Made by a program: the position numbers and the translations under genes
Shown here: piece after piece, positions 1 to 64,000 of the stretch
Layout: the number at the start of each line of letters is the position of its first letter
How positions within the stretch are numbered: the stretch's first letter is position 1
NCBI RefSeq assembly: GCF_025136295.1
Contig: NZ_CP062788.1
Span: forward strand, 620,001-684,000
Length of the DNA stretch: 64,000 nucleotides
DNA from: Aestuariispira ectoiniformans
GTDB lineage: Bacteria; Pseudomonadota; Alphaproteobacteria; UBA8366; Aestuariispiraceae
Reading direction: 5' to 3'
Notes under the pieces: model-generated
Database searches by the model: none
Seen by the model: the letters and a program-made list of their open reading frames with translations, nothing else
What the model was told of the DNA's origin: nothing

Positions 1-1688
1 CACCGGAAGGAAAACCCTTCTGGGGCGGTACTTATTTTCCCCCGGAAGGGCGATGGGGCCGACCGGGATTTGTGGATGTGCTGCATGGTATTTCCCAGAC
101 CTACGCGCAGGAATATGACAAGGTCGAAAAGAATGTCACCGCGCTGATGGACGGGCTTTCCCGTCTGTCCCAATCCCAACCGGGGGAGGGGATCAGCACC
201 GATGACCTGAACCAGGTTGCCTATCGCCTGCTTGCCGAGGTGGACAAGGACCATGGCGGTATCGGCGGTGCGCCCAAATTCCCGCAGGTCAGTATCCTGA
301 AACAGCTTTGGCTCGCCTGGCGGCGTTTGGGCGACAGCCAGTTCCGCTTTGCCGTTACCCATGCATTGGACAATATCTGCCAGGGCGGGATTTACGACCA
401 TCTGGCGGGCGGTTTTGCCCGCTATGCCGTAGACGAACGCTGGCTTGTGCCGCATTTCGAAAAGATGCTTTACGACAATGCACAGCTTGTCGACCTCATG
501 ACGCAGGTCTGGAAAGAAACCAAAAGCCCGCTTTACAAGGCCCGCATCAGCGAGACCATTACCTTCCTGATCAGCGATATGCAGGAAAAAGAGGGCGGAT
601 TTGCCAGCAGCTTCGATGCCGACAGCGAAGGCGAAGAAGGAAAATATTACGTCTGGTCGGAAAGCGAAGTCGACCGGCTTCTTGGTGAGGACAGCACCTT
701 TTTCAAGCAGGTCTATGACGTCAGCGCCGAGGGTAATTGGGAAGGGAAGACAATCCTGAACCGCCTGTCGTCTCTCTCCCTCCAGAACGCGGAAGACGAA
801 GGCCGGCTGCATCAGGCCCGCGAGACGCTTCTGGCCGAGCGGGTGAAGCGCATTCCTCCCGGTAAGGACGACAAGGTTCTGGCCGATTGGAACGGTATGA
901 CCATTCACGCCCTGGCGCAGGCCGGGATCGTCTTCGAACGCAATGACTGGGTCGCGGCTGCGCGGCGGGCCTATGACTTCGTCGTCAGTAATATGACCAG
1001 TGACGACCGCCTGTTGCATAGCTGGCGTGATGGCCGGGTACAGCATGCGGCAACCCTCGACGACTATGCCCATATGATGCGCGCCGCCCTGGCACTTTTT
1101 GAGACAGGTTTCGACCGGGCCTATGTCGAACAGGCAGAAGGTTGGGCCGAAACCGTGAACCGCCATTTTACCGATGAGGCCGCCGGCGGATATTTCTTCA
1201 CCGCCGACGACAGCAGCGACCTGGTCACGCGAACCAAGTCCGCGATGGACAATGCAGTGCCATCGGGCAACGGAATCCTGATCGATGTCTTCACCCGTCT
1301 TCACATCCTGACCGGCAACGACGGCTATCGCGAAAATGCCGAAAGCATCATCAAAACCTTCGCCGGGGAACTGCAACGTAATTTCTTCCCACTCTCAACA
1401 GTCATGATCAACGCTCACAGCGCGATGAAACCTATACAGATAGCGGTCATCGAGGCTGAGCACGACGAGAGCAAAAACGGGCTTTTCGAAATTATCGTTA
1501 AGTCCCCGATTTCAAACGCAATTCTTCAAATTGTAAAAAGAGGTGAAACATTGCCGGAAAGTCATCCGGCCGCAAACAAGGAATCCGTGGACGGAAAAAC
1601 CACGGTCTACATCTGCGAGGGTCCGGTCTGCGGCCTGCCCATCACGGAACGGTCCGATCTTGAAAAGGCGCTGTCCCACCTCAAGTAA
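1..1688 (+). CDS. DUF255 / thioredoxin-domain protein (YyaL/SPATA20 family), 5' truncated by window edge
   Basis: The reading frame is already open at base 3 and reads PEGKPFWGGTYFPPEG, the conserved segment that follows the N-terminal DsbH-like thioredoxin domain in this family. About 561 residues are visible. Full members are roughly 670-690 aa, so the thioredoxin part with its Cys pair lies outside the window. The rest resembles the alpha/alpha-barrel (six-hairpin glycosidase-like) region: GGIYDHLAGGFARYAVD near the start, then FDADSEGEEGKYYVW and DWNGMTIHALAQAG. The C-terminus is a small segment with a GPVCGLPI stretch. The biochemical role of the family is not settled. The next gene follows after 40 nt on the same strand, so co-transcription is possible. 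Confidence 0.9.
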   Translation, partial: PEGKPFWGGTYFPPEGRWGRPGFVDVLHGISQTYAQEYDKVEKNVTALMDGLSRLSQSQPGEGISTDDLNQVAYRLLAEVDKDHGGIGGAPKFPQVSILKQLWLAWRRLGDSQFRFAVTHALDNICQGGIYDHLAGGFARYAVDERWLVPHFEKMLYDNAQLVDLMTQVWKETKSPLYKARISETITFLISDMQEKEGGFASSFDADSEGEEGKYYVWSESEVDRLLGEDSTFFKQVYDVSAEGNWEGKTILNRLSSLSLQNAEDEGRLHQARETLLAERVKRIPPGKDDKVLADWNGMTIHALAQAGIVFERNDWVAAARRAYDFVVSNMTSDDRLLHSWRDGRVQHAATLDDYAHMMRAALALFETGFDRAYVEQAEGWAETVNRHFTDEAAGGYFFTADDSSDLVTRTKSAMDNAVPSGNGILIDVFTRLHILTGNDGYRENAESIIKTFAGELQRNFFPLSTVMINAHSAMKPIQIAVIEAEHDESKNGLFEIIVKSPISNAILQIVKRGETLPESHPAANKESVDGKTTVYICEGPVCGLPITERSDLEKALSHLK

Positions 1689-1728
1689 AAATGATGCAAA
1701 TTCTTCTTTGAACGGGGAGACCAATAAA

Positions 1729-2712
1729 ATGACCCAGTCGGCAAAGGCCATCCGCATCCATGAACATGGCGGACCGGAAGTAATGAAATATGAGGAGGTC
1801 AGCGTTGGTGACCCCGGACCGGGCGAGGTCCGCCTGCGGCAATCCGCCGTCGGTCTCAATTTCATCGATGTTTATCACCGCACCGGGCTTTACCCGCTGG
1901 ATCTGCCCTCAACCCTGGGCCTGGAAGCCGCCGGAACCATCGATGCAGTCGGCGAGGGGGTAACGGCCTTCAAGCCCGGTGACCGGGTTGCCTATGGGGC
2001 AGGGCCGATCGGGTCCTATACCGATCTGCGCAATATTCCCGCCGGGCGCGTTGTCGCCCTGCCGGACAGTATTTCCGATACGCAGGCCGCCGCCATGATG
2101 CTGCAGGGGATGACTGTGGAATATCTGATCCGCCGCACCTATGAGGTCAAACCCGGCGACACGGTTCTGTTTCATGCGGCTGCTGGCGGCGTCGGCCTGA
2201 TTGCCTGCCAATGGCTGAAGCAACTGGGGGCGACGGTAATCGGTACGGTTGGATCTGAAGAAAAGGCCGAACTGGCAAAATCACAAGGCTGTGATCATAT
2301 CATCCTCTACAAGCAGGAGGATATCGCCGCCCGGGTCCGCGATATCACCGACGGCAAGGGCGTGCCGGTCGTCTATGATTCCGTTGGCAAAGACACTTTC
2401 GAGGCCTCATTGGACAGCCTTGCCCCGCGCGGCTTCCTGGTCTCCTTCGGTAATGCCTCCGGGCCTGTACCGCCATTTAATCCCGGAATTCTGGCGCAAA
2501 AGGGCTCCCTTTATTTCACACGGCCAACCCTGATGACTTATGTCGCCGACGATCAGGACCTTGCAAACAGCGCCAAATCGCTTTTCGATGCGGTGTCGAA
2601 AGGATTGAACATCTCCGTCAACCAGACTTACGCCCTGTCAGAGGCTCAACAGGCCCATCGGGACCTGGAATCCCGTAAGACCACCGGATCTACGGTGCTG
2701 ATCCCTGACTAA
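1729..2712 (+). CDS. Quinone oxidoreductase (zinc-independent MDR family)
   Basis: A 327-aa medium-chain dehydrogenase/reductase of the NADPH:quinone reductase (Qor) type, expected to pass electrons from NADPH to quinones in the cytoplasm. It opens with a GroES-like half and contains the Rossmann segment HAAAGGVGLIACQW near residue 150, followed by GATVIGTVGSEEKA. No structural zinc cysteine cluster is visible, as in Qor. The frame extends further upstream, but the ATG at 1729 is preceded by GGGGA at suitable spacing and begins at the family N-terminus (MTQSAKAIRIHEHGGPEV), so it is chosen. The length is normal for the family. Confidence 0.92.
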   Translation: MTQSAKAIRIHEHGGPEVMKYEEVSVGDPGPGEVRLRQSAVGLNFIDVYHRTGLYPLDLPSTLGLEAAGTIDAVGEGVTAFKPGDRVAYGAGPIGSYTDLRNIPAGRVVALPDSISDTQAAAMMLQGMTVEYLIRRTYEVKPGDTVLFHAAAGGVGLIACQWLKQLGATVIGTVGSEEKAELAKSQGCDHIILYKQEDIAARVRDITDGKGVPVVYDSVGKDTFEASLDSLAPRGFLVSFGNASGPVPPFNPGILAQKGSLYFTRPTLMTYVADDQDLANSAKSLFDAVSKGLNISVNQTYALSEAQQAHRDLESRKTTGSTVLIPD

Positions 2713-2843
2713 GACACAATATGTAGTATCATAAGGGTGTTTCTGACTACATTTGCAGATATCCACAGAAACTAGGCAGGATAACGCGCAGATTTTTGCC
2801 TTATTAGGCGTCAGAAAGAGCAAAACCCGACCTGCATAAAGAA

Positions 2844-2874
2844 AACCGCCCCGACGACTATTATCGGGGCGGTT
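2844..2874 (-). terminator. Rho-independent terminator downstream of rho
   Basis: An 11-bp perfect inverted repeat (AACCGCCCCGA and its complement) with a 9-nt loop. Read on the minus strand the stem is followed by TTTTCTTT, so it fits termination of the leftward rho transcript. On the plus strand it would follow the quinone oxidoreductase gene with a weaker T-tract, so it may act in both directions. Confidence 0.75.
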
Positions 2875-2935
2875 ATTTTATTGTCTTCGATCCGCGGGAA
2901 AGGCGTCAGAAACTCGGTTTCACGCCTAGTCCACC

Positions 2936-4201
2936 CTATTGGTTCATGGAATCGAAGAATTCGTTGTTGTTCTTGGTGCTGCGAAGCTTGTCCAGCAGGA
3001 ATTCCATCGCATCGGTAACGCCCATCGGCATGAGGATACGGCGCAGGACCCACATTTTGCTGAGCGTGCCCTTGTCGACCAGCAATTCTTCCTTACGCGT
3101 GCCGGACTTGGTGATGTCGATAGCCGGGAAGGTACGCTTGTCGCTGAGTTTGCGGTCCAGGATGACCTCGGAGTTGCCGGTGCCTTTGAATTCCTCGAAG
3201 ATCACTTCATCCATACGGCTGCCGGTGTCGATCAGCGCGGTCGAGATAATGGTGAGCGAACCACCTTCCTCAATGTTACGCGCGGCACCGAAGAAGCGTT
3301 TCGGGCGCTGCAGGGCGTTGGCGTCCACACCACCGGTCAGGACCTTACCGGAACTGGGGACCACGGTGTTATAGGCACGGGCGAGGCGGGTGATACTGTC
3401 CAGCAGGATCACGACGTCGCGCTTGTGTTCGACCAGACGCTTGGCCTTTTCGATCACCATTTCCGCAACCTGGACGTGGCGCTGTGCCGGTTCGTCGAAG
3501 GTGGAGCTGACCACTTCCCCCTTCACAGAGCGCTGCATGTCGGTCACTTCCTCCGGGCGTTCGTCGATCAGCAGGACGATCAGATAGGTTTCCGGATTGT
3601 TGGAGGCAATAGCATGCGCGATATTCTGCATCAGCATCGTTTTACCGGTACGCGGCGGCGCAACGATCAGGGCACGCTGGCCTTTACCGATCGGCGCGAT
3701 CAGATCGATAACGCGGGTCGACAAGTTCTTGTTTTTCTTGTCGTCTTCGCCCTCGACCTGCATCTCCAACTTTTCATCCGGATAAAGCGGGGTCAGGTTG
3801 TCGAAATTGATCCGGTGACGGACTTTTTCCGGCTCGTCGAAGTTGACCGTATTCACCTTCAGCAGGGCAAAATAGCGTTCGCCGTCCTTGGGTGCGCGAA
3901 TCTGGCCTTCAACCGTATCCCCGGTACGCAGGCCAAAACGGCGGATCTGGCTGGGGCTGACATAGATATCATCCGGGCCTGCCAGATAGTTGGCCTCCGG
4001 CGACCGCAGGAAACCGAATCCATCCTGCAGAACTTCAAGAACGCCTTCTCCGAAAATGGCCACATCATTGTTGGCCAGTTGTTTCAGGCAGGCAAACATC
4101 AACTCTTGTTTGCGAAGATTACTGGCATTTTCAACTTCCAGTTCTTCTGCAAAGGCGAGCAATTCGGCGGGCGTCTTTTTCTTGAGGTCTTTGAGATGCA
4201 T
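2936..4201 (-). CDS. rho: Transcription termination factor Rho
   Basis: A 421-aa hexameric RNA-dependent ATPase that ends transcription. The N-terminus ([15 protein letters not shown]) is the Rho-N helical domain. It is followed by the RNA-binding cold-shock fold ([39 protein letters not shown]). The ATPase part has Walker [12 protein letters not shown] and the [13 protein letters not shown] and [11 protein letters not shown] motifs. The frame runs 39 codons further upstream, but the M at 4201 matches the family start and normal length. It lies 268 nt downstream of hemJ on the same strand, and the long gap could hold its own promoter and leader. It ends before a strong terminator. Confidence 0.97.
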
Positions 4202-4469
4202 GTGTTTCGCTTGGGTCTGTCGTAGGGAAAAATGAAAGGAAGGTATGGTCCTTGGCGTTTCCGCCTGCCGGTCTAATTGTTTGGCTAGCCGGCCGGATAG
4301 TATCCAGGTACAGGACATTCTTTAGGAATGGATGGGCACTACCTTAAATCGGTAGGTATGTTCTGAAATAGCCCAGCTAGTTTTTTATGTCAAAGCTTTG
4401 CTGCCATGGTCAGGCAGCATCATAGTGTGAATTAGCAATGACTGTTGCTAGTCTGCAACATATAACCAG
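4202..4469. other. Intergenic region between hemJ and rho with weak hairpins
   Basis: 268 nt without a credible gene. Three short inverted repeats are visible: CTACC/GGTAG near 4340-4356, GCTGCC/GGCAGC at 4400-4418, and AGCAA/TTGCT near 4434-4450. None has a convincing T-tract on the minus strand. The region probably carries the rho promoter and leader, which is an inference from position only. Confidence 0.4.
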
Positions 4470-4895
4470 TTAAAATGGCTTCACAATCACCAGGATCACG
4501 ATTCCGATCATCAGAAGGGTCGGGCCCTCGTTCGCGAAACGGTAGAATTTTTCGCTGTGCACATTCCGGTCTTCCTCAAAGGCCTTGCGCCAGCGGGCCA
4601 TCGCCATATGCATCACCGTCATCAGCACAACCAGCGCCAGTTTCGCATGCAGCCAGCCGCCATTGGTGAACCACCCGCCAACCACGGCCAGATAAAGGCC
4701 GAAGGCCCATGTGGCAATCATTGCCGGGTTCATGATGGCCCGCAGCAGACGGCGTTCCATCACCTTGAACAATTCCGACTGTTCCGAACCCGCTTTCGCC
4801 TGGCAGTGATAAACAAACAGGCGCGGCAGGTAGAACAACCCCGCCATCCAGGCAATCACCGAAATCACATGCAGGGCCTTCATCCATTCATACAT
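4470..4895 (-). CDS. hemJ: Protoporphyrinogen oxidase HemJ
   Basis: A 141-aa inner-membrane protein of the HemJ (UPF0093) family, which oxidises protoporphyrinogen IX to protoporphyrin IX in bacteria without HemG or HemY. It has four hydrophobic segments. The first, ALHVISVIAWMAGLFYLPRL, carries the family's conserved His and is followed by FVYH. Conserved LRAIMNPAMI and WLHAKLALV motifs come later. The start at 4895 is preceded by GGGAG and gives the standard N-terminus MYEWMKALH; the frame extends upstream into hemH but that part is a shadow. It lies 37 nt after hemH, consistent with one haem operon. Confidence 0.95.
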   Translation of the reverse strand: MYEWMKALHVISVIAWMAGLFYLPRLFVYHCQAKAGSEQSELFKVMERRLLRAIMNPAMIATWAFGLYLAVVGGWFTNGGWLHAKLALVVLMTVMHMAMARWRKAFEEDRNVHSEKFYRFANEGPTLLMIGIVILVIVKPF

Positions 4896-4932
4896 GAAGC
4901 TGACACTCCCGTTCGTCTTTGATTTTTTGAGA

Positions 4933-5991
4933 TTAATCCGCCGCCATGGCGCAGCGGCTCCATTCCTCACCACAAATGCGGCAGTCCATATTGGAGCTGA
5001 TCCCCGCATTTTCCCGTTCCAGCGCATCGCGCACGATCCGCGCCAGCCCTTCGATAAAGGCTGGATGGTCGTCGACCGTGCCAACGCGATGATAGCCCGG
5101 CACGCCGCATTCCCTGGCCAGATCCCGGTATTCGATATCCAGTTCCACCAGCGTTTCGGAATGTTCGGACACAAAGGCGATCGGCACCACGACCAGATGT
5201 TTTTTCTCCGCACCGGCCCGGCGGATTTCCTCTTCGGTATAGGGCTTGATCCATTCAAGTGGGCCGACGCGGCTCTGATAACAGACCAACCAGTCATGCT
5301 CAGTATCCGCTATACGGGTCATAATTGCCGCTGCAGTGGCCTCAACCTGTTTTTGGTAGGGGTCACCCCCATCGATGACTTTCTGCGGCAGGCCGTGCGC
5401 GGAAAAGAGAATACGCAGATCCTGCTGTGGAATGTCACCGAGCTCCGCCAGCGTTGCTTTCAGCTTGTCGGCAACCGCATCGACAAAGCCTTCCTCACCC
5501 GGATAGCAGCAAACCGCCCTGGTTTTAGGCTTGAAACCTAAATTGGAGGCTGCCCGTTTCCAGTCTTTCAGGGAGGAACCGGTGGTCGTGGTGGAATATT
5601 GCGGGTAAAGCGGCAACAGAACCACCTGATCCGCCCCCCATTCCCGTGCCGCGCTCGCCGCCTCATGGGCGAAGGGGTGCCAATAGCGCATGGCGATGAA
5701 ACATCGCACGTCGCCCAGGCTTCCCCGATCCCCTTCCAAAGCCTTTTCAAGCGCCTTGGCCTGCACTTTCGTATTTGGGAGCAGGGGGGAGCGGCCGCCC
5801 AGTTCCTCATAAATCTTGGCGGCTTCCGGGGCGCGGCGGCCGGAAATCAGCTTTGCCAGCAGCCAGCGAAAAGGCTGTGGCAGTCCGATGATGGCCGGGT
5901 CATTGAACAGGTTGAAAAGAAACGGCTTTACCGTCTCAGGCCCGTCGGGCCCGCCCAGATTGAACAGGATGATTGCCGTTTTCTGCCCCAT
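4933..5991 (-). CDS. hemH: Ferrochelatase
   Basis: A 352-aa enzyme that inserts ferrous iron into protoporphyrin IX, the last step of haem b synthesis. Visible family motifs are NLGGPDGPETVKPFLFNLF near the N-terminus, RYWHPF, LLPLYPQYSTTTTGSS, the active-site region ILFSAHGLPQKVIDGGDPY, and VGPLEWIKPYTEE. A GTG six bases upstream (5997) is an alternative start, but the ATG at 5991 has GAGAG at good spacing. The C-terminus has a cysteine cluster (C337, C340, C347) reminiscent of the [2Fe-2S] ligands of some ferrochelatases. It lies between hemE and hemJ on the same strand. Confidence 0.96.
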   Translation of the reverse strand: MGQKTAIILFNLGGPDGPETVKPFLFNLFNDPAIIGLPQPFRWLLAKLISGRRAPEAAKIYEELGGRSPLLPNTKVQAKALEKALEGDRGSLGDVRCFIAMRYWHPFAHEAASAAREWGADQVVLLPLYPQYSTTTTGSSLKDWKRAASNLGFKPKTRAVCCYPGEEGFVDAVADKLKATLAELGDIPQQDLRILFSAHGLPQKVIDGGDPYQKQVEATAAAIMTRIADTEHDWLVCYQSRVGPLEWIKPYTEEEIRRAGAEKKHLVVVPIAFVSEHSETLVELDIEYRDLARECGVPGYHRVGTVDDHPAFIEGLARIVRDALERENAGISSNMDCRICGEEWSRCAMAAD

Positions 5992-6043
5992 AATCACTCT
6001 CAGATGGTGACACGAAGGTCGTTTTCCAACCTCATTTTACCCG

Positions 6044-7081
6044 TCAGACCCGTCTGCGGACCAGATCCATCAGACGTTCCACATGCTCTACCGGAGTTTC
6101 CTTGATGATGCCATGACCCAGATTGAAGATAAACGGACCATTCGACAGATTGTCCAGAATCCGGTTCACGCTATCATCGAGGCCTTGCCCGCCGGCCAGC
6201 AGAATCTGCGGATCGAGGTTCCCCTGGACCGGCAGATGGTTCTGCAGGTTGTCGGCCGCCCATTTCGTCGGCACCGTGGTATCCAGCCCGACGGCGGTGA
6301 CCGCGGTTTCACGGACATAATCCGGGTAGCGCAGGCCCGCGCCACGCGGGAAACCGATAATCGGCGTGGACGGATGTTTCGCCCGGATCAGGGAAACAAG
6401 CTTTTTCGTCGGGGCGATCACCCAGCGATCAAAAGCATCTTCCGGCAGAACACCGGCCCAACTGTCGAAAATCTGAATGGCTTCGGCGCCATTTTCGATC
6501 TGGGTGTTCAGATATTCCGCCGTGCCTTCGACGATCAGATCAATCAAAACCTGAAAATCATCCGGTTTTTCAAAGGCAAAGCCCTTGACCGTGGCAAAAT
6601 CCCGGCTGCTGCCGCCCTCAACCATATAGGTGGCGACCGTCCAGGGCGCACCGGCAAAGCCGATCAGGGCCGTGGACTTGGGCAGAGAACTGCTGAGCCC
6701 GGCGACTGTCTCATAGACCGGCTCCAGACGCTGGTAAATCCAGTTCGTCGAAAGCTTTTGAATGTCGGACAGGGAGCGGACCGGCTCCAGTTTCGGGCCT
6801 TCCCCCTGGACAAAAGTCACCTCCTGGCCCAGCGCATCGGGCAGAACCAGAATGTCGGAGAACAGGATCGCGGCATCAAAACCAAAGCGGCGGATCGGCT
6901 GCATGGTGACTTCGATCGCCAGTTTGGGCGTATAGCACAGCTCCAGAAAACCGCTGACATTGGAGCGAATGGCCCGATATTCCTCAAGGTAGCGGCCCGC
7001 CTGACGCATCAGCCATACCGGCGGATGTTTATGGGCTTTACCGTTTAGGGCAGCGAGAAACGGTTTTTCGATATCGGTCAC
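6044..7081 (-). CDS. hemE: Uroporphyrinogen decarboxylase
   Basis: A 345-aa cytoplasmic enzyme that decarboxylates uroporphyrinogen III to coproporphyrinogen III. It has the signature PPVWLMRQAGRYLEEYRAIR near residue 20, ILFSDILVLPDALG, the pocket segment GFAGAPWTVATYMVEGGSS, IFDSWAGVL and FNLGHGI near the C-terminus. The length is standard. It is the first gene of the leftward hemE-hemH-hemJ cluster and borders the origin-like gap, as hemE does in Caulobacter. Confidence 0.97.
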   Translation of the reverse strand: MTDIEKPFLAALNGKAHKHPPVWLMRQAGRYLEEYRAIRSNVSGFLELCYTPKLAIEVTMQPIRRFGFDAAILFSDILVLPDALGQEVTFVQGEGPKLEPVRSLSDIQKLSTNWIYQRLEPVYETVAGLSSSLPKSTALIGFAGAPWTVATYMVEGGSSRDFATVKGFAFEKPDDFQVLIDLIVEGTAEYLNTQIENGAEAIQIFDSWAGVLPEDAFDRWVIAPTKKLVSLIRAKHPSTPIIGFPRGAGLRYPDYVRETAVTAVGLDTTVPTKWAADNLQNHLPVQGNLDPQILLAGGQGLDDSVNRILDNLSNGPFIFNLGHGIIKETPVEHVERLMDLVRRRV

Positions 7082-7484
7082 TTTAACCCCGTAAGTCTGA
7101 AAATTAGATCCGTCCTACTATCATCTCTATTAATTTTATTAAAGGAATTGATGTAGATGTTGGTGGGCTGAGTCATGGGGATTAAATTTCATCCCCGATT
7201 TTGCCCTCAGACAGAATTCCTACGCAAAAAGGCTGTGAATATCTCACGGGTAAAATTACTTAATCTTTTGATTCATAATGCAAAATAAATGTGTGAATCA
7301 TCTGTGTAAGAATCCTCGCAGAGATGTTTATTCACAGAATTAGAATGTGTGAATCACAGTTATTCAGAAGGGCAAAAAAGATAATTTTCACAGTGCACCA
7401 ATGTGGGCATATTTGCCTATCTGAGTTTTCCAGATATTTTTCCTCAAGATACACACAGGCTTTCCCAGAAGGTTATCCCGACTC
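7082..7484. other. Candidate chromosome origin (oriC) between hemE and the PPDK/PEPS regulator
   Basis: A 403-nt AT-rich gap between divergent genes. In Caulobacter crescentus and other alphaproteobacteria the replication origin lies between hemE and the RP001-type gene, as here. Seen directly: a perfect DnaA box TTATTCACA (7328-7336); one-mismatch versions on the minus strand at 7234-7242, 7292-7300 and 7348-7356; a plus-strand near match TTATTCAGA (7360-7368); an AT-rich stretch at 7110-7145; and four GANTC sites (7270, 7295, 7310, 7351). It must also hold the hemE promoter and that of the rightward operon. Origin function is inferred from synteny and these motifs. Confidence 0.7.
7328..7336 (+). 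promoter_or_regulatory. DnaA box, perfect match
   Basis: TTATTCACA fits the strict consensus TTATNCACA. Near matches lie within 100 bp on both sides in both orientations, a clustering typical of an origin rather than chance. Confidence 0.7.
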
Positions 7485-8351
7485 ATGACAGACCAGGCCA
7501 GCATCACCTTTCACGTTCACCTCGTCTCTGACTCAACAGGTGAGACCGTTCACGGGATTGCCCGTGCCTGTATCGCCCAGTTCGAAGGCGTGGATGCGGA
7601 AGAACATCAGTGGCCGCTGGTCCGCAGCGTGGGACAGCTTGAAAAAATCATTGAAAAGATCAGGGAAAAACCAGGCGTCGTTATGTATACGCTGGTCAAT
7701 GACGATATGCGCCAGCACCTGCATGCGGCCTGCCGGAAATACCGAATTCCCTGCATTTCAATCCTGGACCCCGTGATCAATTTCCTGGTGAATTACCTTG
7801 GCGTGAAAAGTAAGGGCCAGCCGGGGCGCCAGCATATGCTGGACGCGGAATATTTCTCCCGTATCGACGCCATGCAGTTTGCGCTCGCCCATGATGACGG
7901 GCAGGGTCATTGGAATTTGAGCGATGCGGATGTGGTTTTGATCGGTGTCTCCCGTACGTCAAAGACGCCGACCTGTATTTATCTGGCCAACCGTGGGGTC
8001 AAGGCGGCCAATGTTCCCTTCGTGCCGGGGGTGAACCTGCCGGACGATCTGGATCATATTGCCGGTGACGGCATAGACGGCCCCTTCGTTGTCGGACTGA
8101 CAAAGGAGCCGGGCAGTTTGGTACAGCTTCGTAAAAGCCGCCTGCGGATGATTGCCGATGATCAGGAAACCGACTATGTGGACCTGGATCAGGTCAAGGC
8201 GGAGGTTCTGGCCTGCCGTCGGCTTTGTGCGGAACGTGGCTGGCCGGTGCTGGACGTGACGCGCCGTTCTATTGAAGAGACGGCGGCCGCCGTGATCCGC
8301 CTGATGGAAATGCGCAGTACCAAGAACGAGCAGGACAAGGACCAAGAATAA
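7485..8351 (+). CDS. Pyruvate,phosphate dikinase / PEP synthase regulatory protein (kinase/pyrophosphorylase, DUF299)
   Basis: A 288-aa bifunctional serine/threonine kinase and P-dependent phosphorylase that switches PPDK or PEP synthase off and on according to the ADP and phosphate state. The N-terminus (HVHLVSDSTGETVHGIARA) and the P-loop-like motif VVLIGVSRTSKTPTCIYLA near residue 150 are diagnostic, as is YVDLDQVKAEV further on. This is the RP001 homologue that flanks the origin in alphaproteobacteria. The stop TAA is followed directly by the ATG of maf, so translation is probably coupled. Confidence 0.93.
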   Translation: MTDQASITFHVHLVSDSTGETVHGIARACIAQFEGVDAEEHQWPLVRSVGQLEKIIEKIREKPGVVMYTLVNDDMRQHLHAACRKYRIPCISILDPVINFLVNYLGVKSKGQPGRQHMLDAEYFSRIDAMQFALAHDDGQGHWNLSDADVVLIGVSRTSKTPTCIYLANRGVKAANVPFVPGVNLPDDLDHIAGDGIDGPFVVGLTKEPGSLVQLRKSRLRMIADDQETDYVDLDQVKAEVLACRRLCAERGWPVLDVTRRSIEETAAAVIRLMEMRSTKNEQDKDQE

Positions 8352-8954
8352 ATGACAAGCCCCAGGATTGTATTGGCTTCGGCCAGCAAGACCCGTGCGA
8401 AACTGCTGGAAAATGCCGGTGTCAAAGTCGAACTGGACCCCGCCAATGTGGATGAGGACGGTGTGAAGGACAGCCTCAAGGCTGAAGGAGCCTCCGCCGT
8501 TCAGGTCGCCGAAACGCTTGCCGAACTGAAGGCTGTGTCGGTCAGCCGCCGTCATCCGGATGCCCTGGTGATTGGCGGGGACCAGACCCTGGATTGCAAT
8601 GGGACCTGGTTCGACAAGCCTGCCGATATGGATCATGTGCGTGCTCATCTCATGGCGCTGCGCGGCAAGACCCATCGCCTGAATGCCGCCGTCTGTGTGG
8701 TTCGCAATGGTGAACGCCAGTGGCATCTGAACGATGCGGCGGAAATGACTATGCGCCCGTTCAGCGATGATTTCCTGGACTGGTATCTGGAAACCTGCGG
8801 TTCGGAGGTCTGCGGTTCGGTTGGCGGATACCAACTGGAAGGGCCGGGGGCACAGCTTTTCTCCGGCGTGCGCGGTGACTATTTCACTGTATTGGGGTTG
8901 CCGTTGTTACCATTGATGGAATTCCTGCGCGCCAACAGGGGACTGATTAAATGA
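8352..8954 (+). CDS. Maf family nucleoside triphosphate pyrophosphatase
   Basis: A 200-aa cytoplasmic house-cleaning pyrophosphatase that removes non-canonical or modified nucleotides. The N-terminus IVLASASKTRAKLLENAGV matches the Maf signature (usually ASxSPRR), with K-T in place of the usual P-R. DALVIGGDQTL carries the catalytic Asp region and LRGKTHRLNAAVCVV follows. It starts immediately after the preceding stop and overlaps aroE by four bases (ATGA), so it sits within a tightly coupled operon. Confidence 0.92.
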   Translation: MTSPRIVLASASKTRAKLLENAGVKVELDPANVDEDGVKDSLKAEGASAVQVAETLAELKAVSVSRRHPDALVIGGDQTLDCNGTWFDKPADMDHVRAHLMALRGKTHRLNAAVCVVRNGERQWHLNDAAEMTMRPFSDDFLDWYLETCGSEVCGSVGGYQLEGPGAQLFSGVRGDYFTVLGLPLLPLMEFLRANRGLIK

Positions 8955-9790
8955 CCCATTACAAAGCCGGTGTTATCGGCTGGCCTATCTCGCATTCCCT
9001 GTCGCCACGCCTTCATGGGTTTTGGTTGCATCAGATGGGGATTGAAGGTCGTTACGATGCCGTACCAGTTGAGCCTGACGAGTTGGGCGTCTTCATCGGC
9101 AAGCTGGCGGATCATGGCTATGCCGGGGTGAATGTCACGGTGCCCCATAAACAGGCGGTCATGGAGTTTTGTGACCGGATAGAGCCTCTGGCAAAGCGGA
9201 TCGGGGCGGTGAATACCATAGTGGTGGAAGGTGACGGCAGCCTGACCGGCAGCAATACCGACCATTATGGCTTCAAGCAAAATCTGGTTCAAAGCGGCAA
9301 GATAACCGGGGATATGACCAAGGGTCATGCGGTTGTCCTGGGCGCGGGCGGGGCGTCCCGTGCGGTTTGTACGGCGTTGGAAGAATTGGGGTTTTCCACT
9401 ACTCATCTGCTGAACCGGACTGTGGAAAAGGCGGAAGAGGTGGCCGACGAACTGGGCGGCGCGATCAGGCCGGGGCCTATTGATAGCGCGGCAGACCTGA
9501 TGGACGGGGCGGGATTGCTGGTGAACACCACAAGCCTGGGCATGAAGGGGCAGAAGCCGTTGGAAATCTCCCTGGATCGCCTGCCGGAGACCGCCCTGGT
9601 GACCGATATCGTCTATAACCCGTTGATGACGGATCTGCTGCAGCAGGCCGAGGCGCGCGGCAATCCGGTGGTCGATGGGCTGGGGATGCTGCTGTATCAG
9701 GCCATTCCTGGTTTCAAGTCCTGGTTCCGGCCCAAAGAAGAACCGCAGGTCACGCCGGAATTGCGCGATCATATGCTGGCGGCGCTGTAG
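8951..9790 (+). CDS. aroE: Shikimate dehydrogenase
   Basis: A 279-aa NADP-dependent enzyme that reduces 3-dehydroshikimate to shikimate in aromatic amino acid synthesis. Substrate-site motifs WPISHSLSPRLHGFWL and GVNVTVPHKQAVM are present, then NTDHYGF, the nucleotide-binding loop VLGAGGASRAV, LLNRTVEKAE, and the C-terminal GLGMLLYQA. The length is normal. The ATG overlaps the stop of maf by four bases and coaE follows after 11 nt. Confidence 0.96.
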   Translation: MTHYKAGVIGWPISHSLSPRLHGFWLHQMGIEGRYDAVPVEPDELGVFIGKLADHGYAGVNVTVPHKQAVMEFCDRIEPLAKRIGAVNTIVVEGDGSLTGSNTDHYGFKQNLVQSGKITGDMTKGHAVVLGAGGASRAVCTALEELGFSTTHLLNRTVEKAEEVADELGGAIRPGPIDSAADLMDGAGLLVNTTSLGMKGQKPLEISLDRLPETALVTDIVYNPLMTDLLQQAEARGNPVVDGLGMLLYQAIPGFKSWFRPKEEPQVTPELRDHMLAAL

Positions 9791-9801
9791 GGGCGGTATT
9801 C

Positions 9802-10434
9802 ATGGTCATCATTGGGCTGACAGGCTCCATCGGGATGGGAAAATCGACCGCGGCGGCCATGTTCCGCCGGGAAGGCGTGCCTGTTCATGATGCGGATGCC
9901 ACCGTTCACAGCCAGATGGCCAAAGGCGGCGCGGCGGTTCCCGTCATCGACGGGGAATTTCCCGGCGTCGTGCAGGACGGGGCCGTGGACCGCAAGGCCC
10001 TGGGTGGGCAAGTCTTTGGAAAACCGGAAAAACTTCGTCTTCTGGAGGCAATCCTGCATCCGCTCGTAGCGCGGTCCAGGGATCATTTCCTGCGTATCCA
10101 GGCGCTTGCCGGGCAACCGGTTGTGGTCTTGGACGTGCCGCTGTTGTTTGAAACGGGAACCAACCGTCTGTGCGACTATACGCTTCTGGTAACCGCGCCA
10201 ACTTTCCTTCAAAAACAACGAGTTTTGCGCCGTCCGGGGATGAGCGGGGAACGCCTGGCCCATGTTTTGGCGCAACAGATGCCGGACCTTGAAAAACGGC
10301 TGCTGGCCGATGTGGTGATCGAGACAGGGCTTGGAAAACGGCCGGTTTTGCGGCAAATCCAGGCGGTGATCCGGCAATGCCGCCATGAAAAGGGCCGTCA
10401 TTGGCCACCGGCTTTGGGTCAAAAGAATAAATAA
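9802..10434 (+). CDS. coaE: Dephospho-CoA kinase
   Basis: A 210-aa P-loop kinase that phosphorylates dephospho-CoA, the last step of coenzyme A synthesis. Visible are the Walker A motif GLTGSIGMGKST at the N-terminus, VHDADATVH, HPLVARSRDHFL, VLDVPLLFETG and the lid region VLRRPGMSGE. In most homologues the lid reads R..RD.....A, and here the aspartate is absent. The conserved CoaE neighbourhood aroE-coaE-dnaQ is intact. Confidence 0.95.
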   Translation: MVIIGLTGSIGMGKSTAAAMFRREGVPVHDADATVHSQMAKGGAAVPVIDGEFPGVVQDGAVDRKALGGQVFGKPEKLRLLEAILHPLVARSRDHFLRIQALAGQPVVVLDVPLLFETGTNRLCDYTLLVTAPTFLQKQRVLRRPGMSGERLAHVLAQQMPDLEKRLLADVVIETGLGKRPVLRQIQAVIRQCRHEKGRHWPPALGQKNK

Positions 10435-10469
10435 AACCGATTTTATTAGGTATGGTTTAGGATTTTCAG

Positions 10470-11147
10470 ATGCGTGAGATTGTTCTTGATACGGAAACCA
10501 CAGGCTTTGACCCCTATGCGGGGCACAGGATTGTGGAAATCGGCTGTGTGGAACTGATCAACCGCATGGCGACCGGCAAGGTCTATCACCAATATATCAA
10601 TCCCGAACGGGACATGCCGGAGGAGGCGTTCAAGGTTCACGGCCTGTCGGAAGACTTCCTGAGCGGGCATCCCGTCTTCAAGGATATTGCGCAGGATTTC
10701 CTCGATTTCATTCAGGATGCGGCGCTGGTGATCCATAACGCCAGCTTTGATATGAAATTCCTGAATGCGGAGCTGGAATGGCTGAGCATTCCGCATATTC
10801 CCATGGACCGCGCGGTCGATACGCTGGCCATTGCCCGCAAGAAATTCCCCGGTTCCCAGGTCAGCCTGGACGCCCTGTGCCGCCGCTTCGAGATCGACAA
10901 CTCGTCGCGTGATTTCCACGGCGCGCTGTTGGACTCCGAACTTCTGGCAGAGGTTTATCTGGAACTGACCGGCGGCCGGCAGCCGGGTCTTGAACTGGCG
11001 GGTGACGATAACGGCGGCTATAGCGATATGAGCGCCTTTGGCAACAAGCCGAAGAAGGAAGCCCGGACTTACAGCGTTCCCGACGAGGAAAAGGCGCTGC
11101 ATGAGGAGTTCCTAAAACAAATCACCGATCCCATCTGGAACCGGTGA
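10470..11147 (+). CDS. dnaQ: DNA polymerase III epsilon subunit (3'-5' proofreading exonuclease)
   Basis: A 225-aa DEDDh exonuclease. ExoI is IVLDTETTGFDP at residues 3-14, ExoII is LVIHNASFDMKFLN near 90, and ExoIII is FHGALLDSELLAEVY near 150 with the catalytic His and Asp. The tail after residue 170 is the usual variable linker to the alpha subunit. AGGA lies seven bases before the ATG. It ends the rightward operon and converges on secB with 34 nt between. Confidence 0.96.
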   Translation: MREIVLDTETTGFDPYAGHRIVEIGCVELINRMATGKVYHQYINPERDMPEEAFKVHGLSEDFLSGHPVFKDIAQDFLDFIQDAALVIHNASFDMKFLNAELEWLSIPHIPMDRAVDTLAIARKKFPGSQVSLDALCRRFEIDNSSRDFHGALLDSELLAEVYLELTGGRQPGLELAGDDNGGYSDMSAFGNKPKKEARTYSVPDEEKALHEEFLKQITDPIWNR

Positions 11148-11181
11148 TCTGCAAAAGTCTTCAAATCCCCGAAAACAGGGA

Positions 11182-11718
11182 TCAGGCAGTGGCGTTTTCT
11201 TCGCCGTTGCCTTCTTTTTCCGCTTCGGCGGCCTGTGCGGCAGCAACGCGCTGACGGAACAGGTCCATAAAGTCGACCGGCGCCAGCATGACTGCCGGGA
11301 AGCCGCCATTGGCGACAGCTTCGGAAAAGATGCTGCGCGCATAGGGGAACAGCAGACGCGGAATTTCCACGAACAGGATCATCTGCATCAGTTCCTGCTG
11401 CAGGCCTTCGGCGATCCGGGTGACGCCGCCATAAACCTGTTCGACCAGGTAATGCGTGTCGTCGCCGTCTTTGGACTGGCCGCGCAGGTGAACGGATACT
11501 TCGTAGTCTGTCTGGGAAAGCTGCTGCACCGTGACGTCCACATTGACGTCCAGTTCCTGGTTTTCACGGTTTTTGGTGAAGACCATCGGCGCATTCGGGT
11601 TCTCGAAGGACAGGTCCTTCAGATACTGCACCATGATGGAGAAGGGCATCTGATTGCCCTGCGCGGCGCCTTCGGAGGCTTCAGCCTGTTCGTTGGTCTG
11701 ATTGTCGGTATCAGCCAT
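11182..11718 (-). CDS. secB: Protein-export chaperone SecB
   Basis: A 178-aa cytosolic tetrameric chaperone that keeps preproteins unfolded and hands them to SecA. The core reads IMVQYLKDLSFENPNAP, YEVSVHLRG, YGGVTRI, then LFPYARSIFSEAVANGGFPAVMLAPVDF, all hallmark segments. The N-terminal 20 residues are acidic and low-complexity, and the C-terminal tail is Ala/Glu-rich, as in alphaproteobacterial SecB. It stands as a single gene on the minus strand, with fxsA upstream of it on the same strand. Confidence 0.96.
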   Translation of the reverse strand: MADTDNQTNEQAEASEGAAQGNQMPFSIMVQYLKDLSFENPNAPMVFTKNRENQELDVNVDVTVQQLSQTDYEVSVHLRGQSKDGDDTHYLVEQVYGGVTRIAEGLQQELMQMILFVEIPRLLFPYARSIFSEAVANGGFPAVMLAPVDFMDLFRQRVAAAQAAEAEKEGNGEENATA

Positions 11719-11821
11719 TTAGTGAATGCTCCCATGAGATAGGTAAAATTGTTCTGACCTGTGGCTAGCATGTCAGAAAGGGTGCGACAACCATTTCGCA
11801 GCCTATCCGTAACGGCAGGTG

Positions 11822-12322
11822 TTACTGCGGGTCCCGTTTGTCGTTATCCACCTCATGATAGTCGCCGTCGATGACCGGTCCCTGACGGTCCGTGCCGCCG
11901 TCGCCGCGCGGTCCTGCGCCGGGTCCGTGAAAGTCCTGGCTGGTGTGGATATGCGTATAGCGGACGCTGCCACGGGCTTTCAGCAGGTCCCACATTCCAC
12001 GGCCCAGGAAAGAGCGGACCGGCGGAATCAACAGCAAAAATCCGATTGTGTCGGTCAGAAAGCCGGGGGTCAGCAACAGCACCCCGGCCACCAGCAGGCA
12101 CAGGCCGGTGAAGACTTCTTCCAGCGGCATGCGGTTTTCCGCCATGGCCTGATTGGCCCGCTGCCACACGGCCAGTCCCTGATTGCGCACCAGTGCGGTG
12201 CCGATAAATGCCGTCAGGATCACGATGGCCAGGGTCCAGCCCAGCCCGATCCGGTCGCCAACCTGAATGAACAGGGCGATTTCCGCCATGGGAACTAAAA
12301 TAAAAAGAAGGAGGAGGGGCAT
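11822..12322 (-). CDS. FxsA family membrane protein
   Basis: A 166-aa protein with a short N-terminal membrane helix (PLLLLFILVPMAEIALFIQV), a second at residues 27-45 (LGWTLAIVILTAFIGTALV) and a hydrophobic stretch around 75-100 (LLVAGVLLLTPGFLTDTIGF) carrying the LLTPGFLTD signature. The last 60 residues are hydrophilic and rich in Gly, Asp and His. FxsA is known in E. coli from suppression of F-plasmid exclusion of phage T7, and its cellular role is unclear. It lies upstream of secB on the same strand with a 103-nt gap. Confidence 0.9.
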   Translation of the reverse strand: MPLLLLFILVPMAEIALFIQVGDRIGLGWTLAIVILTAFIGTALVRNQGLAVWQRANQAMAENRMPLEEVFTGLCLLVAGVLLLTPGFLTDTIGFLLLIPPVRSFLGRGMWDLLKARGSVRYTHIHTSQDFHGPGAGPRGDGGTDRQGPVIDGDYHEVDNDKRDPQ

Positions 12323-12424
12323 CTTGCTCTTTATCCGGTGAACGCCTATCTAACTGTGAACGATACAGCCTAACCTATGGGTTTCCATTGCTTTCGTTCT
12401 CCTTTAACCTAAGGAGGGAAAGCG

Positions 12425-12493
12425 ATGGTTACAACGGTAAGTCGGCTGTTTTCGAAAACAGTCAAATATTTGCGCTCTATGGGTCAGGTCTGA
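12425..12493 (+). CDS. Possible 22-aa leader peptide upstream of the Tim44-like gene
   Basis: ATG at 12425 is preceded by AAGGAGG (12411-12417) at good spacing and opens a 22-codon frame (MVTTVSRLFSKTVKYLRSMGQV) that stops three bases before the Tim44-like ATG. The downstream gene has a much weaker site of its own, so ribosomes finishing here could re-initiate there. The frame contains a perfect 16-bp palindrome. It could be a coupling or leader ORF, or a chance frame; no homologue is known to me. Confidence 0.4.
   Translation: MVTTVSRLFSKTVKYLRSMGQV
12446..12461. promoter_or_regulatory. Perfect 16-bp palindrome CTGTTTTCGAAAACAG
   Basis: Eight bases on each side are exactly complementary around TTCGAA, 36-51 bp before the Tim44-like start and inside the short leader frame. 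It could be a protein-binding site or form a small RNA stem. No function is assigned. Confidence 0.4.
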
Positions 12494-12496
12494 TCA

Positions 12497-13183
12497 ATGA
12501 ACGGTATTCCGCTCGATATTATCATTTTCGCGGCAATTGCAATTTTCCTCATTTTCCGGCTTGGAAGTGTTCTGGGGAAACGCACGGGCCATCAGCGGAA
12601 CCCGTCCGACTATTCCCAGGCGGAAGGCCGTCCGGCCAAACCGCGTGAAGATGAAGAGACCAAAGTCGTCGAATTGCCATCCCTGGAAGACCGCAAGCTG
12701 GAAGAAGAAGACGCCAAGCTGATGAAGGGTCCGCTGGCCGATGGCTTCACCCAGATCAAGGTGGCCGATCAAAGCTTCAGCCCCGCGCATTTCCTGAAAG
12801 GGGCTTCTGCCGCCTTTGAAATGGTCCTGAATGCCTATGTGGCCGGGGATCGCAAGACCCTGAAACAGTTGCTGTCCAAGGACCTTATGGCCAATTTTGC
12901 CCGTGCCATTGATGAGCGCGAGGGTGAAGGCCAGCGTATCGAGGATACCCTGGTCGGGATCGACAAGGCTGATATCCTTGAGGCCCGCATGGCAGACGAC
13001 ACGGCGCTGGTAACGGTGAAATTCGTTTCCAAACAGGTCAATGTTCTGTTCGACAAGGACAATAACGTGGTCGATGGCGATGCGCATAAGGTCATCGAAG
13101 TGACCGATATCTGGACCTTCGCACGCAATACCCGTTCCCGCGATCCGAACTGGGAACTGGTTGCCACGCGCAGCCCCAATTAA
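12497..13183 (+). CDS. Tim44-like domain protein (Tim44/TimA family)
   Basis: A 228-aa protein with an N-terminal membrane anchor (IPLDIIIFAAIAIFLIFRLGSVLG), a charged linker rich in Glu/Lys/Arg (about residues 30-80) and a C-terminal Tim44-like domain. The domain includes FLKGASAAFEMVLNAYVAGDRKTLKQLLS and ends WTFARNTRSRDPNWELVATRSP. Bacterial members resemble the matrix part of the mitochondrial Tim44 import factor; in alphaproteobacteria their role at the membrane is poorly defined. It is followed 25 nt later by mltA. A possible leader ORF precedes it. Confidence 0.92.
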   Translation: MNGIPLDIIIFAAIAIFLIFRLGSVLGKRTGHQRNPSDYSQAEGRPAKPREDEETKVVELPSLEDRKLEEEDAKLMKGPLADGFTQIKVADQSFSPAHFLKGASAAFEMVLNAYVAGDRKTLKQLLSKDLMANFARAIDEREGEGQRIEDTLVGIDKADILEARMADDTALVTVKFVSKQVNVLFDKDNNVVDGDAHKVIEVTDIWTFARNTRSRDPNWELVATRSPN

Positions 13184-13208
13184 GCAACCAAGCCACGGTC
13201 TGATTTCC

Positions 13209-14408
13209 ATGAAAATCCGGTTCTTTCACCTTGCCGCGACCCTTGCACTGGGCGCGGCATTGGCCGCCTGTACCCCGAAAAAACCCATCGAAAAAAAGCC
13301 TGCGAAAGCGGTGTTGGTGGAGAAAGCGGGATTTGACGAACTTCCGGGCTGGCAGGATGGAAGCCAGGAAGGCGCCTGGACTGCGCTGACCCGAAGCTGC
13401 GGCAAGATCCTGTCCCTGCCTGCAACGGCGCAGGTGGGCAGCAAGCTGATCCAGTCCTATGCATCCGACTGGCAGGATGCCTGCCGGAAGATCACCGATC
13501 TGGGCAGTCTGGACAGCGATCACGCCCGCGCGGTGATCGAACGGGAATTCACGCCCTTCCGGATCAGTCAGAATGGCAAGACGGATGGCCTGTTCACCGG
13601 CTATTTCGAGGCAGAGCTGCATGGCTCGCTGACACCGGATGAGACCTATCGCTATCCGCTTTATGCCAAACCGGATGATCTGGTAACGGTCGATCTGGGG
13701 CAATTTGCCGCGGATTTGAAGGGACGCCATCTTGTTGGCCGGGTGGAAAAGGGCAAATTCAAACCCTATCCGAAGCGCGGCGCAATCGAGTCCGGGCAGT
13801 TGGACGGCAAGGGGCTGGAACTGCTGTGGATCGACGACGCGGTCGATGTCTTCCTGTTGCAGGTTCAGGGTTCAGGCCGGGTGGTTCTGCCCGACGGCAA
13901 GGTCGTGCGGGTTGGTTTTGCCGGACATAACGGCCATGCCTATCAATCCATTGGCCGCCATCTGATTGATGCCGGTGAGTTGAAACCGCATCAGGCCTCC
14001 TGGGATGGTATCAAGAAATGGATTGCGGACAATCCGGACAAGGCCAGTGCGCTGTTTGCGGTCAATCCGCGTTTCATTTTCTTCCGCAAGCTGGACGGCG
14101 ATGGTCCGATCGGCAGCCAGGGCGTGGCGTTAAGCCCGGAACGAAGCCTGGCCGTGGATAAGAAATTCGTGCCCCTGGGCACGCCGATCTGGCTGGATAC
14201 GGTCTGGCCATCACAGCATGACAAGGCCCTGCGCCGTCTGATGGTGGCCCAGGACACAGGCAGCGCAATCAAGGGCGCTGTGCGTGGTGATTTTTTCTGG
14301 GGATATGGCGAACCGGCTTTGGAAAAGGCAGGCCGCATGAAAAGCCCGGGACGCTATTTCCTGTTGCTGCCCAATCCGCTGGCCGCACGTATGGCTGCCG
14401 CGTCCTGA
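13209..14408 (+). CDS. mltA: Membrane-bound lytic murein transglycosylase A
   Basis: A 399-aa lipoprotein that cleaves the MurNAc-GlcNAc bond of peptidoglycan to form 1,6-anhydro ends. The signal peptide ends in a lipobox LAAC with Cys21. The MltA domain includes GLFTGYFEAELHGS, LLWIDDAVDVFLLQVQGSGRV and FVGFAGHNGHAYQSIGRHL-type sequence. The C-terminal 3D domain carries the catalytic aspartate region AQDTGSAIKGAVRGDFFWG. The frame extends 16 codons upstream, overlapping the Tim44-like gene, but the ATG at 13209 gives the signal peptide. In relatives smr and an XRE gene commonly follow; here they come 3.6 kb later. Confidence 0.95.
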   Translation: MKIRFFHLAATLALGAALAACTPKKPIEKKPAKAVLVEKAGFDELPGWQDGSQEGAWTALTRSCGKILSLPATAQVGSKLIQSYASDWQDACRKITDLGSLDSDHARAVIEREFTPFRISQNGKTDGLFTGYFEAELHGSLTPDETYRYPLYAKPDDLVTVDLGQFAADLKGRHLVGRVEKGKFKPYPKRGAIESGQLDGKGLELLWIDDAVDVFLLQVQGSGRVVLPDGKVVRVGFAGHNGHAYQSIGRHLIDAGELKPHQASWDGIKKWIADNPDKASALFAVNPRFIFFRKLDGDGPIGSQGVALSPERSLAVDKKFVPLGTPIWLDTVWPSQHDKALRRLMVAQDTGSAIKGAVRGDFFWGYGEPALEKAGRMKSPGRYFLLLPNPLAARMAAAS

Positions 14409-14415
14409 GCCTGAC

Positions 14416-14940
14416 CTAATCTTCCAGATCCGCACAGGGGATGATGTCGAGGTGGCTGCCGTCGATCCCCGTACTGATATCAAAATCGAAAGTGTCGAAA
14501 TCGTAACGCGTCATGCCGAAGATATGACGGATGGCACCGTCTTCTGATGCCAATGGCAGCATCAGGCGCTGGGATCGGAGATAGGTGTTGTCATCCTTGG
14601 CAGGACTGATGGATTCCCCGTGGACGATGGCCCGGGCGTTGCGCATCTTGTCCCAGTAGCCGCGAACCAGGGCCGCAATATCCGGTGAATAGATCTGATT
14701 GATCAACAGCCCGGACATGCTGCGTTTGAAGGCTTCCTGAATATGTTCGCCTGCCAGCCGGCAGCGGTAGGTGTCTTCCTCGTCCAGATATTCATAAAGC
14801 CAGACATACCGCAGGCTTCGCCCGATGGCGGTCGGGTCGATATCCGCCCGCAGAGGCACGGGCCGTTCCATACGGATTGATTGCCAGTGATCATACAGCC
14901 GCAGGAAATTGGGATCTTTGATCTGGGGGCGCAGGTGCAT
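14416..14940 (-). CDS. PAS domain protein (PAS_5 type)
   Basis: A 174-aa soluble protein resembling the alphaproteobacterial PAS_5 family. It has an N-terminal LRLYDHWQSIRMER segment, then PTAIGRSLRYVWLYEYLDEEDTYRCRLAGEHIQEAF and a C-terminal strand LMLPLASEDGAIRHIFGMTRYD. There is no output domain, so the signal it passes on is unknown. It is a single gene on the minus strand, convergent with mltA (7 nt between stops) and divergent from lutA across 192 nt. Confidence 0.8.
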   Translation of the reverse strand: MHLRPQIKDPNFLRLYDHWQSIRMERPVPLRADIDPTAIGRSLRYVWLYEYLDEEDTYRCRLAGEHIQEAFKRSMSGLLINQIYSPDIAALVRGYWDKMRNARAIVHGESISPAKDDNTYLRSQRLMLPLASEDGAIRHIFGMTRYDFDTFDFDISTGIDGSHLDIIPCADLED

Positions 14941-15132
14941 AGACGGGTACCGCCTTTGTCATCGCTGTTCTAACTTTGCCGTTGGCCCTCCTATAAAGCA
15001 TTCCGTAATATTCTCCAATGCTGTCCTTAAACTTGATGAAACCGTTCCGGCTTTTGCCATTCCCTCTTGCGTCGGGTAATACTCATGACCAGGAAAAAGA
15101 TAAATATCGCTTCTGGATCAGGAGTTACTTGA

Positions 15133-15897
15133 ATGGAACAGCCAAGGGTCGGCCTGTTTGTTACTTGTTTGGTGGACATGTTCCGTCCGCAAATCGGTTT
15201 TGCGGCGGTGAAACTTATGGAAGAGGCGGGATGTGAGGTTTCCGTCCCTGAGGCTCAGACCTGCTGCGGTCAGCCTGCATTCAACTCCGGCGACAATGAA
15301 GACAGTCGTGACATCGCCAAACAGGTGATCAATACCTTCGCGGATTTTGATTATGTCGTGGCGCCATCGGGCTCCTGCGCGGCAATGATCCGGGAGCATT
15401 ACCCCGAATTGTTCACGGATGATCCGGAATGGTCCGCCCGTGCGCATCAATTGTCCATGCGCACCTATGAATTGATCTCATTCCTCGTTGATGTCCTGAA
15501 AGTTGACAAGGTTACAGCCGAATATTCCGGCAAGGTAACATATCACGACAGTTGTTCCGGCCTGCGGGAGCTGGATATCAAGCAACAGCCCCGTCAGCTT
15601 CTGGGGTCGGTCGACGGTCTGGCGCTGACCGAACTGCCGGGGGCAGAGGTCTGCTGCGGTTTCGGCGGTACGTTTTGCGTCAAATATCCCGAGATTTCCA
15701 ACAAGATGGTTGAGGAAAAGACCGACAATATCAAAGCCACGGGCGCGGATACGCTGTTGGCGGGGGACCTGGGCTGTCTGATGAATATGGCAGGTAAATT
15801 GAAACGCCAGGGCAGCGATATCAAGGTCCGCCATGTGGCGGAGGTGCTGGCCGATATGGGTGACGAACCGGCCATTGCTGAAGGGACGGGGGATTAG
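15133..15897 (+). CDS. lutA: L-lactate utilisation protein LutA (LldE), Fe-S oxidoreductase subunit
   Basis: A 254-aa protein with two cysteine-rich CCG domains typical of LutA/GlpC-type subunits: PEAQTCCGQPAFNSG near residue 45 and EVCCGFGGTFCVKYP near 175, with APSGSCAAMI and YHDSCSGLRELDI between. Together with LutB and LutC it oxidises L-lactate to pyruvate in the cytoplasm. AGGAG lies 9 nt before the ATG. lutB follows after 3 nt. The upstream 192 nt contain no clear operator that I can name. Confidence 0.95.
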   Translation: MEQPRVGLFVTCLVDMFRPQIGFAAVKLMEEAGCEVSVPEAQTCCGQPAFNSGDNEDSRDIAKQVINTFADFDYVVAPSGSCAAMIREHYPELFTDDPEWSARAHQLSMRTYELISFLVDVLKVDKVTAEYSGKVTYHDSCSGLRELDIKQQPRQLLGSVDGLALTELPGAEVCCGFGGTFCVKYPEISNKMVEEKTDNIKATGADTLLAGDLGCLMNMAGKLKRQGSDIKVRHVAEVLADMGDEPAIAEGTGD

Positions 15898-15900
15898 GCC

Positions 15901-17349
15901 ATGCAATCGACCAGTTTCAAATTCAGGGAAAACGCCCATGAGGCCATGGGCAACGCCACCCTGCAGACCGCGCTTTCCAAGATGAAGGTAGGTTTTGTGG
16001 AGCGGCGCGCGGCGGCGGCGGAAAAGCTGCCGGAATTCGAAGACCTGCGCGATCAGGCCCGCGATATCAAAAACCATACCCTTGCCCATATCGACCTCTA
16101 TCTGGAACGGTTCGAGGCCCGTGTCACCGAACAGGGCGGCAAGGTCCATTGGGCGCGCAATGCCAAGGAAGCCTGCGACCATGTGATCGACATCTGCCGG
16201 TCGCTGGACGCCAAAATGGTCACCAAGGGCAAAAGCATGGTGTCGGAGGAAATCGCCCTCAACACCGCGCTTGAGGGGGAAGGCCTGGAAGTGGTCGAGA
16301 CTGACCTGGGTGAATATATCATCCAGCTTCGCGATGAAGCGCCAAGCCATATTATTGCCCCGGCCATCCATGTTCTGAAGGAACAGGTGGCGGAGAATTT
16401 CCGTAGTAAACACAAGGACCTGGACCCGGACCGCCAGTTGGAGGAGCCGACGCAGCTTATCCAGGAGGCCCGCCAGGTCCTGCGCCAGAAATATCTGGAT
16501 TCCGATGTCGGGATCACCGGCGCGAATTTCCTGATTGCGGAGACGGGAACCAGCGTTATCGTCACCAACGAGGGGAACGGCGACCTGACCCAGACCATGC
16601 CGAAGGCGCATGTGGTGATTGCCAGCCTGGAAAAGATCGTGCCGACCCTGGAAGACGCCAGCGCGATCCTGCGTGTGCTGGCGCGGTCGGCCACGGGCCA
16701 GGAGTTTTCCTCCTATACGACCTTCTCCAGCGGGCCGAAACGTGACGAGGACCCGGATGGGCCGGAAGAATATCATGTGATCCTGCTGGATAACGGTCGC
16801 AGCGCCATGTTGGGCACGGAATTCCAGGATATGCTGCGCTGTATCCGCTGCGGGGCCTGTATGAACCACTGTCCGGTCTATGGCGCAGTGGGCGGTCATG
16901 CCTATGGCTGGGTTTATCCTGGACCTATGGGAGCAGTTCTCACGCCTAGTTTCATCGGGGTGGAAGAGGCGCATCACCTGCCCAATGCCTCTACCTTCTG
17001 TGGACGCTGCGAACAGGTTTGTCCCATGCGTATTCCGCTGCCCAAGATGATGCGCCATTACCGGCAAAAGGAATATGAGACGGGTCTTGCGCCGAAATCC
17101 GTCCGTTGGGGGCTCGCCTTATGGGCATCCCTCGCCAAACGGCCAAAACTTTATCAGCGGCTGACCGGCATCCAGTCGCGTCTTCTCGGGGCGTTGGGCC
17201 GCAAGCAGGGCAGTTTCTATAACCTGCCGATGGCCAAGGGATGGACCGACCACCGGGAAATGCCCGCACCGCAGGGTAAGACATTCCAACAGCTTTGGCA
17301 GGAGAAGGGGGGGCGTCGCGCACCTTCCGCAAAGGGAGACCGCTCATGA
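15901..17349 (+). CDS. lutB: L-lactate utilisation protein LutB (LldF), ferredoxin-like Fe-S subunit
   Basis: A 482-aa Fe-S protein of the LutB family. The first two thirds are the LUD domain (TKGKSMVSEEIALN, GITGANFLIAETGTSVIVTNEGN). The last third carries two 4Fe-4S motifs: CIRCGACMNHCPVYGAVGG near residue 317 and CGRCEQVCPMRIPLPKM near 365. Electron transfer from lactate through this subunit is expected. The stop TGA overlaps the lutC start (ATGA), so the two genes are translationally coupled. Confidence 0.95.
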   Translation: MQSTSFKFRENAHEAMGNATLQTALSKMKVGFVERRAAAAEKLPEFEDLRDQARDIKNHTLAHIDLYLERFEARVTEQGGKVHWARNAKEACDHVIDICRSLDAKMVTKGKSMVSEEIALNTALEGEGLEVVETDLGEYIIQLRDEAPSHIIAPAIHVLKEQVAENFRSKHKDLDPDRQLEEPTQLIQEARQVLRQKYLDSDVGITGANFLIAETGTSVIVTNEGNGDLTQTMPKAHVVIASLEKIVPTLEDASAILRVLARSATGQEFSSYTTFSSGPKRDEDPDGPEEYHVILLDNGRSAMLGTEFQDMLRCIRCGACMNHCPVYGAVGGHAYGWVYPGPMGAVLTPSFIGVEEAHHLPNASTFCGRCEQVCPMRIPLPKMMRHYRQKEYETGLAPKSVRWGLALWASLAKRPKLYQRLTGIQSRLLGALGRKQGSFYNLPMAKGWTDHREMPAPQGKTFQQLWQEKGGRRAPSAKGDRS

Positions 17350-18038
17350 CCAGTGCCCGTGACCAGATCCTGGGTAATATCCGCAACTCGCTTTCGGTGA
17401 AGGAGGATGACGGCAACCGCCGGACAGCCGTGCAATGCCGTCTCGAGGCGCATCAGGCGGGCCTGATCCCGGAACGCTCCAAACTGCCAAAAGACAAACA
17501 GGTGGACCTGTTCATCCTTATGGCGGAAGGGGTCCAGTCCACCGTGGATCGCCTGGACTCCCTGAAACAGGTGCCGGAGGCGGTCAGCCGCTATCTGACA
17601 CAGCATAACCTGCCGCAGCGCCTTAAAATGGCGACCCATGAGACCCTGGAGAGCCTGCCCTGGGATGACGTGCCGGTGCTGACCGTCAGTGAAGGCGCAT
17701 CGCAGGGAGATGACCTGATCAGCCTTGCCATGGCGTTTGGCGGCATTGCCGAAACAGGTACCCTGGCGCTGTTATCCGGGCCGGATGGGCCGACCACGCT
17801 GAACTTCCTGCCGGAAACTCATCTGGTGGTGTTGAAGGAAAGCGATATCCAGGGTGCTTATGAGGATATCTGGCAGAAACTGCGGGACCGTCAGGCGGCA
17901 AAAGGGGACCGGGACCTGCCGCGTACTGTCAACCTGATCACCGGGCCGTCGCGCACCGGCGATATCGAACAGACCATCCTGCTGGGCGCGCATGGGCCGC
18001 ATCAACTGCATATCCTGCTGGTGGCTGATGGCGAATAA
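17346..18038 (+). CDS. lutC: L-lactate utilisation protein LutC (LldG), LUD domain
   Basis: A 230-aa LUD-domain protein, the third component of the Lut lactate oxidation system. The N-terminus SARDQILGNIRNSL is typical. SEGASQGDDLISLAMAFGGIAETGTLALLSG holds the nucleotide-binding-like GIAETGT motif and TLNFLPETHLVVL follows, ending GPSRTGDIEQTILLGAHGP. The frame is open 17 codons further upstream, but the ATG at 17346 overlaps the lutB stop and matches the family. Its 3' end overlaps the start of the Smr gene by 11 nt. Confidence 0.94.
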   Translation: MTSARDQILGNIRNSLSVKEDDGNRRTAVQCRLEAHQAGLIPERSKLPKDKQVDLFILMAEGVQSTVDRLDSLKQVPEAVSRYLTQHNLPQRLKMATHETLESLPWDDVPVLTVSEGASQGDDLISLAMAFGGIAETGTLALLSGPDGPTTLNFLPETHLVVLKESDIQGAYEDIWQKLRDRQAAKGDRDLPRTVNLITGPSRTGDIEQTILLGAHGPHQLHILLVADGE

Positions 18039-18591
18039 GAAGGACGAGGACCGTAGCCTCTGGGATACGGTCAAACGAAGCATAAAACCGCTGGAAAAGC
18101 GGGACCGCGTTTACTCGCCCTTCACGACCCATCCGGAACTGCCGGAAACCGAAACCGCCGTTCAGGCCCCGGCGCAACGCAAACGCGTTGCTCTGCCCAA
18201 GGGCTATCACCCGACGACGCCCCCCAAGACAGGCAAGAGCCAGAAAACGCAAGCCCTGTCCCATGGCGAAAGCCCGGGCGTGGACAAACGCACGGCTAAC
18301 CGCCTGCGTAAGGGCCGCATGCAGATCGACGGCAAGCTGGACCTGCATGGCATGACCCAGGCAGAGGCCCATCGTGTGCTGATCGGCTTTATAGAAAATG
18401 CCTATGCCATGCAGAAACGCTGTGTGATCATCGTCACCGGCAAGGGGCGCGGCATCCTGAAGGACAATGTGCCGCGCTGGCTGAACGAAGGGGCGCTGCG
18501 CAGCCGCATCCTGTCCTTCTCCTATGCCCAGCAACGCGACGGCGGGGAAGGCGCGCTTTATGTCCTGATCAAGCGGCAGAGGGATAAATGA
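18028..18591 (+). CDS. Smr/MutS2 C-terminal domain protein
   Basis: A 187-aa protein with a basic, disordered N-terminal half and a C-terminal Smr domain (about residues 100-187). The domain has the KLDLHGMTQAEAHRVLIGFI signature, then VIIVTGKGRGILKDNVPRWL and YVLIKRQ. Stand-alone Smr proteins are predicted nucleases acting on RNA or branched DNA; the LDLHG motif is part of the active site in characterised members. The start at 18028 overlaps the end of lutC, and its stop overlaps the following XRE gene by four bases. Confidence 0.9.
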   Translation: MANKKDEDRSLWDTVKRSIKPLEKRDRVYSPFTTHPELPETETAVQAPAQRKRVALPKGYHPTTPPKTGKSQKTQALSHGESPGVDKRTANRLRKGRMQIDGKLDLHGMTQAEAHRVLIGFIENAYAMQKRCVIIVTGKGRGILKDNVPRWLNEGALRSRILSFSYAQQRDGGEGALYVLIKRQRDK

Positions 18592-18944
18592 CACCCTTCG
18601 GTGAGAAACTGCGCGAACTGCGCCGGAAAAAAGGCGTTACCCTCAAGGAGATGGCCCAGTCTCTTCAGGTTTCGTCTGCCTATCTCTCGGCTCTGGAACA
18701 TGGCCGCCGCGGCCGCCCGACCGCCATCCTGACCCATCAGATTTGCCAGTATTTCAATATCATCTGGGATGAAGCTGAGGAATTGCAGCATCTGGCGCGG
18801 CTTTCCCACCCCAAAATCACCGTCGATACGGCGGGATTAAGCCCCGACGCGACGGAACTGGCGAACCTGCTCGCCACCAACATCCGCAAGCTGGATGACG
18901 AGAAAATCAGGCAAATTCTGGACATTATTAGGTCTGAGACCTAA
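18588..18944 (+). CDS. XRE-family helix-turn-helix regulator
   Basis: A 118-aa protein whose first 65 residues form a Cro/CI-type helix-turn-helix: FGEKLRELRRKKGVTLKEMA, then SSAYLSALEHGRRGRP as the recognition helix region. The C-terminal half is helical with no recognised ligand domain. It overlaps the Smr gene (ATGA) and is conserved next to it in alphaproteobacteria. Its target is unknown. Confidence 0.9.
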   Translation: MTPFGEKLRELRRKKGVTLKEMAQSLQVSSAYLSALEHGRRGRPTAILTHQICQYFNIIWDEAEELQHLARLSHPKITVDTAGLSPDATELANLLATNIRKLDDEKIRQILDIIRSET

Positions 18945-18952
18945 TAGAAGGA

Positions 18953-19423
18953 CTAAGCCATTTTGCCGGATTGTATGGACGGCAGCCATGCAAATAACCA
19001 ATAGGCCAGAATGGAAACGGCAGACGCCACGATGCCGATCATGGAATCCTTATAGAACAGGAAATCAACTTTCGAAAAAGCAAAACCCGCCAGAATGCCG
19101 ACGGCCACAATCAGAACAGATCCCTTGCTGCCCCATCGCGGGACAATGACTTCCGCTGCGATTACGCCGCTACCAACAGAGACCAGCGGATAGGGCAGGT
19201 AGAGAACCGCCGCAACCAGCGCCAGATAGGGTGAATCCTTCAGGAAGTCATCAATCATTTCTTCTGGTATCAAGCCGGCCATCATTCCCTGGACGGTCAG
19301 ATAAAGCAGACATCCGCTTGCAACTGTGCCCAGGACAAAGGCGATAAAAACGCTGGCGGCGTTACGGCGGAAGCTCGGACGGGCGGCCGACGCCCTATCG
19401 GTCATGGTCACATTGTCCTGCAT
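18953..19423 (-). CDS. Putative four-helix membrane protein
   Basis: A 156-aa protein that I do not recognise. It has about four hydrophobic segments: VFIAFVLGTVASGCLLYLTV, LALVAAVLYLPYPLVSVGSG, VLIVAVGILAGFAF, and IVASAVSILAYWLFAWL. The N-terminal 20 residues are polar. AAGGGA six bases before the ATG supports the start. The gene converges on the XRE gene with 8 nt between stops. No conserved catalytic motif is visible; an integral membrane role is inferred from hydrophobicity only. Confidence 0.7.
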   Translation of the reverse strand: MQDNVTMTDRASAARPSFRRNAASVFIAFVLGTVASGCLLYLTVQGMMAGLIPEEMIDDFLKDSPYLALVAAVLYLPYPLVSVGSGVIAAEVIVPRWGSKGSVLIVAVGILAGFAFSKVDFLFYKDSMIGIVASAVSILAYWLFAWLPSIQSGKMA

Positions 19424-19538
19424 GCCGTTTCCCTTGTGTGATGCACCGTATCACCTATCAAAGAAGCAATGCGGTAACAATAAAAGCATTCCCGCAACAG
19501 GACAGGTGAAATGGCAGTTCGTTGCGCACAAAGGAAAC

Positions 19539-19625
19539 CGTCATGCGCGGGCTTGACCCGCGTACCCACGAAATCGCTGATGTCGATGTGGTTCGTGGGT
19601 GGCCGGATCAAGTCCGGCCATGACG
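19539..19625 (+). repeat. 87-bp palindromic dispersed repeat, copy A
   Basis: The element begins CGTCATG and ends CATGACG. Inside are two nested stem-loops (CGCGGGCTTGACCCGCG and GGCCGGATCAAGTCCGGCC) and an outer ACCCACGAA/TTCGTGGGT stem, so the whole folds as a branched hairpin. It differs from copy B (25102-25188) at only 3 of 87 positions. It lies between the membrane-protein gene and hslU in non-coding DNA. Confidence 0.9.
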
Positions 19626-19636
19626 TTTCAGGCACG

Positions 19637-19671
19637 AAAAAGCCCCCGGACACGTCATCCGGGGGCTTTTT
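19637..19671 (-). terminator. Rho-independent terminator of hslVU
   Basis: A strong GC-rich stem AGCCCCCGGA/TCCGGGGGCT with A-tract and T-tract on both flanks, 22 nt beyond the hslU stop. It can act in both directions. Confidence 0.85.
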
Positions 19672-19692
19672 ATTTTCTGTAATATCGGCCTG

Positions 19693-21003
19693 TTACAGGA
19701 TGAACTTGCTGAGGTCGGTATCTTTGGCGAGGTCGCCGACGTTGTGGGAGACGAGATCGGCGGTGATCTCGATGGTCTCGCCGCTGCGGTCGGTGGCAGT
19801 GAAGCTGATGTCCTCCAGCAGGCGTTCCATCACCGTGTGCAGACGCCGTGCGCCGATGTTTTCAACCGTCTGGTTGATCTCGGCTGCGAGCTGGGCGATG
19901 CGGTCGATGGCCTCTTCCTGGAAGTCCAGGGTGACATCCTCGGTGCCCAGCAGGGCGACATACTGTTTGATCAGGCTGTTTTCCGGCTCCCGCAGAATGC
20001 GGCCGAAATCGGCTTCTGTCAGGGGGCTCAGGCCGACGCGGATCGGCAGGCGGCCCTGCAGTTCCGCCAGCAGATCGGACGGTTTCGCCTGATGGAAGGC
20101 ACCTGAGGTGATGAACAGGATATGGTCGGTCTTGATCGTGCCGTGTTTGGTGGCAACCGATGTGCCTTCCAACAGCGGCAGCAGGTCACGCTGTACCCCC
20201 TCGCGGGAGACGTCGCCGCCCTGACGGTCGGAACGGATCGTGATCTTGTCGATCTCGTCAATGAAGACGATACCGTTTTGTTCAACATTCTCAATGGCTT
20301 CACGGGTGATCTTTTCCTGATCGACCAGTTTTTCAGCCTCTTCCGATACCAGAATCTTATAGCTGTCCTTGACCGTCAGCTTGCGCGGCTTGGTACGGCC
20401 CGGGAAGGCCTTGCCGAAAATGTCGTTCAGGTTGATCATGCCCATGCTGGCGCCCGGCATGCCGGGGATATCCATGGTCGGCATGGACATGGAGGCATTG
20501 TCCTGGACCTGAATTTCGATTTCCTTGTCGTCCAGCTCGCCTTCGCGCAGTTTCTTGCGGAAGGACTGGCGTGTGGCGTCGGAGGCGGTTTCACCCACCA
20601 GCGCGTCGAGAACGCGGTCCTCGGCATTCAACTCGGCCTTGGCGGTGACTTCGCGTTTCTGATGGTCGGACGCCATGGTAATCGCCACTTCGACCAGATC
20701 ACGGATGATCTGTTCCACGTCGCGGCCCACATAGCCGACTTCGGTGAATTTGGTGGCTTCGACCTTGATGAAAGGCGCATTGGCCAGCTTCGCCAGACGA
20801 CGGGCGATTTCGGTCTTGCCGCAACCGGTCGGGCCGGTCATCAGGATGTTTTTCGGCAGAACCTCTTCGCGCATGTCGCCGGTTAGCTGTTGCCGACGCC
20901 AGCGGTTGCGCAGCGCAATGGCGACCGCACGCTTGGCGTCATTCTGGCCGACAATAAAACGATCCAGTTCCGAAACGATTTCACGAGGGCTGAAGGAGGT
21001 CAT
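19693..21003 (-). CDS. hslU: ATP-dependent protease ATPase subunit HslU
   Basis: A 436-aa AAA+ unfoldase that feeds proteins to HslV. The N-terminus [34 protein letters not shown], Walker [17 protein letters not shown], the pore motif GYVGRDVE, Walker [13 protein letters not shown], and the C-terminal docking tail ending DLSKFIL are all intact. The I-domain (about residues 110-230) has the usual variable sequence. It starts 3 nt after hslV and ends before a strong terminator. Confidence 0.97.
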
Positions 21004-21006
21004 GTC

Positions 21007-21558
21007 TTACAAGCTCTCCAGAATGATATTGTTATTGGTGTAAACGCAGATATCCGCGGCGATTTTCATCGACCTGCGGGCAACATCCTCGGCCTCCAGG
21101 CCGTCAATGTCGTAAAGTGCGCGTGCTGCTGACAGGGCGAAGGAGCCACCGGAGCCGATGCCGATGATGCCGTCTTCCGGCTCGATCACATCGCCGGTAC
21201 CCGACAGGATCAGCGAGACATCCTGATCCACAACCGCCATCATGGCTTCCAGGCGGCGCAGATAACGGTCCGTACGCCAGTCCTTGGCCAGTTCAACACA
21301 GGCGCGGGTCAACTGTTTCGGATATTGCTCCAGCTTGGCTTCGAGCCGCTCAAACAGCGTGAAGGCATCCGCCGTCGCGCCGGCAAAGCCGACCACCACG
21401 CTGCCGTCGCCGATGCGGCGCACCTTACGCGTGTTCGACTTGAAAATTGTATTGCCCAGGCTGACCTGGCCGTCACCGGCGACCACAACCTTCCCGTTCT
21501 TGCGAACCGACAGAATGGTGGTGCCGTGGAAAATGGGAGGATTGGTTTCGTTTGTCAT
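21007..21558 (-). CDS. hslV: ATP-dependent protease subunit HslV
   Basis: A 183-aa threonine peptidase. After a 12-residue propeptide ([12 protein letters not shown]) comes the mature N-terminus [23 protein letters not shown], where the first Thr is the catalytic nucleophile. [27 protein letters not shown] and the [16 protein letters not shown] segment are characteristic. The frame is open upstream for 38 more codons, but the ATG at 21558 gives the family start. In relatives hslV borders hisB directly; here two caspase-like genes intervene. Confidence 0.97.
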
Positions 21559-21628
21559 GTTCCCGGATATGGGCCAGAGGAACGCAAGCGTCAATATAAG
21601 AGCGGCTTTTTTCGCAAATTTGCCGCAA

Positions 21629-22879
21629 TTAGTTATCTGTTCCCGGTGCCATGCCGGGGAAGTCGGCGGCAACCACCGGGGCGATGGTCATGGTCTGGTT
21701 GCTGGTGGCGATTTCCGGATATTGGCGGCGGCCGAACTGGCTGCGGGCCTGATAGGCGACCTCTTCGCGCAGATAGTGTTCCAACTCCCCCAGGCTGACC
21801 TTTTGGTCATTGTCGCCAAACCTGTCGGCGGCCCCGGCTGCCCCTTCCAGGAAATAGCGGGTGAAGAGACCAAGATGCGCCTGCCGATCCCAGGAGGCGA
21901 TCTGGTTCCCCGCCGCCGCCGACAGGATGACCCCGTTGTCCAGCTTGCCCGGCAGCGTTGCCGTGACATAGACGGGTGAGGCATTTTGGATTACCGCGCC
22001 CGCGTCCGACAGGCCGGAGAAACAGGTGTCCAGCATCACGACCGCGCGATGGGGGCGGGCCTTGTTGATATTGTCGATCAATACCTGGCTGTCATAGGTG
22101 GAAATACGGCTTTCGGCAGCATGGCCGTCGCTGGGCAAAAGTGAGCCGCGACCATCCGCACCGGGAATGCCATGGCCGGAATAGTAAACGAATACCTCGC
22201 TTTGGCCGGGCCTGATCTTGTCCGCCAGGCGGCCGTCGGGGTTGGTCTTCGTGCCGAAATAGGCGTCCAGATCGGCCTTGGTGGCGTCTTTCAGTATAAA
22301 GACCCGATCCGGGCGATAGCCCATGGTCTTCACCAGGAACTGATGCATGGCCGCCACATCGTTATAGGCATAGCGGACTTCCGGGATATCCGGATCGCGG
22401 TAATGACGGTTGCCGACCAGAACCGCCAGGGCATCGGGGTTTTCCGGACCCCTGGCAAAGGGATAGGTCACCGGCGCGCCGTCTTCGGGCAGATCGACGA
22501 TCCGCCTGCGCCGTGGTTTTTCCTGCTTGAGATTCTGGTAATAGGCCCGTCCGTTGCAGGCCGTCCATCCGCCGCCTTCATAGGTACTGGAAATCTCGAC
22601 CTCACCATATGGCTGCGGTTCCAGGGCGAGGTTTTCACTGGTCTCGATCAGGTTGCGGGCCTGTTCGATGATGCGGCGGCATCTGTCCGCAGTCCTCGAC
22701 ACATGAGGCGGGAAGGAGCGGATTTCATAGGCCGAATAGACCGTAATGCCATGGGCGGTGCGGTCATAGGCATATTTGCCGCCACCTTCAAAGGGCTGCA
22801 TCACCTTGTCCGTGAACCGGGTTGGTGAACAGGCGCCAAGAAGGAAAGCGATTACGATGAGGGAGAAATAACGCGTCAT
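21629..22879 (-). CDS. Caspase-like (peptidase C14) lipoprotein, paralogue 1
   Basis: A 416-aa exported protein. The signal peptide ends in the lipobox LLGAC (Cys17), so it should be lipid-anchored in the periplasm or outer membrane. Residues 20-130 are a family-specific N-terminal region. A caspase-fold domain follows: [23 protein letters not shown], the catalytic histidine in [11 protein letters not shown] (His236) and the catalytic cysteine in [11 protein letters not shown] (Cys286). The start at 22879 has GGAG seven bases upstream; the frame continues upstream but would lose the signal peptide. It lies next to a clear paralogue. Substrate and function are unknown. Confidence 0.9.
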
Positions 22880-22940
22880 GGCTCCGGCCGGCAGGAGAGG
22901 GGATATCACTGTCAGCCTGACTTAGACCCGAAAAGATAAG

Positions 22941-22970
22941 AACCGTCTGTGAGTTTCTTCACAGACGGTT
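22941..22970 (-). terminator. Hairpin terminator between the two caspase-like genes
   Basis: A perfect 12-bp inverted repeat (AACCGTCTGTGA and complement, 6-nt loop) 25 nt after the stop of the upstream paralogue, followed on the minus strand by TTCTTATCTTTT. It suggests that the two paralogues are separate transcription units. Confidence 0.65.
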
Positions 22971-22995
22971 CGGAAAACGGGGAAGGCTGAAACGC

Positions 22996-24231
22996 CTAGT
23001 AGAGGTTTTTGGGGTCCATGCCCGGGAAATTGGTGTTTGTGACGGCAATCAGGTCGGCGGCGTTGGTCTCGCCTGAAATTTCCGGTACCTGACGGCGGCC
23101 ATATTGGCTGCGGGCCTGATAGGTCACTTCCTCGCGGAGATATTGGGTTATCTCATCCAGGCTGATTTTCATGTCCCGGTTACCCAACTGATCGGCGGCC
23201 CCGGCGGCTCCCTCCAGGAAATAACGGGTGAACAGTCCCAGCTTTGCATTGGCGTCCCAGGAGGCTATCTGATCGCCGCCTGCAGCAGACAGGATCACGC
23301 CTTTGCTGAGTTTGGTCGGCAGGGCAGCCTTGATGAAGACGGGGGAGGCGTTTTTCACAACCGCACCTGCGTCCGACAGGCCGGAGAAACAGGTATCCAT
23401 CATGACGACCGCACTGCGGGCGTGGGATTTGTTGAGATTGTCGATCAGCACACGGGTGTCATAGGCGGAGAGTTCCGTCTTTTCCGGCAATCCATCGACC
23501 GGCAGCAGATAACCGCCACCATCCGGACCGGGCACGCCATGGCCGGAATAATAGACGAATACGTCGCTGGCACCGGGCCGGATTTTGTCCGCCAGGCGGC
23601 CCTGGGGATTGGTCTTCGTGCCGAAATAGGCGTCGAGTGCTGCCTTGGTGCCATCTTTCACGACGATGACATTATCCGGGTCATAGCCCATGGCCTTCAC
23701 CAGGAACTGGCGCATGGCCTCTACATCATTATAGGCAAAGCGAACCTCCGGCACGTCTTTGTGCTTGTAGGTCTTGTTTCCCACCAGAATGGCGACGGCA
23801 TCGGGATTGGCCGGGCCGCGGGCAAACGGGTATTGGATACCGACCAGATCGGACTGGGCGATATCGCCGCCACTATCTTTGGCGTAGGCATAGATGCCCT
23901 TGGCGCTGCAGGTATTGATGCCGGTAATGCCGTTATAGGCGGTAGAGATGCGGATGCGGTCCTTGGTGTCATTTTCCAGTTTCAATTCATGTTCCCGTTC
24001 CAAGGCCAGCTTGGCGTCGCTGACGATGGATTTGCATTCCTCCACCAGAGCGGCGGTGTCCGGCATAAACTGATACTGGCTGGCCTGGGTATAGACGATC
24101 AGGCCTTCCGGTGTGATGTCATAGGTATATTTGCCGCCACCATCAAAATCCTGCATGGGTTTTTCGGTAAACTTTTTTGGTGCACAGGATGCGACCATTA
24201 ACGAAATAAGAATAACAACAGCCAACCGCAT
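22996..24231 (-). CDS. Caspase-like (peptidase C14) lipoprotein, paralogue 2
   Basis: A 411-aa exported lipoprotein with lipobox VASC (Cys16). It is closely related over its whole length to the neighbour at 21629-22879: shared YPFARGP.NPDA, Y.SGHG and DTCFSG, and the C-terminal [17 protein letters not shown]. The catalytic pair is His231 (YYSGHG) and Cys281 (DTCFSG), both present, so it is predicted to be an active cysteine peptidase. The N-terminal region (residues 20-130) is more divergent between the two than the peptidase domain. The pair most likely arose by tandem duplication inserted between hslV and hisB. Confidence 0.9.
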   Translation of the reverse strand: MRLAVVILISLMVASCAPKKFTEKPMQDFDGGGKYTYDITPEGLIVYTQASQYQFMPDTAALVEECKSIVSDAKLALEREHELKLENDTKDRIRISTAYNGITGINTCSAKGIYAYAKDSGGDIAQSDLVGIQYPFARGPANPDAVAILVGNKTYKHKDVPEVRFAYNDVEAMRQFLVKAMGYDPDNVIVVKDGTKAALDAYFGTKTNPQGRLADKIRPGASDVFVYYSGHGVPGPDGGGYLLPVDGLPEKTELSAYDTRVLIDNLNKSHARSAVVMMDTCFSGLSDAGAVVKNASPVFIKAALPTKLSKGVILSAAGGDQIASWDANAKLGLFTRYFLEGAAGAADQLGNRDMKISLDEITQYLREEVTYQARSQYGRRQVPEISGETNAADLIAVTNTNFPGMDPKNLY

Positions 24232-24458
24232 TGTGGTCAGTCCCCCCTCATTTGAACTGTTTCCCCAGGATCAAAACCAGAACAAAGCACTACTATAAAT
24301 AAAATTTTCTTTCAAAGACTTTATTATAAAGAGTTTATAAACCCGGTTTTGACGCAATCGCACAAGGCTATGCTGCTTTCGTTGCTGGCCTTTCGTTCCG
24401 GGAATTGATAAAAGTGCAGCGCAACATAGCTTTAGTATCAGATCAGGAAACTTGCGTT

Positions 24459-25058
24459 ATGCGTCAGGCGACGGTTGAACGGAACACGAAAGAGACCCGC
24501 ATTTCCGGCACAGTGAAACTGGACGGCAACGGCACATACAATGTGTCGACCGGCATCGGTTTCCTGGACCATATGCTGGAGCAGCTTTCCCGACATAGCC
24601 TGATCGACCTGGATCTGAAGGCCGAGGGCGACCTGCATATCGACTATCACCACACCACTGAGGACAGTGGTTATGTGGTGGGCGAGGCCGTGGCCAAGGC
24701 GCTGGGCGACCGTAAGGGCATCACCCGTTACGGCCATGCCTATATTCCCATGGACGAGACGTTGAGCCGCGTGTCGCTGGACCTGTCGAACCGGCCCTAT
24801 CTGGTCTGGAAGGTGAATTTCACCCGTGACAAGCTGGGCGATTTCGACACGGAACTGTTCAAGGAATGGTTCCAGGCCTTTGCGCAGTCCTCAGGCATGA
24901 ACCTGCATGTGGAAAATCTCTACGGTGAGAATAACCACCATATCATCGAATCCTGCTTCAAGGGGCTGGCACGCGCCCTGCGCGTGGCGATCGAGATCGA
25001 TCCGCGCAAGGCCGATGAGGTGCCCAGTACCAAGGGAACGCTTGGCGGTTCTCTTTGA
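24459..25058 (+). CDS. hisB: Imidazoleglycerol-phosphate dehydratase
   Basis: A 199-aa enzyme of histidine synthesis that dehydrates imidazoleglycerol phosphate. It is the short monofunctional form without the phosphatase domain. Metal-binding signatures are [35 protein letters not shown] and the second HxxxEx motif [18 protein letters not shown]. The frame is open 18 codons upstream, but the ATG at 24459 starts the family sequence ([15 protein letters not shown]). It is separated from hisH by 169 nt that contain a palindromic repeat. Confidence 0.96.
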
Positions 25059-25101
25059 GGCAAGCAGGGGACGCGGTGGATTTCGCAGCCTCCTCTTCAT
25101 G

Positions 25102-25188
25102 CGTCATGCGCGGGCTAGACCCGCGTACCCACGAAATCACTAATGTCGATGTGGTTCGTGGGTGGCCGGATCAAGTCCGGCCATGACG
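25102..25188 (+). repeat. 87-bp palindromic dispersed repeat, copy B, between hisB and hisH
   Basis: It matches copy A (19539-19625) at 84 of 87 positions in the same orientation, with the same CGTCATG...CATGACG ends and internal stem-loops. It lies inside the histidine gene cluster, so it will be transcribed if hisB and hisH share an mRNA. Confidence 0.9.
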
Positions 25189-25227
25189 ACAATATTCGCG
25201 ATAAGCTTAGAGTGTTGAGACCATAAA

Positions 25228-25854
25228 ATGACTGTCGCAATTATCGACTACGGATCGGGCAACCTGCGCTCCGCCGCCAAGGCGTTTGAGCGGATGACCG
25301 ACCGCAAGGTACTTGTCACCGATGATCCCAAACTGGTGGAAAGTGCCGATCATATCGTGCTGCCCGGCGTCGGGGCCTTCAAGGACTGCCGCAAGGGACT
25401 GGCCGCCGTGCCCGGCATGGAAGAGATGCTGACCCGCGTGGTGATCGAGGGCGGGCGTCCCTTCCTCGGCATTTGTGTGGGCATGCAGTTGATGGCCACC
25501 GTCGGCGAGGAATTCGGCGACCATCCGGGCCTGGACTGGATCAAGGGCCGGGTGGTGGCGATAGAACCCAGTGACCCGAGCCTGAAAATCCCCCATATGG
25601 GATGGAACCAGCTTCAGATCGAACACCGTCATCCGGTGCTGGAAGGCCTGGAACATGGGGATTATGCCTACTTTGTTCACAGCTATCACTATTTGCCGGA
25701 CGACGAGGCCCATTTGTTAGCTACCGTGAACTATGGTGAGAAACTGACCGCCGTGATCGGCCGGGACAACCTTGTCGGCACCCAGTTCCACCCGGAGAAA
25801 AGCCAGGAAACCGGCCTGCGCCTGATCAGCAACTTCCTAAACTGGAAACCGTAA
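25228..25854 (+). CDS. hisH: Imidazole glycerol phosphate synthase, glutaminase subunit HisH
   Basis: A 208-aa class I glutamine amidotransferase that supplies ammonia to HisF. The catalytic cysteine lies in [14 protein letters not shown] near residue 80. The His-Glu pair is in [14 protein letters not shown] near the C-terminus, and IVLPGVGAF shapes the oxyanion region. The start [15 protein letters not shown] is typical. hisA follows after 13 nt. Confidence 0.96.
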
Positions 25855-25867
25855 GGACCCTAGTCTC

Positions 25868-26587
25868 ATGATCCTCTATCCCGCTATTGATTTGAAAGAC
25901 GGTCAATGTGTGCGCCTGTTGCGCGGTGACATGGACAAGGCCACGGTTTTCGGCAGCGACCCGGGCGCCCAGGCCAAAAAATTCGAGGATGCCGGGGCCG
26001 AATGGCTGCATGTGGTGGACCTGAACGGGGCCTTTGAAGGCAAGCCGGTCAATGCCGAGGCTGTTGAAAGCATCCTGAAATCGGTTTCCATGCCGGTGCA
26101 ACTGGGTGGAGGCATCCGCTCTGTCGCGCAGGTGGCGGATTGGCTGGAACGCGGCCTGTCCCGCGTGATCCTGGGCACGGTTGCCGTCAAGGACCCGCAG
26201 GTGGTGCGTGAGGCCTGCAAGGCATTCCCCGGTCAGGTGGCCGTCGGTATCGACGCCCGCGACGGCTTTGTCGCCGTGGAAGGCTGGGCGGAGGCGACCG
26301 AGACCTCTGCGGTTGATCTGGCGAAACAGTTCGAAGACGCAGGCGTTGCGGCGATCATCTATACCGATATCAACCGTGACGGTGCGATGCAGGGCCCCAA
26401 TGTGGATTCCACCCGTGCCTTGGCGGAGGCCGTCTCCATACCCATCATCGCCAGCGGCGGGGTCTCCTCACTCAAGGACCTGGAAGAATTGAAGGCGACC
26501 GGCGTGATTGCCGGGGCCATTTCCGGTCGCGCGCTCTATGATGGCGAGATCGACTTAGGCGAGGCGCTCAGCCTCCTGAAAGGCTAA
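25868..26587 (+). CDS. hisA: Phosphoribosylformimino-5-aminoimidazole carboxamide ribotide isomerase HisA
   Basis: A 239-aa TIM-barrel isomerase of histidine synthesis. Motifs: [20 protein letters not shown] with the first catalytic Asp, [23 protein letters not shown] as a phosphate-binding loop, [15 protein letters not shown] with the second catalytic Asp, and [15 protein letters not shown] as the second phosphate loop. It is followed by hisF after 4 nt. Confidence 0.96.
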
Positions 26588-26591
26588 GCGC

Positions 26592-27371
26592 ATGCTGACC
26601 ACACGTATTATTCCCTGTCTGGATGTGAAGGATGGCCGCGTCGTCAAAGGCGTGAACTTCGTCGGCCTTCGCGATGCGGGCGATCCGGTTGAACAGGCGA
26701 AAATCTATGACGCCGCCGGTGCGGATGAGCTGTGCTTCCTGGACATCACGGCTTCCAGCGACAACCGCGAAACCATCTTTGATGTGGTCGCCCGCACGGC
26801 GGAAGAGGTGTTTATGCCGCTCACCGTCGGCGGTGGCGTGCGCACGGTCGACGATATCCGCAAGCTGTTGCTGGCAGGCGCCGACAAGGTCTCCATCAAT
26901 ACAGCCGCCGTCCACAATCCGGACTTCGTGCGCGAAGCCGCCGAACGCTTTGGGTCCCAATGCATCGTCGTGGCGATCGACGCCAAGACCGTTGCACCCG
27001 GAAAATGGGAAATCTTCACCCATGGCGGTCGCAAGGAAACCGGGCTGGACGCCGTTGAATGGTCCAAGAAAATGGTGGAACTGGGCGCGGGTGAGCTGCT
27101 GGTGACCTCCATGGATCGCGACGGCACCAAAGAAGGTTTCAATAACGAAATGAACCGGGCCATTGCCGATGCGGTTTCCGTGCCGGTAATCGCATCCGGT
27201 GGTGTCGGCAATCTGGATCATCTGGTGGAAGGGGTGACCAAGGGCCATGCCTCTGCCGTGTTGGCGGCATCGATCTTCCATTTCGGTGAATATACCATTG
27301 CCGAAGCCAAGGATCATATGACCAAGGCGGGGTTGACCGTGCGCCCGATCAGCCAGAAGGCGGGAGAATGA
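26592..27371 (+). CDS. hisF: Imidazole glycerol phosphate synthase, cyclase subunit HisF
   Basis: A 259-aa TIM-barrel cyclase that uses ammonia from HisH to form imidazoleglycerol phosphate and AICAR. It has the catalytic Asp in [18 protein letters not shown], then [43 protein letters not shown] with the second Asp, and [16 protein letters not shown]. The length and order are standard. The stop overlaps the following hisE ATG. Confidence 0.97.
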
Positions 27372-27703
27372 CCATGAGCAGCGACTGGCAGGTTCTGGAA
27401 GACCTTTTCGCCACGATTGAAAGCCGCAAGGGAGGCGATCCCGAGACCTCGCACACCGCGCGTCTTTTCTCCAAAGGCACGGCCAAAATTGCCCAGAAAG
27501 TGGGGGAGGAAGGCGTTGAGGTGGTGATCGAGGCGATGAAGGGGGACGGCGAGAAGCTGACCTCGGAAAGCGCCGATCTTTTATTCCACCTGATGGTGCT
27601 TTGGGCTGATCAGGGCCTGACGCCGCAGGATGTGATCGCCGAACTGGCCCGCCGTCAGGGCATTTCCGGCATCGCCGAAAAACAGTCGCGCCCAAAAGAC
27701 TGA
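27368..27703 (+). CDS. hisE: Phosphoribosyl-ATP pyrophosphatase HisE
   Basis: A 111-aa MazG-like pyrophosphohydrolase, second step of histidine synthesis. The metal-binding pattern is [17 protein letters not shown] followed by [17 protein letters not shown]. HisI is not fused. The ATG at 27368 overlaps the hisF stop (ATGA); an ATG six bases later has better spacing to GGGAG and may be the true start. It completes the hisB-H-A-F-E cluster; the other his genes are outside the window. Confidence 0.95.
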
Positions 27704-27750
27704 TCGGCAATACTGACGCAAAGAACCTATCCAGACACAGGGGAAGACAG

Positions 27751-28119
27751 ATGCCTTACGACGATCAGAATATCTTCGCGAAAATCCTGCGGGGCGAAAT
27801 CCCCTGCAACAAGGTCTATGAAGACGATTTCGCCCTGGCTTTCCATGACATCAACCCGCTGGCGCCCTGCCATGTGCTGGTGATCCCGAAAGGGGCCTAT
27901 GTCTCCCTCGATGATTTCTCCGACAAGGCAACGGATGCCGAAATCGCAGGCTTTATTCGTGCGGTCGGTCATGTGGCGCGCGAACAGGGCGTCCATGAAA
28001 GCGGCTATCGTATCCTTGCCAACCATGGCCGCGATGCTCATCAGGAAGTGCCCCACCTGCATATCCATATCTTCGGCAAGCGCGACATGAAGGGCATGCT
28101 GGCCAAGGCACCGGCCTGA
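27751..28119 (+). CDS. HIT family protein (HinT-like nucleotide hydrolase)
   Basis: A 122-aa histidine-triad protein, with AKILRGEIPCNKVYEDD at the N-terminus and the catalytic HxHxHxx motif in PHLHIHIFGKRDMKGML. Family members hydrolyse adenosine phosphoramidates or related nucleotides in the cytoplasm. A site GGGGAAGA precedes the ATG. It often follows hisE in alphaproteobacteria. Confidence 0.94.
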   Translation: MPYDDQNIFAKILRGEIPCNKVYEDDFALAFHDINPLAPCHVLVIPKGAYVSLDDFSDKATDAEIAGFIRAVGHVAREQGVHESGYRILANHGRDAHQEVPHLHIHIFGKRDMKGMLAKAPA

Positions 28120-28125
28120 ACCGCT

Positions 28126-28614
28126 ATGCAGCCGTCCTTTGAGACGGACCGCCTGATCCTGCGTCCGCGTGGCTTACAGGATCTGGACGCCTGTCTTGCC
28201 ATGGACCGGCAGCCCGGTGTGACCAAATTCATTGAAGGCCCGTGGGACGACCCCGTTCGTCACCGGACCTTTGTTTTGGACCGGATCACAAGGGCCTATC
28301 CGCCGGGGCAGGGATATTGGTCGATCTTTGAGAAAGACAATCCCGACCGGTTTATCGGCTGGGTCCTGCTGATCCCGGATAGGGATGACGTGGAAATCGG
28401 CTGGCGGTTGATCCCTGACTGCTGGGGCCGGGGCTATGCGACTGAGGCGGCTCGGCCGGTGCTGGCCCATGCCTTATCAACCTTGGAACTGTCGCGGGTG
28501 ATTGCCGATATCCACCCGGATAATGCAGGGTCGATCGGCGTGGCGGAAAAGATCGGCATGCGGCCGACGGGAGAGGCTGGTGATTTCTATATCCGTTACG
28601 TTGCGCCAGTGTAG
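28126..28614 (+). CDS. GNAT family N-acetyltransferase
   Basis: A 162-aa acetyltransferase of the RimJ/RimL type. FETDRLILRPRGLQDLDACLAM begins the fold, VEIGWRLIPDCWGRGYATEAARPVLAHAL is the acetyl-CoA binding motif A, and VIADIHPDNAGSIGVAEKIGM is motif B. The acceptor is unknown. It starts 6 nt after the HIT gene, so the two may be co-transcribed. Confidence 0.88.
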   Translation: MQPSFETDRLILRPRGLQDLDACLAMDRQPGVTKFIEGPWDDPVRHRTFVLDRITRAYPPGQGYWSIFEKDNPDRFIGWVLLIPDRDDVEIGWRLIPDCWGRGYATEAARPVLAHALSTLELSRVIADIHPDNAGSIGVAEKIGMRPTGEAGDFYIRYVAPV

Positions 28615-29273
28615 GAAGCAGGGCCTTCGGTTCATTTCTATATAAGTTACCTCAAACGCTTAATTTGTGAGCATGACCCAAATATGGGTTGCGGTATTGA
28701 GGTAGATACTGTTCTTTATTGCGAGATGCCATTGAATAGCGGATGGAAGGCAATCTTCCAGTCGGAAACAGGCATCAATAGTCCCGTTGAACAGGTTGAT
28801 CTGTTGAACGGGGAATGTCAGCTGGAGACAGGCCCATGTGGGAAACAGTAATTCCTGCCTATGTAACACAGGATTGGGGCATCCGGATGCCGGGGTTACA
28901 GGATGACGGTCGCTTTGGAGAATTTCAAAGGGGCGTCCTGCCGGACCGATGTTGTTGTTGTTGACGTTCGTCCTGTGTCTGAAATCCAGGACATGATATT
29001 CGGCTCAATGGCCTGATATCCTTCCCAGATCATCGTCCAAAGAATCCGGATGATGCGAGGGAAATTTCCCAAAATATTGCGTCTGAATTCAAATATTTGA
29101 AGGCGTAGAGCTGTCTGCCTCTTCAGGTGTGCGGTTGCGTGTCGCCTATCCGATTTATCGTGAAGGAAGGGCTGGTTGACGAAGGTCGGCCTTGGCCTCT
29201 TCCGATAACGGTCGGTGTCGGCAACGCGTTTCACCCCGAAGGGAACAGCAGACACAGAAATAGGAGTGTTATC
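28615..29273. other. 659-nt stretch with only short frames, possibly a decayed gene region
   Basis: No long credible gene. The plus strand holds short open frames in different registers: 28684-28851 (55 codons, MGCGIEVDTVLYCEMPL...), one from the ATG at 28834, and 28903-29016 (37 codons, MTVALENFKGASC...). The minus strand is open over 28896-29342 and its translation also looks protein-like. None has a convincing ribosome site. The switching frames may mark a broken gene or lineage-specific small peptides. Confidence 0.35.
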
Positions 29274-29591
29274 GTGGCGAAATTTGCATTTATTTACCGG
29301 GGTGGGGACAGTTTTGAAAACAGAGAAGAAGGCCAGGCGCATATGGCCAGATGGCTTGCCTGGGCGGAAAGTCTGGGGGCTGCCTATATCTATCCCGGCA
29401 TGCCATTTTCCCGTTCGGTTACGGTTCAGGCTTCGGGCGTGACCGAAGGCAGCGGCGCTGTCCCTGTATCAGGGTTCAGTGTTGTGGAAGCCGAGACTTT
29501 GGACGAGGCTCAGGGGATGGCACAATCCTGCCCGCATCTGGATATTGGCGGCGATATTATTGTGGCGGAAGGCATCGACATAAAAATTTGA
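29274..29591 (+). CDS. YCII-like domain protein
   Basis: A 105-aa small protein beginning with GTG, seven bases after AGGAG. Its sequence (AKFAFIYRGG, then MARWLAWAESLG, SRSVTVQASG, GFSVVEAETLDEAQGMAQSCPHLDIGGDIIVAEGI) has the ferredoxin-like pattern of YCII/DGPF proteins, including the late DEA...A..CP segment. The molecular function of these proteins is mostly unknown. It is not clearly linked to its neighbours. Confidence 0.8.
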   Translation: MAKFAFIYRGGDSFENREEGQAHMARWLAWAESLGAAYIYPGMPFSRSVTVQASGVTEGSGAVPVSGFSVVEAETLDEAQGMAQSCPHLDIGGDIIVAEGIDIKI

Positions 29592-29651
29592 GGTACCGCC
29601 GACCGTGACCTCAGCAATTTTAGGTCGATTACAGGAATGAAAAATAGGTAT

Positions 29652-29678
29652 GGTGCCTTCCCCGGTGGTGAAGGCACC
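29652..29678. terminator. Hairpin between the YCII gene and a mini-membrane protein gene
   Basis: A perfect 9-bp inverted repeat GGTGCCTTC/GAAGGCACC with a 9-nt loop lies between the two converging genes. The T-tract is weak (TTCTATA), so it may end either transcript or only stabilise a 3' end. Confidence 0.5.
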
Positions 29679-29707
29679 TTCTATACGCTGTCAGATAACG
29701 CGAGATG

Positions 29708-29866
29708 CTATTTGGCGCTCCACGCGCCGATCTGCAGAACCAGGAGCGGCAGCAGGATCATGGCGACCCAGAAAACAACTTCGGTGATGGCGATCATGGA
29801 CCCGGCATAGGCCAGGATGACAACAAGGCCTGCCAGGACCAGCAGGATCGGTTTCAATGCGTTCAT
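29708..29866 (-). CDS. Small two-helix membrane protein, paralogue 1
   Basis: A 52-aa hydrophobic protein too short for routine calling. Its sequence runs MNALKPILLVLAGLVVILAY followed by a second helix with VVFWVAMILLPLLVLQ and ends GAWSAK. It aligns with the next gene upstream on the same strand (29975-30178): shared VILxYA, VFWxAMI and W.SAK. I do not recognise a family. The pair probably encodes small inner-membrane proteins of unknown role. Confidence 0.65.
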   Translation of the reverse strand: MNALKPILLVLAGLVVILAYAGSMIAITEVVFWVAMILLPLLVLQIGAWSAK

Positions 29867-29974
29867 AACAGCCTCCTCACGCAGCAGAGCTTTTCAATCT
29901 GCCTGCATGTTTAGCCTGTTACGGAAAAGCCCGCGTTGACGCAGGTCAAAGGATCACTGTTTGCCGAAACGGCC

Positions 29975-30178
29975 TTAACAGCCTTTGGCCGAGGACCAGT
30001 AGAACATGTTGATCATGGCGAGTGGCCACATGATCATGGCGATCCAGAAAACCGCTTCCAGGCCGAAAACCATCGTGGCGGCATAGCCGAGGATCACGGA
30101 AACACCGGTCAGCGCCAATACGATCGCTTTCATGCCTTCACCCATCTCGGAGAGGGTGGCTTTGATTTTATTCAGCAT
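29975..30178 (-). CDS. Small two-helix membrane protein, paralogue 2
   Basis: A 67-aa protein with an amphipathic N-terminus (MLNKIKATLSEMGEGMKA) and two hydrophobic stretches, IVLALTGVSVILGYAATMVFG and VFWIAMIMWPLAMINMFYW, ending SSAKGC. It is paralogous to the 52-aa protein downstream. Both lie on the minus strand after the MFS gene and may belong to its transcript, though a terminator-like hairpin lies between. Confidence 0.65.
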   Translation of the reverse strand: MLNKIKATLSEMGEGMKAIVLALTGVSVILGYAATMVFGLEAVFWIAMIMWPLAMINMFYWSSAKGC

Positions 30179-30286
30179 GGGAAAAGCCCTTTATGTCTTA
30201 TATCCGTCCATCTGCCGGGGGATATAAAACAGCCGGGCACAGCGCGCCATGCGGACAGATGTCGCACCCCGGCAGTCGGATAAGGA

Positions 30287-30316
30287 AAGGGCGGCCCGAG
30301 GGTCTGGGCCGCCCTT
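30287..30316 (-). terminator. Terminator downstream of the MFS gene
   Basis: An 11-bp GC-rich inverted repeat AAGGGCGGCCC/GGGCCGCCCTT 27 nt beyond the MFS stop. On the minus strand CTTTCCTT follows the stem. Confidence 0.65.
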
Positions 30317-30342
30317 GTCCGACAGGTGTTGTCGGTTAGTCG

Positions 30343-31602
30343 TTATTCCGCCGGCTGGGGCAGGGCGGATACCTTGCCCAGGACCACTTCGTTGCCGGGT
30401 TTCGGATCGCTTGGCACATTCAGCGCCAGGATCAGGGAAATCACCGCCATGATCGCACCTGCGGCAAAGACCCAGCCGGAATTCTGTTCCCACAGGAACA
30501 CGCCGAACAGCACCGGGATCACCACAGCCGCAATATGGTTGATGGAAAAACTGACGCCTGAGGACGACGCAATATCCTTGGGATCCGCGATCTTCTGGAA
30601 ATAGCTTTTCTGTGCGATTGCAAAGGCAAAGAAGAGATGGTCGATCACATAGAGGATGGCGGCGATCCAGGCTTCCTGAACCAGGGCATAGCCCGTGAAT
30701 ACCGCGATCAGCCCCAGATATTCGCAGATCAGCGCCTTGCGTTCCCCCCATTTGGCGATATAGCCGCCGATCTTCGGTGCCAGCCAGATGGAAATGGCAT
30801 GGTTCACCAGATAGAGGAGGGTAATCGTTGCGGCATCGTAACCGAATTTCTGAACCATCATGAAACCGGCGAAGACGATGAAGATCTGACGCCGCGCACC
30901 GCCCATGAAGGTCAGGGCGTAGAATAGCCAGTAACGCTTACGCAGCACCATTTTCTTATGCTGGGCTTCCTGGCCTTCGTAGTTGGGGAAGGCGGCAATC
31001 ACGAAAAACACGATGGCAATGGTCAGCGCGCCTGCGATGGCATAGATCCAGGCATAGTCGAGGCCGAGGAACTCCAGCACCAGCCAGATCAGGGCATAGG
31101 CCACCAGCGATGTCATCGAGCGCGCCGAAATCTGCCGTCCCATGGCCTTCGGGGCATTCTCCTTGTTGACCCATTGCAGGGTCAGCGACATCTGCATGGT
31201 CTCGTAATAGTGAAAGCCGAAGGACATAAGCACGGTCGTGGCATAAAGCCCGATGACGCTGGGAAAAGCCCCGGTGAGTGCGACGCCCAGGCCCAGCAGC
31301 ACCATGGCAAAAAGCGCCAGCGTGCGTTCCTTCATGACGAAAAGCAGCAGCAATGCACTGACCGCCAGCAGGCCGGGGATTTCGCGCAAAGACTGCAGGA
31401 TGCCGATTTCCGCACCGGTAAAGGCCGCGCGTTCCACGGCGAAATTGTTCAGGAGGCTCATCCAGGTGGCAAAGGAAAGCGGCATGGCCGCGGCCAGGAT
31501 GATGAGGCAGCCCTGCGGCGTGCGCCAGACCTCCGGCTTCAGGTAATGCGTGATCGCTTGCATAATCGTTGGTCCAAACCCATCGGAAATTTTGTCATTC
31601 AT
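30343..31602 (-). CDS. Major facilitator superfamily transporter
   Basis: A 419-aa inner-membrane transporter with about 12 hydrophobic segments, including ALLLLFVMKERTLALFAMVL early and IAAVVIPVLFGVFLW late. A charged loop after TM6 (NYEGQEAQHKKMVLRKRYW) separates the halves. The substrate cannot be read from the sequence. It is divergent from an AraC-type regulator across 56 nt, which makes the regulator the likely controller of this transporter. Confidence 0.88.
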   Translation of the reverse strand: MNDKISDGFGPTIMQAITHYLKPEVWRTPQGCLIILAAAMPLSFATWMSLLNNFAVERAAFTGAEIGILQSLREIPGLLAVSALLLLFVMKERTLALFAMVLLGLGVALTGAFPSVIGLYATTVLMSFGFHYYETMQMSLTLQWVNKENAPKAMGRQISARSMTSLVAYALIWLVLEFLGLDYAWIYAIAGALTIAIVFFVIAAFPNYEGQEAQHKKMVLRKRYWLFYALTFMGGARRQIFIVFAGFMMVQKFGYDAATITLLYLVNHAISIWLAPKIGGYIAKWGERKALICEYLGLIAVFTGYALVQEAWIAAILYVIDHLFFAFAIAQKSYFQKIADPKDIASSSGVSFSINHIAAVVIPVLFGVFLWEQNSGWVFAAGAIMAVISLILALNVPSDPKPGNEVVLGKVSALPQPAE

Positions 31603-31658
31603 TGGTGTGAGCCTAATCTAAGGCTTGGGAAAACGGCTGTCTCACGCTATTCTGACAA

Positions 31659-32462
31659 ATGATGTCGATAAACGGACAAAATCCGGGCCCGCTTGTCGGG
31701 CCACCCATAGACGGCCTAACGGATCAACTGGTTCGCCCTGTCGTTGTGCGCGGGTCGGATATGCGGCCTGGTCGGCGGATTACGGCCCATGCCCATGACT
31801 GGGGACAGCTTCTTTATGCGGCTGAAGGGGTGATGGCGGTCTATACCGGTCAGGGAAATTGGGTGGTGCCGCCGGAACGCGCGGTCTGGATACCGCCCCG
31901 GACCGATCACGGTCTCTATGCCCCCCATGGCGTCAAATTCCGCAGTTTGCATGTGGGATTGGAGTTCTGCCGCCTGATGGCCAACCACTGCTATGTCATG
32001 GCGGTGTCGTCTGTGATGCGGGAAATGCTGGTTCGTTCGGCGGACCTTCCGAAAGACTATGACGAGGATGGGCCGGATGGCCGCTTCATGCGGGTGATCA
32101 TTGACCAGATGGTGGCGGCAAAGCCCGTGCCGCTTCATTTGCCGATGCCGGGCGACCTCAGGCTCGTGCAGATCACGGAGGCTCTGGTGGCAGACCCCTC
32201 CGACAGTCGCGGCCTGGAGGATTTCGCCCGTGACGTGGGGGCCAGTTCCCGCACATTGGCGCGGCTGTTCGACCGGGAGTTGGGCATGACCTTCCGCCAA
32301 TGGCGCCAGCAGCGCCGCCTCATGGCCTCGCTGGAAATGCTGGCGGCAGGCGAGGCGGTGACCTCGGTTGCGCTGGACCTGGGATATGACAGCCCCAGCG
32401 CCTTTATTGCCATGTTCAAACGCACATTGGGTGTCACCCCGACGGCCTATTTCGGGAGATGA
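31659..32462 (+). CDS. AraC family transcriptional regulator
   Basis: A 267-aa regulator with an N-terminal cupin-like sensor domain (HAHDWGQLLYAAEGVMAVYT, WVVPPERAVWIPPRTDHGLYA) and a C-terminal double helix-turn-helix: EDFARDVGASSRTLARLFDRELGMTFRQWRQQRRLM, then VALDLGYDSPSAFIAMFKRTLGVTPTAYF. An ATG three bases downstream is an alternative start. It shares a short intergenic region with the MFS gene, suggesting local control of that transporter. Confidence 0.93.
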   Translation: MMSINGQNPGPLVGPPIDGLTDQLVRPVVVRGSDMRPGRRITAHAHDWGQLLYAAEGVMAVYTGQGNWVVPPERAVWIPPRTDHGLYAPHGVKFRSLHVGLEFCRLMANHCYVMAVSSVMREMLVRSADLPKDYDEDGPDGRFMRVIIDQMVAAKPVPLHLPMPGDLRLVQITEALVADPSDSRGLEDFARDVGASSRTLARLFDRELGMTFRQWRQQRRLMASLEMLAAGEAVTSVALDLGYDSPSAFIAMFKRTLGVTPTAYFGR

Positions 32463-32515
32463 GTTCCTTCGAATATTGAGATTTCTCATAATCCATTTGA
32501 AAAATGATATTTAAA

Positions 32516-32545
32516 AGCATATTTTAAAGCATAGTTATGAGCATA
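32516..32545 (+). promoter_or_regulatory. Three AGCATA direct repeats spaced 12 bp upstream of relBE
   Basis: AGCATA occurs at 32516, 32528 and 32540, exactly 12 bp apart, in an AT-rich region 36-65 bp before the antitoxin start. The first and third extend to AGCATATTTT. Evenly phased repeats are typical of autoregulatory operators bound by toxin-antitoxin complexes; that role is inferred. Confidence 0.5.
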
Positions 32546-32580
32546 TTTTTTGGTTGGTATTGTGGAATCGAGGCTTCACT

Positions 32581-32820
32581 ATGCGTGAAATTCTATCAAA
32601 TCTGGTTACGAGTATGACAGACCTGCGCCGCGACCCCACACCTGTCGTGGAGGCAGGCCAGCCGGTGGCCGTCTTGAACCGGAACAAGCCGGTATCATAC
32701 ATGGTTCCGGCGGATATCTATGAAGCCATGCTGGATGCGCTAGAGGATATTGACGATCTGAAACTGGTCCGCGAGCGGGCGGACGAAGAGACGGTCGAAG
32801 TCAGCCTTGATGACCTATAA
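32581..32820 (+). CDS. Antitoxin, RelB/Phd-YefM (StbD-like) type
   Basis: A 79-aa antitoxin with an N-terminal DNA-binding fold (REILSNLVTSMTDLRRDPTPVVE, VAVLNRNKPVSYMVPADIYEAM) and an acidic C-terminal tail (DDLKLVRERADEETVEVSLDDL) expected to wrap the toxin. The start at 32581 matches the family; the frame is open nine codons upstream. It overlaps the toxin gene by 11 nt. Confidence 0.9.
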   Translation: MREILSNLVTSMTDLRRDPTPVVEAGQPVAVLNRNKPVSYMVPADIYEAMLDALEDIDDLKLVRERADEETVEVSLDDL

Positions 32821-33103
32821 GCTTGAATTCAATAAGTCGGCCCTCAAGGAATGGAGTAAGCTGGAGGCGACGACCAAGGCGCAATTCAAGAAGAAACTCG
32901 CGGAGCGTCTCGAACATCCGGAAGTGCCCGCCAGCCGTCTGCGTATGTCCGACAATGCCTATAAAATTAAGCTGCGAAATTCCGGCTATCGCCTTGTCTA
33001 TACCGTAGACAACGACCGTATTGTCGTGACGGTCGTTGCCGTTGGAAAACGTAACCGTAACGTCGTCTACAAGGCTGCGAAGACGCGCCTGAAAAACACC
33101 TGA
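32810..33103 (+). CDS. relE: RelE-type mRNA interferase toxin
   Basis: A 97-aa ribosome-dependent endoribonuclease very like E. coli RelE: MTYKLEFNKSALKEWSKL, then YKIKLRNSGYRLVY and VVAVGKRNRNVVY. The catalytic residues of RelE are all present at the same numbers: Lys52, Lys54, Arg61, Arg81 and Tyr87. It is therefore predicted to be active. A TTG one codon before the ATG is not needed as a start. It follows its antitoxin with an overlap, in an accessory stretch. Confidence 0.93.
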   Translation: MTYKLEFNKSALKEWSKLEATTKAQFKKKLAERLEHPEVPASRLRMSDNAYKIKLRNSGYRLVYTVDNDRIVVTVVAVGKRNRNVVYKAAKTRLKNT

Positions 33104-33127
33104 GTAGACTTTAACCGTCGCTGGTTT

Positions 33128-33421
33128 CTACCCGTGATGGCCGCCGATTTCGCCTTCCTTGAACAGGCTGTCGCGCAGTTCCTTGTCCATCACGGGGTCG
33201 CGGCGGCGGATCCATTCCAGCACCATGGCCGCATGTTCCTTTTCCTCGTCCCGGTTATGGGCCAGGATTTTCTTCAATTCCGGGTCCTTGCAGGCGTCTA
33301 CCCGCTGGTTATACCAGTCGACGGCTTCCAGTTCCTCCATCAGGGAGACGATCGCGCGATGCATGTCGCGGGTCTCGTCGGACAGTTCGGAAATGGGTTC
33401 GTGATAACCTTCGTTCGACAT
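33128..33421 (-). CDS. EncFtn-like (encapsulated ferritin type) protein
   Basis: A 97-aa helical protein closely resembling the encapsulated ferritin of Rhodospirillum rubrum: RDMHRAIVSLMEELEAVDWY holds the first metal-binding glutamates and the Trp/Tyr, and ILAHNRDEEKEHAAMVLEW holds the ExxH ligand set. EncFtn proteins form annular decamers that oxidise iron and normally ride inside an encapsulin shell. Here no encapsulin gene is nearby, and the C-terminus (LFKEGEIGGHHG) lacks the usual extension that targets cargo to the shell. The gene stands alone between relBE and grpE. Confidence 0.88.
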   Translation of the reverse strand: MSNEGYHEPISELSDETRDMHRAIVSLMEELEAVDWYNQRVDACKDPELKKILAHNRDEEKEHAAMVLEWIRRRDPVMDKELRDSLFKEGEIGGHHG

Positions 33422-33497
33422 CAGCCAGATCCCCTTGTTCTTTGTGGATGAGGTTAGTCTAGCCCTGAAAGCACATTGAAATGAAGTGACATAAGAC

Positions 33498-33533
33498 AAA
33501 AAAGCCGCGGAACCTGTCATCCCGCGGCTTTTT
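33498..33533 (-). terminator. Terminator downstream of grpE
   Basis: The stem GCCGCGG/CCGCGGC is flanked by six A's and six T's, 22 nt beyond the grpE stop. It is a strong bidirectional intrinsic terminator. Confidence 0.85.
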
Positions 33534-33554
33534 GATATCGGTCGGTTGGAAGGC

Positions 33555-34175
33555 TTAGGCGGTGGTGTCCACCGATGCGCCTTCTTCCGGATCGCCTTTG
33601 GCAACCACGACCATGGCCGGGCGCAGCAGACGGTCGGCCAGCACGTAACCGGCCTGCAGGACCTGCACGACGGTTCCGGCGGGCTGGCCGGTGCCTTCGG
33701 CCTCCGACATGGCCTGGTGAAGCTGGTAGTCGAATTTCTCACCCTGCGGATTTACACGCTGGATGTTTACTTTTTCAAAGGCGTCGAGAAGCTGTTTCTC
33801 GGTCATCTCGATGCCCATGACCATATTCTTGATCTGGTCGTCGCCCTGTGCCAGATCGCCCGGGATGGCTTCCAGCGCGCGGCGCAGGTTGTCTGCCACC
33901 GGCAGCAATTCCTTGGCCAGCGGCGAGACCGCATATTTCTGGCCATCCTGGCGTTCCTTGTCGGCGCGGCGGCGGACGTTTTCCACCTCGGCCAGCGCAC
34001 GCATCAGACGGTCCTTCAATTCGGAGTTTTCCGCCTGCAGCTTGTCGAGCACCGCCAGCTCGGAGTTCTCTGCCTCACCCGTTTGGGTATCGTTAGCAGG
34101 AACGTCCTCTTCGGTGGCATGCACGTCTGCCTGATTTTCGACGTCTGCGTCCTGTACTTTCTTCTCTTCGCTCAT
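33555..34175 (-). CDS. grpE: Nucleotide exchange factor GrpE
   Basis: A 206-aa DnaK co-chaperone. The acidic N-terminal tail is followed by a long coiled coil (LDKLQAENSELKDRLMRALAEVENVRRRADKE) and a beta domain with VNPQGEKFDYQLHQAMSE, VVQVLQAGYVLADRLLRPAMVVVAKG. The start at 34175 (MSEEKK) has AAGGA ten bases upstream; an in-frame ATG at 34193 overlaps the hrcA stop and would add six residues. It lies directly downstream of hrcA. Confidence 0.96.
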   Translation of the reverse strand: MSEEKKVQDADVENQADVHATEEDVPANDTQTGEAENSELAVLDKLQAENSELKDRLMRALAEVENVRRRADKERQDGQKYAVSPLAKELLPVADNLRRALEAIPGDLAQGDDQIKNMVMGIEMTEKQLLDAFEKVNIQRVNPQGEKFDYQLHQAMSEAEGTGQPAGTVVQVLQAGYVLADRLLRPAMVVVAKGDPEEGASVDTTA

Positions 34176-34189
34176 GCGCTTTGAATCCT

Positions 34190-35230
34190 TCATTCCTGAC
34201 GTAGCAGTTTGCCGACGACTTCCGCCGTATAGTCGACCATCGGGATGATGCGGGCATAATTCATCCGGGTCGGCCCGACAACCCCGATTGCGCCGATAAT
34301 CTGCTCTTCACTGTTTTTATAGGGCGAAATGATCATCGAACAGCCGGTCAGCGAGAAAAGTTCGCTTTCCGCGCCGATGAAAATCTGCACCCCCTCTGCC
34401 TGCTGGGTCACATCCATCAGTTTCAGCAGGCTTTCCTTCTTCTCCAGGGCCGCGAACAGCGCCCGGATATTCTCCAGGTCGCCCAGCGCCGATACATCGT
34501 TCAACAGATTGGCCTGACCGCGTACGATCAACACGCCATTGTCGCTGTCGTCCGACCAGGTGGCCAGTCCGGCCTCCACGATCTTGGCCGACAACTCGTC
34601 GATGGCTGCCTTGTTGGCGGTGATTTCCTTTTCAATCAGGCTTCGGGCATCGCCCAGGCTTTTGCCGACCAGTTTGGCGGACAGGTAATTGCCCGCTTCG
34701 ATCAGCATGGACGGGGAGACGTCTCTGGGAACGTCAATCACCCGGTTTTCCACCAGACCTTGTTCGGTGACCATCACCACCAGCGCCCGGCCGGGGCCGA
34801 GGCTGACGAATTCAACATGTTTCAGGCGGCTTTCGGCCTTTGGCGCCATGACCAGCCCCGCACAATGGCTGAGGCCCGACATCATGTTGGAGGCTTCTTC
34901 CAGCACCTTGTCCACCGATCGTCCGGTGCCGACGCATTGGGCGGTAATCGCCGCGCGCTCATCATCCGACAGGTTGCCGATTTCCAGCAACCCGTCCACA
35001 AACAGGCGCAGCCCCGCATCCGTGGGCAGGCGACCTGCAGAGATATGCGGCGCATAGATCAGGCCCAGTTCTTCCAGATCGGCCAAGGCATTGCGGATGG
35101 TCGCCGGGCTGACCCCTTCGACCAGCCGGCGCGACAGGGTCCGCGAGCCGATGGGCGTGCCGGTGTCGACATATTCTTCCACAACCAGACGCAGGATTTC
35201 CCGTGACCGGTCATTCAGTTCCGTGATCAT
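34190..35230 (-). CDS. hrcA: Heat-inducible transcription repressor HrcA
   Basis: A 346-aa winged-helix repressor that binds CIRCE operators. The N-terminal DNA-binding domain is [21 protein letters not shown] followed by [26 protein letters not shown]. The central and C-terminal GAF-like domain ends [40 protein letters not shown]. It is followed by grpE in one unit. I see no CIRCE sequence upstream of it, of grpE or of dnaK in this window; the usual target in alphaproteobacteria is groESL. Confidence 0.96.
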   Translation of the reverse strand: [346 protein letters not shown]

Positions 35231-35408
35231 CGCGCTACATGTCTGCCTGTCTGTGATCCCGCATCACTCTGCCTGAGATCGAACCATTATACTACATGCC
35301 CATATGTAGAAGGGGTCTCGACAGTCGTCAATGCACTGGGCAGGCAGAGAGGACCCATGCACAGCGCGACATGGGCCGTCCGTTCCTGATTGATGGTGGG
35401 AGAGGGTC

Positions 35409-36068
35409 CTAGTCGCGGTCCGGGGCACCCAAGGGGAAGAGGGGCCGATATGGTCGCGCTTCTTCCACGGCACGGGCGAAGGACGGGCGCGCAAGCAGCC
35501 GCGTGCGATAGGCGCGCAGCTGTGGAAAATCCTCTGATATCCGATGTATCCAGTCCGCATAGAATAGCGAGGGGCCCGCCGCGCAGTCCGCCAGGGTGAA
35601 TTCCTCGCCGCAGGCCCATGTCCTGCCTGCCAGCCGGTCTTCCAGCCAGGCATAGGCCATTTCCAGTTTCTCAATGGCGGTGGCCAGTCCTTCCTCACGC
35701 CGATCCGGATTCCCTGTCAGCGCCCCGTTCACGGCATGTTGCCCTGCGCTCATGACATGCAGGTCGAAGAAACGGTCCATGAAGCGCACGTCCAGGGCGG
35801 CTGCCGGGTCTTCGGGCAGCAGGCCTATGGGGCCGGGGTGATTGAGCTGCAGATATTCAATGATGATGCTTGTTTCCGCGATCGTCCGGTCGCCATCCAC
35901 CAGGATAGGAAATTTGCGCAACGGCCAGCGGCGAAGCCATTCGGCCCCATGCTCCGGTGTTTCCGGTGAGATAAGGCGGAATTCAAAGGCCGTGTCATTC
36001 TCATAAAGCGCGATGAGGGCCTTTTGAGTGTAGGACGAAAAGGGGTGACCGTAGAGGAGTAGTGACAT
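35409..36068 (-). CDS. Glutathione S-transferase family protein
   Basis: A 219-aa GST. The N-terminal thioredoxin-like domain has LLLYGHPFSSYTQKALIALYEND and the cis-Pro and glutathione contact region FPILVDGDRTIAETSIIIEYL. The helical C-terminal domain follows, with EEFTLADCAAGPSLFY. The start at 36068 is chosen over a longer frame because it begins the family sequence. It is divergent from an HxlR regulator across 95 nt. Confidence 0.9.
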   Translation of the reverse strand: MSLLLYGHPFSSYTQKALIALYENDTAFEFRLISPETPEHGAEWLRRWPLRKFPILVDGDRTIAETSIIIEYLQLNHPGPIGLLPEDPAAALDVRFMDRFFDLHVMSAGQHAVNGALTGNPDRREEGLATAIEKLEMAYAWLEDRLAGRTWACGEEFTLADCAAGPSLFYADWIHRISEDFPQLRAYRTRLLARPSFARAVEEARPYRPLFPLGAPDRD

Positions 36069-36127
36069 TGTCGGACCTTCCTGAATAACCACTTTTAAAA
36101 TACAACTGGTTGACTCTAGTTTTACCG

Positions 36128-36142
36128 CTTGCATATTGCAAG
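36128..36142. promoter_or_regulatory. Palindrome CTTGCATATTGCAAG between GST and HxlR genes
   Basis: A perfect inverted repeat (six bases each side of TAT) in the 95-nt divergent region, 22 bp before the HxlR start. A probable operator for the adjacent regulator, inferred from symmetry and position. Confidence 0.5.
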
Positions 36143-36163
36143 TATTATCCAGAGGAGACTGCC

Positions 36164-36676
36164 ATGCCCCAGACCGGCCGGTCCGGCTGCCCGATAAACC
36201 TGACCCTTGAACAGCTTGGTGACCGTTGGAGCCTGATCGTCATCCGTGACATCATGTTCGGTAACAGGCGCAGCTATGGTGCGCTGCTTGCGCATAGCGA
36301 GGAGGGGATTGCCTCCAATATCCTGGCGGACCGGCTGAAGCGTCTGACCGCTTCCGGCCTCCTGTCGCGGCGTCCCGACCCCAAGCACAAGCAGAAAGGG
36401 ATTTACAGCCTGACAGAGGCGGCCATTCAGTTGGTGCCCCTTCTGGCGCATATGGGGGCCTGGGGCTGTCGGCATACTGAGCCAAGCGAGGAATTGTCTG
36501 TGCGGGCGGAATTGCTGGACAAAGGCGGGCCGCCCCTTTGGGAGGCATTCATGGACGAATTACGCTATTTGCATCTGGATGCGCCACGGCCAAAACGCTC
36601 GGTATTTCAGGAACTTCAGGCCGCCTATGAGGCAGCGGTTGAAAAGGCATCCCGCAGGCAGCGGGAAGAAGGTTGA
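36164..36676 (+). CDS. HxlR family winged-helix transcriptional regulator
   Basis: A 170-aa regulator. The HxlR/MarR-like domain reads CPINLTLEQLGDRWSLIVIRDIMFGNRRSYGALLA with an early Cys that often senses redox or electrophiles, then ASNILADRLKRLTASGLLSRRP and KGIYSLTEAA. The start at 36164 has GAGGAG upstream. It probably controls the divergent GST gene. The pair sits between hrcA and rph, which are adjacent in many relatives. Confidence 0.9.
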   Translation: MPQTGRSGCPINLTLEQLGDRWSLIVIRDIMFGNRRSYGALLAHSEEGIASNILADRLKRLTASGLLSRRPDPKHKQKGIYSLTEAAIQLVPLLAHMGAWGCRHTEPSEELSVRAELLDKGGPPLWEAFMDELRYLHLDAPRPKRSVFQELQAAYEAAVEKASRRQREEG

Positions 36677-36809
36677 TCCGGGACGCGGTGTTCTCCCGTT
36701 TTTCCTGCAGAATTGCCACCGGAATGTGACTGGACCTTTCCGGGCAGGGCGGATAGCTTGGCCTCCCTCGGAAAAAGTCTAAACCCCCAAGACCTGTCGG
36801 AGAATATTT

Positions 36810-37523
36810 ATGCGCCCCAGCAACCGCAAACCGGACGAATTGCGTAGCATCATCCTGGAACCGGAAGTCAGCCGTTATGCGGAAGGCTCCTGCATGGCGA
36901 AATTCGGCAACACCCATGTGCTTTGCACCGCCACCGTCGAAGATGGCGTGCCGCCTTTCCTGCGTAACAGTGGCAAGGGCTGGGTGACAGCGGAATATGG
37001 CATGCTGCCCCGTTCCACCCACAGCCGTATGGATCGCAAACGCACCGCAGGCGGTGGCCGGACCCTTGAAATTCAGCGCCTGATCGGCCGCTCCCTGCGC
37101 GCCGTGACCAAGATGCATGGCTTTGGCGAACGCCAGATCCGCGTCGACTGCGACGTGATCCAGGCTGATGGCGGCACCCGTACCGCGGCGATCACCGGCG
37201 GTTTCGTGGCGTTGCATCTGGCCTTCCAGCATATGCACCGTCTGGGCGCGATCGACGAAATCCCGCTTTCCGATCATGTGGCGGCCATTTCCTGCGGCCT
37301 CTACAATGGTGAGGCAGTCCTGGACCTGGATTATGATGAAGACAGCAACGCCCAGGCAGATGCCAATTTCGTCCTGACCGGCACCGGCGGCATCGTCGAA
37401 GTCCAGGGTACGGCGGAACAGGACCCGTTTAGCAAGGACCAGTTCAATTCCCTGATGACGCTGGCCGAAAAGGGGATCGCGGAACTGGTTGAGCTGCAGA
37501 AGAAAGCAATTGCGGGATCGTAA
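36810..37523 (+). CDS. rph: Ribonuclease PH
   Basis: A 237-aa phosphorolytic 3'-5' exoribonuclease that trims tRNA precursors. Motifs: [62 protein letters not shown], and the active-site [21 protein letters not shown]. The length is normal. It begins the rph-rdgB-hemW run; rdgB follows after 3 nt. Confidence 0.97.
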
Positions 37524-37526
37524 CAA

Positions 37527-38132
37527 ATGACGACGGACAATCGGCGTAAATTCGACGGCGACAAGCTGGTCATTGCCAGCCACAACAAGGGCAAGATTGC
37601 GGAAATCGGTGACCTGCTGGCCGATTTCGGGGTGGAGGTGATCTCCGCAGGCGACCTGAATGTGGAAGAGCCGGAAGAAACCGAAACCACCTTCCGCGGC
37701 AATGCAGTCCTGAAAGCCAAACACAGTGCGGAGGCAACCGGTCTGCCCGCATTGGCCGACGACAGCGGCCTGGCGGTCACCGCCTTGGACGGTGCGCCGG
37801 GGGTCTATTCCGCCCGTTGGGCCGGTCAGCCGCGTGACTTCAATATGGCCATGGAAAAGGTGCATGCCGCCCTGGCGGATAACATGGACCGCAGTGCCAC
37901 ATTCATCTGTGCGCTGGCGCTGGCCTGGCCGGACGGGCATGTGGAGGTTTTCGAAGGCACGGTCGGTGGCACCATCGTCTGGCCGATGCGCGGCGAGAAG
38001 GGCTTCGGCTATGACCCGGTCTTCCAGCCGACCGGTTTCGACACCACCTTTGCCGAGATGGAGCCGCAGCAGAAACACGCCATGAGCCACCGGGCGGACG
38101 CCTTCCGCCAGTTGGTAAAGGCCTGTTTCTGA
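37527..38132 (+). CDS. rdgB: dITP/XTP pyrophosphatase RdgB (Ham1 family)
   Basis: A 201-aa house-cleaning pyrophosphatase for dITP, ITP and XTP. It has [18 protein letters not shown] near the N-terminus, [37 protein letters not shown] in the middle and [13 protein letters not shown] with FAEM later, all hallmark segments. It lies immediately after rph, as in most alphaproteobacteria. Confidence 0.97.
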
Positions 38133-38147
38133 TACACTATTAAACGC

Positions 38148-38264
38148 CGTCATGGCCGGACTTGATCCGGCCATCCACGAGGGCAATATCCTTGCGTTAA
38201 GAAACGTGATTGCGCCGCAACCGTTTCCTCTTCGTGGATACGCGGGTCAAGCCCGCGCAAGACG
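38148..38264 (-). repeat. Palindromic dispersed repeat, copy C (inverted, longer loop)
   Basis: It has the same arms as copies A and B but in reverse orientation: CGTCATGGCCGGACTTGATCC on the left and GGATACGCGGGTCAAGCCCG on the right. The centre differs and is about 30 bp longer. It lies in the rdgB-hemW gap. Confidence 0.8.
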
Positions 38265-38311
38265 GTTTATACTTTGTGCCGGCAAATTGAGATTGGCGGA
38301 AACAGCCCCAT

Positions 38312-39463
38312 ATGGATGCCATGTTCGGACTTTATGTGCATTGGCCTTTCTGCAAGTCCAAATGCCCCTATTGCGATTTCAACAGCCATGTCCGCGCCAG
38401 CATCGATCACGACCGCTGGCGCGAGGCTTTGCTGACGGAACTTGAAAGCACGGCGGCGGCCATTGGCCCGCGTTCCCTGAACAGCATCTTCTTTGGCGGC
38501 GGCACGCCGTCGCTGATGGAGCCGGAAACGGCGGCGGCGGTGATCGAGAAGGCCAAATCCCTCTGGACACCGGCGGATGATCTGGAAATCACGCTGGAGG
38601 CCAACCCAACCTCTGTTGAGGCGGAGAAATTCCGGGGGTTTGCAAGGGCCGGTGTGAACCGCGTGTCGCTGGGTATCCAGTCTCTCAATGACGAGGCCCT
38701 GCGTTTCCTGGGCCGGGAGCATTCGGCCAGCGAGGCACGCGGTGCAATCGAACTGGCGGCGGAAACCTTCGACCGGCACAGTTTCGACCTGATCTACGCC
38801 CGGCCCGGCCAAACGGAAGATCAATGGCTGCCGGAACTGAAGACAGCCCTTGATCTGGCGGGTGAGCATCTGTCGCTCTATCAGCTTACCATTGAACAGG
38901 GCACAGCCTTTTTCACCAAGGAACGGCTGGGCGACTTCACCATGCCGGAAGAGGATGACGCCGCCACACTCTATGAGGTCACACAGGCCGTCATGGAGGA
39001 CAGCGGCCGTCCGGCCTATGAGATTTCCAACCATGCCCGTCCCGGTGCGGAAAGCCGCCATAACCTGATTTACTGGCGTTATCAGGACTATGCCGGGATC
39101 GGTCCCGGCGCCCATGGTCGTGTGACCATTGATGGTGACAAGCGGGCCGTCGTGCGTGTGCGCCTGCCCGAGAAATGGTTGGGCGAGGTGGAGGAAAAAG
39201 GCGAGGCGATCTCCGAAACTTTCACCGTTGCCCCCGAACAGCGGCTGGAAGAGACCCTGATGATGGGTCTGCGCCTGACGGAGGGCGTGCCCTACGCCCG
39301 GCTCGACGCGGAATGCGGCGGCGACTGGCGGAATTTTGTGGATCAGGCGAAACTGGGAACGCTGGAAGAAGCGGGACTTCTGATCTGCAAGGAGGACCGC
39401 CTCCAGCCAACCCGTGATGGGCTGCAACGCCTGAATGCGGTCCTGCAGTATCTTCTATCCTAA
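38312..39463 (+). CDS. hemW: Haem chaperone HemW (radical SAM)
   Basis: A 383-aa radical SAM protein related to coproporphyrinogen III dehydrogenase but acting as a haem-binding chaperone. The CxxxCxxC cluster is WPFCKSKCPYCDFNSH near residue 15. Then come FFGGGTPSLMEPE, ITLEANPTSVE, VNRVSLGIQSLN, FDLIYARPGQTE and the C-terminal HemN-like domain. An in-frame ATG nine bases later (MFGLYVHW) is an alternative start. Its 3' end overlaps the convergent quinone reductase gene by 4 nt. Confidence 0.95.
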   Translation: MDAMFGLYVHWPFCKSKCPYCDFNSHVRASIDHDRWREALLTELESTAAAIGPRSLNSIFFGGGTPSLMEPETAAAVIEKAKSLWTPADDLEITLEANPTSVEAEKFRGFARAGVNRVSLGIQSLNDEALRFLGREHSASEARGAIELAAETFDRHSFDLIYARPGQTEDQWLPELKTALDLAGEHLSLYQLTIEQGTAFFTKERLGDFTMPEEDDAATLYEVTQAVMEDSGRPAYEISNHARPGAESRHNLIYWRYQDYAGIGPGAHGRVTIDGDKRAVVRVRLPEKWLGEVEEKGEAISETFTVAPEQRLEETLMMGLRLTEGVPYARLDAECGGDWRNFVDQAKLGTLEEAGLLICKEDRLQPTRDGLQRLNAVLQYLLS

Positions 39464-40248
39464 TCCTGTTCCTGCAGATGGATCGAAAAACCTGATTCGC
39501 CTGCGTGGTTTAATTCCGGGCGCAGCTTCATGCTGGGCATCAGGTAGTCCCCGTCATTCTGCCGCCGATAGGGGATGGGGCGGATTGTTTCCAGGCTGCG
39601 CATCCGGTCGCGCAGACGTTCCGCTTCGGCTTCGAAGTTGTCCGGGGAAAGGCGGTCTGCCTGATAGGTTACGAATGATGGCAGCACATCGAATCCCGGA
39701 TAAAACAGGATGCCGTGATTGATCGGGAAGAGCAGGTCGTCAATCGGGCCATTGATCCCACGGTCACTGTAATGGGGTTCCCAGCCGCCCGTGGTTACGA
39801 GCAACATCGCGCGTTTCCCGTCCATTGTGCCTTCGCCGTAACGGTCGCCCCAACGCGTGTCGTTATGGTCGCCGACGCCATAGGCAAAACCGTAGGCAAA
39901 GACCCGGTCCACCCAGCCTTTGAGGATCGCGGGCATCGTGAACCACCACAGTGGAAATTGCAGGATAACCGTATCGGCCCAAAGCATTTTCTCCTGCTCC
40001 GCCTTCACATCCGCAGTCAGGCTGTCGGCGGCGAGTGCCCGGCCTGAGGCGGAGGGGACCCTCAGCCGCTCATCCGGGGCGAGGATGGGGAAATCATTCC
40101 GGTCAACCACGGCTTTCCAACTGTCGGCATAAAGGTCGGACACCCTGACCTCATGGCCCTGTGCCTTGAGTTCGTCAATGGCGGTGTCGCGCAGGGCCGC
40201 GTTCAGCGATTTTCCTTCCGGATGGGCGAATACGATCAGGACATTCAT
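39460..40248 (-). CDS. NAD(P)H-dependent quinone oxidoreductase, flavodoxin fold
   Basis: A 262-aa flavoprotein of the NQO/MdaB-KefF type. MNVLIVFAHPEGKSLNAALRD binds the flavin phosphate, DTVILQFPLWWFTMPAILKGWVDRVFAYGFAYG is the diagnostic middle section, and LLVTTGGWEPHYSDRGINGP follows. It should catalyse two-electron reduction of quinones. It is divergent from a LysR-type regulator across 95 nt, a common pairing for such enzymes. Confidence 0.92.
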   Translation of the reverse strand: MNVLIVFAHPEGKSLNAALRDTAIDELKAQGHEVRVSDLYADSWKAVVDRNDFPILAPDERLRVPSASGRALAADSLTADVKAEQEKMLWADTVILQFPLWWFTMPAILKGWVDRVFAYGFAYGVGDHNDTRWGDRYGEGTMDGKRAMLLVTTGGWEPHYSDRGINGPIDDLLFPINHGILFYPGFDVLPSFVTYQADRLSPDNFEAEAERLRDRMRSLETIRPIPYRRQNDGDYLMPSMKLRPELNHAGESGFSIHLQEQD

Positions 40249-40343
40249 GGGGGCATTCTCCGAAACTTGTGGGTTGACCCCTAAGCTAGTTTCGGGTGAT
40301 TAAAATGAGAATACCGCAATAATAGATATGATAATGCCGAAAA

Positions 40344-41264
40344 ATGAATAAATCAGATGTCACCCTGGAACGGATGCACAGCTTCGTCCGCGTGGCGGAG
40401 CGCGGCAGCATGTCGGCGGTTTCCCGCGAATTGGGCGTCGGGCAGTCGACCATCACGCGCCACCTGCGGGAACTGGAGGAGGCGGTTGGCGTCTCTCTGC
40501 TCAGCCGGACCACGCGGCGGATCACGATGACGGAGGAAGGCAGCCGCTATTACGCGAAATGCGTTCAAATCCTCCGTCTGGTGGAACAGGCGGGTCAGGA
40601 GGTCTGCAGCACCTGCAGTGCCCCGGCGGGTGCAATCCGTGTTTCCTGTCCGGCGGCCCTGGGTGTTATGCAGATCACGCGGTTGATGATCGAGTTTCAG
40701 GATCAATATCCGGGGATTGAGGTGGACCTGAACCTGACCGATACGCAGGTTGATCTGGTCCATGCCGGTGTCGATGTGGCGATCCGCATGGGACGTCTCA
40801 CCGACAGTACAATGAAACTGCGTTCCTTGGGGGACAGTCACCGGTTTCTGGTGGCGGCCCCGAACTATCTGGACAGTCATGGCCGACCGGATGAGCCGCG
40901 TGATCTGTCAGGCATGCAGGGCATCCGCATGTCCAATGTGGTGGGTACCGACATGCTTTCCCTGACCGGGCCCGACGGTCGGGAACACCGGGTGCCTTTT
41001 GGCGGCAGGCTGCGGGTTGACCTGGGACTGGCCGTGCGAGAGGCCCTGTTGGCCGGACGCGGCGTGGCCCCGGCCCATCACTGGCTGGTGGACGATCTGG
41101 TTGCGGCGGGGCGGCTGGAGCCTGTCCTGACGGATTATTCCCTGCCGCCTGTGCCGGTGAATATGCTGATTGTTCCTGAACGCGCGGATATCGCCCGGGT
41201 CCGGCTGCTGGTGGAGTTTCTCACCGAACGGATCGCAACGGTCCCGGGAATTAAACGGCGCTAG
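40344..41264 (+). CDS. LysR family transcriptional regulator
   Basis: A 306-aa regulator. The N-terminal winged helix is MHSFVRVAERGSMSAVSRELGVGQSTITRHLRELEEAVGVSLL, followed by a type 2 periplasmic-binding-like effector domain starting at AGAIRVSCPAALG. It most closely fits the LysR subgroup that controls neighbouring quinone reductases. The short divergent region before it contains an AT-rich imperfect symmetry around 40313-40334 that could be its site. Confidence 0.93.
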   Translation: MNKSDVTLERMHSFVRVAERGSMSAVSRELGVGQSTITRHLRELEEAVGVSLLSRTTRRITMTEEGSRYYAKCVQILRLVEQAGQEVCSTCSAPAGAIRVSCPAALGVMQITRLMIEFQDQYPGIEVDLNLTDTQVDLVHAGVDVAIRMGRLTDSTMKLRSLGDSHRFLVAAPNYLDSHGRPDEPRDLSGMQGIRMSNVVGTDMLSLTGPDGREHRVPFGGRLRVDLGLAVREALLAGRGVAPAHHWLVDDLVAAGRLEPVLTDYSLPPVPVNMLIVPERADIARVRLLVEFLTERIATVPGIKRR

Positions 41265-41269
41265 CGGCG

Positions 41270-41644
41270 CTACCCTTGCCGGAAAGCCCGGCCGGATATG
41301 GATATCGGATTTTTCGACGGGTCCTTGGCGTTTGCGAAGAGATAGCCGTCGGCCTGATGAATGGCGCCAAACTCCAGACCGTTGCGGCGGGCTTCTTCGC
41401 AGAAAGCCTCCACATCCTCGACGTCGAATACCAGTTTCACACAGGCATGACCTTCGCGAATGCCCTTCCCGGCAGGGTGAAGCAGCAACCTGACCGATTG
41501 GCCGGGATGCGACAGAGTTACCAGGCGATCACCCTCTTCCCGGGAAGTCTCAAAACCGAAATGCCGTTCGTAGAAGGTGATCATTTCCTCCATACGTTTT
41601 GTATAGAGGATGATCCGGGTAATCGGCCTGGTGATTGATGCCAT
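41270..41644 (-). CDS. VOC family (glyoxalase-like) protein
   Basis: A 124-aa protein with the vicinal-oxygen-chelate fold: ITRIILYTKRMEEMITFYERHFGF, then VKLVFDVEDVEAFCEEARRNG and the end segment YLFANAKDPSKNPISIS. Metal-ligand positions cannot be assigned with confidence. It is convergent with the LysR gene (5 nt between) and just downstream of the LpoA-like gene on the same strand. Confidence 0.85.
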   Translation of the reverse strand: MASITRPITRIILYTKRMEEMITFYERHFGFETSREEGDRLVTLSHPGQSVRLLLHPAGKGIREGHACVKLVFDVEDVEAFCEEARRNGLEFGAIHQADGYLFANAKDPSKNPISISGRAFRQG

Positions 41645-41646
41645 CG

Positions 41647-43047
41647 TCAGTTAATCGCCGCCTCGAAACTGGTCGGGGCCGGGTCCAGAATCTGGACGCC
41701 GTCATCGGTGATCTGCTTGATAGCCAGACCGCGATGGGAATGGCCGCCTGCAGTCAGGCGGAAGACACCCAGAATGCCCTGATAGCCCTGCGGGTTGACC
41801 AGACTGTCGCGGGAGAAGGGCGTGTCCGCATGGGAGGACAGGATCGCCAGCGCCGTTGCCTCATAGGCCAGTGCGGCCAGGGTCGGCGGCAGATGGCTGT
41901 AGGTTTTCCGGTAGCGTTCTGCGAAAAGCCGCCAGCTATCGTCCGGCGGGGCCACATACCAGGAGCCGACCAGCGGCGGTTCGCTGGACAGGTCGCCGAA
42001 CTCATCCCACAGCGACAGGCCCAGGATGCGGACTTCCGGCTGGCTGACGTCATATTGCGCAAGCTGGGCGGCCAGAGAGCGCAGCACCAGCGGGTCCAGC
42101 GTCGGCAGCAGGATCGCCTCAAAGTCCAGCCCGCCCAATGTATCGCGGCGGCGCAACTGGGCGAGCGCGGCACGGGAAACCTCGTCATTGCGGGCTTCAA
42201 GCGCCTTGATCCGGCTTTTGAGCGATCCGCGGCGGATATCGTAGTTCGACATGGCGCGGGCCTGATCGGTGAAATCGGTCCCGACCGGGTTGTAGAAGGA
42301 CAGGCGCGAGATTTCACCACCCCGTTCCCCGATAACCTGTTGCATGTCCGAAACGATCCGGTTGCCATAGGCATCGTCCGGCGCGAGCACGGCAAAGCGG
42401 GTCAGCCCCTTGCCAAGGCTGTAGGAAATCAGCCGTTCTAGCTGTGCATAGGGCGTGATGCCGATCACGTAAATGCCGTCACCGGCGGCGCGCTCGTTGT
42501 TGGAAAAGCTCAATACCGGTACGCCCGCCTGCCGTGTAACAGGTGCGACAGCGTTGACCGACTGGCTCAGCAACGGGCCCAGAATGATATCGGCACCGCG
42601 GCCGATGGCTTCCCGGGCAGCCTGTTCCGCGCCGTCTGCGGTGCCTTTGGTGTCCACCGGAATCAGGTTGATATCGCTTGCCTGACGGTCGAAAAGCGCC
42701 ATCATCGCCGCATCCTGCAACGCGGCGGCATCCTTGCGCAGGCCCGGATCGCTGGCGCCCAGCGGCAATAGCAGGGCAATCGTCGGCTTGTTTTCGGCCC
42801 CATCGGACTTGTTGAGGAGGAATTCCTCCACCTGGGTCTGGTCAGGGGACTGGATATCCTCGGAACTTACGTCCGGCGCCGTATTATAGGGCGGCGGGGT
42901 ATCCGGGCCGGTTTGCGGCGGTTTGATCACCGGTTCTTCGGTTTGAAATTGCACGCAGGCGGTCATCCCGATACACAGAACGGACAGGATCAACAAACGC
43001 GAAAGGCGCTTGGCCCCGGAAAATGAGCAAATCGGCAAAGACGGCAT
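41647..43047 (-). CDS. Penicillin-binding protein activator (LpoA/LppC-like lipoprotein)
   Basis: A 466-aa exported lipoprotein with lipobox MTAC (Cys31) after a basic N-terminus. After a Pro-rich linker a periplasmic-binding-protein-like domain begins at PTIALLLPLGASDPGLRKDAAALQDAAMMAL, with IILGPLLSQSVNAVAPV and YGNRIVSDMQQV further on. In gammaproteobacteria LpoA activates PBP1A; alphaproteobacterial members lack the N-terminal TPR part, as here. A TTG three codons upstream is less likely as the start. It is divergent from rsmI, the same arrangement as in many proteobacteria. Confidence 0.88.
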   Translation of the reverse strand: MPSLPICSFSGAKRLSRLLILSVLCIGMTACVQFQTEEPVIKPPQTGPDTPPPYNTAPDVSSEDIQSPDQTQVEEFLLNKSDGAENKPTIALLLPLGASDPGLRKDAAALQDAAMMALFDRQASDINLIPVDTKGTADGAEQAAREAIGRGADIILGPLLSQSVNAVAPVTRQAGVPVLSFSNNERAAGDGIYVIGITPYAQLERLISYSLGKGLTRFAVLAPDDAYGNRIVSDMQQVIGERGGEISRLSFYNPVGTDFTDQARAMSNYDIRRGSLKSRIKALEARNDEVSRAALAQLRRRDTLGGLDFEAILLPTLDPLVLRSLAAQLAQYDVSQPEVRILGLSLWDEFGDLSSEPPLVGSWYVAPPDDSWRLFAERYRKTYSHLPPTLAALAYEATALAILSSHADTPFSRDSLVNPQGYQGILGVFRLTAGGHSHRGLAIKQITDDGVQILDPAPTSFEAAIN

Positions 43048-43109
43048 CCTCAACAAACTCCAGCTCGGTTTCCGGCGACTTTAGGGCGGAACAGGGGGCA
43101 AGTAAACCA

Positions 43110-43970
43110 ATGAGCGGTCAGAAGGTTACCCTTGCGCCGGGTCTCTATCCGGTTGCGACCCCGATCGGCAACCTGCGTGATATCACCCTGCGCGCACTGG
43201 ATGTTTTGTCCTCCGCCGATGTAATCGCCTGCGAAGACAGCCGCATTACCAAACGGCTTTTGCAGGCCTATGGCATCACGACACCGGTGATCCCCTATCA
43301 CGAACATAACGCCGCTTCCATGCGCCCGCGTATCCTGGAACGGATCGAAAAGGGCGAGGCGGTGGTTCTGGTTTCCGACGCGGGTACGCCGCTGATCTCC
43401 GACCCCGGCTTCAAACTGGTCCGGGCGCTGGTGGAGGCGGATGGCAAGGTCTATCCGATCCCGGGCGCATCCGCCCCGATCACGGCGCTTAGCGCGGCGG
43501 GCCTGCCCAGCGACCATTTCCTGTTTGTCGGGTTTCCGCCCAATAAACAGGCGGCGCGCCGGAAGGCTTTGGAAACATTCAGTCATATTGATGCGACATT
43601 GATCTTCTTTGAATCTCCTAAACGGCTGAAAGACTGCCTGACGGATATGGCGGATTTATGGCCGGACCGTCAGGCGGTGGTCGCGCGTGAACTGACCAAG
43701 ATGTTTGAGGAATTCCGCCGCATGCCGCTGACGGAACTGGCGGCCTCCTATATCGACCAGCCGACGCCCAAGGGTGAAATCGTGATCCTGGTGGAACCGC
43801 CGCACAAGGCGGATGAGGCCATGGACGAAGAGGATCTGGACGGTCTGATCCTGAAGGCCCTGGAAACCCAGTCCCTGCGCGATGCGTCTGCCGATGTGGC
43901 TTCGGTGACCGGCCTGCCAAAAAAACAGGTCTACAAACGCGCGTTGGACCTTTCCAAAAACAAGGACTGA
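43110..43970 (+). CDS. rsmI: 16S rRNA (cytidine-1402-2'-O)-methyltransferase RsmI
   Basis: A 286-aa tetrapyrrole-methylase-fold enzyme that methylates the 2'-O of C1402 in 16S rRNA. LYPVATPIGNLRDITLRAL, VIACEDSRITKRLLQAYGI, VLVSDAGTPLISDPGFKLVR and PIPGASAPITALSAAGLPSDHFLFVGF are diagnostic. The frame is open to an ATG at 43023, but that would overlap the divergent lipoprotein gene; 43110 gives the usual length. A yraN gene follows. Confidence 0.95.
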   Translation: MSGQKVTLAPGLYPVATPIGNLRDITLRALDVLSSADVIACEDSRITKRLLQAYGITTPVIPYHEHNAASMRPRILERIEKGEAVVLVSDAGTPLISDPGFKLVRALVEADGKVYPIPGASAPITALSAAGLPSDHFLFVGFPPNKQAARRKALETFSHIDATLIFFESPKRLKDCLTDMADLWPDRQAVVARELTKMFEEFRRMPLTELAASYIDQPTPKGEIVILVEPPHKADEAMDEEDLDGLILKALETQSLRDASADVASVTGLPKKQVYKRALDLSKNKD

Positions 43971-43977
43971 TGCAGGC

Positions 43978-44352
43978 GTGACAGGTCATTCCAGGCATCA
44001 TCGCTATCGAATTGGGCATCGCGCGGAATGGCTGGCGGCCTGCTGGCTGCGCCTGAAGGGATATCGTATTCTGGCGCGGCGGTTAAAGACGCCGGTCGGC
44101 GAGATCGATCTGTTGGCCCGGCGTGGCGGTCTTTGCCTTGTGGTCGAGGTCAAACACCGGCGGGACCATGCCACGGCGGCGGAGGCAATCACCGCCCGGC
44201 AGTGGCAGCGTATCGCCCGGGCCTATGACTGGTGGCGCATGCAAAATGGGGCCGGGCAGGGCGCGGACGAGGCCGTGCGTTTCGATGCAATTCTTGTTGC
44301 GCCCTGGCGTTTTCCAAATCATGTTCAGGATGCGTGGCGGCCCGGTTTGTAG
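43978..44352 (+). CDS. YraN family protein (UPF0102, endonuclease-like)
   Basis: A 124-aa protein starting with GTG. The restriction-endonuclease-like core is GHRAEWLAACWLRLKGYRILARRLKTPVGEIDLLARRGGLCLVVEVKHR, with the E-I-D and E-V-K residues of the putative active site. The natural role is unknown. It lies 7 nt after rsmI, as in most proteobacteria. Confidence 0.9.
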   Translation: MTGHSRHHRYRIGHRAEWLAACWLRLKGYRILARRLKTPVGEIDLLARRGGLCLVVEVKHRRDHATAAEAITARQWQRIARAYDWWRMQNGAGQGADEAVRFDAILVAPWRFPNHVQDAWRPGL

Positions 44353-44391
44353 CGGGCCAGTGTGAAGTCGTGAGGGAGTTATAGAAGTCCG

Positions 44392-45039
44392 ATGCAGTCT
44401 CCGATGCGTATGGTTTTTCTGCTGTTTTTGGTCGTGGTTCAGGCAGGCTGGCTTGCCGGTTGTACGCCGATCGGTGTTGCGGTCAGCGCCGGGGCCATGG
44501 CAGGGTCGGTCGCCCTGGAAGAGCGAAGCATGGAGGACAGTCTCCGCGACCGGGGCATCGCCCTTGAAATCAACGAGTTGCTGGCCAAGGAAAGCGGCAG
44601 GCTTTTTGCCAACGTCAGCGTTGATGTTGTGGAGGGCCGGGTGCTTCTCACCGGTGCGGTGGCGCGTGAGGAGGACCGGCTGGAGGCCCTGAAACTGACC
44701 TGGAAAGTTGATGACGTGGAAGAGGTGATCAACGAAATCCAGGTGACCAAGGATGGCGATATCACGGAACTGTCCCGCGATACGCTGACCAAGACCCGGC
44801 TTGCCAGCGAAATCACCTTCGACCGTGATGTGAAGGCGGTGAACTACGAAATTTCCGTCGTCAACGGCACGGTTTACCTGTTCGGGATTGCAGAAAATCA
44901 AATGGAAGTGGATCAGGTCATTGCACATGCGCGTGACCTACCCTATGTCCGTCATATCGTATCGCATATGCGTATGAAGGACGATCCCGCCCGGCTGGAC
45001 CGTCTGAAAGCGCAAAATGACGACAGCAGCGAAAGCTGA
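44392..45039 (+). CDS. BON-domain lipoprotein (DolP/OsmY-like)
   Basis: A 215-aa exported lipoprotein with lipobox LAGC (Cys24). It has two BON domains (about residues 60-130 and 130-205): VSVDVVEGRVLLTGAV and KAVNYEISVVNGTVYLFGIA. Proteins of this type (DolP, formerly YraP) bind anionic lipids at the outer membrane and support envelope integrity. The rsmI-yraN-BON order mirrors E. coli rsmI-yraN-diaA-dolP. Confidence 0.92.
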   Translation: MQSPMRMVFLLFLVVVQAGWLAGCTPIGVAVSAGAMAGSVALEERSMEDSLRDRGIALEINELLAKESGRLFANVSVDVVEGRVLLTGAVAREEDRLEALKLTWKVDDVEEVINEIQVTKDGDITELSRDTLTKTRLASEITFDRDVKAVNYEISVVNGTVYLFGIAENQMEVDQVIAHARDLPYVRHIVSHMRMKDDPARLDRLKAQNDDSSES

Positions 45040-45078
45040 CCTGCCCGTTTCGACCCATTTGGAAAGGACCAAAGCCCC

Positions 45079-46020
45079 ATGTCCCGTATCGTCGCCATTC
45101 AGATGGACCCAATCGAACCGATTGATATCAATGCCGACAGCACCTTTGTTTTGGGGCTTGAGGCGCAGAAGCGCGGCTATCGCCTGTATCACTATCTGCC
45201 GCGCGACCTGAGTTTCCGCGAGGGCAAGGTGATCGCCCATGCGCGGCCGCTGACCCTGAAACGGGAAGTCGGCAATCACTACGCGCTCGGCACGACAGAG
45301 GAACTGGACCTGTCCACCACGGATGTGGTGTTGATGCGCCAGGACCCGCCATTCGATATGGCCTATATCACGGCCACCCATATCCTGGAGCATATCCATC
45401 CCAAGACCCTGGTGGTGAATGACCCGGTCAGCGTGCGCAATGCGCCGGAAAAGCTGCTGGTCACGCATTTCCCGGACCTGATGCCGCCGACGCTGATCAC
45501 CTCCAACCAGAAGGATGTGATCGCCTTCCGGGAGGAACACAAGGATATCATCGTCAAGCCGCTCTACGGCAACGGCGGGGCAGGCGTCTTCCATCTGACG
45601 CCGGGGGATGAAAACCTGACGGCGCTGATGGAGATGTTCACCGAATTCTATCGTGAACCGGTGATCGTGCAGAAATTCCTGCCGGAAGTGCGTCAGGGCG
45701 ACAAGCGTATTATCCTGGTGGATGGCGAGCCGGTGGGCGCGATCAACCGCATCCCGAAAGAAGGCGAGGCCCGTTCCAACATGCATGTGGGCGGCAAGGC
45801 GGTGAAATCCAGCCTGACCGCGCGGGAACAGGAAATTTGTTCCAAGATCGGCCCGACCCTGAAAAACCAGGGCCTGATTTTCGTCGGTATCGACGTGATC
45901 GGCGACTATCTGACCGAGATCAACGTGACCTCGCCGACCGGCCTGCAGGAAATCAACCGTTATGACGATACCTGCCTGGAAGCACTGATCTGGGACGCCA
46001 TCGACGCCCGGCTTTGCTAG
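45079..46020 (+). CDS. gshB: Glutathione synthetase
   Basis: A 313-aa ATP-grasp ligase that joins gamma-glutamylcysteine and glycine. Visible segments: [19 protein letters not shown] at the N-terminus, [53 protein letters not shown] as the ATP-grasp loop, and [24 protein letters not shown]. The length is normal. A DUF523 gene begins 8 nt after its stop. Confidence 0.97.
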
Positions 46021-46028
46021 GCCCCGCG

Positions 46029-46484
46029 ATGGCTTCCAAAGTCCTTGTCAGCGCCTGTTTGCTGGGTCAGAGGGTGCGCTATGACGGTGGTCATGCCCGC
46101 GCCGATGACGCGGCGTTGCAGATGCTGCTGGATGTGGACCGGGTGATCCCGTTTTGTCCGGAAGTGGCGGGTGGTTTGCCAACGCCGCGCCCCCCGGCAG
46201 AAATCCGCGAGGGCCGGGTTGTCGAGGAAACGGGCGGTGATGTTACCGATGCCTTTGACCGTGGCGCGGAAAAGGCGCTGACGCTATGCCAAAGGCACGG
46301 TATAACGGTCGCCGTCCTCAAACAGAACAGCCCCAGTTGCGGCAGTGCCTTCATCTATGACGGAACATTTTCCGGTCAAAAGATCGAAGGGCAGGGGCGG
46401 ACGGCGGCCTTGCTGTCGGCCAATGGTATCCGGGTTTTCGGTGAGGATCGTCTGGCGGAGGCACTGGCGCTGCTAGAGCGCTAG
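46029..46484 (+). CDS. DUF523 family protein
   Basis: A 151-aa protein with the family's conserved cysteines: VLVSACLLGQRVRYDGG, VIPFCPEVAGGLPTPRPPAEI and VLKQNSPSCGSAFIYDG. The cysteine pattern suggests metal or Fe-S binding; the function is unknown. The start at 46029 is favoured over an upstream TTG. Its 3' end overlaps the convergent solute-binding gene by 12 nt. Confidence 0.9.
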   Translation: MASKVLVSACLLGQRVRYDGGHARADDAALQMLLDVDRVIPFCPEVAGGLPTPRPPAEIREGRVVEETGGDVTDAFDRGAEKALTLCQRHGITVAVLKQNSPSCGSAFIYDGTFSGQKIEGQGRTAALLSANGIRVFGEDRLAEALALLER

Positions 46485-47270
46485 TTGATAACGCGCACTC
46501 ATCGCACTCAGTTTTCCACTGGTCCAAAGTGCTTCCAGCGCCTTGTTGAAACGTGCCTGCAGGACCTTGTCATTCTTCACTTTTGGAAAGCCGAAGTAAC
46601 CATGGGTCTGATGAAAGGCCGGGTGCAGGATCGCCAGCCTGTCACCCAGGCCCTGCCGTTTCAATTCAAACAGGGCATTGCGTTCATTGCCGGCCAGCAA
46701 ATCCGCCCGGTCGGCTATCAGCATGCCCGGCCCCAGATCGAACCTGGGAATAAGGGTCAGGCGTAGCTGTCGTCTAAGGGTGTTGAATTCCGGGCCGTAA
46801 TCCCAGCCGCGTACGGCGAGGATACGTTCTTTCGCCAGTTTGCGAAGATCTCCGGTCCAGGTCACAGTGGACGTGCGCCGGGAAACAAAGACCATGCGGT
46901 CCGAATAGAAATGGTGGGTGGAAAAATCGAGATAGTCTGCCCGTTCTTCTGACCAATAGGGGCCGATCAACCCGTCGATCGTGCCGCCGCGCGCTGCCGC
47001 CAGGGCCCGCGCCCAGGGATAATGCAGGGTCTTGAAGGTCATCCCCGTGTTTTGGCTGATCTCACGCAGGATATCCACGGCCAGCCCAAAGTGGTTCCCG
47101 TGGTCATCCTGTTCGAAAATCAGGGGAAAGGTCGTGCCTGCAAATTTATAGATGTTGTCGTCCGCACGTGTGGTGCCGGTGGTCAGCAGAAAACCGGCAA
47201 ACAGGATAAACAATATCCTTGCTCTCAAATGCCAGGTGTGGCGGATTTGCCCGCCAATGGGAAAAAACAT
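46473..47270 (-). CDS. Periplasmic solute-binding protein-like (SBP family 3)
   Basis: A 265-aa exported protein with a signal segment (LRARILFILFAGFLLTTGTTRAD) and a type 2 periplasmic-binding fold: FGLAVDILREISQNTGMTFKTLHYPWARALAAARGGTIDGLIGPYWSEERADYLDFS. Members without linked permease genes are common in aquatic proteobacteria; the ligand is unknown. Starts at 47282 or 47318 are also possible, as no ribosome site decides clearly. No ABC permease is nearby. Confidence 0.82.
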   Translation of the reverse strand: MFFPIGGQIRHTWHLRARILFILFAGFLLTTGTTRADDNIYKFAGTTFPLIFEQDDHGNHFGLAVDILREISQNTGMTFKTLHYPWARALAAARGGTIDGLIGPYWSEERADYLDFSTHHFYSDRMVFVSRRTSTVTWTGDLRKLAKERILAVRGWDYGPEFNTLRRQLRLTLIPRFDLGPGMLIADRADLLAGNERNALFELKRQGLGDRLAILHPAFHQTHGYFGFPKVKNDKVLQARFNKALEALWTSGKLSAMSARYQLAL

Positions 47271-47357
47271 GAATGAGACCATCCGAAACAAACAGGCGAA
47301 TGTCGTTGACGTTACCATAGCGTCAAAATCAAAATACGCCTAACCCATAATCCTCGC

Positions 47358-47375
47358 CTGAAATTAACCGCTTAG
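47358..47375. repeat. 18-bp motif shared with the comM upstream region, copy 1
   Basis: CTGAAATTAACCGCTTAG here matches CTGAAATTAATCGCTTAG at 49482-49499 in 17 of 18 positions. It lies 40-90 bp upstream of the leftward binding-protein gene and about 230 bp before the carbamoyltransferase. Two hairpins, TAGGCC/GGCCTA (47373-47390) and GCCTCAG/CTGAGGC (47404-47421), follow directly. Confidence 0.5.
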
Positions 47376-47390
47376 GCCTTTATGGGCCTA

Positions 47391-47607
47391 TCTATACTGT
47401 AGCGCCTCAGGGCGCTGAGGCTGGAATGGGCGAGCATGCTGTACCCTGTTTTAGAAAGGGGCTGCGGAGAGTGTCGCGGGGGATTAATGGCAATATCTCT
47501 GTGTTTCACGACCCCCCTGTCATTCCAGCTCTGAATTGACAGTTGTTGCCCCGGTTCTATAAGTAGTCGGCGTTTTGGCGAGATTCATAGATGGGGTAAC
47601 CTCTCAC
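47391..47607. other. Intergenic region before the carbamoyltransferase gene
   Basis: About 217 nt with one hairpin (47404-47421, no T-tract) and no credible gene. It presumably contains the carbamoyltransferase promoter. Confidence 0.3.
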
Positions 47608-49368
47608 ATGATTGACAAGCGGAATCCGGTTATCCTCTCGATCCATACCGGAGGGCATGATGCCGCCGCGGCGGTTTTTCAGGGACAGACCCTGGTCAGC
47701 GCAATCCAGCTGGAGCGTCTGACCCGTAAGAAAGGGGACGGTAACCGCTTTCCTGATGAGGCAATTGAAGAGGTTCTGTCGATTGCGGGCATGGCCCGGA
47801 AGGATGTTGATGTTCTTCTCTGTTCCCGTATGGGATTCCCGGCCCAGTATTTTACCCATTGGTCCGCGCCGAAGAAGGCGGAATATGAACTGCGCGCCAA
47901 ATTGGGAAATCCCCGCATCAAACATATTTCCGGCGAGATGCAGCGCTCGAAAACCGTTGATCTGTCCGCCATTTTCAACAAAGGCCGGTTTTTAACTGAA
48001 AATGGCTTTCGTGCCGATGCGGTGATGGATTTCTATAATCATCATTATGCTCACGCCTATTCTGCGCTGGCCTATACCGATTGGCAGGATGCCATGCTCT
48101 ACACGGCCGATGCCGGGGGTGACAATGTGCATTGGAGCCAGCATGTCCTGAAGGATGGCAGGCTTACCCATAACCATGGGGTTGAAGAGGAAATCTACAA
48201 GGAAAAGCGTATCGACAGTGTAGGCTTTGCCTATAGTTTCATGACTGCAGCGCTTGGTTATCGCATGTCCCGGCATGAGGGAAAGCTGACCGGTCTTGCC
48301 GCCTATGGCAAACCTGTTCTGGCCGAGAAAATCGGCCGCCGCTTTACTGTTGACGAAGATGGCAGTGTGACGTCGGACTTCACCGATTTTGCCGATATGC
48401 GCGATTTCATAACTGAACTCGCCAAGACGGTCTCGCCGGAAGACGCTGCGGCATCCATTCAGGAAGTGCTTGAAGATAAAATTCTGACTTCCGTCTCCCG
48501 GATGATCAAGCGCAGCGGCAGCCGCAACCTGGGCCTGGCAGGTGGCGTATTCGCCAATGTCCGCCTCAATCGCCTTCTGGCGGAATCCCTCGATATCGAT
48601 GAAATTTTCGTCTTTCCGGGTATGGGGGACGAGGGCATTTGTGTTGGCGGTGTTCATCAGTGGTTGGCCGAACAAAACGGCTTGGCAGCCTGGCTGGAGG
48701 GGCGCCGGCGCCTGGACGATGTTTACCTCGCCCGCGATTTCAATCTGGAGATTGATGACGTATTGGTGGGGCATGACAGCGTAACCAGGATTAGCGACGA
48801 ACCGGTCTCCGCATCATCCCGCCTGATCAATGCGGGATGGGTCGGTGCAATTTATAACGGGCGAATGGAATTCGGTCCCCGCGCGCTTGGTGCGCGCAGC
48901 ATTATTGCCAGCCCGGCGGATAACAGCATCAACGGATCGCTCAATGACCGGCTGCAGCGTACCGAATTCATGCCTTTCGCACCTTATGTCCTGGAGGAGG
49001 ATGCGCGGGAGGTTTTCGAAATCTGCGACAAGACGGCCTATGCCTGCCGTTTCATGACTATTACCTGTGAGGTCAAAGAATATTGGCGCGACAAAATTCC
49101 GGCGGTTGTTCACGTGGACGGAACAGCCCGTCCGCAGGTCGTGCGTCGTCAGGAAAACGCGCTTTATTATGATATTTTGAAGGATTTCAAGGCTGTATCT
49201 GGCCTGCCGGTTCTGGTGAATACCAGCTTCAATGCGCATGAGGAGCCGATTATCAACCGTCCGGAAGAATGCCTGAATGCCCTGCTTCATAACCGTGTCG
49301 ATTTCATCGTTACCCAGGGCGGCGTTTATGCCCTTCGTGAACGGGCGGCGACGTTGGCTGTTAGCTGA
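47608..49368 (+). CDS. Carbamoyltransferase, NodU/CmcH family
   Basis: A 586-aa enzyme expected to transfer a carbamoyl group from carbamoyl phosphate to a sugar or natural-product hydroxyl. The N-terminal Kae1-like domain has SIHTGGHDAAAAVFQ, FYNHHYAHAYSALAY, LYTADAGGDNVHWS and LAGGVFANVRLNRLL with FPGMGDEGICVGG. The C-terminal YrdC-like domain includes GRMEFGPRALGARSIIASP and LVNTSFNAHEEPIINRPEE. The frame is open 11 codons upstream from a TTG; the ATG at 47608 is preferred. It is a single gene with no glycosyltransferase or biosynthetic genes beside it, so the substrate is unknown. Confidence 0.92.
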   Translation: MIDKRNPVILSIHTGGHDAAAAVFQGQTLVSAIQLERLTRKKGDGNRFPDEAIEEVLSIAGMARKDVDVLLCSRMGFPAQYFTHWSAPKKAEYELRAKLGNPRIKHISGEMQRSKTVDLSAIFNKGRFLTENGFRADAVMDFYNHHYAHAYSALAYTDWQDAMLYTADAGGDNVHWSQHVLKDGRLTHNHGVEEEIYKEKRIDSVGFAYSFMTAALGYRMSRHEGKLTGLAAYGKPVLAEKIGRRFTVDEDGSVTSDFTDFADMRDFITELAKTVSPEDAAASIQEVLEDKILTSVSRMIKRSGSRNLGLAGGVFANVRLNRLLAESLDIDEIFVFPGMGDEGICVGGVHQWLAEQNGLAAWLEGRRRLDDVYLARDFNLEIDDVLVGHDSVTRISDEPVSASSRLINAGWVGAIYNGRMEFGPRALGARSIIASPADNSINGSLNDRLQRTEFMPFAPYVLEEDAREVFEICDKTAYACRFMTITCEVKEYWRDKIPAVVHVDGTARPQVVRRQENALYYDILKDFKAVSGLPVLVNTSFNAHEEPIINRPEECLNALLHNRVDFIVTQGGVYALRERAATLAVS

Positions 49369-49481
49369 GCGTGTTCCGGCGATATCCTGCCTCTGCGTTG
49401 TGAAACCGGTTTTGACCCGACCTGTGTTTTGGATTGAAATACAGGGGTGCCGATGATCGGTCTTATTCTCCGCTGCCTGTG

Positions 49482-49499
49482 CTGAAATTAATCGCTTAG
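49482..49499. repeat. 18-bp motif shared with the 47.36-kb region, copy 2
   Basis: It matches copy 1 in 17 of 18 positions and lies 49-66 bp before the comM start, where promoter elements would be expected. Confidence 0.5.
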
Positions 49500-49547
49500 C
49501 CCCTTCATACCCTGGTTGCGAAAACGTAATGCAGGGGAGGGGGATTC

Positions 49548-51071
49548 ATGGTTGCACATATCAATACGGTGGCGTTTCAGGGGATCGAGACAAGGGTGAT
49601 CGATGTGCAGGTCCAGATGTCGAACGGGCTGCCGGCCTTTTCCATTGTGGGCTTGCCGGACAAGGCGGTGACCGAAGCACGGGAACGGGTGCGTTCCGCG
49701 CTGACGGCGCTGGGCCTGTCGCTGCCGCCCAAGAGGATTACGGTCAACCTGTCGCCAGCCGACCTGCAAAAGGAAGGCAGCCATTTTGACCTGCCGATCG
49801 CGTTGGGTCTTCTGGTGGCGATGGAGGTCCTGCCTGCAGAGGAATTGCAGGGTTTTGTTGCACTGGGGGAATTGGGGCTGGATGGGGCGCTGGCCCCGGT
49901 GGCGGGGGTGTTGCCTGCGGCCATCGATGCCAATGCGGCGGACAAGGGTTTGATCTGTCCGGAAGCCAACGGCGGGGAGGCCGCCTGGGCCGGGGTGGCC
50001 CCGATCCTGGCGGCCTCCGGTTTGCTGGCGTTGATTAATCATTTCAAAGGCTCCCAGGTGCTGACCCCGCCCAAACCCGGTGAGGCGGTCCGCCCCGATG
50101 CGGCATTGGATCTGGCCGACGTGAAGGGGCAGGAAGCTGCCAAACGGGCGTTGGAGATCGCGGCGGCAGGGTCACACAATCTGCTGATGTCCGGGCCACC
50201 GGGTTCGGGCAAATCCATGCTGGCGGCGCGGATGCCGGGCATTCTGCCGCCCATGACGGCAAGGGAGGCCCTGGAGGTTTCCATGATCCGTTCCATCTCG
50301 GGCCTGCTGAAGGATGGTCGCCTGGATCGGACAAGGCCGTTTCGCGATCCCCACCATTCCAGCTCCATGCCAGCGCTTGTCGGCGGCGGCAACCGGGCGC
50401 GGCCGGGGGAGATCAGCCTCGCCCATAATGGTGTGTTGTTCCTGGACGAATTACCCGAATATGCCCGCGCGGCGCTGGAAAGCCTGCGTCAGCCGTTGGA
50501 GACGGGCTATGCGGTGGTGGCGCGGGCCAATGCCCATGTGACCTATCCTGCGCGGTTTCAACTGATTGCGGCGATGAACCCCTGCCGCTGCGGCCATATC
50601 GACGATCCGTCGGTCGCCTGCCGCCGGGCCCCGAAATGCGCCGATGATTATCAGAGCCGTATATCCGGGCCGCTATTTGACCGGATCGATCTGCATGTGA
50701 CCGTCTCGGCGGTGAAGCCCCACGAACTGGCGGGGATGAATGCCGCGGAGAGCAGTGCGGATGTGGCGGCGCGGGTAATGGCCGCCCGCGAATTGCAGGC
50801 GGCGCGCTATCACCACCTGCCGGAAAACAAACGCATCCGCACCAATGCGGAGGCCGACGGGCGGTTGTTGTCCGAGGTTGCCACACCCGACGCAGACGGC
50901 CAGAAAATCCTGACCATGGCAGTGGAACGGCTGAAGCTGTCGGGGCGTGGTTATCACCGCGTCCTGCGGGTGGCGCGCACGCTGGCCGATCTGGACGGTT
51001 CGCAGACGGTGCGCAAGCCGCATATTGCCGAAGCGGTGGCCTATCGGCGGATGGCCGTTGCGCGAGGGTGA
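49548..51071 (+). CDS. comM: YifB/ComM family Mg-chelatase-like AAA+ ATPase
   Basis: A 507-aa hexameric helicase-like ATPase; ComM promotes branch migration during natural transformation in Vibrio and Haemophilus. The N-terminal ChlI-like part reads GLPAFSIVGLPDKAVTEARERVRSAL and PKRITVNLSPADLQKEGSHFDLPIA. Walker A is MSGPPGSGKSMLA, Walker B NGVLFLDELPEY, and the zinc-finger-like segment NPCRCGHIDDPSVACRRAPKC follows, then the C-terminal KLSGRGYHRVLRVARTIADL-type domain. GGGGAGGGGG precedes the ATG. Confidence 0.95.
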   Translation: MVAHINTVAFQGIETRVIDVQVQMSNGLPAFSIVGLPDKAVTEARERVRSALTALGLSLPPKRITVNLSPADLQKEGSHFDLPIALGLLVAMEVLPAEELQGFVALGELGLDGALAPVAGVLPAAIDANAADKGLICPEANGGEAAWAGVAPILAASGLLALINHFKGSQVLTPPKPGEAVRPDAALDLADVKGQEAAKRALEIAAAGSHNLLMSGPPGSGKSMLAARMPGILPPMTAREALEVSMIRSISGLLKDGRLDRTRPFRDPHHSSSMPALVGGGNRARPGEISLAHNGVLFLDELPEYARAALESLRQPLETGYAVVARANAHVTYPARFQLIAAMNPCRCGHIDDPSVACRRAPKCADDYQSRISGPLFDRIDLHVTVSAVKPHELAGMNAAESSADVAARVMAARELQAARYHHLPENKRIRTNAEADGRLLSEVATPDADGQKILTMAVERLKLSGRGYHRVLRVARTLADLDGSQTVRKPHIAEAVAYRRMAVARG

Positions 51072-51196
51072 CGGGGGAAGTCTTCAAAAAAATAGCAATG
51101 GATGGATTATTAATCCTTTGGAAGGGGTTTGGCCGTATTATCCCTTTAAAAATGCGTCCAAAACCCATTCTGAGAACTTGGTAAGCACCGGAATTT

Positions 51197-52777
51197 ATGA
51201 AGAAAACCCGCGTATCACTCAAATACCGCATTGTGGCTATCCTTTGCGCGGTTCTGGTCAGCACACTTCTGGTCAGTATTGTCAGCGCCTATCAGTTCTT
51301 CTGGCCATCTTTCCAGGAGATCGAACAATCGCTGGCCAAGCAGAATGCACAACGCGTTGAAAACACGATTGAGCATGATCTGGATACCCTGGACGCCTTC
51401 GTTGCGGACTGGGCCCTTTGGGATGACAGTTATAACTTCATAAACAACCGGTCCGATGCATATATTCAATCCAATCTTCAGCCACCGACTTTCTGGCAGA
51501 ATAACCTGTCCGGCATTGCCTATATCGGTGCACAGGGACGGACAGTGTGGGCCAAGTCCTATGACTATGGCCTGGATAAAATGGTGGCCTTCCCGCCGGA
51601 GGTTGAACAGTTCATCGCCCGGACGATTTCTGAAAACGGACGTCTGCCGGAGGAGGGAATCTCCGGCATTGTACGTGTCGGGGACGGATTTGCCCTTATG
51701 GCGGCCCACGGTATCCAGGACAGCCGCATGGTGGAAACCCCGACAGGGGCGCTGGTCATGTTGCGCCGTTTTGACGAAGATTTCCTGGACCGGTTGCGCC
51801 ACGATACGCGTTCCTACGTCTATGCGGGGTCTATTTACGATCGTCCGTCCGGCGAACGGGATCAGGCAAACGCCCTGTTGGACGAAAATGTGCGCACGGT
51901 CTGGTTTGATCTTCCGGTCGTCAATGATACGGACCCCATCCGGTTTTTCGTCGAGACATCCCGGACAATCACGGACGCCGCGGTCCGCGCCCTGAGTGGC
52001 GATGTTATCTCTGTGGCGATCGGGTCCCTGCTTGTATTCATCGTCATGATGATTGTGCTGGAGTTTCAGCTCGTGCGTCCGCTTTCCGTCCTGTGTGCCG
52101 GCCTGATTGCGCGGCAGAAGAACCCGATGGCCCGCCTCGGGATCAATCGCCTGCGTGACGACGAGATCGGCCTGATTGCGCAGGAGGTGGACCGCCTGCA
52201 GCGCCGCATCCTGGAAATGGCCCTGAAAGATGGTCTGACCGGCCTGCCTAACCGGCGTTTGTTCGATGACAGGCTTGAACGGGCGGTGGAACAGGCCGAC
52301 CGGCGCAACACGAAAATTGCCGTTCTCTTCATTGATCTGGACGGCTTCAAGCCGGTGAATGACAAATTCGGCCATCAGGAAGGGGACCGCCTTCTGGAAC
52401 GGGTTGCGAAACGCTTTAACAATGCCATACGCACCAGCGACACCCTGGCGCGCTTCGGCGGGGACGAGTTCGCCACGGTGGTGGAGTTCCGCAAAGACGC
52501 CCGGCTCGGTCTCGAGGTCCTGTGCCGTAAGTTGATCCAGCAGCTGGACAGGCCTTTCAAGGTTGGCGACAGTTATATCCGCATCTCTGCCTCGATCGGT
52601 TGCGCAATCTATCCGGACCAGGCCGAGGATACGGTGGAGTTGTTGCGCATGGCCGACGAGGCCATGTATGAGGTAAAACACAAAGGAAAAGCCGCCTGGC
52701 TGATCCATGGCGGCAACGGCAAGGCCGATCCCGACGGGGACGGGCGTCCCGAACTGCCGTTCCGTGCCATACGCTAG
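51197..52777 (+). CDS. Membrane CHASE4-GGDEF diguanylate cyclase
   Basis: A 526-aa inner-membrane signalling protein. TM1 is at residues 9-32 and is followed by a periplasmic CHASE4-type sensor (VENTIEHDLDTLDAFVADWALWDDSY). TM2 lies near 275-295 (VISVAIGSLLVFIVMMIVLEF) with a short HAMP-like stretch (LRDDEIGLIAQEVDRLQRRI). The GGDEF domain starts at LKDGLTGLPNRRLFDDRLERA, with the active site FGGDEFATVVE intact, so c-di-GMP synthesis is predicted. No EAL domain is present. It is a single gene between comM and dnaK. Confidence 0.93.
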   Translation: MKKTRVSLKYRIVAILCAVLVSTLLVSIVSAYQFFWPSFQEIEQSLAKQNAQRVENTIEHDLDTLDAFVADWALWDDSYNFINNRSDAYIQSNLQPPTFWQNNLSGIAYIGAQGRTVWAKSYDYGLDKMVAFPPEVEQFIARTISENGRLPEEGISGIVRVGDGFALMAAHGIQDSRMVETPTGALVMLRRFDEDFLDRLRHDTRSYVYAGSIYDRPSGERDQANALLDENVRTVWFDLPVVNDTDPIRFFVETSRTITDAAVRALSGDVISVAIGSLLVFIVMMIVLEFQLVRPLSVLCAGLIARQKNPMARLGINRLRDDEIGLIAQEVDRLQRRILEMALKDGLTGLPNRRLFDDRLERAVEQADRRNTKIAVLFIDLDGFKPVNDKFGHQEGDRLLERVAKRFNNAIRTSDTLARFGGDEFATVVEFRKDARLGLEVLCRKLIQQLDRPFKVGDSYIRISASIGCAIYPDQAEDTVELLRMADEAMYEVKHKGKAAWLIHGGNGKADPDGDGRPELPFRAIR

Positions 52778-52821
52778 CAGGCAAAAAAACGGAATAGATG
52801 CCGTGGTTGTGGGAAAGGATG

Positions 52822-52853
52822 CTTGCAAGGCTGCGTCAGCCTTCCTATATACC
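52822..52853 (+). promoter_or_regulatory. RpoH (sigma-32) type promoter for dnaK
   Basis: CTTG (52822-52825), an 18-bp spacer, then CCTATATACC (52844-52853) fit the alphaproteobacterial heat-shock consensus CTTG-N18-CYTATNTNNG with only the last base off. It lies 116 bp before the dnaK ATG. No CIRCE element is seen here. Confidence 0.65.
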
Positions 52854-52968
52854 GGGCAGTAAGAGTGAACGGGTTTTTACCAATCCATTGAACCCAACTG
52901 AGGAATCCCGCGCCAAGGTGCTGAAAGGTCAGGCCGATGTGGGGTTTGCTTAAAGAAGTGAGGTATAA

Positions 52969-54894
52969 ATGAGCAAGGTTATCGGTATCGACTTAGGGAC
53001 CACCAACTCCTGCGTCGCTGTCATGGACGGCAGCAACGCGAAGGTGATTGAAAACTCCGAAGGTGTGCGCACCACGCCGTCGATGGTTGCTTTCACGCAG
53101 GATGGCGAACGTCTTGTGGGTCACCCGGCAAAACGCCAGGCAGTGACCAATCCGGACAACACGCTGTATGCCATCAAGCGTTTGATCGGTCGCCGTTTCG
53201 AAGACCCCGAAGTTGCAAAAGATCGTAAAACCGCACCTTTTAACATCATCAAGGCGGATAACGGTGATGCCTGGGTCGAGGCCCATGGCGAAAAATATGC
53301 ACCGGCACAGGTTTCCGCCATGACGCTGCAGAAAATGAAGGAAACCGCAGAAGCCTATCTGGGCGAGCCGGTGACCCAGGCCGTGATTACCGTTCCGGCC
53401 TACTTCAACGACAGCCAGCGTCAGGCCACCAAGGATGCCGGTAAGATCGCCGGTCTGGAAGTCCTGCGTATCATCAACGAGCCGACTGCTGCCGCCCTGG
53501 CCTATGGCCTGGAGAAAAAAGGCACCGGCACGATTGCCGTCTATGACCTTGGTGGTGGTACCTTCGACGTTTCCATCCTGGAAATCGGCGATGGCGTGTT
53601 TGAAGTGAAGTCCACCAACGGTGACACCTTCCTGGGTGGTGAAGACTTTGACCAGGCAATCATCGATTATCTGGCCGACGAGTTCAAAAAAGAGAATGGC
53701 ATCGACCTGCGGTCTGACCGCCTGGCCCTGCAGCGTCTGAAAGAAGCTGCGGAGAAAGCCAAGATCGAGCTGTCCTCCACGACCCAGACGGACGTGAACC
53801 TGCCGTTCATCACGGCGGATGCAAGCGGCCCGAAACATCTGAACGTCAAACTCAGCCGCTCCAAACTGGAAGCGCTGGTGGGCGATCTGATCAAGAGCAC
53901 GATCAAACCCTGCCAGGCAGCCCTGAAGGATGCCGGTCTGAAGGCCTCCGAGATCGACGAAGTGATCCTGGTCGGCGGTATGACCCGTATGCCGAAGGTG
54001 ATCGAGGTTGTTCAGGAATTCTTTGGCCGTGAACCGCATCGCGGTGTGAACCCGGACGAAGTTGTCGCCATCGGTGCGGCGATCCAGGGCGGTGTCCTGC
54101 AGGGTGACGTGAAAGACGTCCTGCTGCTGGATGTGACCCCGCTGTCGCTGGGTATCGAAACCCTGGGCGGTGTCTTCACCCGCCTGATCGACCGCAACAC
54201 CACGATCCCGACCAAGAAGTCCCAGGTATTCTCCACGGCGGAAGACAGCCAGTCTGCCGTGACCATCCGGGTCTTCCAGGGTGAACGTGAAATGGCAGCC
54301 GACAACAAGCTGCTGGGTCAGTTTGACCTGGTCGGTATTCCGCCGGCACCGCGCGGCGTGCCGCAGATCGAAGTTACCTTCGACATCGACGCCAACGGTA
54401 TCGTGCATGTGTCCGCGAAAGATAAAGGCACCGGTAAGGAACAGCAGATCAAGATCCAGGCTTCCGGCGGTCTCAACGACGACGAGATCGACCAGATGGT
54501 CAAGGATGCTGAATCCCATGCCGACGAAGACAAGGTCCGTAAGGAACTGGTCGAGGCCCGCAACCAGGCGGACGGCCTGATCCACACCACTGAAAAGGCC
54601 CTGAAGGATCACGGTGATGCGGTTGACGCCTCTGAAAAGAGCGCGATCGAAAGCAACATCGCGGAACTGAAGGAAGCCATGGAAGCTGACGATCTGGAGA
54701 CCATCAAGGCCAAGACCCAGTCGCTGACCGAAAGCTCCATGAAACTGGGCGAAGCCATGTATAAGGCAGCCCAGGCGGAAGCCGAAGGTGGCGAAGCAGC
54801 GGGCGGTGACGCCGGTGGCGCAGAAGCCAAGGACGAGAATGTTGTCGATGCCGATTTCGAAGAAGTCGACGATGACAAAAAAGACAAGTCCTAA
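52969..54894 (+). CDS. dnaK: Molecular chaperone DnaK (Hsp70)
   Basis: A 641-aa Hsp70. The ATPase domain has [53 protein letters not shown] and [14 protein letters not shown]. The linker is [12 protein letters not shown], followed by the substrate-binding beta domain and the helical lid. The C-terminus ends in the acidic [11 protein letters not shown] tail. It is preceded by an RpoH-type promoter and followed 101 nt later by dnaJ. Confidence 0.98.
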
Positions 54895-54912
54895 GGCTTG
54901 ACCTATGTGGGC

Positions 54913-54955
54913 GGGGCCGAAAAAGCGGAAAGACATATTCCGCGATTTCGGCCCC
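54913..54955 (+). promoter_or_regulatory. Long hairpin between dnaK and dnaJ
   Basis: GGGGCCGAAA pairs with TTTCGGCCCC and GCGGA with TCCGC, interrupted by a short bulge, in the 101-nt intergenic region. No T-tract follows, so it may be an mRNA-stabilising or attenuating structure that sets the dnaK to dnaJ ratio. That role is inferred. Confidence 0.5.
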
Positions 54956-54995
54956 GTATCCTTTGCACAGACAGTAATTATTCGAGGCGCGTCTC

Positions 54996-56147
54996 ATGAG
55001 TAAACGCGACTTTTACGAAGTTCTCGGCGTATCCCGCGAGGCAAATGCGGACGAGCTGAAAAAAGCTTATCGCAAACTCGCCATGCAGCATCACCCGGAC
55101 CGCAACCCGGGCGACCAGGAAGCCGAAGCCAAGTTCAAAGAAGCCAACGAAGCCTATGAGGTCCTCAAGGACCAGGAAAAACGTGCGGCCTATGACCGGT
55201 TCGGCCATGACGCCTTTGCCCAGGGTGGCATGGGTGGCGGCGGTTTCGGTGGCGGCGGCCAGGGTTTTGGCGGTTTCACCGATATCTTCGAAGAAATGTT
55301 CGGCGATTTCATGGGCGGTGGCGGCGGTGGCCGTCGCGGCGGTGGTCAGCAGAACCACGGCGCGGACCTGCGCTATAACCTGGAAATCAGCCTGGAAGAC
55401 GCCTTTCATGGCCGGACTGCGGAAATTCGCGTGCCCACTTCCGTCGGCTGTGACACCTGTCACGGCAGCGGCGCCAAGGAAGGGGCACAGCCGGTCACCT
55501 GCGGCACCTGTAAAGGCTATGGCAAGGTTCGGGTTCAGCAGGGCTTCTTCAGCCTGGAACGCACCTGTCCGAACTGTCAGGGCCAGGGCACCGTCATCGA
55601 CGATCCCTGTGACGACTGTGATGGCAGTGGTCGCGTCCACAAGGAAAAGACCCTGTCGGTCAATATTCCCGAAGGCGTGGATGACGGCACCCGTATCCGG
55701 TTGAGCGGCGAGGGTGAGGCGGGCCTGCGCGGCGCACCGCCGGGGGACCTCTATATTTTCCTGAATATCGCACGTCACCCGATCTTCCAGCGCGAAGGCT
55801 CGCATATCTTCTGCGAAGTGCCGATTGCCATGGCCGATGCGGCGCTTGGCGCGGATATCGAAGTGCCCACCATCGACGGTGGCCGGGCCAAGGTGAAAAT
55901 CCCCGAAGGCACCCAGACCGGACAGCAATTCCGCCTGCGGTCCAAGGGCATGAGCATCCTGCACAGCCAGTCCCGGGGCGACATGTATATCCAGGCGGCG
56001 GTGGAAACCCCGGTCAGCCTGACCAAGCGCCAGAAGGAACTGCTGAAGGAATTCCGCGAGGCCGGTGGCGGGTCCAAGAAACACAGCCCGCAGTCCGAAG
56101 GTTTCTTCTCCAAGGTCAAGGAATTCTGGGAAGACCTGACGGAATAG
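54996..56147 (+). CDS. dnaJ: Molecular chaperone DnaJ (Hsp40)
   Basis: A 383-aa class A J-protein. The J domain (residues 3-70) contains [15 protein letters not shown] with the HPD motif. The Gly/Phe region spans about 75-120. Four CxxCxGxG zinc repeats follow: [24 protein letters not shown] and CDDCDGSG. The C-terminal domains carry [21 protein letters not shown]. It follows dnaK and precedes a strong terminator. Confidence 0.98.
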
Positions 56148-56161
56148 CGGTCAATATCTTC

Positions 56162-56198
56162 AAAAAAAGGCTCCTGCCGATTGGTAGGGGCCTTTTTT
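56162..56198 (+). terminator. Rho-independent terminator of dnaKJ
   Basis: A near-perfect inverted repeat AAAAAAGGCTCCT/AGGGGCCTTTTTT beginning 15 nt after the dnaJ stop, ending in a T-tract. Confidence 0.85.
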
Positions 56199-56207
56199 GT
56201 GGGATAA

Positions 56208-56285
56208 CGTCATTCCCGCGAAGGCGGGAATCCATGGATCGGCCAGCACTTACTGAAATAGCCCCCCGCCTTTGCGGGGGTGACG
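56208..56285. repeat. Palindromic repeat of a second type (copy D)
   Basis: A 78-bp element with CGTCA...TGACG ends like copies A-C. It has a different first stem (TTCCCGCGAAGGCGGGAA) and a GCCCCCCGCCTTTGCGGGGG stem near the right end. It lies in the non-coding space between the dnaJ terminator and the LysE gene. Confidence 0.6.
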
Positions 56286-56300
56286 ATTGCAGGATGGATA

Positions 56301-56918
56301 CTACTTCGACACCGCCAGGGCCACACCGGCGCTGAACAGCGCGCTGCCGCTGACCCGGTTCATCCATTTCATGCCCTTGGAGGTGCGGATCAGGCGCGCC
56401 ACCTGCTTGCCTGCCGCCGCATAGAGGCCGAGCGCGAAGAACTCCATGATCAGGAAGACGACGCCCAGCACGAAGAACTGGCTGACGAAGGGCAGGTCGG
56501 GTTTGATAAATTGCGGGAAAAAGGCGGTGAAGATCAGGATTGCCTTGGGATTGCCTGCCGCCACGATGAATTCGGACCGCATCTGCCTGAACAGGGTTGC
56601 CTGTTTGCCGACGGTGGCCTCGTCAACCGCCTCGCTTTTGGCCAGGAAGGTCCGGATGCCCAGATAGGCCAGATAGGCCGCACCGCCCCATTTGATCACC
56701 TGGAAGGCCACTTCGGAGGTTGCCAGCGCCGCGCCCAGGCCGACAGCGGTAATCGCAATCATCAGGGTGAAGGCCAGCAACCGGCCCAGTCCCGCCATCA
56801 GCGCCCGGTTCAATCCATAGCGAGCCCCATGGTTGACCGCCAGCAGGTTGTTGGGGCCCGGCGCCACGGCCAGAACCGCGCCGGCGGGAATAAAAAACAA
56901 CAGCACGTTCCAGTCCAT
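56301..56918 (-). CDS. LysE family amino acid exporter
   Basis: A 205-aa inner-membrane exporter with about six hydrophobic segments. The N-terminus FFIPAGAVLAVAPGPNNLLAVNHGARYGLNRALMAGLGR carries the PGPN signature, followed by IKWGGAAYLAYLGIRTF and EFIVAAGNPKAILIFTAFFPQFI. The substrate (amino acid or homoserine lactone type) cannot be read. The start at 56918 has AGGA nine bases upstream; the frame extends 7 codons further. Confidence 0.92.
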   Translation of the reverse strand: MDWNVLLFFIPAGAVLAVAPGPNNLLAVNHGARYGLNRALMAGLGRLLAFTLMIAITAVGLGAALATSEVAFQVIKWGGAAYLAYLGIRTFLAKSEAVDEATVGKQATLFRQMRSEFIVAAGNPKAILIFTAFFPQFIKPDLPFVSQFFVLGVVFLIMEFFALGLYAAAGKQVARLIRTSKGMKWMNRVSGSALFSAGVALAVSK

Positions 56919-57194
56919 CGGCCTGATCCTCAATGTCATGCGTATCGCCCGCTTTAACGCGGACCGAGAATGCCTTCAAGAGGAGAAATGAATGGGTACA
57001 AGAATTGTGCCGGAGGGGACAAGCTTTGCTCAAGTTCGTCTAACTCACTGGATTATAGCGGCGTCATAAGTCTTTGTTATAGAGTCGAAAATCCGTTTGG
57101 ACTCTTTATGTTCTTTCTGGTATATATGTAGTGGCTGCTAGGTTTATCGACACAACTTCTTGTAAGACCATCGGATCGAGAGGAGGTTTTAGTG
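56919..57194. other. Intergenic region upstream of the nested short ORFs
   Basis: 276 nt, AT-richer than the surroundings in 57040-57170, without a credible long gene. It probably holds the LysE promoter and, near 57120-57170, a promoter for the short ORFs. Confidence 0.3.
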
Positions 57195-57341
57195 ATGGAA
57201 TCTAAGAAAGGAGGTAAGGTGCCATGGCGACCAAATGTCGTCCGACACGGACGAATAAAAAGCCTGGGCCAAAGACCGTTCCTGTCCGCCGACACAGACG
57301 GTCCACGCCCAAGCCAATTCGTAAGAAATGTAGCTAGTTAG
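57195..57341 (+). CDS. 48-aa short ORF, outer of two nested frames
   Basis: ATG at 57195 follows AGGAGG (57181-57186) with an 8-nt spacer. It encodes a basic 48-aa peptide starting MESKKGGKVPWRPNVV and ending VRNVAS. It contains the whole of a second short ORF in another frame, including that ORF's own ribosome site. Either this is the real gene, or it serves to deliver ribosomes to the inner ORF, or both are translated. I do not recognise a homologue. Confidence 0.4.
   Translation: MESKKGGKVPWRPNVVRHGRIKSLGQRPFLSADTDGPRPSQFVRNVAS
57224..57337 (+). CDS. 37-aa highly basic peptide, inner nested frame
   Basis: ATG at 57224 follows a near-perfect AAGGAGGT (57208-57215) with an 8-nt spacer. The product is 37 residues with 14 Lys/Arg and no acidic residue (MATKCRPTRTNKKPGPK..., ending IRKKCS) and six prolines. 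That composition suggests a nucleic-acid-binding or ribosome-associated small protein. It lies 135 nt upstream of dapB and ends before an imperfect hairpin at 57330-57361. No family is recognised. Confidence 0.55.
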   Translation: MATKCRPTRTNKKPGPKTVPVRRHRRSTPKPIRKKCS

Positions 57342-57472
57342 GCTGATGACCTAGCGGCTACCTTATTATTGAACCATGTTCTTTGCAGCTAGTTCAATAT
57401 TAAACAGCACAATAGTTTGAACTGTCGCAGCATTGTGATATTGCAACCCGATAACTTCTACAGGGTGTTGCG

Positions 57473-58288
57473 ATGTCTGAACCGATGAAAATTGCTGTTG
57501 TGGGCTGTGCGGGCCGGATGGGCCGGATGCTGGTGTCGGAAGTGATGAGCCGTGAGGGCTGTGTCCTGTCCGGGGCGACGGGCCGTCCAGGATCGGATTT
57601 TATCGGTATGGATGCGGGCGTTGTCGCGGGCAAGGGTGAAAGCGGCGTGATCATCACGGATGATCCGGCCCCGGTCATAGCAGAGGCGCAGGCCGTGATC
57701 GACTTCACCTCTCCGGATGCAACGGAAGAACATCTGCGCCTTGCCGCCCAGGCTGGTTGCGCCTTTGTCGGCGGCACCACGGGCCTGAACGAGACCCAGA
57801 AGAACGCCATCAATCTGGCCGCCCGTCATGTGCCGGTGGTCTTTGCCGCCAATATGAGCGTCGGTGTCACCCTGCTGGGAGAGCTGACCCGCAAGGTCGC
57901 CAAGGTTCTGGGCGATGATTACGATATCGAAATAGTTGAGATGCACCACCGTCACAAGGTGGATGCGCCCTCCGGCACGGCCTTGTTGCTGGGCCATGCG
58001 GCCGCCGATGGCCGTGGTGTGGATCATGACGAGAAGAAACAGGCCGTGCGTGACGGTCATACCGGCCCGCGCCCGCGTGGGGAAATCGGTTATGCCACCC
58101 TGCGCGGCGGCGATGTGGTGGGCGAGCATACGGTGATCTTCGCCGCCGAAGGCGAGCGGATCGAGCTGACCCATAAGGCCAGCGCACGCCAGGTCTTTGC
58201 CGCAGGAGCCGTTCGGGCCGCCTTGTGGACCAAGGGGCAGCCGGCCGCGGTCTATGACATGACCGATGTATTAGGCCTCAAGGATTGA
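57473..58288 (+). CDS. dapB: 4-hydroxy-tetrahydrodipicolinate reductase
   Basis: A 271-aa NAD(P)H-dependent enzyme of the diaminopimelate/lysine pathway. The Rossmann loop is VVGCAGRMGRMLV, then VIDFTSPDATEEHL, GGTTGLNETQKNAI and ANMSVGVTLLGELT. The catalytic region is IEIVEMHHRHKVDAPSGTALLLGHAAA. The end reads FAAGAVRAALWTKGQPAAVYDMTDVLGL. The length is normal. In many alphaproteobacteria dapB follows dnaK-dnaJ, as here. Confidence 0.97.
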   Translation: MSEPMKIAVVGCAGRMGRMLVSEVMSREGCVLSGATGRPGSDFIGMDAGVVAGKGESGVIITDDPAPVIAEAQAVIDFTSPDATEEHLRLAAQAGCAFVGGTTGLNETQKNAINLAARHVPVVFAANMSVGVTLLGELTRKVAKVLGDDYDIEIVEMHHRHKVDAPSGTALLLGHAAADGRGVDHDEKKQAVRDGHTGPRPRGEIGYATLRGGDVVGEHTVIFAAEGERIELTHKASARQVFAAGAVRAALWTKGQPAAVYDMTDVLGLKD

Positions 58289-58317
58289 TCTTCTACCTAA
58301 CATTTTAGGTGTAGTGA

Positions 58318-58878
58318 CTATTTTTCCTGCTGTCCCTCGCCGGTGATCATGTGGTTCAGGCGTTTGCCGACCTTGCGCAACCTGTCTTCGCCACGGTCGG
58401 GGAACAGCAGCAGATAGCCAATCAAACCGGCATATTCGATTTCGGCCAATTCTGTGGCGGCAGCCTTTTTCATACCCGTTTCCTGCATGTTTAGCTGTGC
58501 CAGATAGTCGACGCGGCGCTTGTCCACAAAGGCAAGCGCCGCCTTGGCATGGGCGTTGACGGCGGCGAAGTTGCGCATGGCCCGCTCAATCGACGGATCA
58601 AGGGCGGCGGCAAGCCGACTGCCTCCCCTGGTATCACGGGTTTTGTTTGTCTGGGCGACGATCCGGTCGGTATTCTCAAAGCGCCAGAACTCCACCAATG
58701 TCCGGCAAAAGCGATCGTGATCCTTGAAATGGTGATAGAAGGACCCGCGCGTCTTGCCTGCCGCCCTGCAGATATTTTCAAGCTGAAGTCCCGCCGGGCC
58801 ATGGGCGGCCAGTTGGACAAGGCCGATGCGCAGCCAGTCGCGCAGGGCCAGTCGTGTCGGTGATGGTTTTTTTCGCAT
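58318..58878 (-). CDS. TetR family transcriptional regulator
   Basis: A 186-aa regulator. The N-terminal helix-turn-helix is RLALRDWLRIGLVQLAAHGPAGLQLENICRAAGKTRGSFYHHFKDHDRF, with a divergent ligand-binding C-terminal domain. The start at 58878 is favoured; the frame is open 50 codons further but that part is not protein-like. Inverted repeats of CATAC/GTATG lie about 80 bp upstream and could be its operator. The rightward acyl-transfer genes begin on the other side of this region. Confidence 0.88.
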   Translation of the reverse strand: MRKKPSPTRLALRDWLRIGLVQLAAHGPAGLQLENICRAAGKTRGSFYHHFKDHDRFCRTLVEFWRFENTDRIVAQTNKTRDTRGGSRLAAALDPSIERAMRNFAAVNAHAKAALAFVDKRRVDYLAQLNMQETGMKKAAATELAEIEYAGLIGYLLLFPDRGEDRLRKVGKRLNHMITGEGQQEK

Positions 58879-58954
58879 GTCGGAGACGAATCCAAAGAGG
58901 TGAAAACGCGGATATAGAGACCCAAAAACCCATGTTTCCGGCTGTGTATAATAA

Positions 58955-58977
58955 CCATACCATACCATTTTGTATGG
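58955..58977. promoter_or_regulatory. Inverted repeats CCATAC...GTATGG upstream of tetR and the MBOAT gene
   Basis: CCATAC occurs twice in tandem and pairs with GTATGG at 58972-58977. It lies in the divergent region between the TetR gene and the MBOAT gene. A TATAAT (58947-58952) lies just before it on the plus strand, though no good -35 is spaced from it. A TetR operator is a reasonable guess. Confidence 0.45.
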
Positions 58978-59132
58978 ATAATCAACAGCCGGAAAATACC
59001 GCATCCCCCGGTCATTTTTGAAAAGCAAGTGACAGGAAAATAATTGTCCACTAACAATAGGGGCGGATTTTGGGGCGACTGGCAGAGGGGAGTCCCGTCG
59101 GCCCTTTGCCGGGTAGCGGGTTATGTAACTGG

Positions 59133-60719
59133 ATGCTCTTTAACTCATATGAGTTCATTGTTTTATTCCTGCCGTTGACCCTGGCAGGATTTTTCCTGTC
59201 CAGCCGCCTGCTCGGGCGGGAGCCGGCTATTATCTGGCTCGTTCTGGCATCGCTTTTTTTCTATGGCTGGTGGAACCCGATCTATCTGGTGTTGATCGTG
59301 CTGTCGATGATGGTCAACTTTGCGTTGGGCACCTTCCTCGGCATGCTGGTCAACCGGTCGCTGTTCAGACGGCGTTTGGTCCTGTCCCTTGGTGTCCTGG
59401 TCAATCTCGGGCTGCTGGGCTATTTCAAATATGCGAATTTCTTTGTTGAAAACCTGAATGCGCTGGCGGACACGGATTACAATCTGGGCGTCATCGTCCT
59501 GCCGCTGGCAATTTCCTTTTTCACCTTCCAGCAGATCGCCTATCTGGCCGATGCCTATCAGGGGGTCACGTCGGAATACAAATTCTCCCACTATGCCTTG
59601 TTTGTGACCTTCTTCCCGCAGTTGATCGCCGGGCCGATCGTCCATCACAAGGAAATGCTGCCGCAGTTCATGAAGGACGAGACGCTGTCGCCGCGCTGGT
59701 CCAATGTGGCGATCGGGGTGACGATCTTTTCCATCGGCCTGTTCAAGAAGGCGGTGCTGGCGGACGGCGTGGCGCAATATGCAACGCCTGTGTTCAGCCG
59801 CGCGCTGATCGGGGAAGATCTGACCTTTTTCGAGGCTTGGGGCGGGGCGCTTTCCTATACCTTCCAGCTTTATTTCGATTTCTCAGGCTATTCCGATATG
59901 GCGATCGGGGCGGCAAGGCTGTTCGGGATCATACTGCCGCTTAATTTCTTCTCGCCCTATAAATCCACCAGCATTGTGGAATTCTGGCGGCGCTGGCATA
60001 TGACCCTGTCGCGCTTCCTGCGCGATTATGTCTATATCCCGCTGGGCGGCAGCCGCTATGGCAGCAAACGCCGTTATGTGAACCTGATGACCACCATGCT
60101 GCTGGGCGGCTTGTGGCATGGGGCAGGCTGGACCTTTGTGGCCTGGGGCGCGCTCCATGGCTTCTATCTGGTGATCAACCACGCCTGGAACTGGTTCTGT
60201 CACCGCATCGGTTTCACCCATCAGCGCGATACCGCCCTGTGGAAAGCAGTGGCCTGGGTGATGACTTTCGTTTCCGTGGTGGTTGGCTGGGTCTTCTTCC
60301 GGGCGGAAAGCTTTGATGCCGCACTTGTCATCCTGAAAGGCATGGCGGGCGTGAATGGCATCGCGCTGCCCAATGCGCTGGCCGTGCGGCTGGGCGGTGC
60401 CTGGGCGATGCTGCAGTCCGTCGGCGTTGACAGTTATCTGGGCGGCGGCAGTGTCTTTATCTGGACCTATCTCTGGGTGGGTCTGTTGGGCCTGCTGGCG
60501 CTGATCGCGCCAAACACTCATCAGTTCATGCGTGATTTCAACCCGACCTATGATGCCTATGGCAGCAAGCCGCAGGACAGTGTGCAGCCCGCCGCGCGCC
60601 TGTCGGGCCGTGTGCTCTGGCGGCCCAGTGTCGGCTGGATGCTGGGCACGGCCATTCTTTCAACCCTGGGCTTCCTGGCGCTGACCAGCGTGTCCGAATT
60701 CCTCTATTTCCAGTTCTGA
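59133..60719 (+). CDS. MBOAT family O-acyltransferase (AlgI-like)
   Basis: A 528-aa polytopic membrane protein. Conserved features include MLFNSYEFIVLFLPLTL, FFYGWWNPIYLVLI, YFKYANFFVENLN, PLAISFFTFQQIAYLAD, FFPQLIAGPIVHHKEMLPQF, FDFSGYSDMAIGAARLFGI and the putative active-site histidine in LLGGLWHGAGWTFVAWG. Proteins of this type move an acyl group across the membrane for O-acetylation of exopolysaccharides. The start at 59133 gives the family N-terminus. It overlaps functionally with the next gene, which begins 7 nt later. Confidence 0.92.
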   Translation: MLFNSYEFIVLFLPLTLAGFFLSSRLLGREPAIIWLVLASLFFYGWWNPIYLVLIVLSMMVNFALGTFLGMLVNRSLFRRRLVLSLGVLVNLGLLGYFKYANFFVENLNALADTDYNLGVIVLPLAISFFTFQQIAYLADAYQGVTSEYKFSHYALFVTFFPQLIAGPIVHHKEMLPQFMKDETLSPRWSNVAIGVTIFSIGLFKKAVLADGVAQYATPVFSRALIGEDLTFFEAWGGALSYTFQLYFDFSGYSDMAIGAARLFGIILPLNFFSPYKSTSIVEFWRRWHMTLSRFLRDYVYIPLGGSRYGSKRRYVNLMTTMLLGGLWHGAGWTFVAWGALHGFYLVINHAWNWFCHRIGFTHQRDTALWKAVAWVMTFVSVVVGWVFFRAESFDAALVILKGMAGVNGIALPNALAVRLGGAWAMLQSVGVDSYLGGGSVFIWTYLWVGLLGLLALIAPNTHQFMRDFNPTYDAYGSKPQDSVQPAARLSGRVLWRPSVGWMLGTAILSTLGFLALTSVSEFLYFQF

Positions 60720-60726
60720 GGTGGGC

Positions 60727-62007
60727 ATGCGGGACAAGACATTCGCCATTGGCTGGTTCGTAACCTTTCTGCTGGGGCTGATCCTGGCGGGGGCGGCGAA
60801 TTATGTCATCGACCCCTACGGCATGTTCGAAGTGAAGCGTATCGAGGGGCTGAACGAAATCAAACCGGCGGCGGCGACCCGGGTGACGACCGCCAAGGTC
60901 TATCAGGTGCTGAAGGCCCATCCGCGTTCGCTGATCGTGGGGAACTCCCGCCCCGAACTGGGCCTGAACCCGCAAAATGCCTGCTGGGAGGCCTATGAGC
61001 AGCCGGTCTATAATACCTCCCTGCCGGGGCAGAGCTTTTACCGTCAGGTCCGCTATGCACAGCACGCCATGGCGACCGGCGATGTGGGCACGGTCCTGCT
61101 GGGCCTGGATATCCTGGATTTTCTGGTGGACCGCAACCGGCCCGAACGGATCGGGCCGGGATGGCCCAATCCAAAGCAGGAGACCCGCTCCTGGCTGGTG
61201 CAGCCCGACGGGCAGGCCGATCCGGGTTTCCTCTGGGACCGTCTGGACGACGGATTCCGGGCGGTGATGTCGGTGCAGGCCCTGGCGGACAGTGCCTATA
61301 CGGTGATGAGCCAGGGCAACCCGGATGTCTCCACCCGCACCGCCCTTGGCTTCAACCCCGGTGAACGCACCTATGGCGCGATCATCCGCAATGAAGGGGT
61401 GAAGGTGCTGTTCCAGGAGAAAAACAAGTCAATTGCCGCACGGCTTACCGGGCAGGACCTGTCGGTGCGCACGCCCGGTGGCAAGCTGTCGCCCACCTTT
61501 GCGGTGCTGGAAGGCTTTTTGAATTATGCGCGGGTCAAAGGGGTCAGGGTCATACCCTTTATTAACCCCTATCACGCGGAATATATGCTGCTGCTGGACC
61601 GGGCCGGGCTGTGGGGTGATTTCGACGAATGGCGCCGCGAGGTCACCAGGATTGTCGAACAGACCGGCGATGGTCCGCTCTGGGATTTCAACGGTTTCAA
61701 CGGCTATACAACCGAAGGCGTGGATACGGTTGCAGCCAAAGGCGAGGCGCTCGCCTGGTTCTGGGAACCTTCCCACTACCGGCAGGAACTGGGCGACATC
61801 ATGTTGAGCCGCATGCTCGACCGGCACTGTGACAGCAAGGAACTGAACGAGGACTTCGGCGTCCAGGTCACCCAGAAGACCATTGATGACCGGCTCGAAG
61901 ACCTGGCGCTGCAACGCGATCTTTACATGCTCGCCAATCCCAATGACGTGCTGCGGCTGTCGAAACTGGTCAAACGCCAGGAGGAAATATCGTTGGCGAC
62001 GCAATAG
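60727..62007 (+). CDS. SGNH-like membrane-anchored protein paired with the MBOAT gene
   Basis: A 426-aa protein with one N-terminal membrane helix (FAIGWFVTFLLGLILAGAANYVI) and the rest presumably periplasmic. SLIVGNSRPELGLNP near residue 77 resembles an SGNH block I in which the usual GDS is GNS. Later segments IPFINPYHAEYMLLL and DFNGFNGYTTEGV and the WEPSHYRQELGD motif fit the Asp/His end of such domains. A GTG six bases earlier is an alternative start. The pairing with an AlgI-like gene suggests that it finishes acyl transfer, as AlgJ/AlgX or PatB do, though the acceptor is unknown. Confidence 0.82.
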   Translation: MRDKTFAIGWFVTFLLGLILAGAANYVIDPYGMFEVKRIEGLNEIKPAAATRVTTAKVYQVLKAHPRSLIVGNSRPELGLNPQNACWEAYEQPVYNTSLPGQSFYRQVRYAQHAMATGDVGTVLLGLDILDFLVDRNRPERIGPGWPNPKQETRSWLVQPDGQADPGFLWDRLDDGFRAVMSVQALADSAYTVMSQGNPDVSTRTALGFNPGERTYGAIIRNEGVKVLFQEKNKSIAARLTGQDLSVRTPGGKLSPTFAVLEGFLNYARVKGVRVIPFINPYHAEYMLLLDRAGLWGDFDEWRREVTRIVEQTGDGPLWDFNGFNGYTTEGVDTVAAKGEALAWFWEPSHYRQELGDIMLSRMLDRHCDSKELNEDFGVQVTQKTIDDRLEDLALQRDLYMLANPNDVLRLSKLVKRQEEISLATQ

Positions 62008-62027
62008 CGATCAATTTGGCAGGATGC

Positions 62028-62942
62028 CTAACCCGCCTTGGGTTTGCGGCGGTATTGGGTGATGCCGATGCCGGTGAGGATCAGGAGGAAGGCGACGAGG
62101 CTGCTGGGGTTCGGGCGTTCTGCCAGGAAGATGATCCCCCAGATGACACCGAAGACCGGCACCATGTAATTGTTCAGCGACAGGAAGGACGCCCCGCGCT
62201 CGCGCACGATCTTCAAGAGGATGATCTGGGCCAGGGCGGTGGACAGCAGGCCCAGCATGACGACGGAGAAAATGCCGATGGCGGCGGGCTCTGTCGTCCA
62301 GGGCCGGTCGGTGATCAGCGCCACGGGCACGATGAAACAGGAAGAGGTTGCCATGATCGCCGCGGCGACAGCCCGGCGCGGCAGGCCTGACAGCTTCTTG
62401 GCCATGATGCTGGAAAGGCCATAGCAGGCCGCCCCGGAGGCAACCGCGACCTGGCGGATCGCATCGTCGCCCAGCGTCATCAGGGCCTTGGGCCCGATCA
62501 GGATCACAATACCGGTAAAGCCCACGATCAAACCGGCGATCTTGCGGATCGACAGCCGTTCGTCGTCGGTCAGGAAATGGGCCAGCACCATGGTGCAAAG
62601 CGGCACGGTCGCCATCAGGATCGCGGCCAGTCCGGCGTCGATCTTGGCCTCACCCCAACCGATCAGGGAAAAGGGAATGGCATTGCCGAAAATGGCAACA
62701 CCCGCGATGAAAATCCAGTGACGGCCAAAGGCGGGCAGGCGTTGCCCTGCCATGCGGGCGGCAAGATAGAGAATGCAGGCCGCCAGTGCGATGCGCCCCG
62801 CGGCGATGGTGGCGGGCGGGATTGTGTCGACCGCCAGCTTGATGAACAGGAAGGACCCGCCCCAGATGGCGGCCAAGCAGACCAGAAGGCCATAGTCGCG
62901 AATGCCGACAGGATTTGTGCTGTCGGTGGAGGCCATGCTCAT
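62028..62942 (-). CDS. DMT superfamily (EamA) transporter
   Basis: A 304-aa inner-membrane protein with ten predicted helices in two EamA repeats: GLLVCLAAIWGGSFLFIKLAVDTIPP starts the first and GAACYGLSSIMAKKLSGLP the second, with LAEPNPSSL-like spacing near the end (FLAERPNPSSLVAF). The substrate is unknown. The start at 62942 has AGGGA 7 nt upstream; later in-frame ATGs are also possible. It is convergent with the SGNH gene. Confidence 0.9.
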   Translation of the reverse strand: MSMASTDSTNPVGIRDYGLLVCLAAIWGGSFLFIKLAVDTIPPATIAAGRIALAACILYLAARMAGQRLPAFGRHWIFIAGVAIFGNAIPFSLIGWGEAKIDAGLAAILMATVPLCTMVLAHFLTDDERLSIRKIAGLIVGFTGIVILIGPKALMTLGDDAIRQVAVASGAACYGLSSIMAKKLSGLPRRAVAAAIMATSSCFIVPVALITDRPWTTEPAAIGIFSVVMLGLLSTALAQIILLKIVRERGASFLSLNNYMVPVFGVIWGIIFLAERPNPSSLVAFLLILTGIGITQYRRKPKAG

Positions 62943-63033
62943 CAGTTTTTCCCTGTTCCAACCCACGGTGCTTTTTTATCTGGCATACACGCATTTGCGC
63001 GGATCGCCAATTTCTAATTAAAGGCCCGTATAA

Positions 63034-63537
63034 TTAGCCGGGCAGCGGGCTGCTGCGATAGGCATGGAGGGCGGTCGTCAGGCGGTTGGCCAGGTCTTCC
63101 AGTTCCTCACCGGTCAGGAACCGCCCGATGTTAAGTGTCTTGCCGTGGCTGCGCAGGTTGATCTGGCGGATTTCGTCATCGACCCGGTCCAACGTGACGG
63201 TGAGCCAGTTCGGCTCCAGATGGGTGATGGTGACCTCGCCCTTGGGGGTGATCCGGGTGATGGTCAGCCCGTCATCGGACAGCCGAAGATGTTCGATCAG
63301 GCGCGCGGCGCGATAGTTCAGGCGAAAGGCGATATAGACCAGCAGGAATTCCAACCCGCAGAACCCCGCCACCGGCCATGCGCCCATGAGGAAAAAGGCG
63401 AAACCGATCAGGAAACCGGTGCCGCCGATGGCAAACATCAGGAACATAAAACCTTCCGGCGGCAGGCTGCGATAGGGGCGCAACGTCACGTCCAGGAAGG
63501 GGGAGGCCTTGCCCTCCGCCAGCGTTTCAATCGTCAT
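63034..63537 (-). CDS. DUF2244 family membrane protein
   Basis: A 167-aa protein with LRPYRSLPPEGFMFLMFAIGG near the N-terminus, the DUF2244 signature, two hydrophobic helices (FMFLMFAIGGTGFLIGFAFFL and AGFCGLEFLLVYIAF) and a soluble C-terminal part (LTITRITPKGEVTITHLEPNWL). The function is unknown. It is encoded upstream of the DMT gene on the same strand with a 91-nt gap. Confidence 0.88.
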   Translation of the reverse strand: MTIETLAEGKASPFLDVTLRPYRSLPPEGFMFLMFAIGGTGFLIGFAFFLMGAWPVAGFCGLEFLLVYIAFRLNYRAARLIEHLRLSDDGLTITRITPKGEVTITHLEPNWLTVTLDRVDDEIRQINLRSHGKTLNIGRFLTGEELEDLANRLTTALHAYRSSPLPG

Positions 63538-63708
63538 TCAACTCATCCTGTTCGGGCTGCCGGATTTGTTGTCATCCGTTTTTTCGCCCGTATTGACCTT
63601 GTATAGCAAAGATTGGCTGCGTATAGAAATCGTCAATCAAAAATCAAATTGTCGCCTAATTGTTTTTGTTAAGTGACGGCCCCGCCAATAGCACAAGGAT
63701 CAGGACCG

Positions 63709-64000
63709 GTGTTTCACAGTTTCTTCAAATCCAGGAAATGGGCGCTTTGGGCCTATGGCGGCGGGACGTTGTTGATTGCCACGATTGTTTTTCAGGTCCA
63801 ACTCAGTGTTGTGGCAAATGAATGGTATGGACGCCTTTATAATTTGTTCCAACAGTCTGGCAGCTACAAAGATAATCCGCAGGAGGGTATTGCACTTTTC
63901 TGGGACACATTGATCGGACTGCGATATCTGGATACGTTTTCCACAAGTGATCTTTCTTTCGTCACCATTGCGCTACCCTCAACGGTCACCAGCGCCTTTC
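63709..64000 (+). CDS. SbmA/BacA-like peptide transporter, 3' truncated by window edge
   Basis: It starts with GTG after AAGGA. The visible 97 codons read FHSFFKSRKWALWAYGGGTL, then a hydrophobic helix IATIVFQVQLSVVANEWYGRLYNLFQQ and FWDTLIGLRYL. The FF.S.KW.LWAYGG start followed by VQLSVVANEWYGRLY fits the SbmA/BacA-like family of inner-membrane peptide importers. The rest lies outside the window, so the call is tentative. Confidence 0.6.
   Translation, partial: MFHSFFKSRKWALWAYGGGTLLIATIVFQVQLSVVANEWYGRLYNLFQQSGSYKDNPQEGIALFWDTLIGLRYLDTFSTSDLSFVTIALPSTVTSAF

Follow-up and report, generated by a model that had tools for sequence, protein, structure and literature searches.

Organization of the hemE-COG1806 intergenic region

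The window, i.e., the whole 64-kb stretch of DNA analysed in this work (G000:C1:620001-684000), belongs to a genome of 4.36 Mb assembled in a single contig of 4,361,962 bases. Its positions 7082-7484 (contig 627,082-627,484) represent a gap of 403 bases embedded between two divergent genes. The left boundary gene is hemE (6044-7081, minus strand), which matched the TIGR01464 profile with 401.8 bits (cut-off 302.95). The right one (7485-8351, plus strand) codes for a COG1806 protein, a PpsR-type kinase-pyrophosphorylase (Kinase-PPPase), and matched PF03618 and NF003742 with 304.8 and 327.6 bits, respectively, both above the cut-off. According to these profile matches, the original prediction, which placed the gap between hemE and a divergently oriented regulator gene, was correct in both coordinates and genes. 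An Rfam scan of positions 5500-9500 of the window did not retrieve any RNA family. A terminator-like hairpin directed at the COG1806 gene is located at 7403-7420 (plus strand); one such structure was found, compared with a mean of 0.4 in shuffled sequences.

DnaA, CcrM, GcrA, and CtrA are all encoded in the genome. The dnaA gene (G000:C1:334381-337863) does not adjoin the origin and maps 291 kb from the gap. The CcrM orthologue scored 539 bits against 6pbd ("Modification methylase CcrMI") and harbors a RAMA domain, its score with the CcrM model NF050803 being 632, under the cut-off of 830; the occurrence of a GANTC methyltransferase in the genome, which had been indicated beforehand as a check, was thus verified. 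The NCBIfam model for GcrA was matched below its cut-off; the Pfam models and the NCBIfam model for CtrA were matched above theirs.

Moreover, a cluster of parB, parA, rsmG, gidA, and mnmE, named by eye from their translations, lies to the left of the window, at 613-619 kb (G000:C1:613442-619216), and embeds three parS sites at 615.8-617.9 kb (L007:5773, 7815, and 7871), 9-11 kb from the gap. Probing the 64-kb window with the parS consensus, with up to three mismatches allowed, did not retrieve any site, those of the par cluster being placed 2-4 kb to the left of the window.

GC skew and probable location of the origin

Within the window, the GC skew changes its sign at 6-8 kb, with negative values to the left and positive ones to the right. 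At the chromosome level, we sampled 20 stretches of 20 kb, which cover 9.2% of its length and include two that overlap the window. All those between 0.65 and 2.62 Mb had a positive skew, and all those from 2.83 Mb onwards, past the contig end and up to 0.61 Mb, had a negative one. The second change of sign falls 2.0-2.2 Mb from the gap, the antipode of 0.627 Mb being at 2.81 Mb. The signs on both sides imply that the cumulative skew has its minimum at the gap and its maximum near the antipode; hence, the skew of the window and that of the 20 chromosome samples both bear out the cumulative minimum at the gap that the original prediction had proposed as a check.

According to passages of PMC1914354, hemE and the COG1806 gene enclose the experimentally identified origin of Caulobacter, and the origin of Rickettsia prowazekii is flanked by the same pair. 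The gap shares its boundary genes, an AT-rich stretch, and DnaA boxes with the Caulobacter crescentus Cori and the alphaproteobacterial hemE-COG1806 origins (PMC1914354, in the same passages). GANTC sites, the skew switch, and parS at a distance of about 10 kb or less are further features that it has in common with Cori, and a candidate IHF site may be another one.

The skew switch, the hemE/COG1806 pair, the DnaA box cluster, and the nearness of parABS strongly support the claim that the gap is a replication origin and, also considering synteny, positions 7082-7484 (intergenic, no strand assigned) almost certainly correspond, as judged from the sequence, to a chromosomal origin (oriC) of the hemE-ori-COG1806 type. 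The skew shifts are too coarse to pin an origin within a few hundred bases, and the gap might, in principle, be an ordinary divergent promoter region close to the origin and not the origin itself; this appears very improbable, as the boundary genes, the box cluster, a polar unwinding element found throughout the class, and the nearness of parS converge on the same 403 bp. An origin of the hemE-ori-COG1806 type, inclusive of the opening route proposed below, is with high confidence the best explanation of these data as one whole. The location is the place already known in relatives, and the presence of GANTC within DnaA-binding sites is the less ordinary part. The origin of this genome would be fixed to 403 bases, providing a model from outside the Caulobacter group in which consensus CtrA sites are lacking at the origin.

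DnaA boxes and candidate IHF and CtrA sites

Allowing up to one mismatch, the gap harbors five DnaA boxes (TTATNCACA), one of which is perfect, with 36 in the whole window; at least five boxes occurred in one out of 5000 dinucleotide shuffles of the gap, the mean being 0.55. The motif scan located ATATTCACA, with one mismatch, at 7234-7242 (minus strand); the G-box-like sequence TGATTCACA at both 7292-7300 and 7348-7356 (minus strand); the perfect box TTATTCACA at 7328-7336 (plus strand); and TTATTCAGA, with one mismatch, at 7360-7368 (plus strand). All the boxes that had been predicted, i.e., a perfect one plus at least three on the minus strand and one on the plus strand with one mismatch, were therefore retrieved in the gap.

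The two TGATTCACA boxes sit in a 13-nt direct repeat (7288-7300 and 7344-7356) and both contain GATTC, embedding the GANTC sites 7295-7299 and 7351-7355, respectively. This 9-mer was seen only these two times in a genome sample of 434 kb, and two or more copies of it occurred in one out of 5000 shuffles of the gap. The Caulobacter G-box is TGATCCACA and lacks GANTC, whereas the boxes described here read TGATTCACA and, hence, contain it: a T-to-G change on a box having T as its fifth base results in TGATTCACA, which includes the CcrM site GATTC. The conserved T-to-G change of the Caulobacter G-boxes weakens DnaA binding, as reported in a passage of PMC4468827.

A candidate IHF site, AATCAAAAGATTA (7261-7273, minus strand), is an exact match to the IHF consensus; with up to one mismatch, this consensus gave two matches in 3.6 kb versus 2.3 expected, i.e., chance level. 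As for CtrA, the search for TTAA-N7-TTAA, with up to one mismatch, did not retrieve any site in the gap, in contrast to the Caulobacter origin, which has such sites; the gap also differs from it in having only one perfect DnaA box. CtrA half-sites with a spacing of six matched twice, each time with one mismatch, at 7130 and at 7250 (at least two were found in 18 out of 200 shuffles), and CtrA may bind weakly at these positions.

An AT-rich stretch and a trinucleotide run in the left half of the gap

The left half of the gap, which had previously been overlooked, carries an arrangement of an AT-rich stretch, a trinucleotide run, and a GGGGATTAAAT block resembling, in its sequence, the DnaA-trio unwinding element. 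The AT-rich stretch (7119-7149, no strand assigned), presumed to be the DNA unwinding element, is the AT maximum of the gap, with 25 out of 30 bases being A or T. The run scan retrieved TTG ATG TAG ATG TTG GTG at 7148-7165 (plus strand, i.e., the strand read from hemE to COG1806), a DnaA-trio-like sequence, and 11 nt from it lies the GGGGATTAAAT block (7177-7187, plus strand), conserved in the family alignment and probably representing a degenerate reverse DnaA box, at best two mismatches from TTATNCACA. In the alignment of the family gaps, AT-rich DNA, triplets ending in G, and then GGGGATTAAAT form a conserved block to the left of the box cluster; the box beside the triplets is a clear TGTGGATAA in several relatives and is degenerate in the window.

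The class-wide comparison included 144 loci, 37 from genomes of the window's order and 107 from further genomes of the class. COG1806 had no match in 52 out of 162 class genomes, and a partial match at a contig start (G084), a second copy (G169), and a weak match (G190) were left out. A divergent hemE is within reach in 127 of the 144 loci, and 113 of these 127 gaps measure 303-572 bp; in the remaining 17 loci, no hemE was found upstream in the sequence covered, which in some of them stops at a contig end. Eight distant loci, whose COG1806 protein is 48-54% identical, were kept out of the class counts, seven of them being used in the gap comparison (no hemE was found in L031).

When the longest trio-type runs of the two strands are compared, that of the plus strand prevails in 107 of the 127 gaps and that of the minus strand in nine; runs of at least five were found in 65 gaps on the plus strand and in none on the minus strand, 62 of these 65 gaps having the run in their first third. 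The AT maximum falls in the same third in 121 of the 127 origins. The mean longest run is 4.4 on the plus strand, 2.4 on the minus strand, and 2.7 on the shuffled plus strand. With a looser NNG rule, runs of at least five are present in 84 gaps on the plus strand and in 15 on the minus strand; taking one genome per family, the plus run is the longer one in 51 out of 68 and the reverse holds in seven, runs of at least five being 28 versus 0. Most of the 127 hemE-flanked origins, then, carry such an element on the same strand and on the same side. The GGGGATTAAAT block is exact in 13 of the 127 gaps and present with up to one mismatch in 25, in a position that varies relative to the trio run. 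The orientation of the DnaA boxes with respect to the unwinding element has no clear bias over the class (149 away, 162 towards).

A basal unwinding system (BUS) has been predicted in 1755 out of 2070 origins, under a rule of at least three trios with a central A (passages of PMC8287927). The element described here is similar to the Bacillus subtilis BUS in the order and strand of the box, the 11-nt spacer, the G-bearing triplets, and the AT-rich DNA (passages of PMC8287927 and PMC10721633), and it differs from it in the central trio base, which is not restricted to A, and in the residue at the place of Asn187 of DnaA, which is mostly Tyr or Phe. The strict rule requires at least three 3'-NAN-5' trios in a row, adjacent to a DnaA box; at 7137-7171, the longest run with a central A is two and the NAG run is one, and the box within 16 bp of the trios is the degenerate one (at least two mismatches), 11 nt away. 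The element has the layout of a BUS and is not assigned to it, since it departs from this rule. The same holds for the class: in the 113 elements (14 of the 127 gaps have no trio run according to the rule used), the central base is T in 219 trios, A in 163, and G in 148, and three consecutive central A were found in only four elements.

In B. subtilis DnaA, Asn187 reads the central A, and Arg202 and Glu228 read G (a passage of PMC10721633). The residues occupying these three places in the DnaA encoded by this genome are Tyr204, Lys219, and Glu245, respectively (alignment to 8btg, with the places read by eye). We compared the region of residues 198-219 (numbered as in the DnaA of this genome) and the Glu245 place in 50 alphaproteobacterial DnaA proteins (L189-L238), i.e., the 30 top-scoring ones, including that of this genome, and 20 lower-scoring ones chosen by hand. 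At the place of Asn187, 41 of them have Tyr or Phe, three have Asn, and six have another residue, and the guanine-reading pair is Lys in 50 out of 50 and Glu in 50 out of 50. This correlation fits an element that would be anchored on G and free at its centre. If the class-wide pattern holds, the way in which alphaproteobacterial DnaA opens origins mostly devoid of the central A read in Bacillus becomes testable.

GANTC sites in the gap, in the genome, and in the class

The GANTC sites originally reported at 7270, 7295, 7310, and 7351 were all confirmed. Two others, at 7170 and 7480, had escaped that reading and bring the total of the gap to six, a further one (7530) being just inside the COG1806 gene. 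Apart from the two within the TGATTCACA boxes, the motif scan assigned them (with no strand) to 7170-7174 (GAGTC), between the trio run and GGGGATTAAAT, a place shared with the family relatives L056 and L052; to 7270-7274 (GATTC); to 7310-7314 (GAATC); and to 7480-7484 (GACTC), adjoining the start codon of the COG1806 gene.

One GANTC per 256 bp, the chance rate initially assumed, overestimates the frequency in this genome: the motif is about five-fold under-represented in the window, with 54 sites versus 279 expected by shuffling. The 434 kb genome sample, window included, contains 572 GANTC sites (one per 759 bp), and seven control motifs of the same composition range from 479 to 1991 in it, one of them, CTNAG, being rarer than GANTC. 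According to passages of PMC3973325, GANTC is under-represented genome-wide and commoner between genes in CcrM-bearing alphaproteobacteria, and the GANTC motifs of the Caulobacter origin and of the origins of close relatives are already in print.

Compared with the genome, the excess of GANTC in the gap is strong: its density is 14.9 per kb, and the rest of the intergenic DNA sampled, as delimited by a crude ORF rule, has 1.49 per kb. The same rule merges the gap with part of the next gene, giving a segment of 877 bp with seven sites, which has the highest count among 203 crude intergenic segments; a few short segments match or exceed the density of the gap (three sites in 151 bp, four in 264 bp, and two in 118 bp). 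Another cluster of four sites in 85 bp was found once in the 434 kb, so the one in the gap is not unique. The nearest relative, L035, has seven GANTC in 491 bp and one TGATTCACA, placed elsewhere, and we dropped the conservation of GANTC positions as an argument.

In principle, the GANTC excess might be a by-product of AT-rich sequences abounding in DnaA boxes, with no selection for methylation. Compared with its own shuffles, the excess of the gap is moderate (at least six sites in 56 out of 5000, at least four within 85 bp in 32 out of 5000), and a G-box with T at the fifth base contains GATTC automatically. Origins classed as ccrM-negative also look similar: the ten of this group have eight GANTC in the 45 bp after the trio run versus 46 in 103 ccrM-positive origins, and four versus 39 in the 45-bp window ending at the end of the run. 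This likeness may mean that ccrM was lost recently, that the assemblies are incomplete, or that the sites do not depend on CcrM (genomes were listed as negative by hand, when they had no match or a best match weaker than E 1e-100). On the other side, none of seven control motifs having an identical base composition is as frequent as GANTC in these stretches, both in the 103 origins and in 50 family representatives, and we consider a mere by-product rather unlikely.

The 103 origins counted as ccrM-positive include 35 from the window's order, where CcrM was searched in only G000 and G009 and the other 33 were assumed to be positive; all 50 family representatives were included in the CcrM search. 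In the 103 origins, GANTC occurs 39 times in the 45 bp before the trio run (3-15 for the seven controls), 42 times in the 45 bp after it (4-20), and 165 times in the rest of the gap (37-118); in the coding flanks, with 250 versus 138-505, it does not exceed every motif. Around the trio element, GANTC reaches, class-wide, 4-5 times the mean of the control motifs of the same composition, and 54 of the 103 origins have at least one site within the two 45-bp flanks. Compared with the rest of the gap, the two flanks have odds ratios of 2.5 and 2.2 (Fisher P 1e-4 and 3e-4, respectively, values that ignore shared ancestry). The 50 family representatives gave 21 versus 1-8 before the run, 22 versus 2-9 after it, 74 versus 12-63 in the rest of the gap, and 111 versus 70-223 in the coding flanks. 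We picked both the rule for the trios and the flanks of 45 bp after viewing the alignments; the opposite strand and the control motifs therefore serve as a guard.

Moreover, the commonest triplet following GANTC in the gaps is ACA, with 29 out of 562 site-orientations versus 8 out of 555 in the coding flanks and 30 out of 1719 for the control motifs; GANTCACA, in which GANTC is joined to ACA and which represents a DnaA-box core, is present in 22 of the 127 gaps.

Proposed opening of the origin and possible role of methylation

We can depict the following opening route. The box cluster (7234-7368) would be the loading site of DnaA, possibly with the aid of IHF bending the DNA near 7261-7273. 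From there, the DnaA filament would extend leftwards across the degenerate box GGGGATTAAAT and reach the trinucleotide run (7148-7165). By capturing the single strand of this run, the filament would melt the AT-rich stretch (7119-7149), where the helicases would be loaded. GANTC is part of the two TGATTCACA boxes, in which the T-to-G change of the G-box is combined with a T, and also lies beside the unwinding element. In Caulobacter, CcrM acts late in the cell cycle; here, the GANTC sites would be hemimethylated after firing until CcrM acts late in the cycle. The methylation state would most likely tune, to a modest extent, either the binding of DnaA or the hemE promoter, and would not be an obligatory lock.

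The methylation part of the original prediction stands as far as the GANTC sites and the CcrM enzyme are concerned; its role in timing replication is weakened by the report that CcrM is not required for the control of initiation in Caulobacter. Passages of PMC3973325 report CcrM as dispensable for this control, its loss leaving a DNA-content profile like that of the wild type and its overexpression giving extra chromosomes. Full methylation of the origin is taken as a requirement in an older modelling study (a passage of PMC2217572) and, in Agrobacterium, CcrM changes ori2, with no clear effect on the DnaA-dependent ori1 (a passage of PMC11514494).

A broader reading, which we advance tentatively and consider rather improbable as a whole, is that alphaproteobacterial origins put CcrM sites in the opening machinery, with GANTCACA inside DnaA boxes and beside a class-specific trio with a relaxed centre, so that methylation would tune DnaA loading in each cycle; positions would turn over between genera, with the density being kept. 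Within the same tentative reading, the G-box substitution of GANTCACA would at once lower the affinity for DnaA and create a methylation site, and the trio centre would have been relaxed alongside the DnaA residue reading it. The layout would be similar to that of Dam and independent of it: E. coli oriC, with its Dam/SeqA system (compared in PMC3973325), has adenine-methylation sites overlapping or beside DnaA boxes, through GATC and Dam, whereas the gap has GANTC and CcrM. None of the matches listed by the literature search, which did not extend to subscription journals, joined alphaproteobacteria, the DnaA-trio, and GANTC; with the same scope, the passages retrieved on GANTC, DnaA-box overlap, and CcrM contained no description of GANTC inside DnaA boxes. 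If the class-wide pattern holds, the observation that, in Caulobacter, CcrM overexpression gives extra chromosomes whereas CcrM loss does not change initiation becomes testable.

Alternatively, the origin would be real and the GANTC cluster would serve the hemE and COG1806 promoters, through GcrA acting on methylated GANTC, and not initiation; we regard this as a plausible possibility, somewhat short of even. GcrA and CcrM are both encoded in the genome, the hemE promoter could lie in the AT-rich stretch, and the binding of GcrA depends on GANTC methylation (a passage of PMC3667746); the abundance of GANTC between genes in CcrM-bearing species (PMC3973325) points in the same direction. A simple sigma-70 scan of positions 7000-7560, which may miss real promoters, retrieved only one weak promoter-like match, i.e., chance level, and promoters alone do not predict the preference for ACA after GANTC in the gaps. 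Control of the hemE promoter by GcrA could be behind part of the GANTC pattern.

Dense GANTC clusters are also present elsewhere in the chromosome, near G000:C1 874196 (four sites) and 1969433 (three sites), each within 82 bp (L009 and L014, respectively); they possibly correspond to promoters regulated by CcrM/GcrA.
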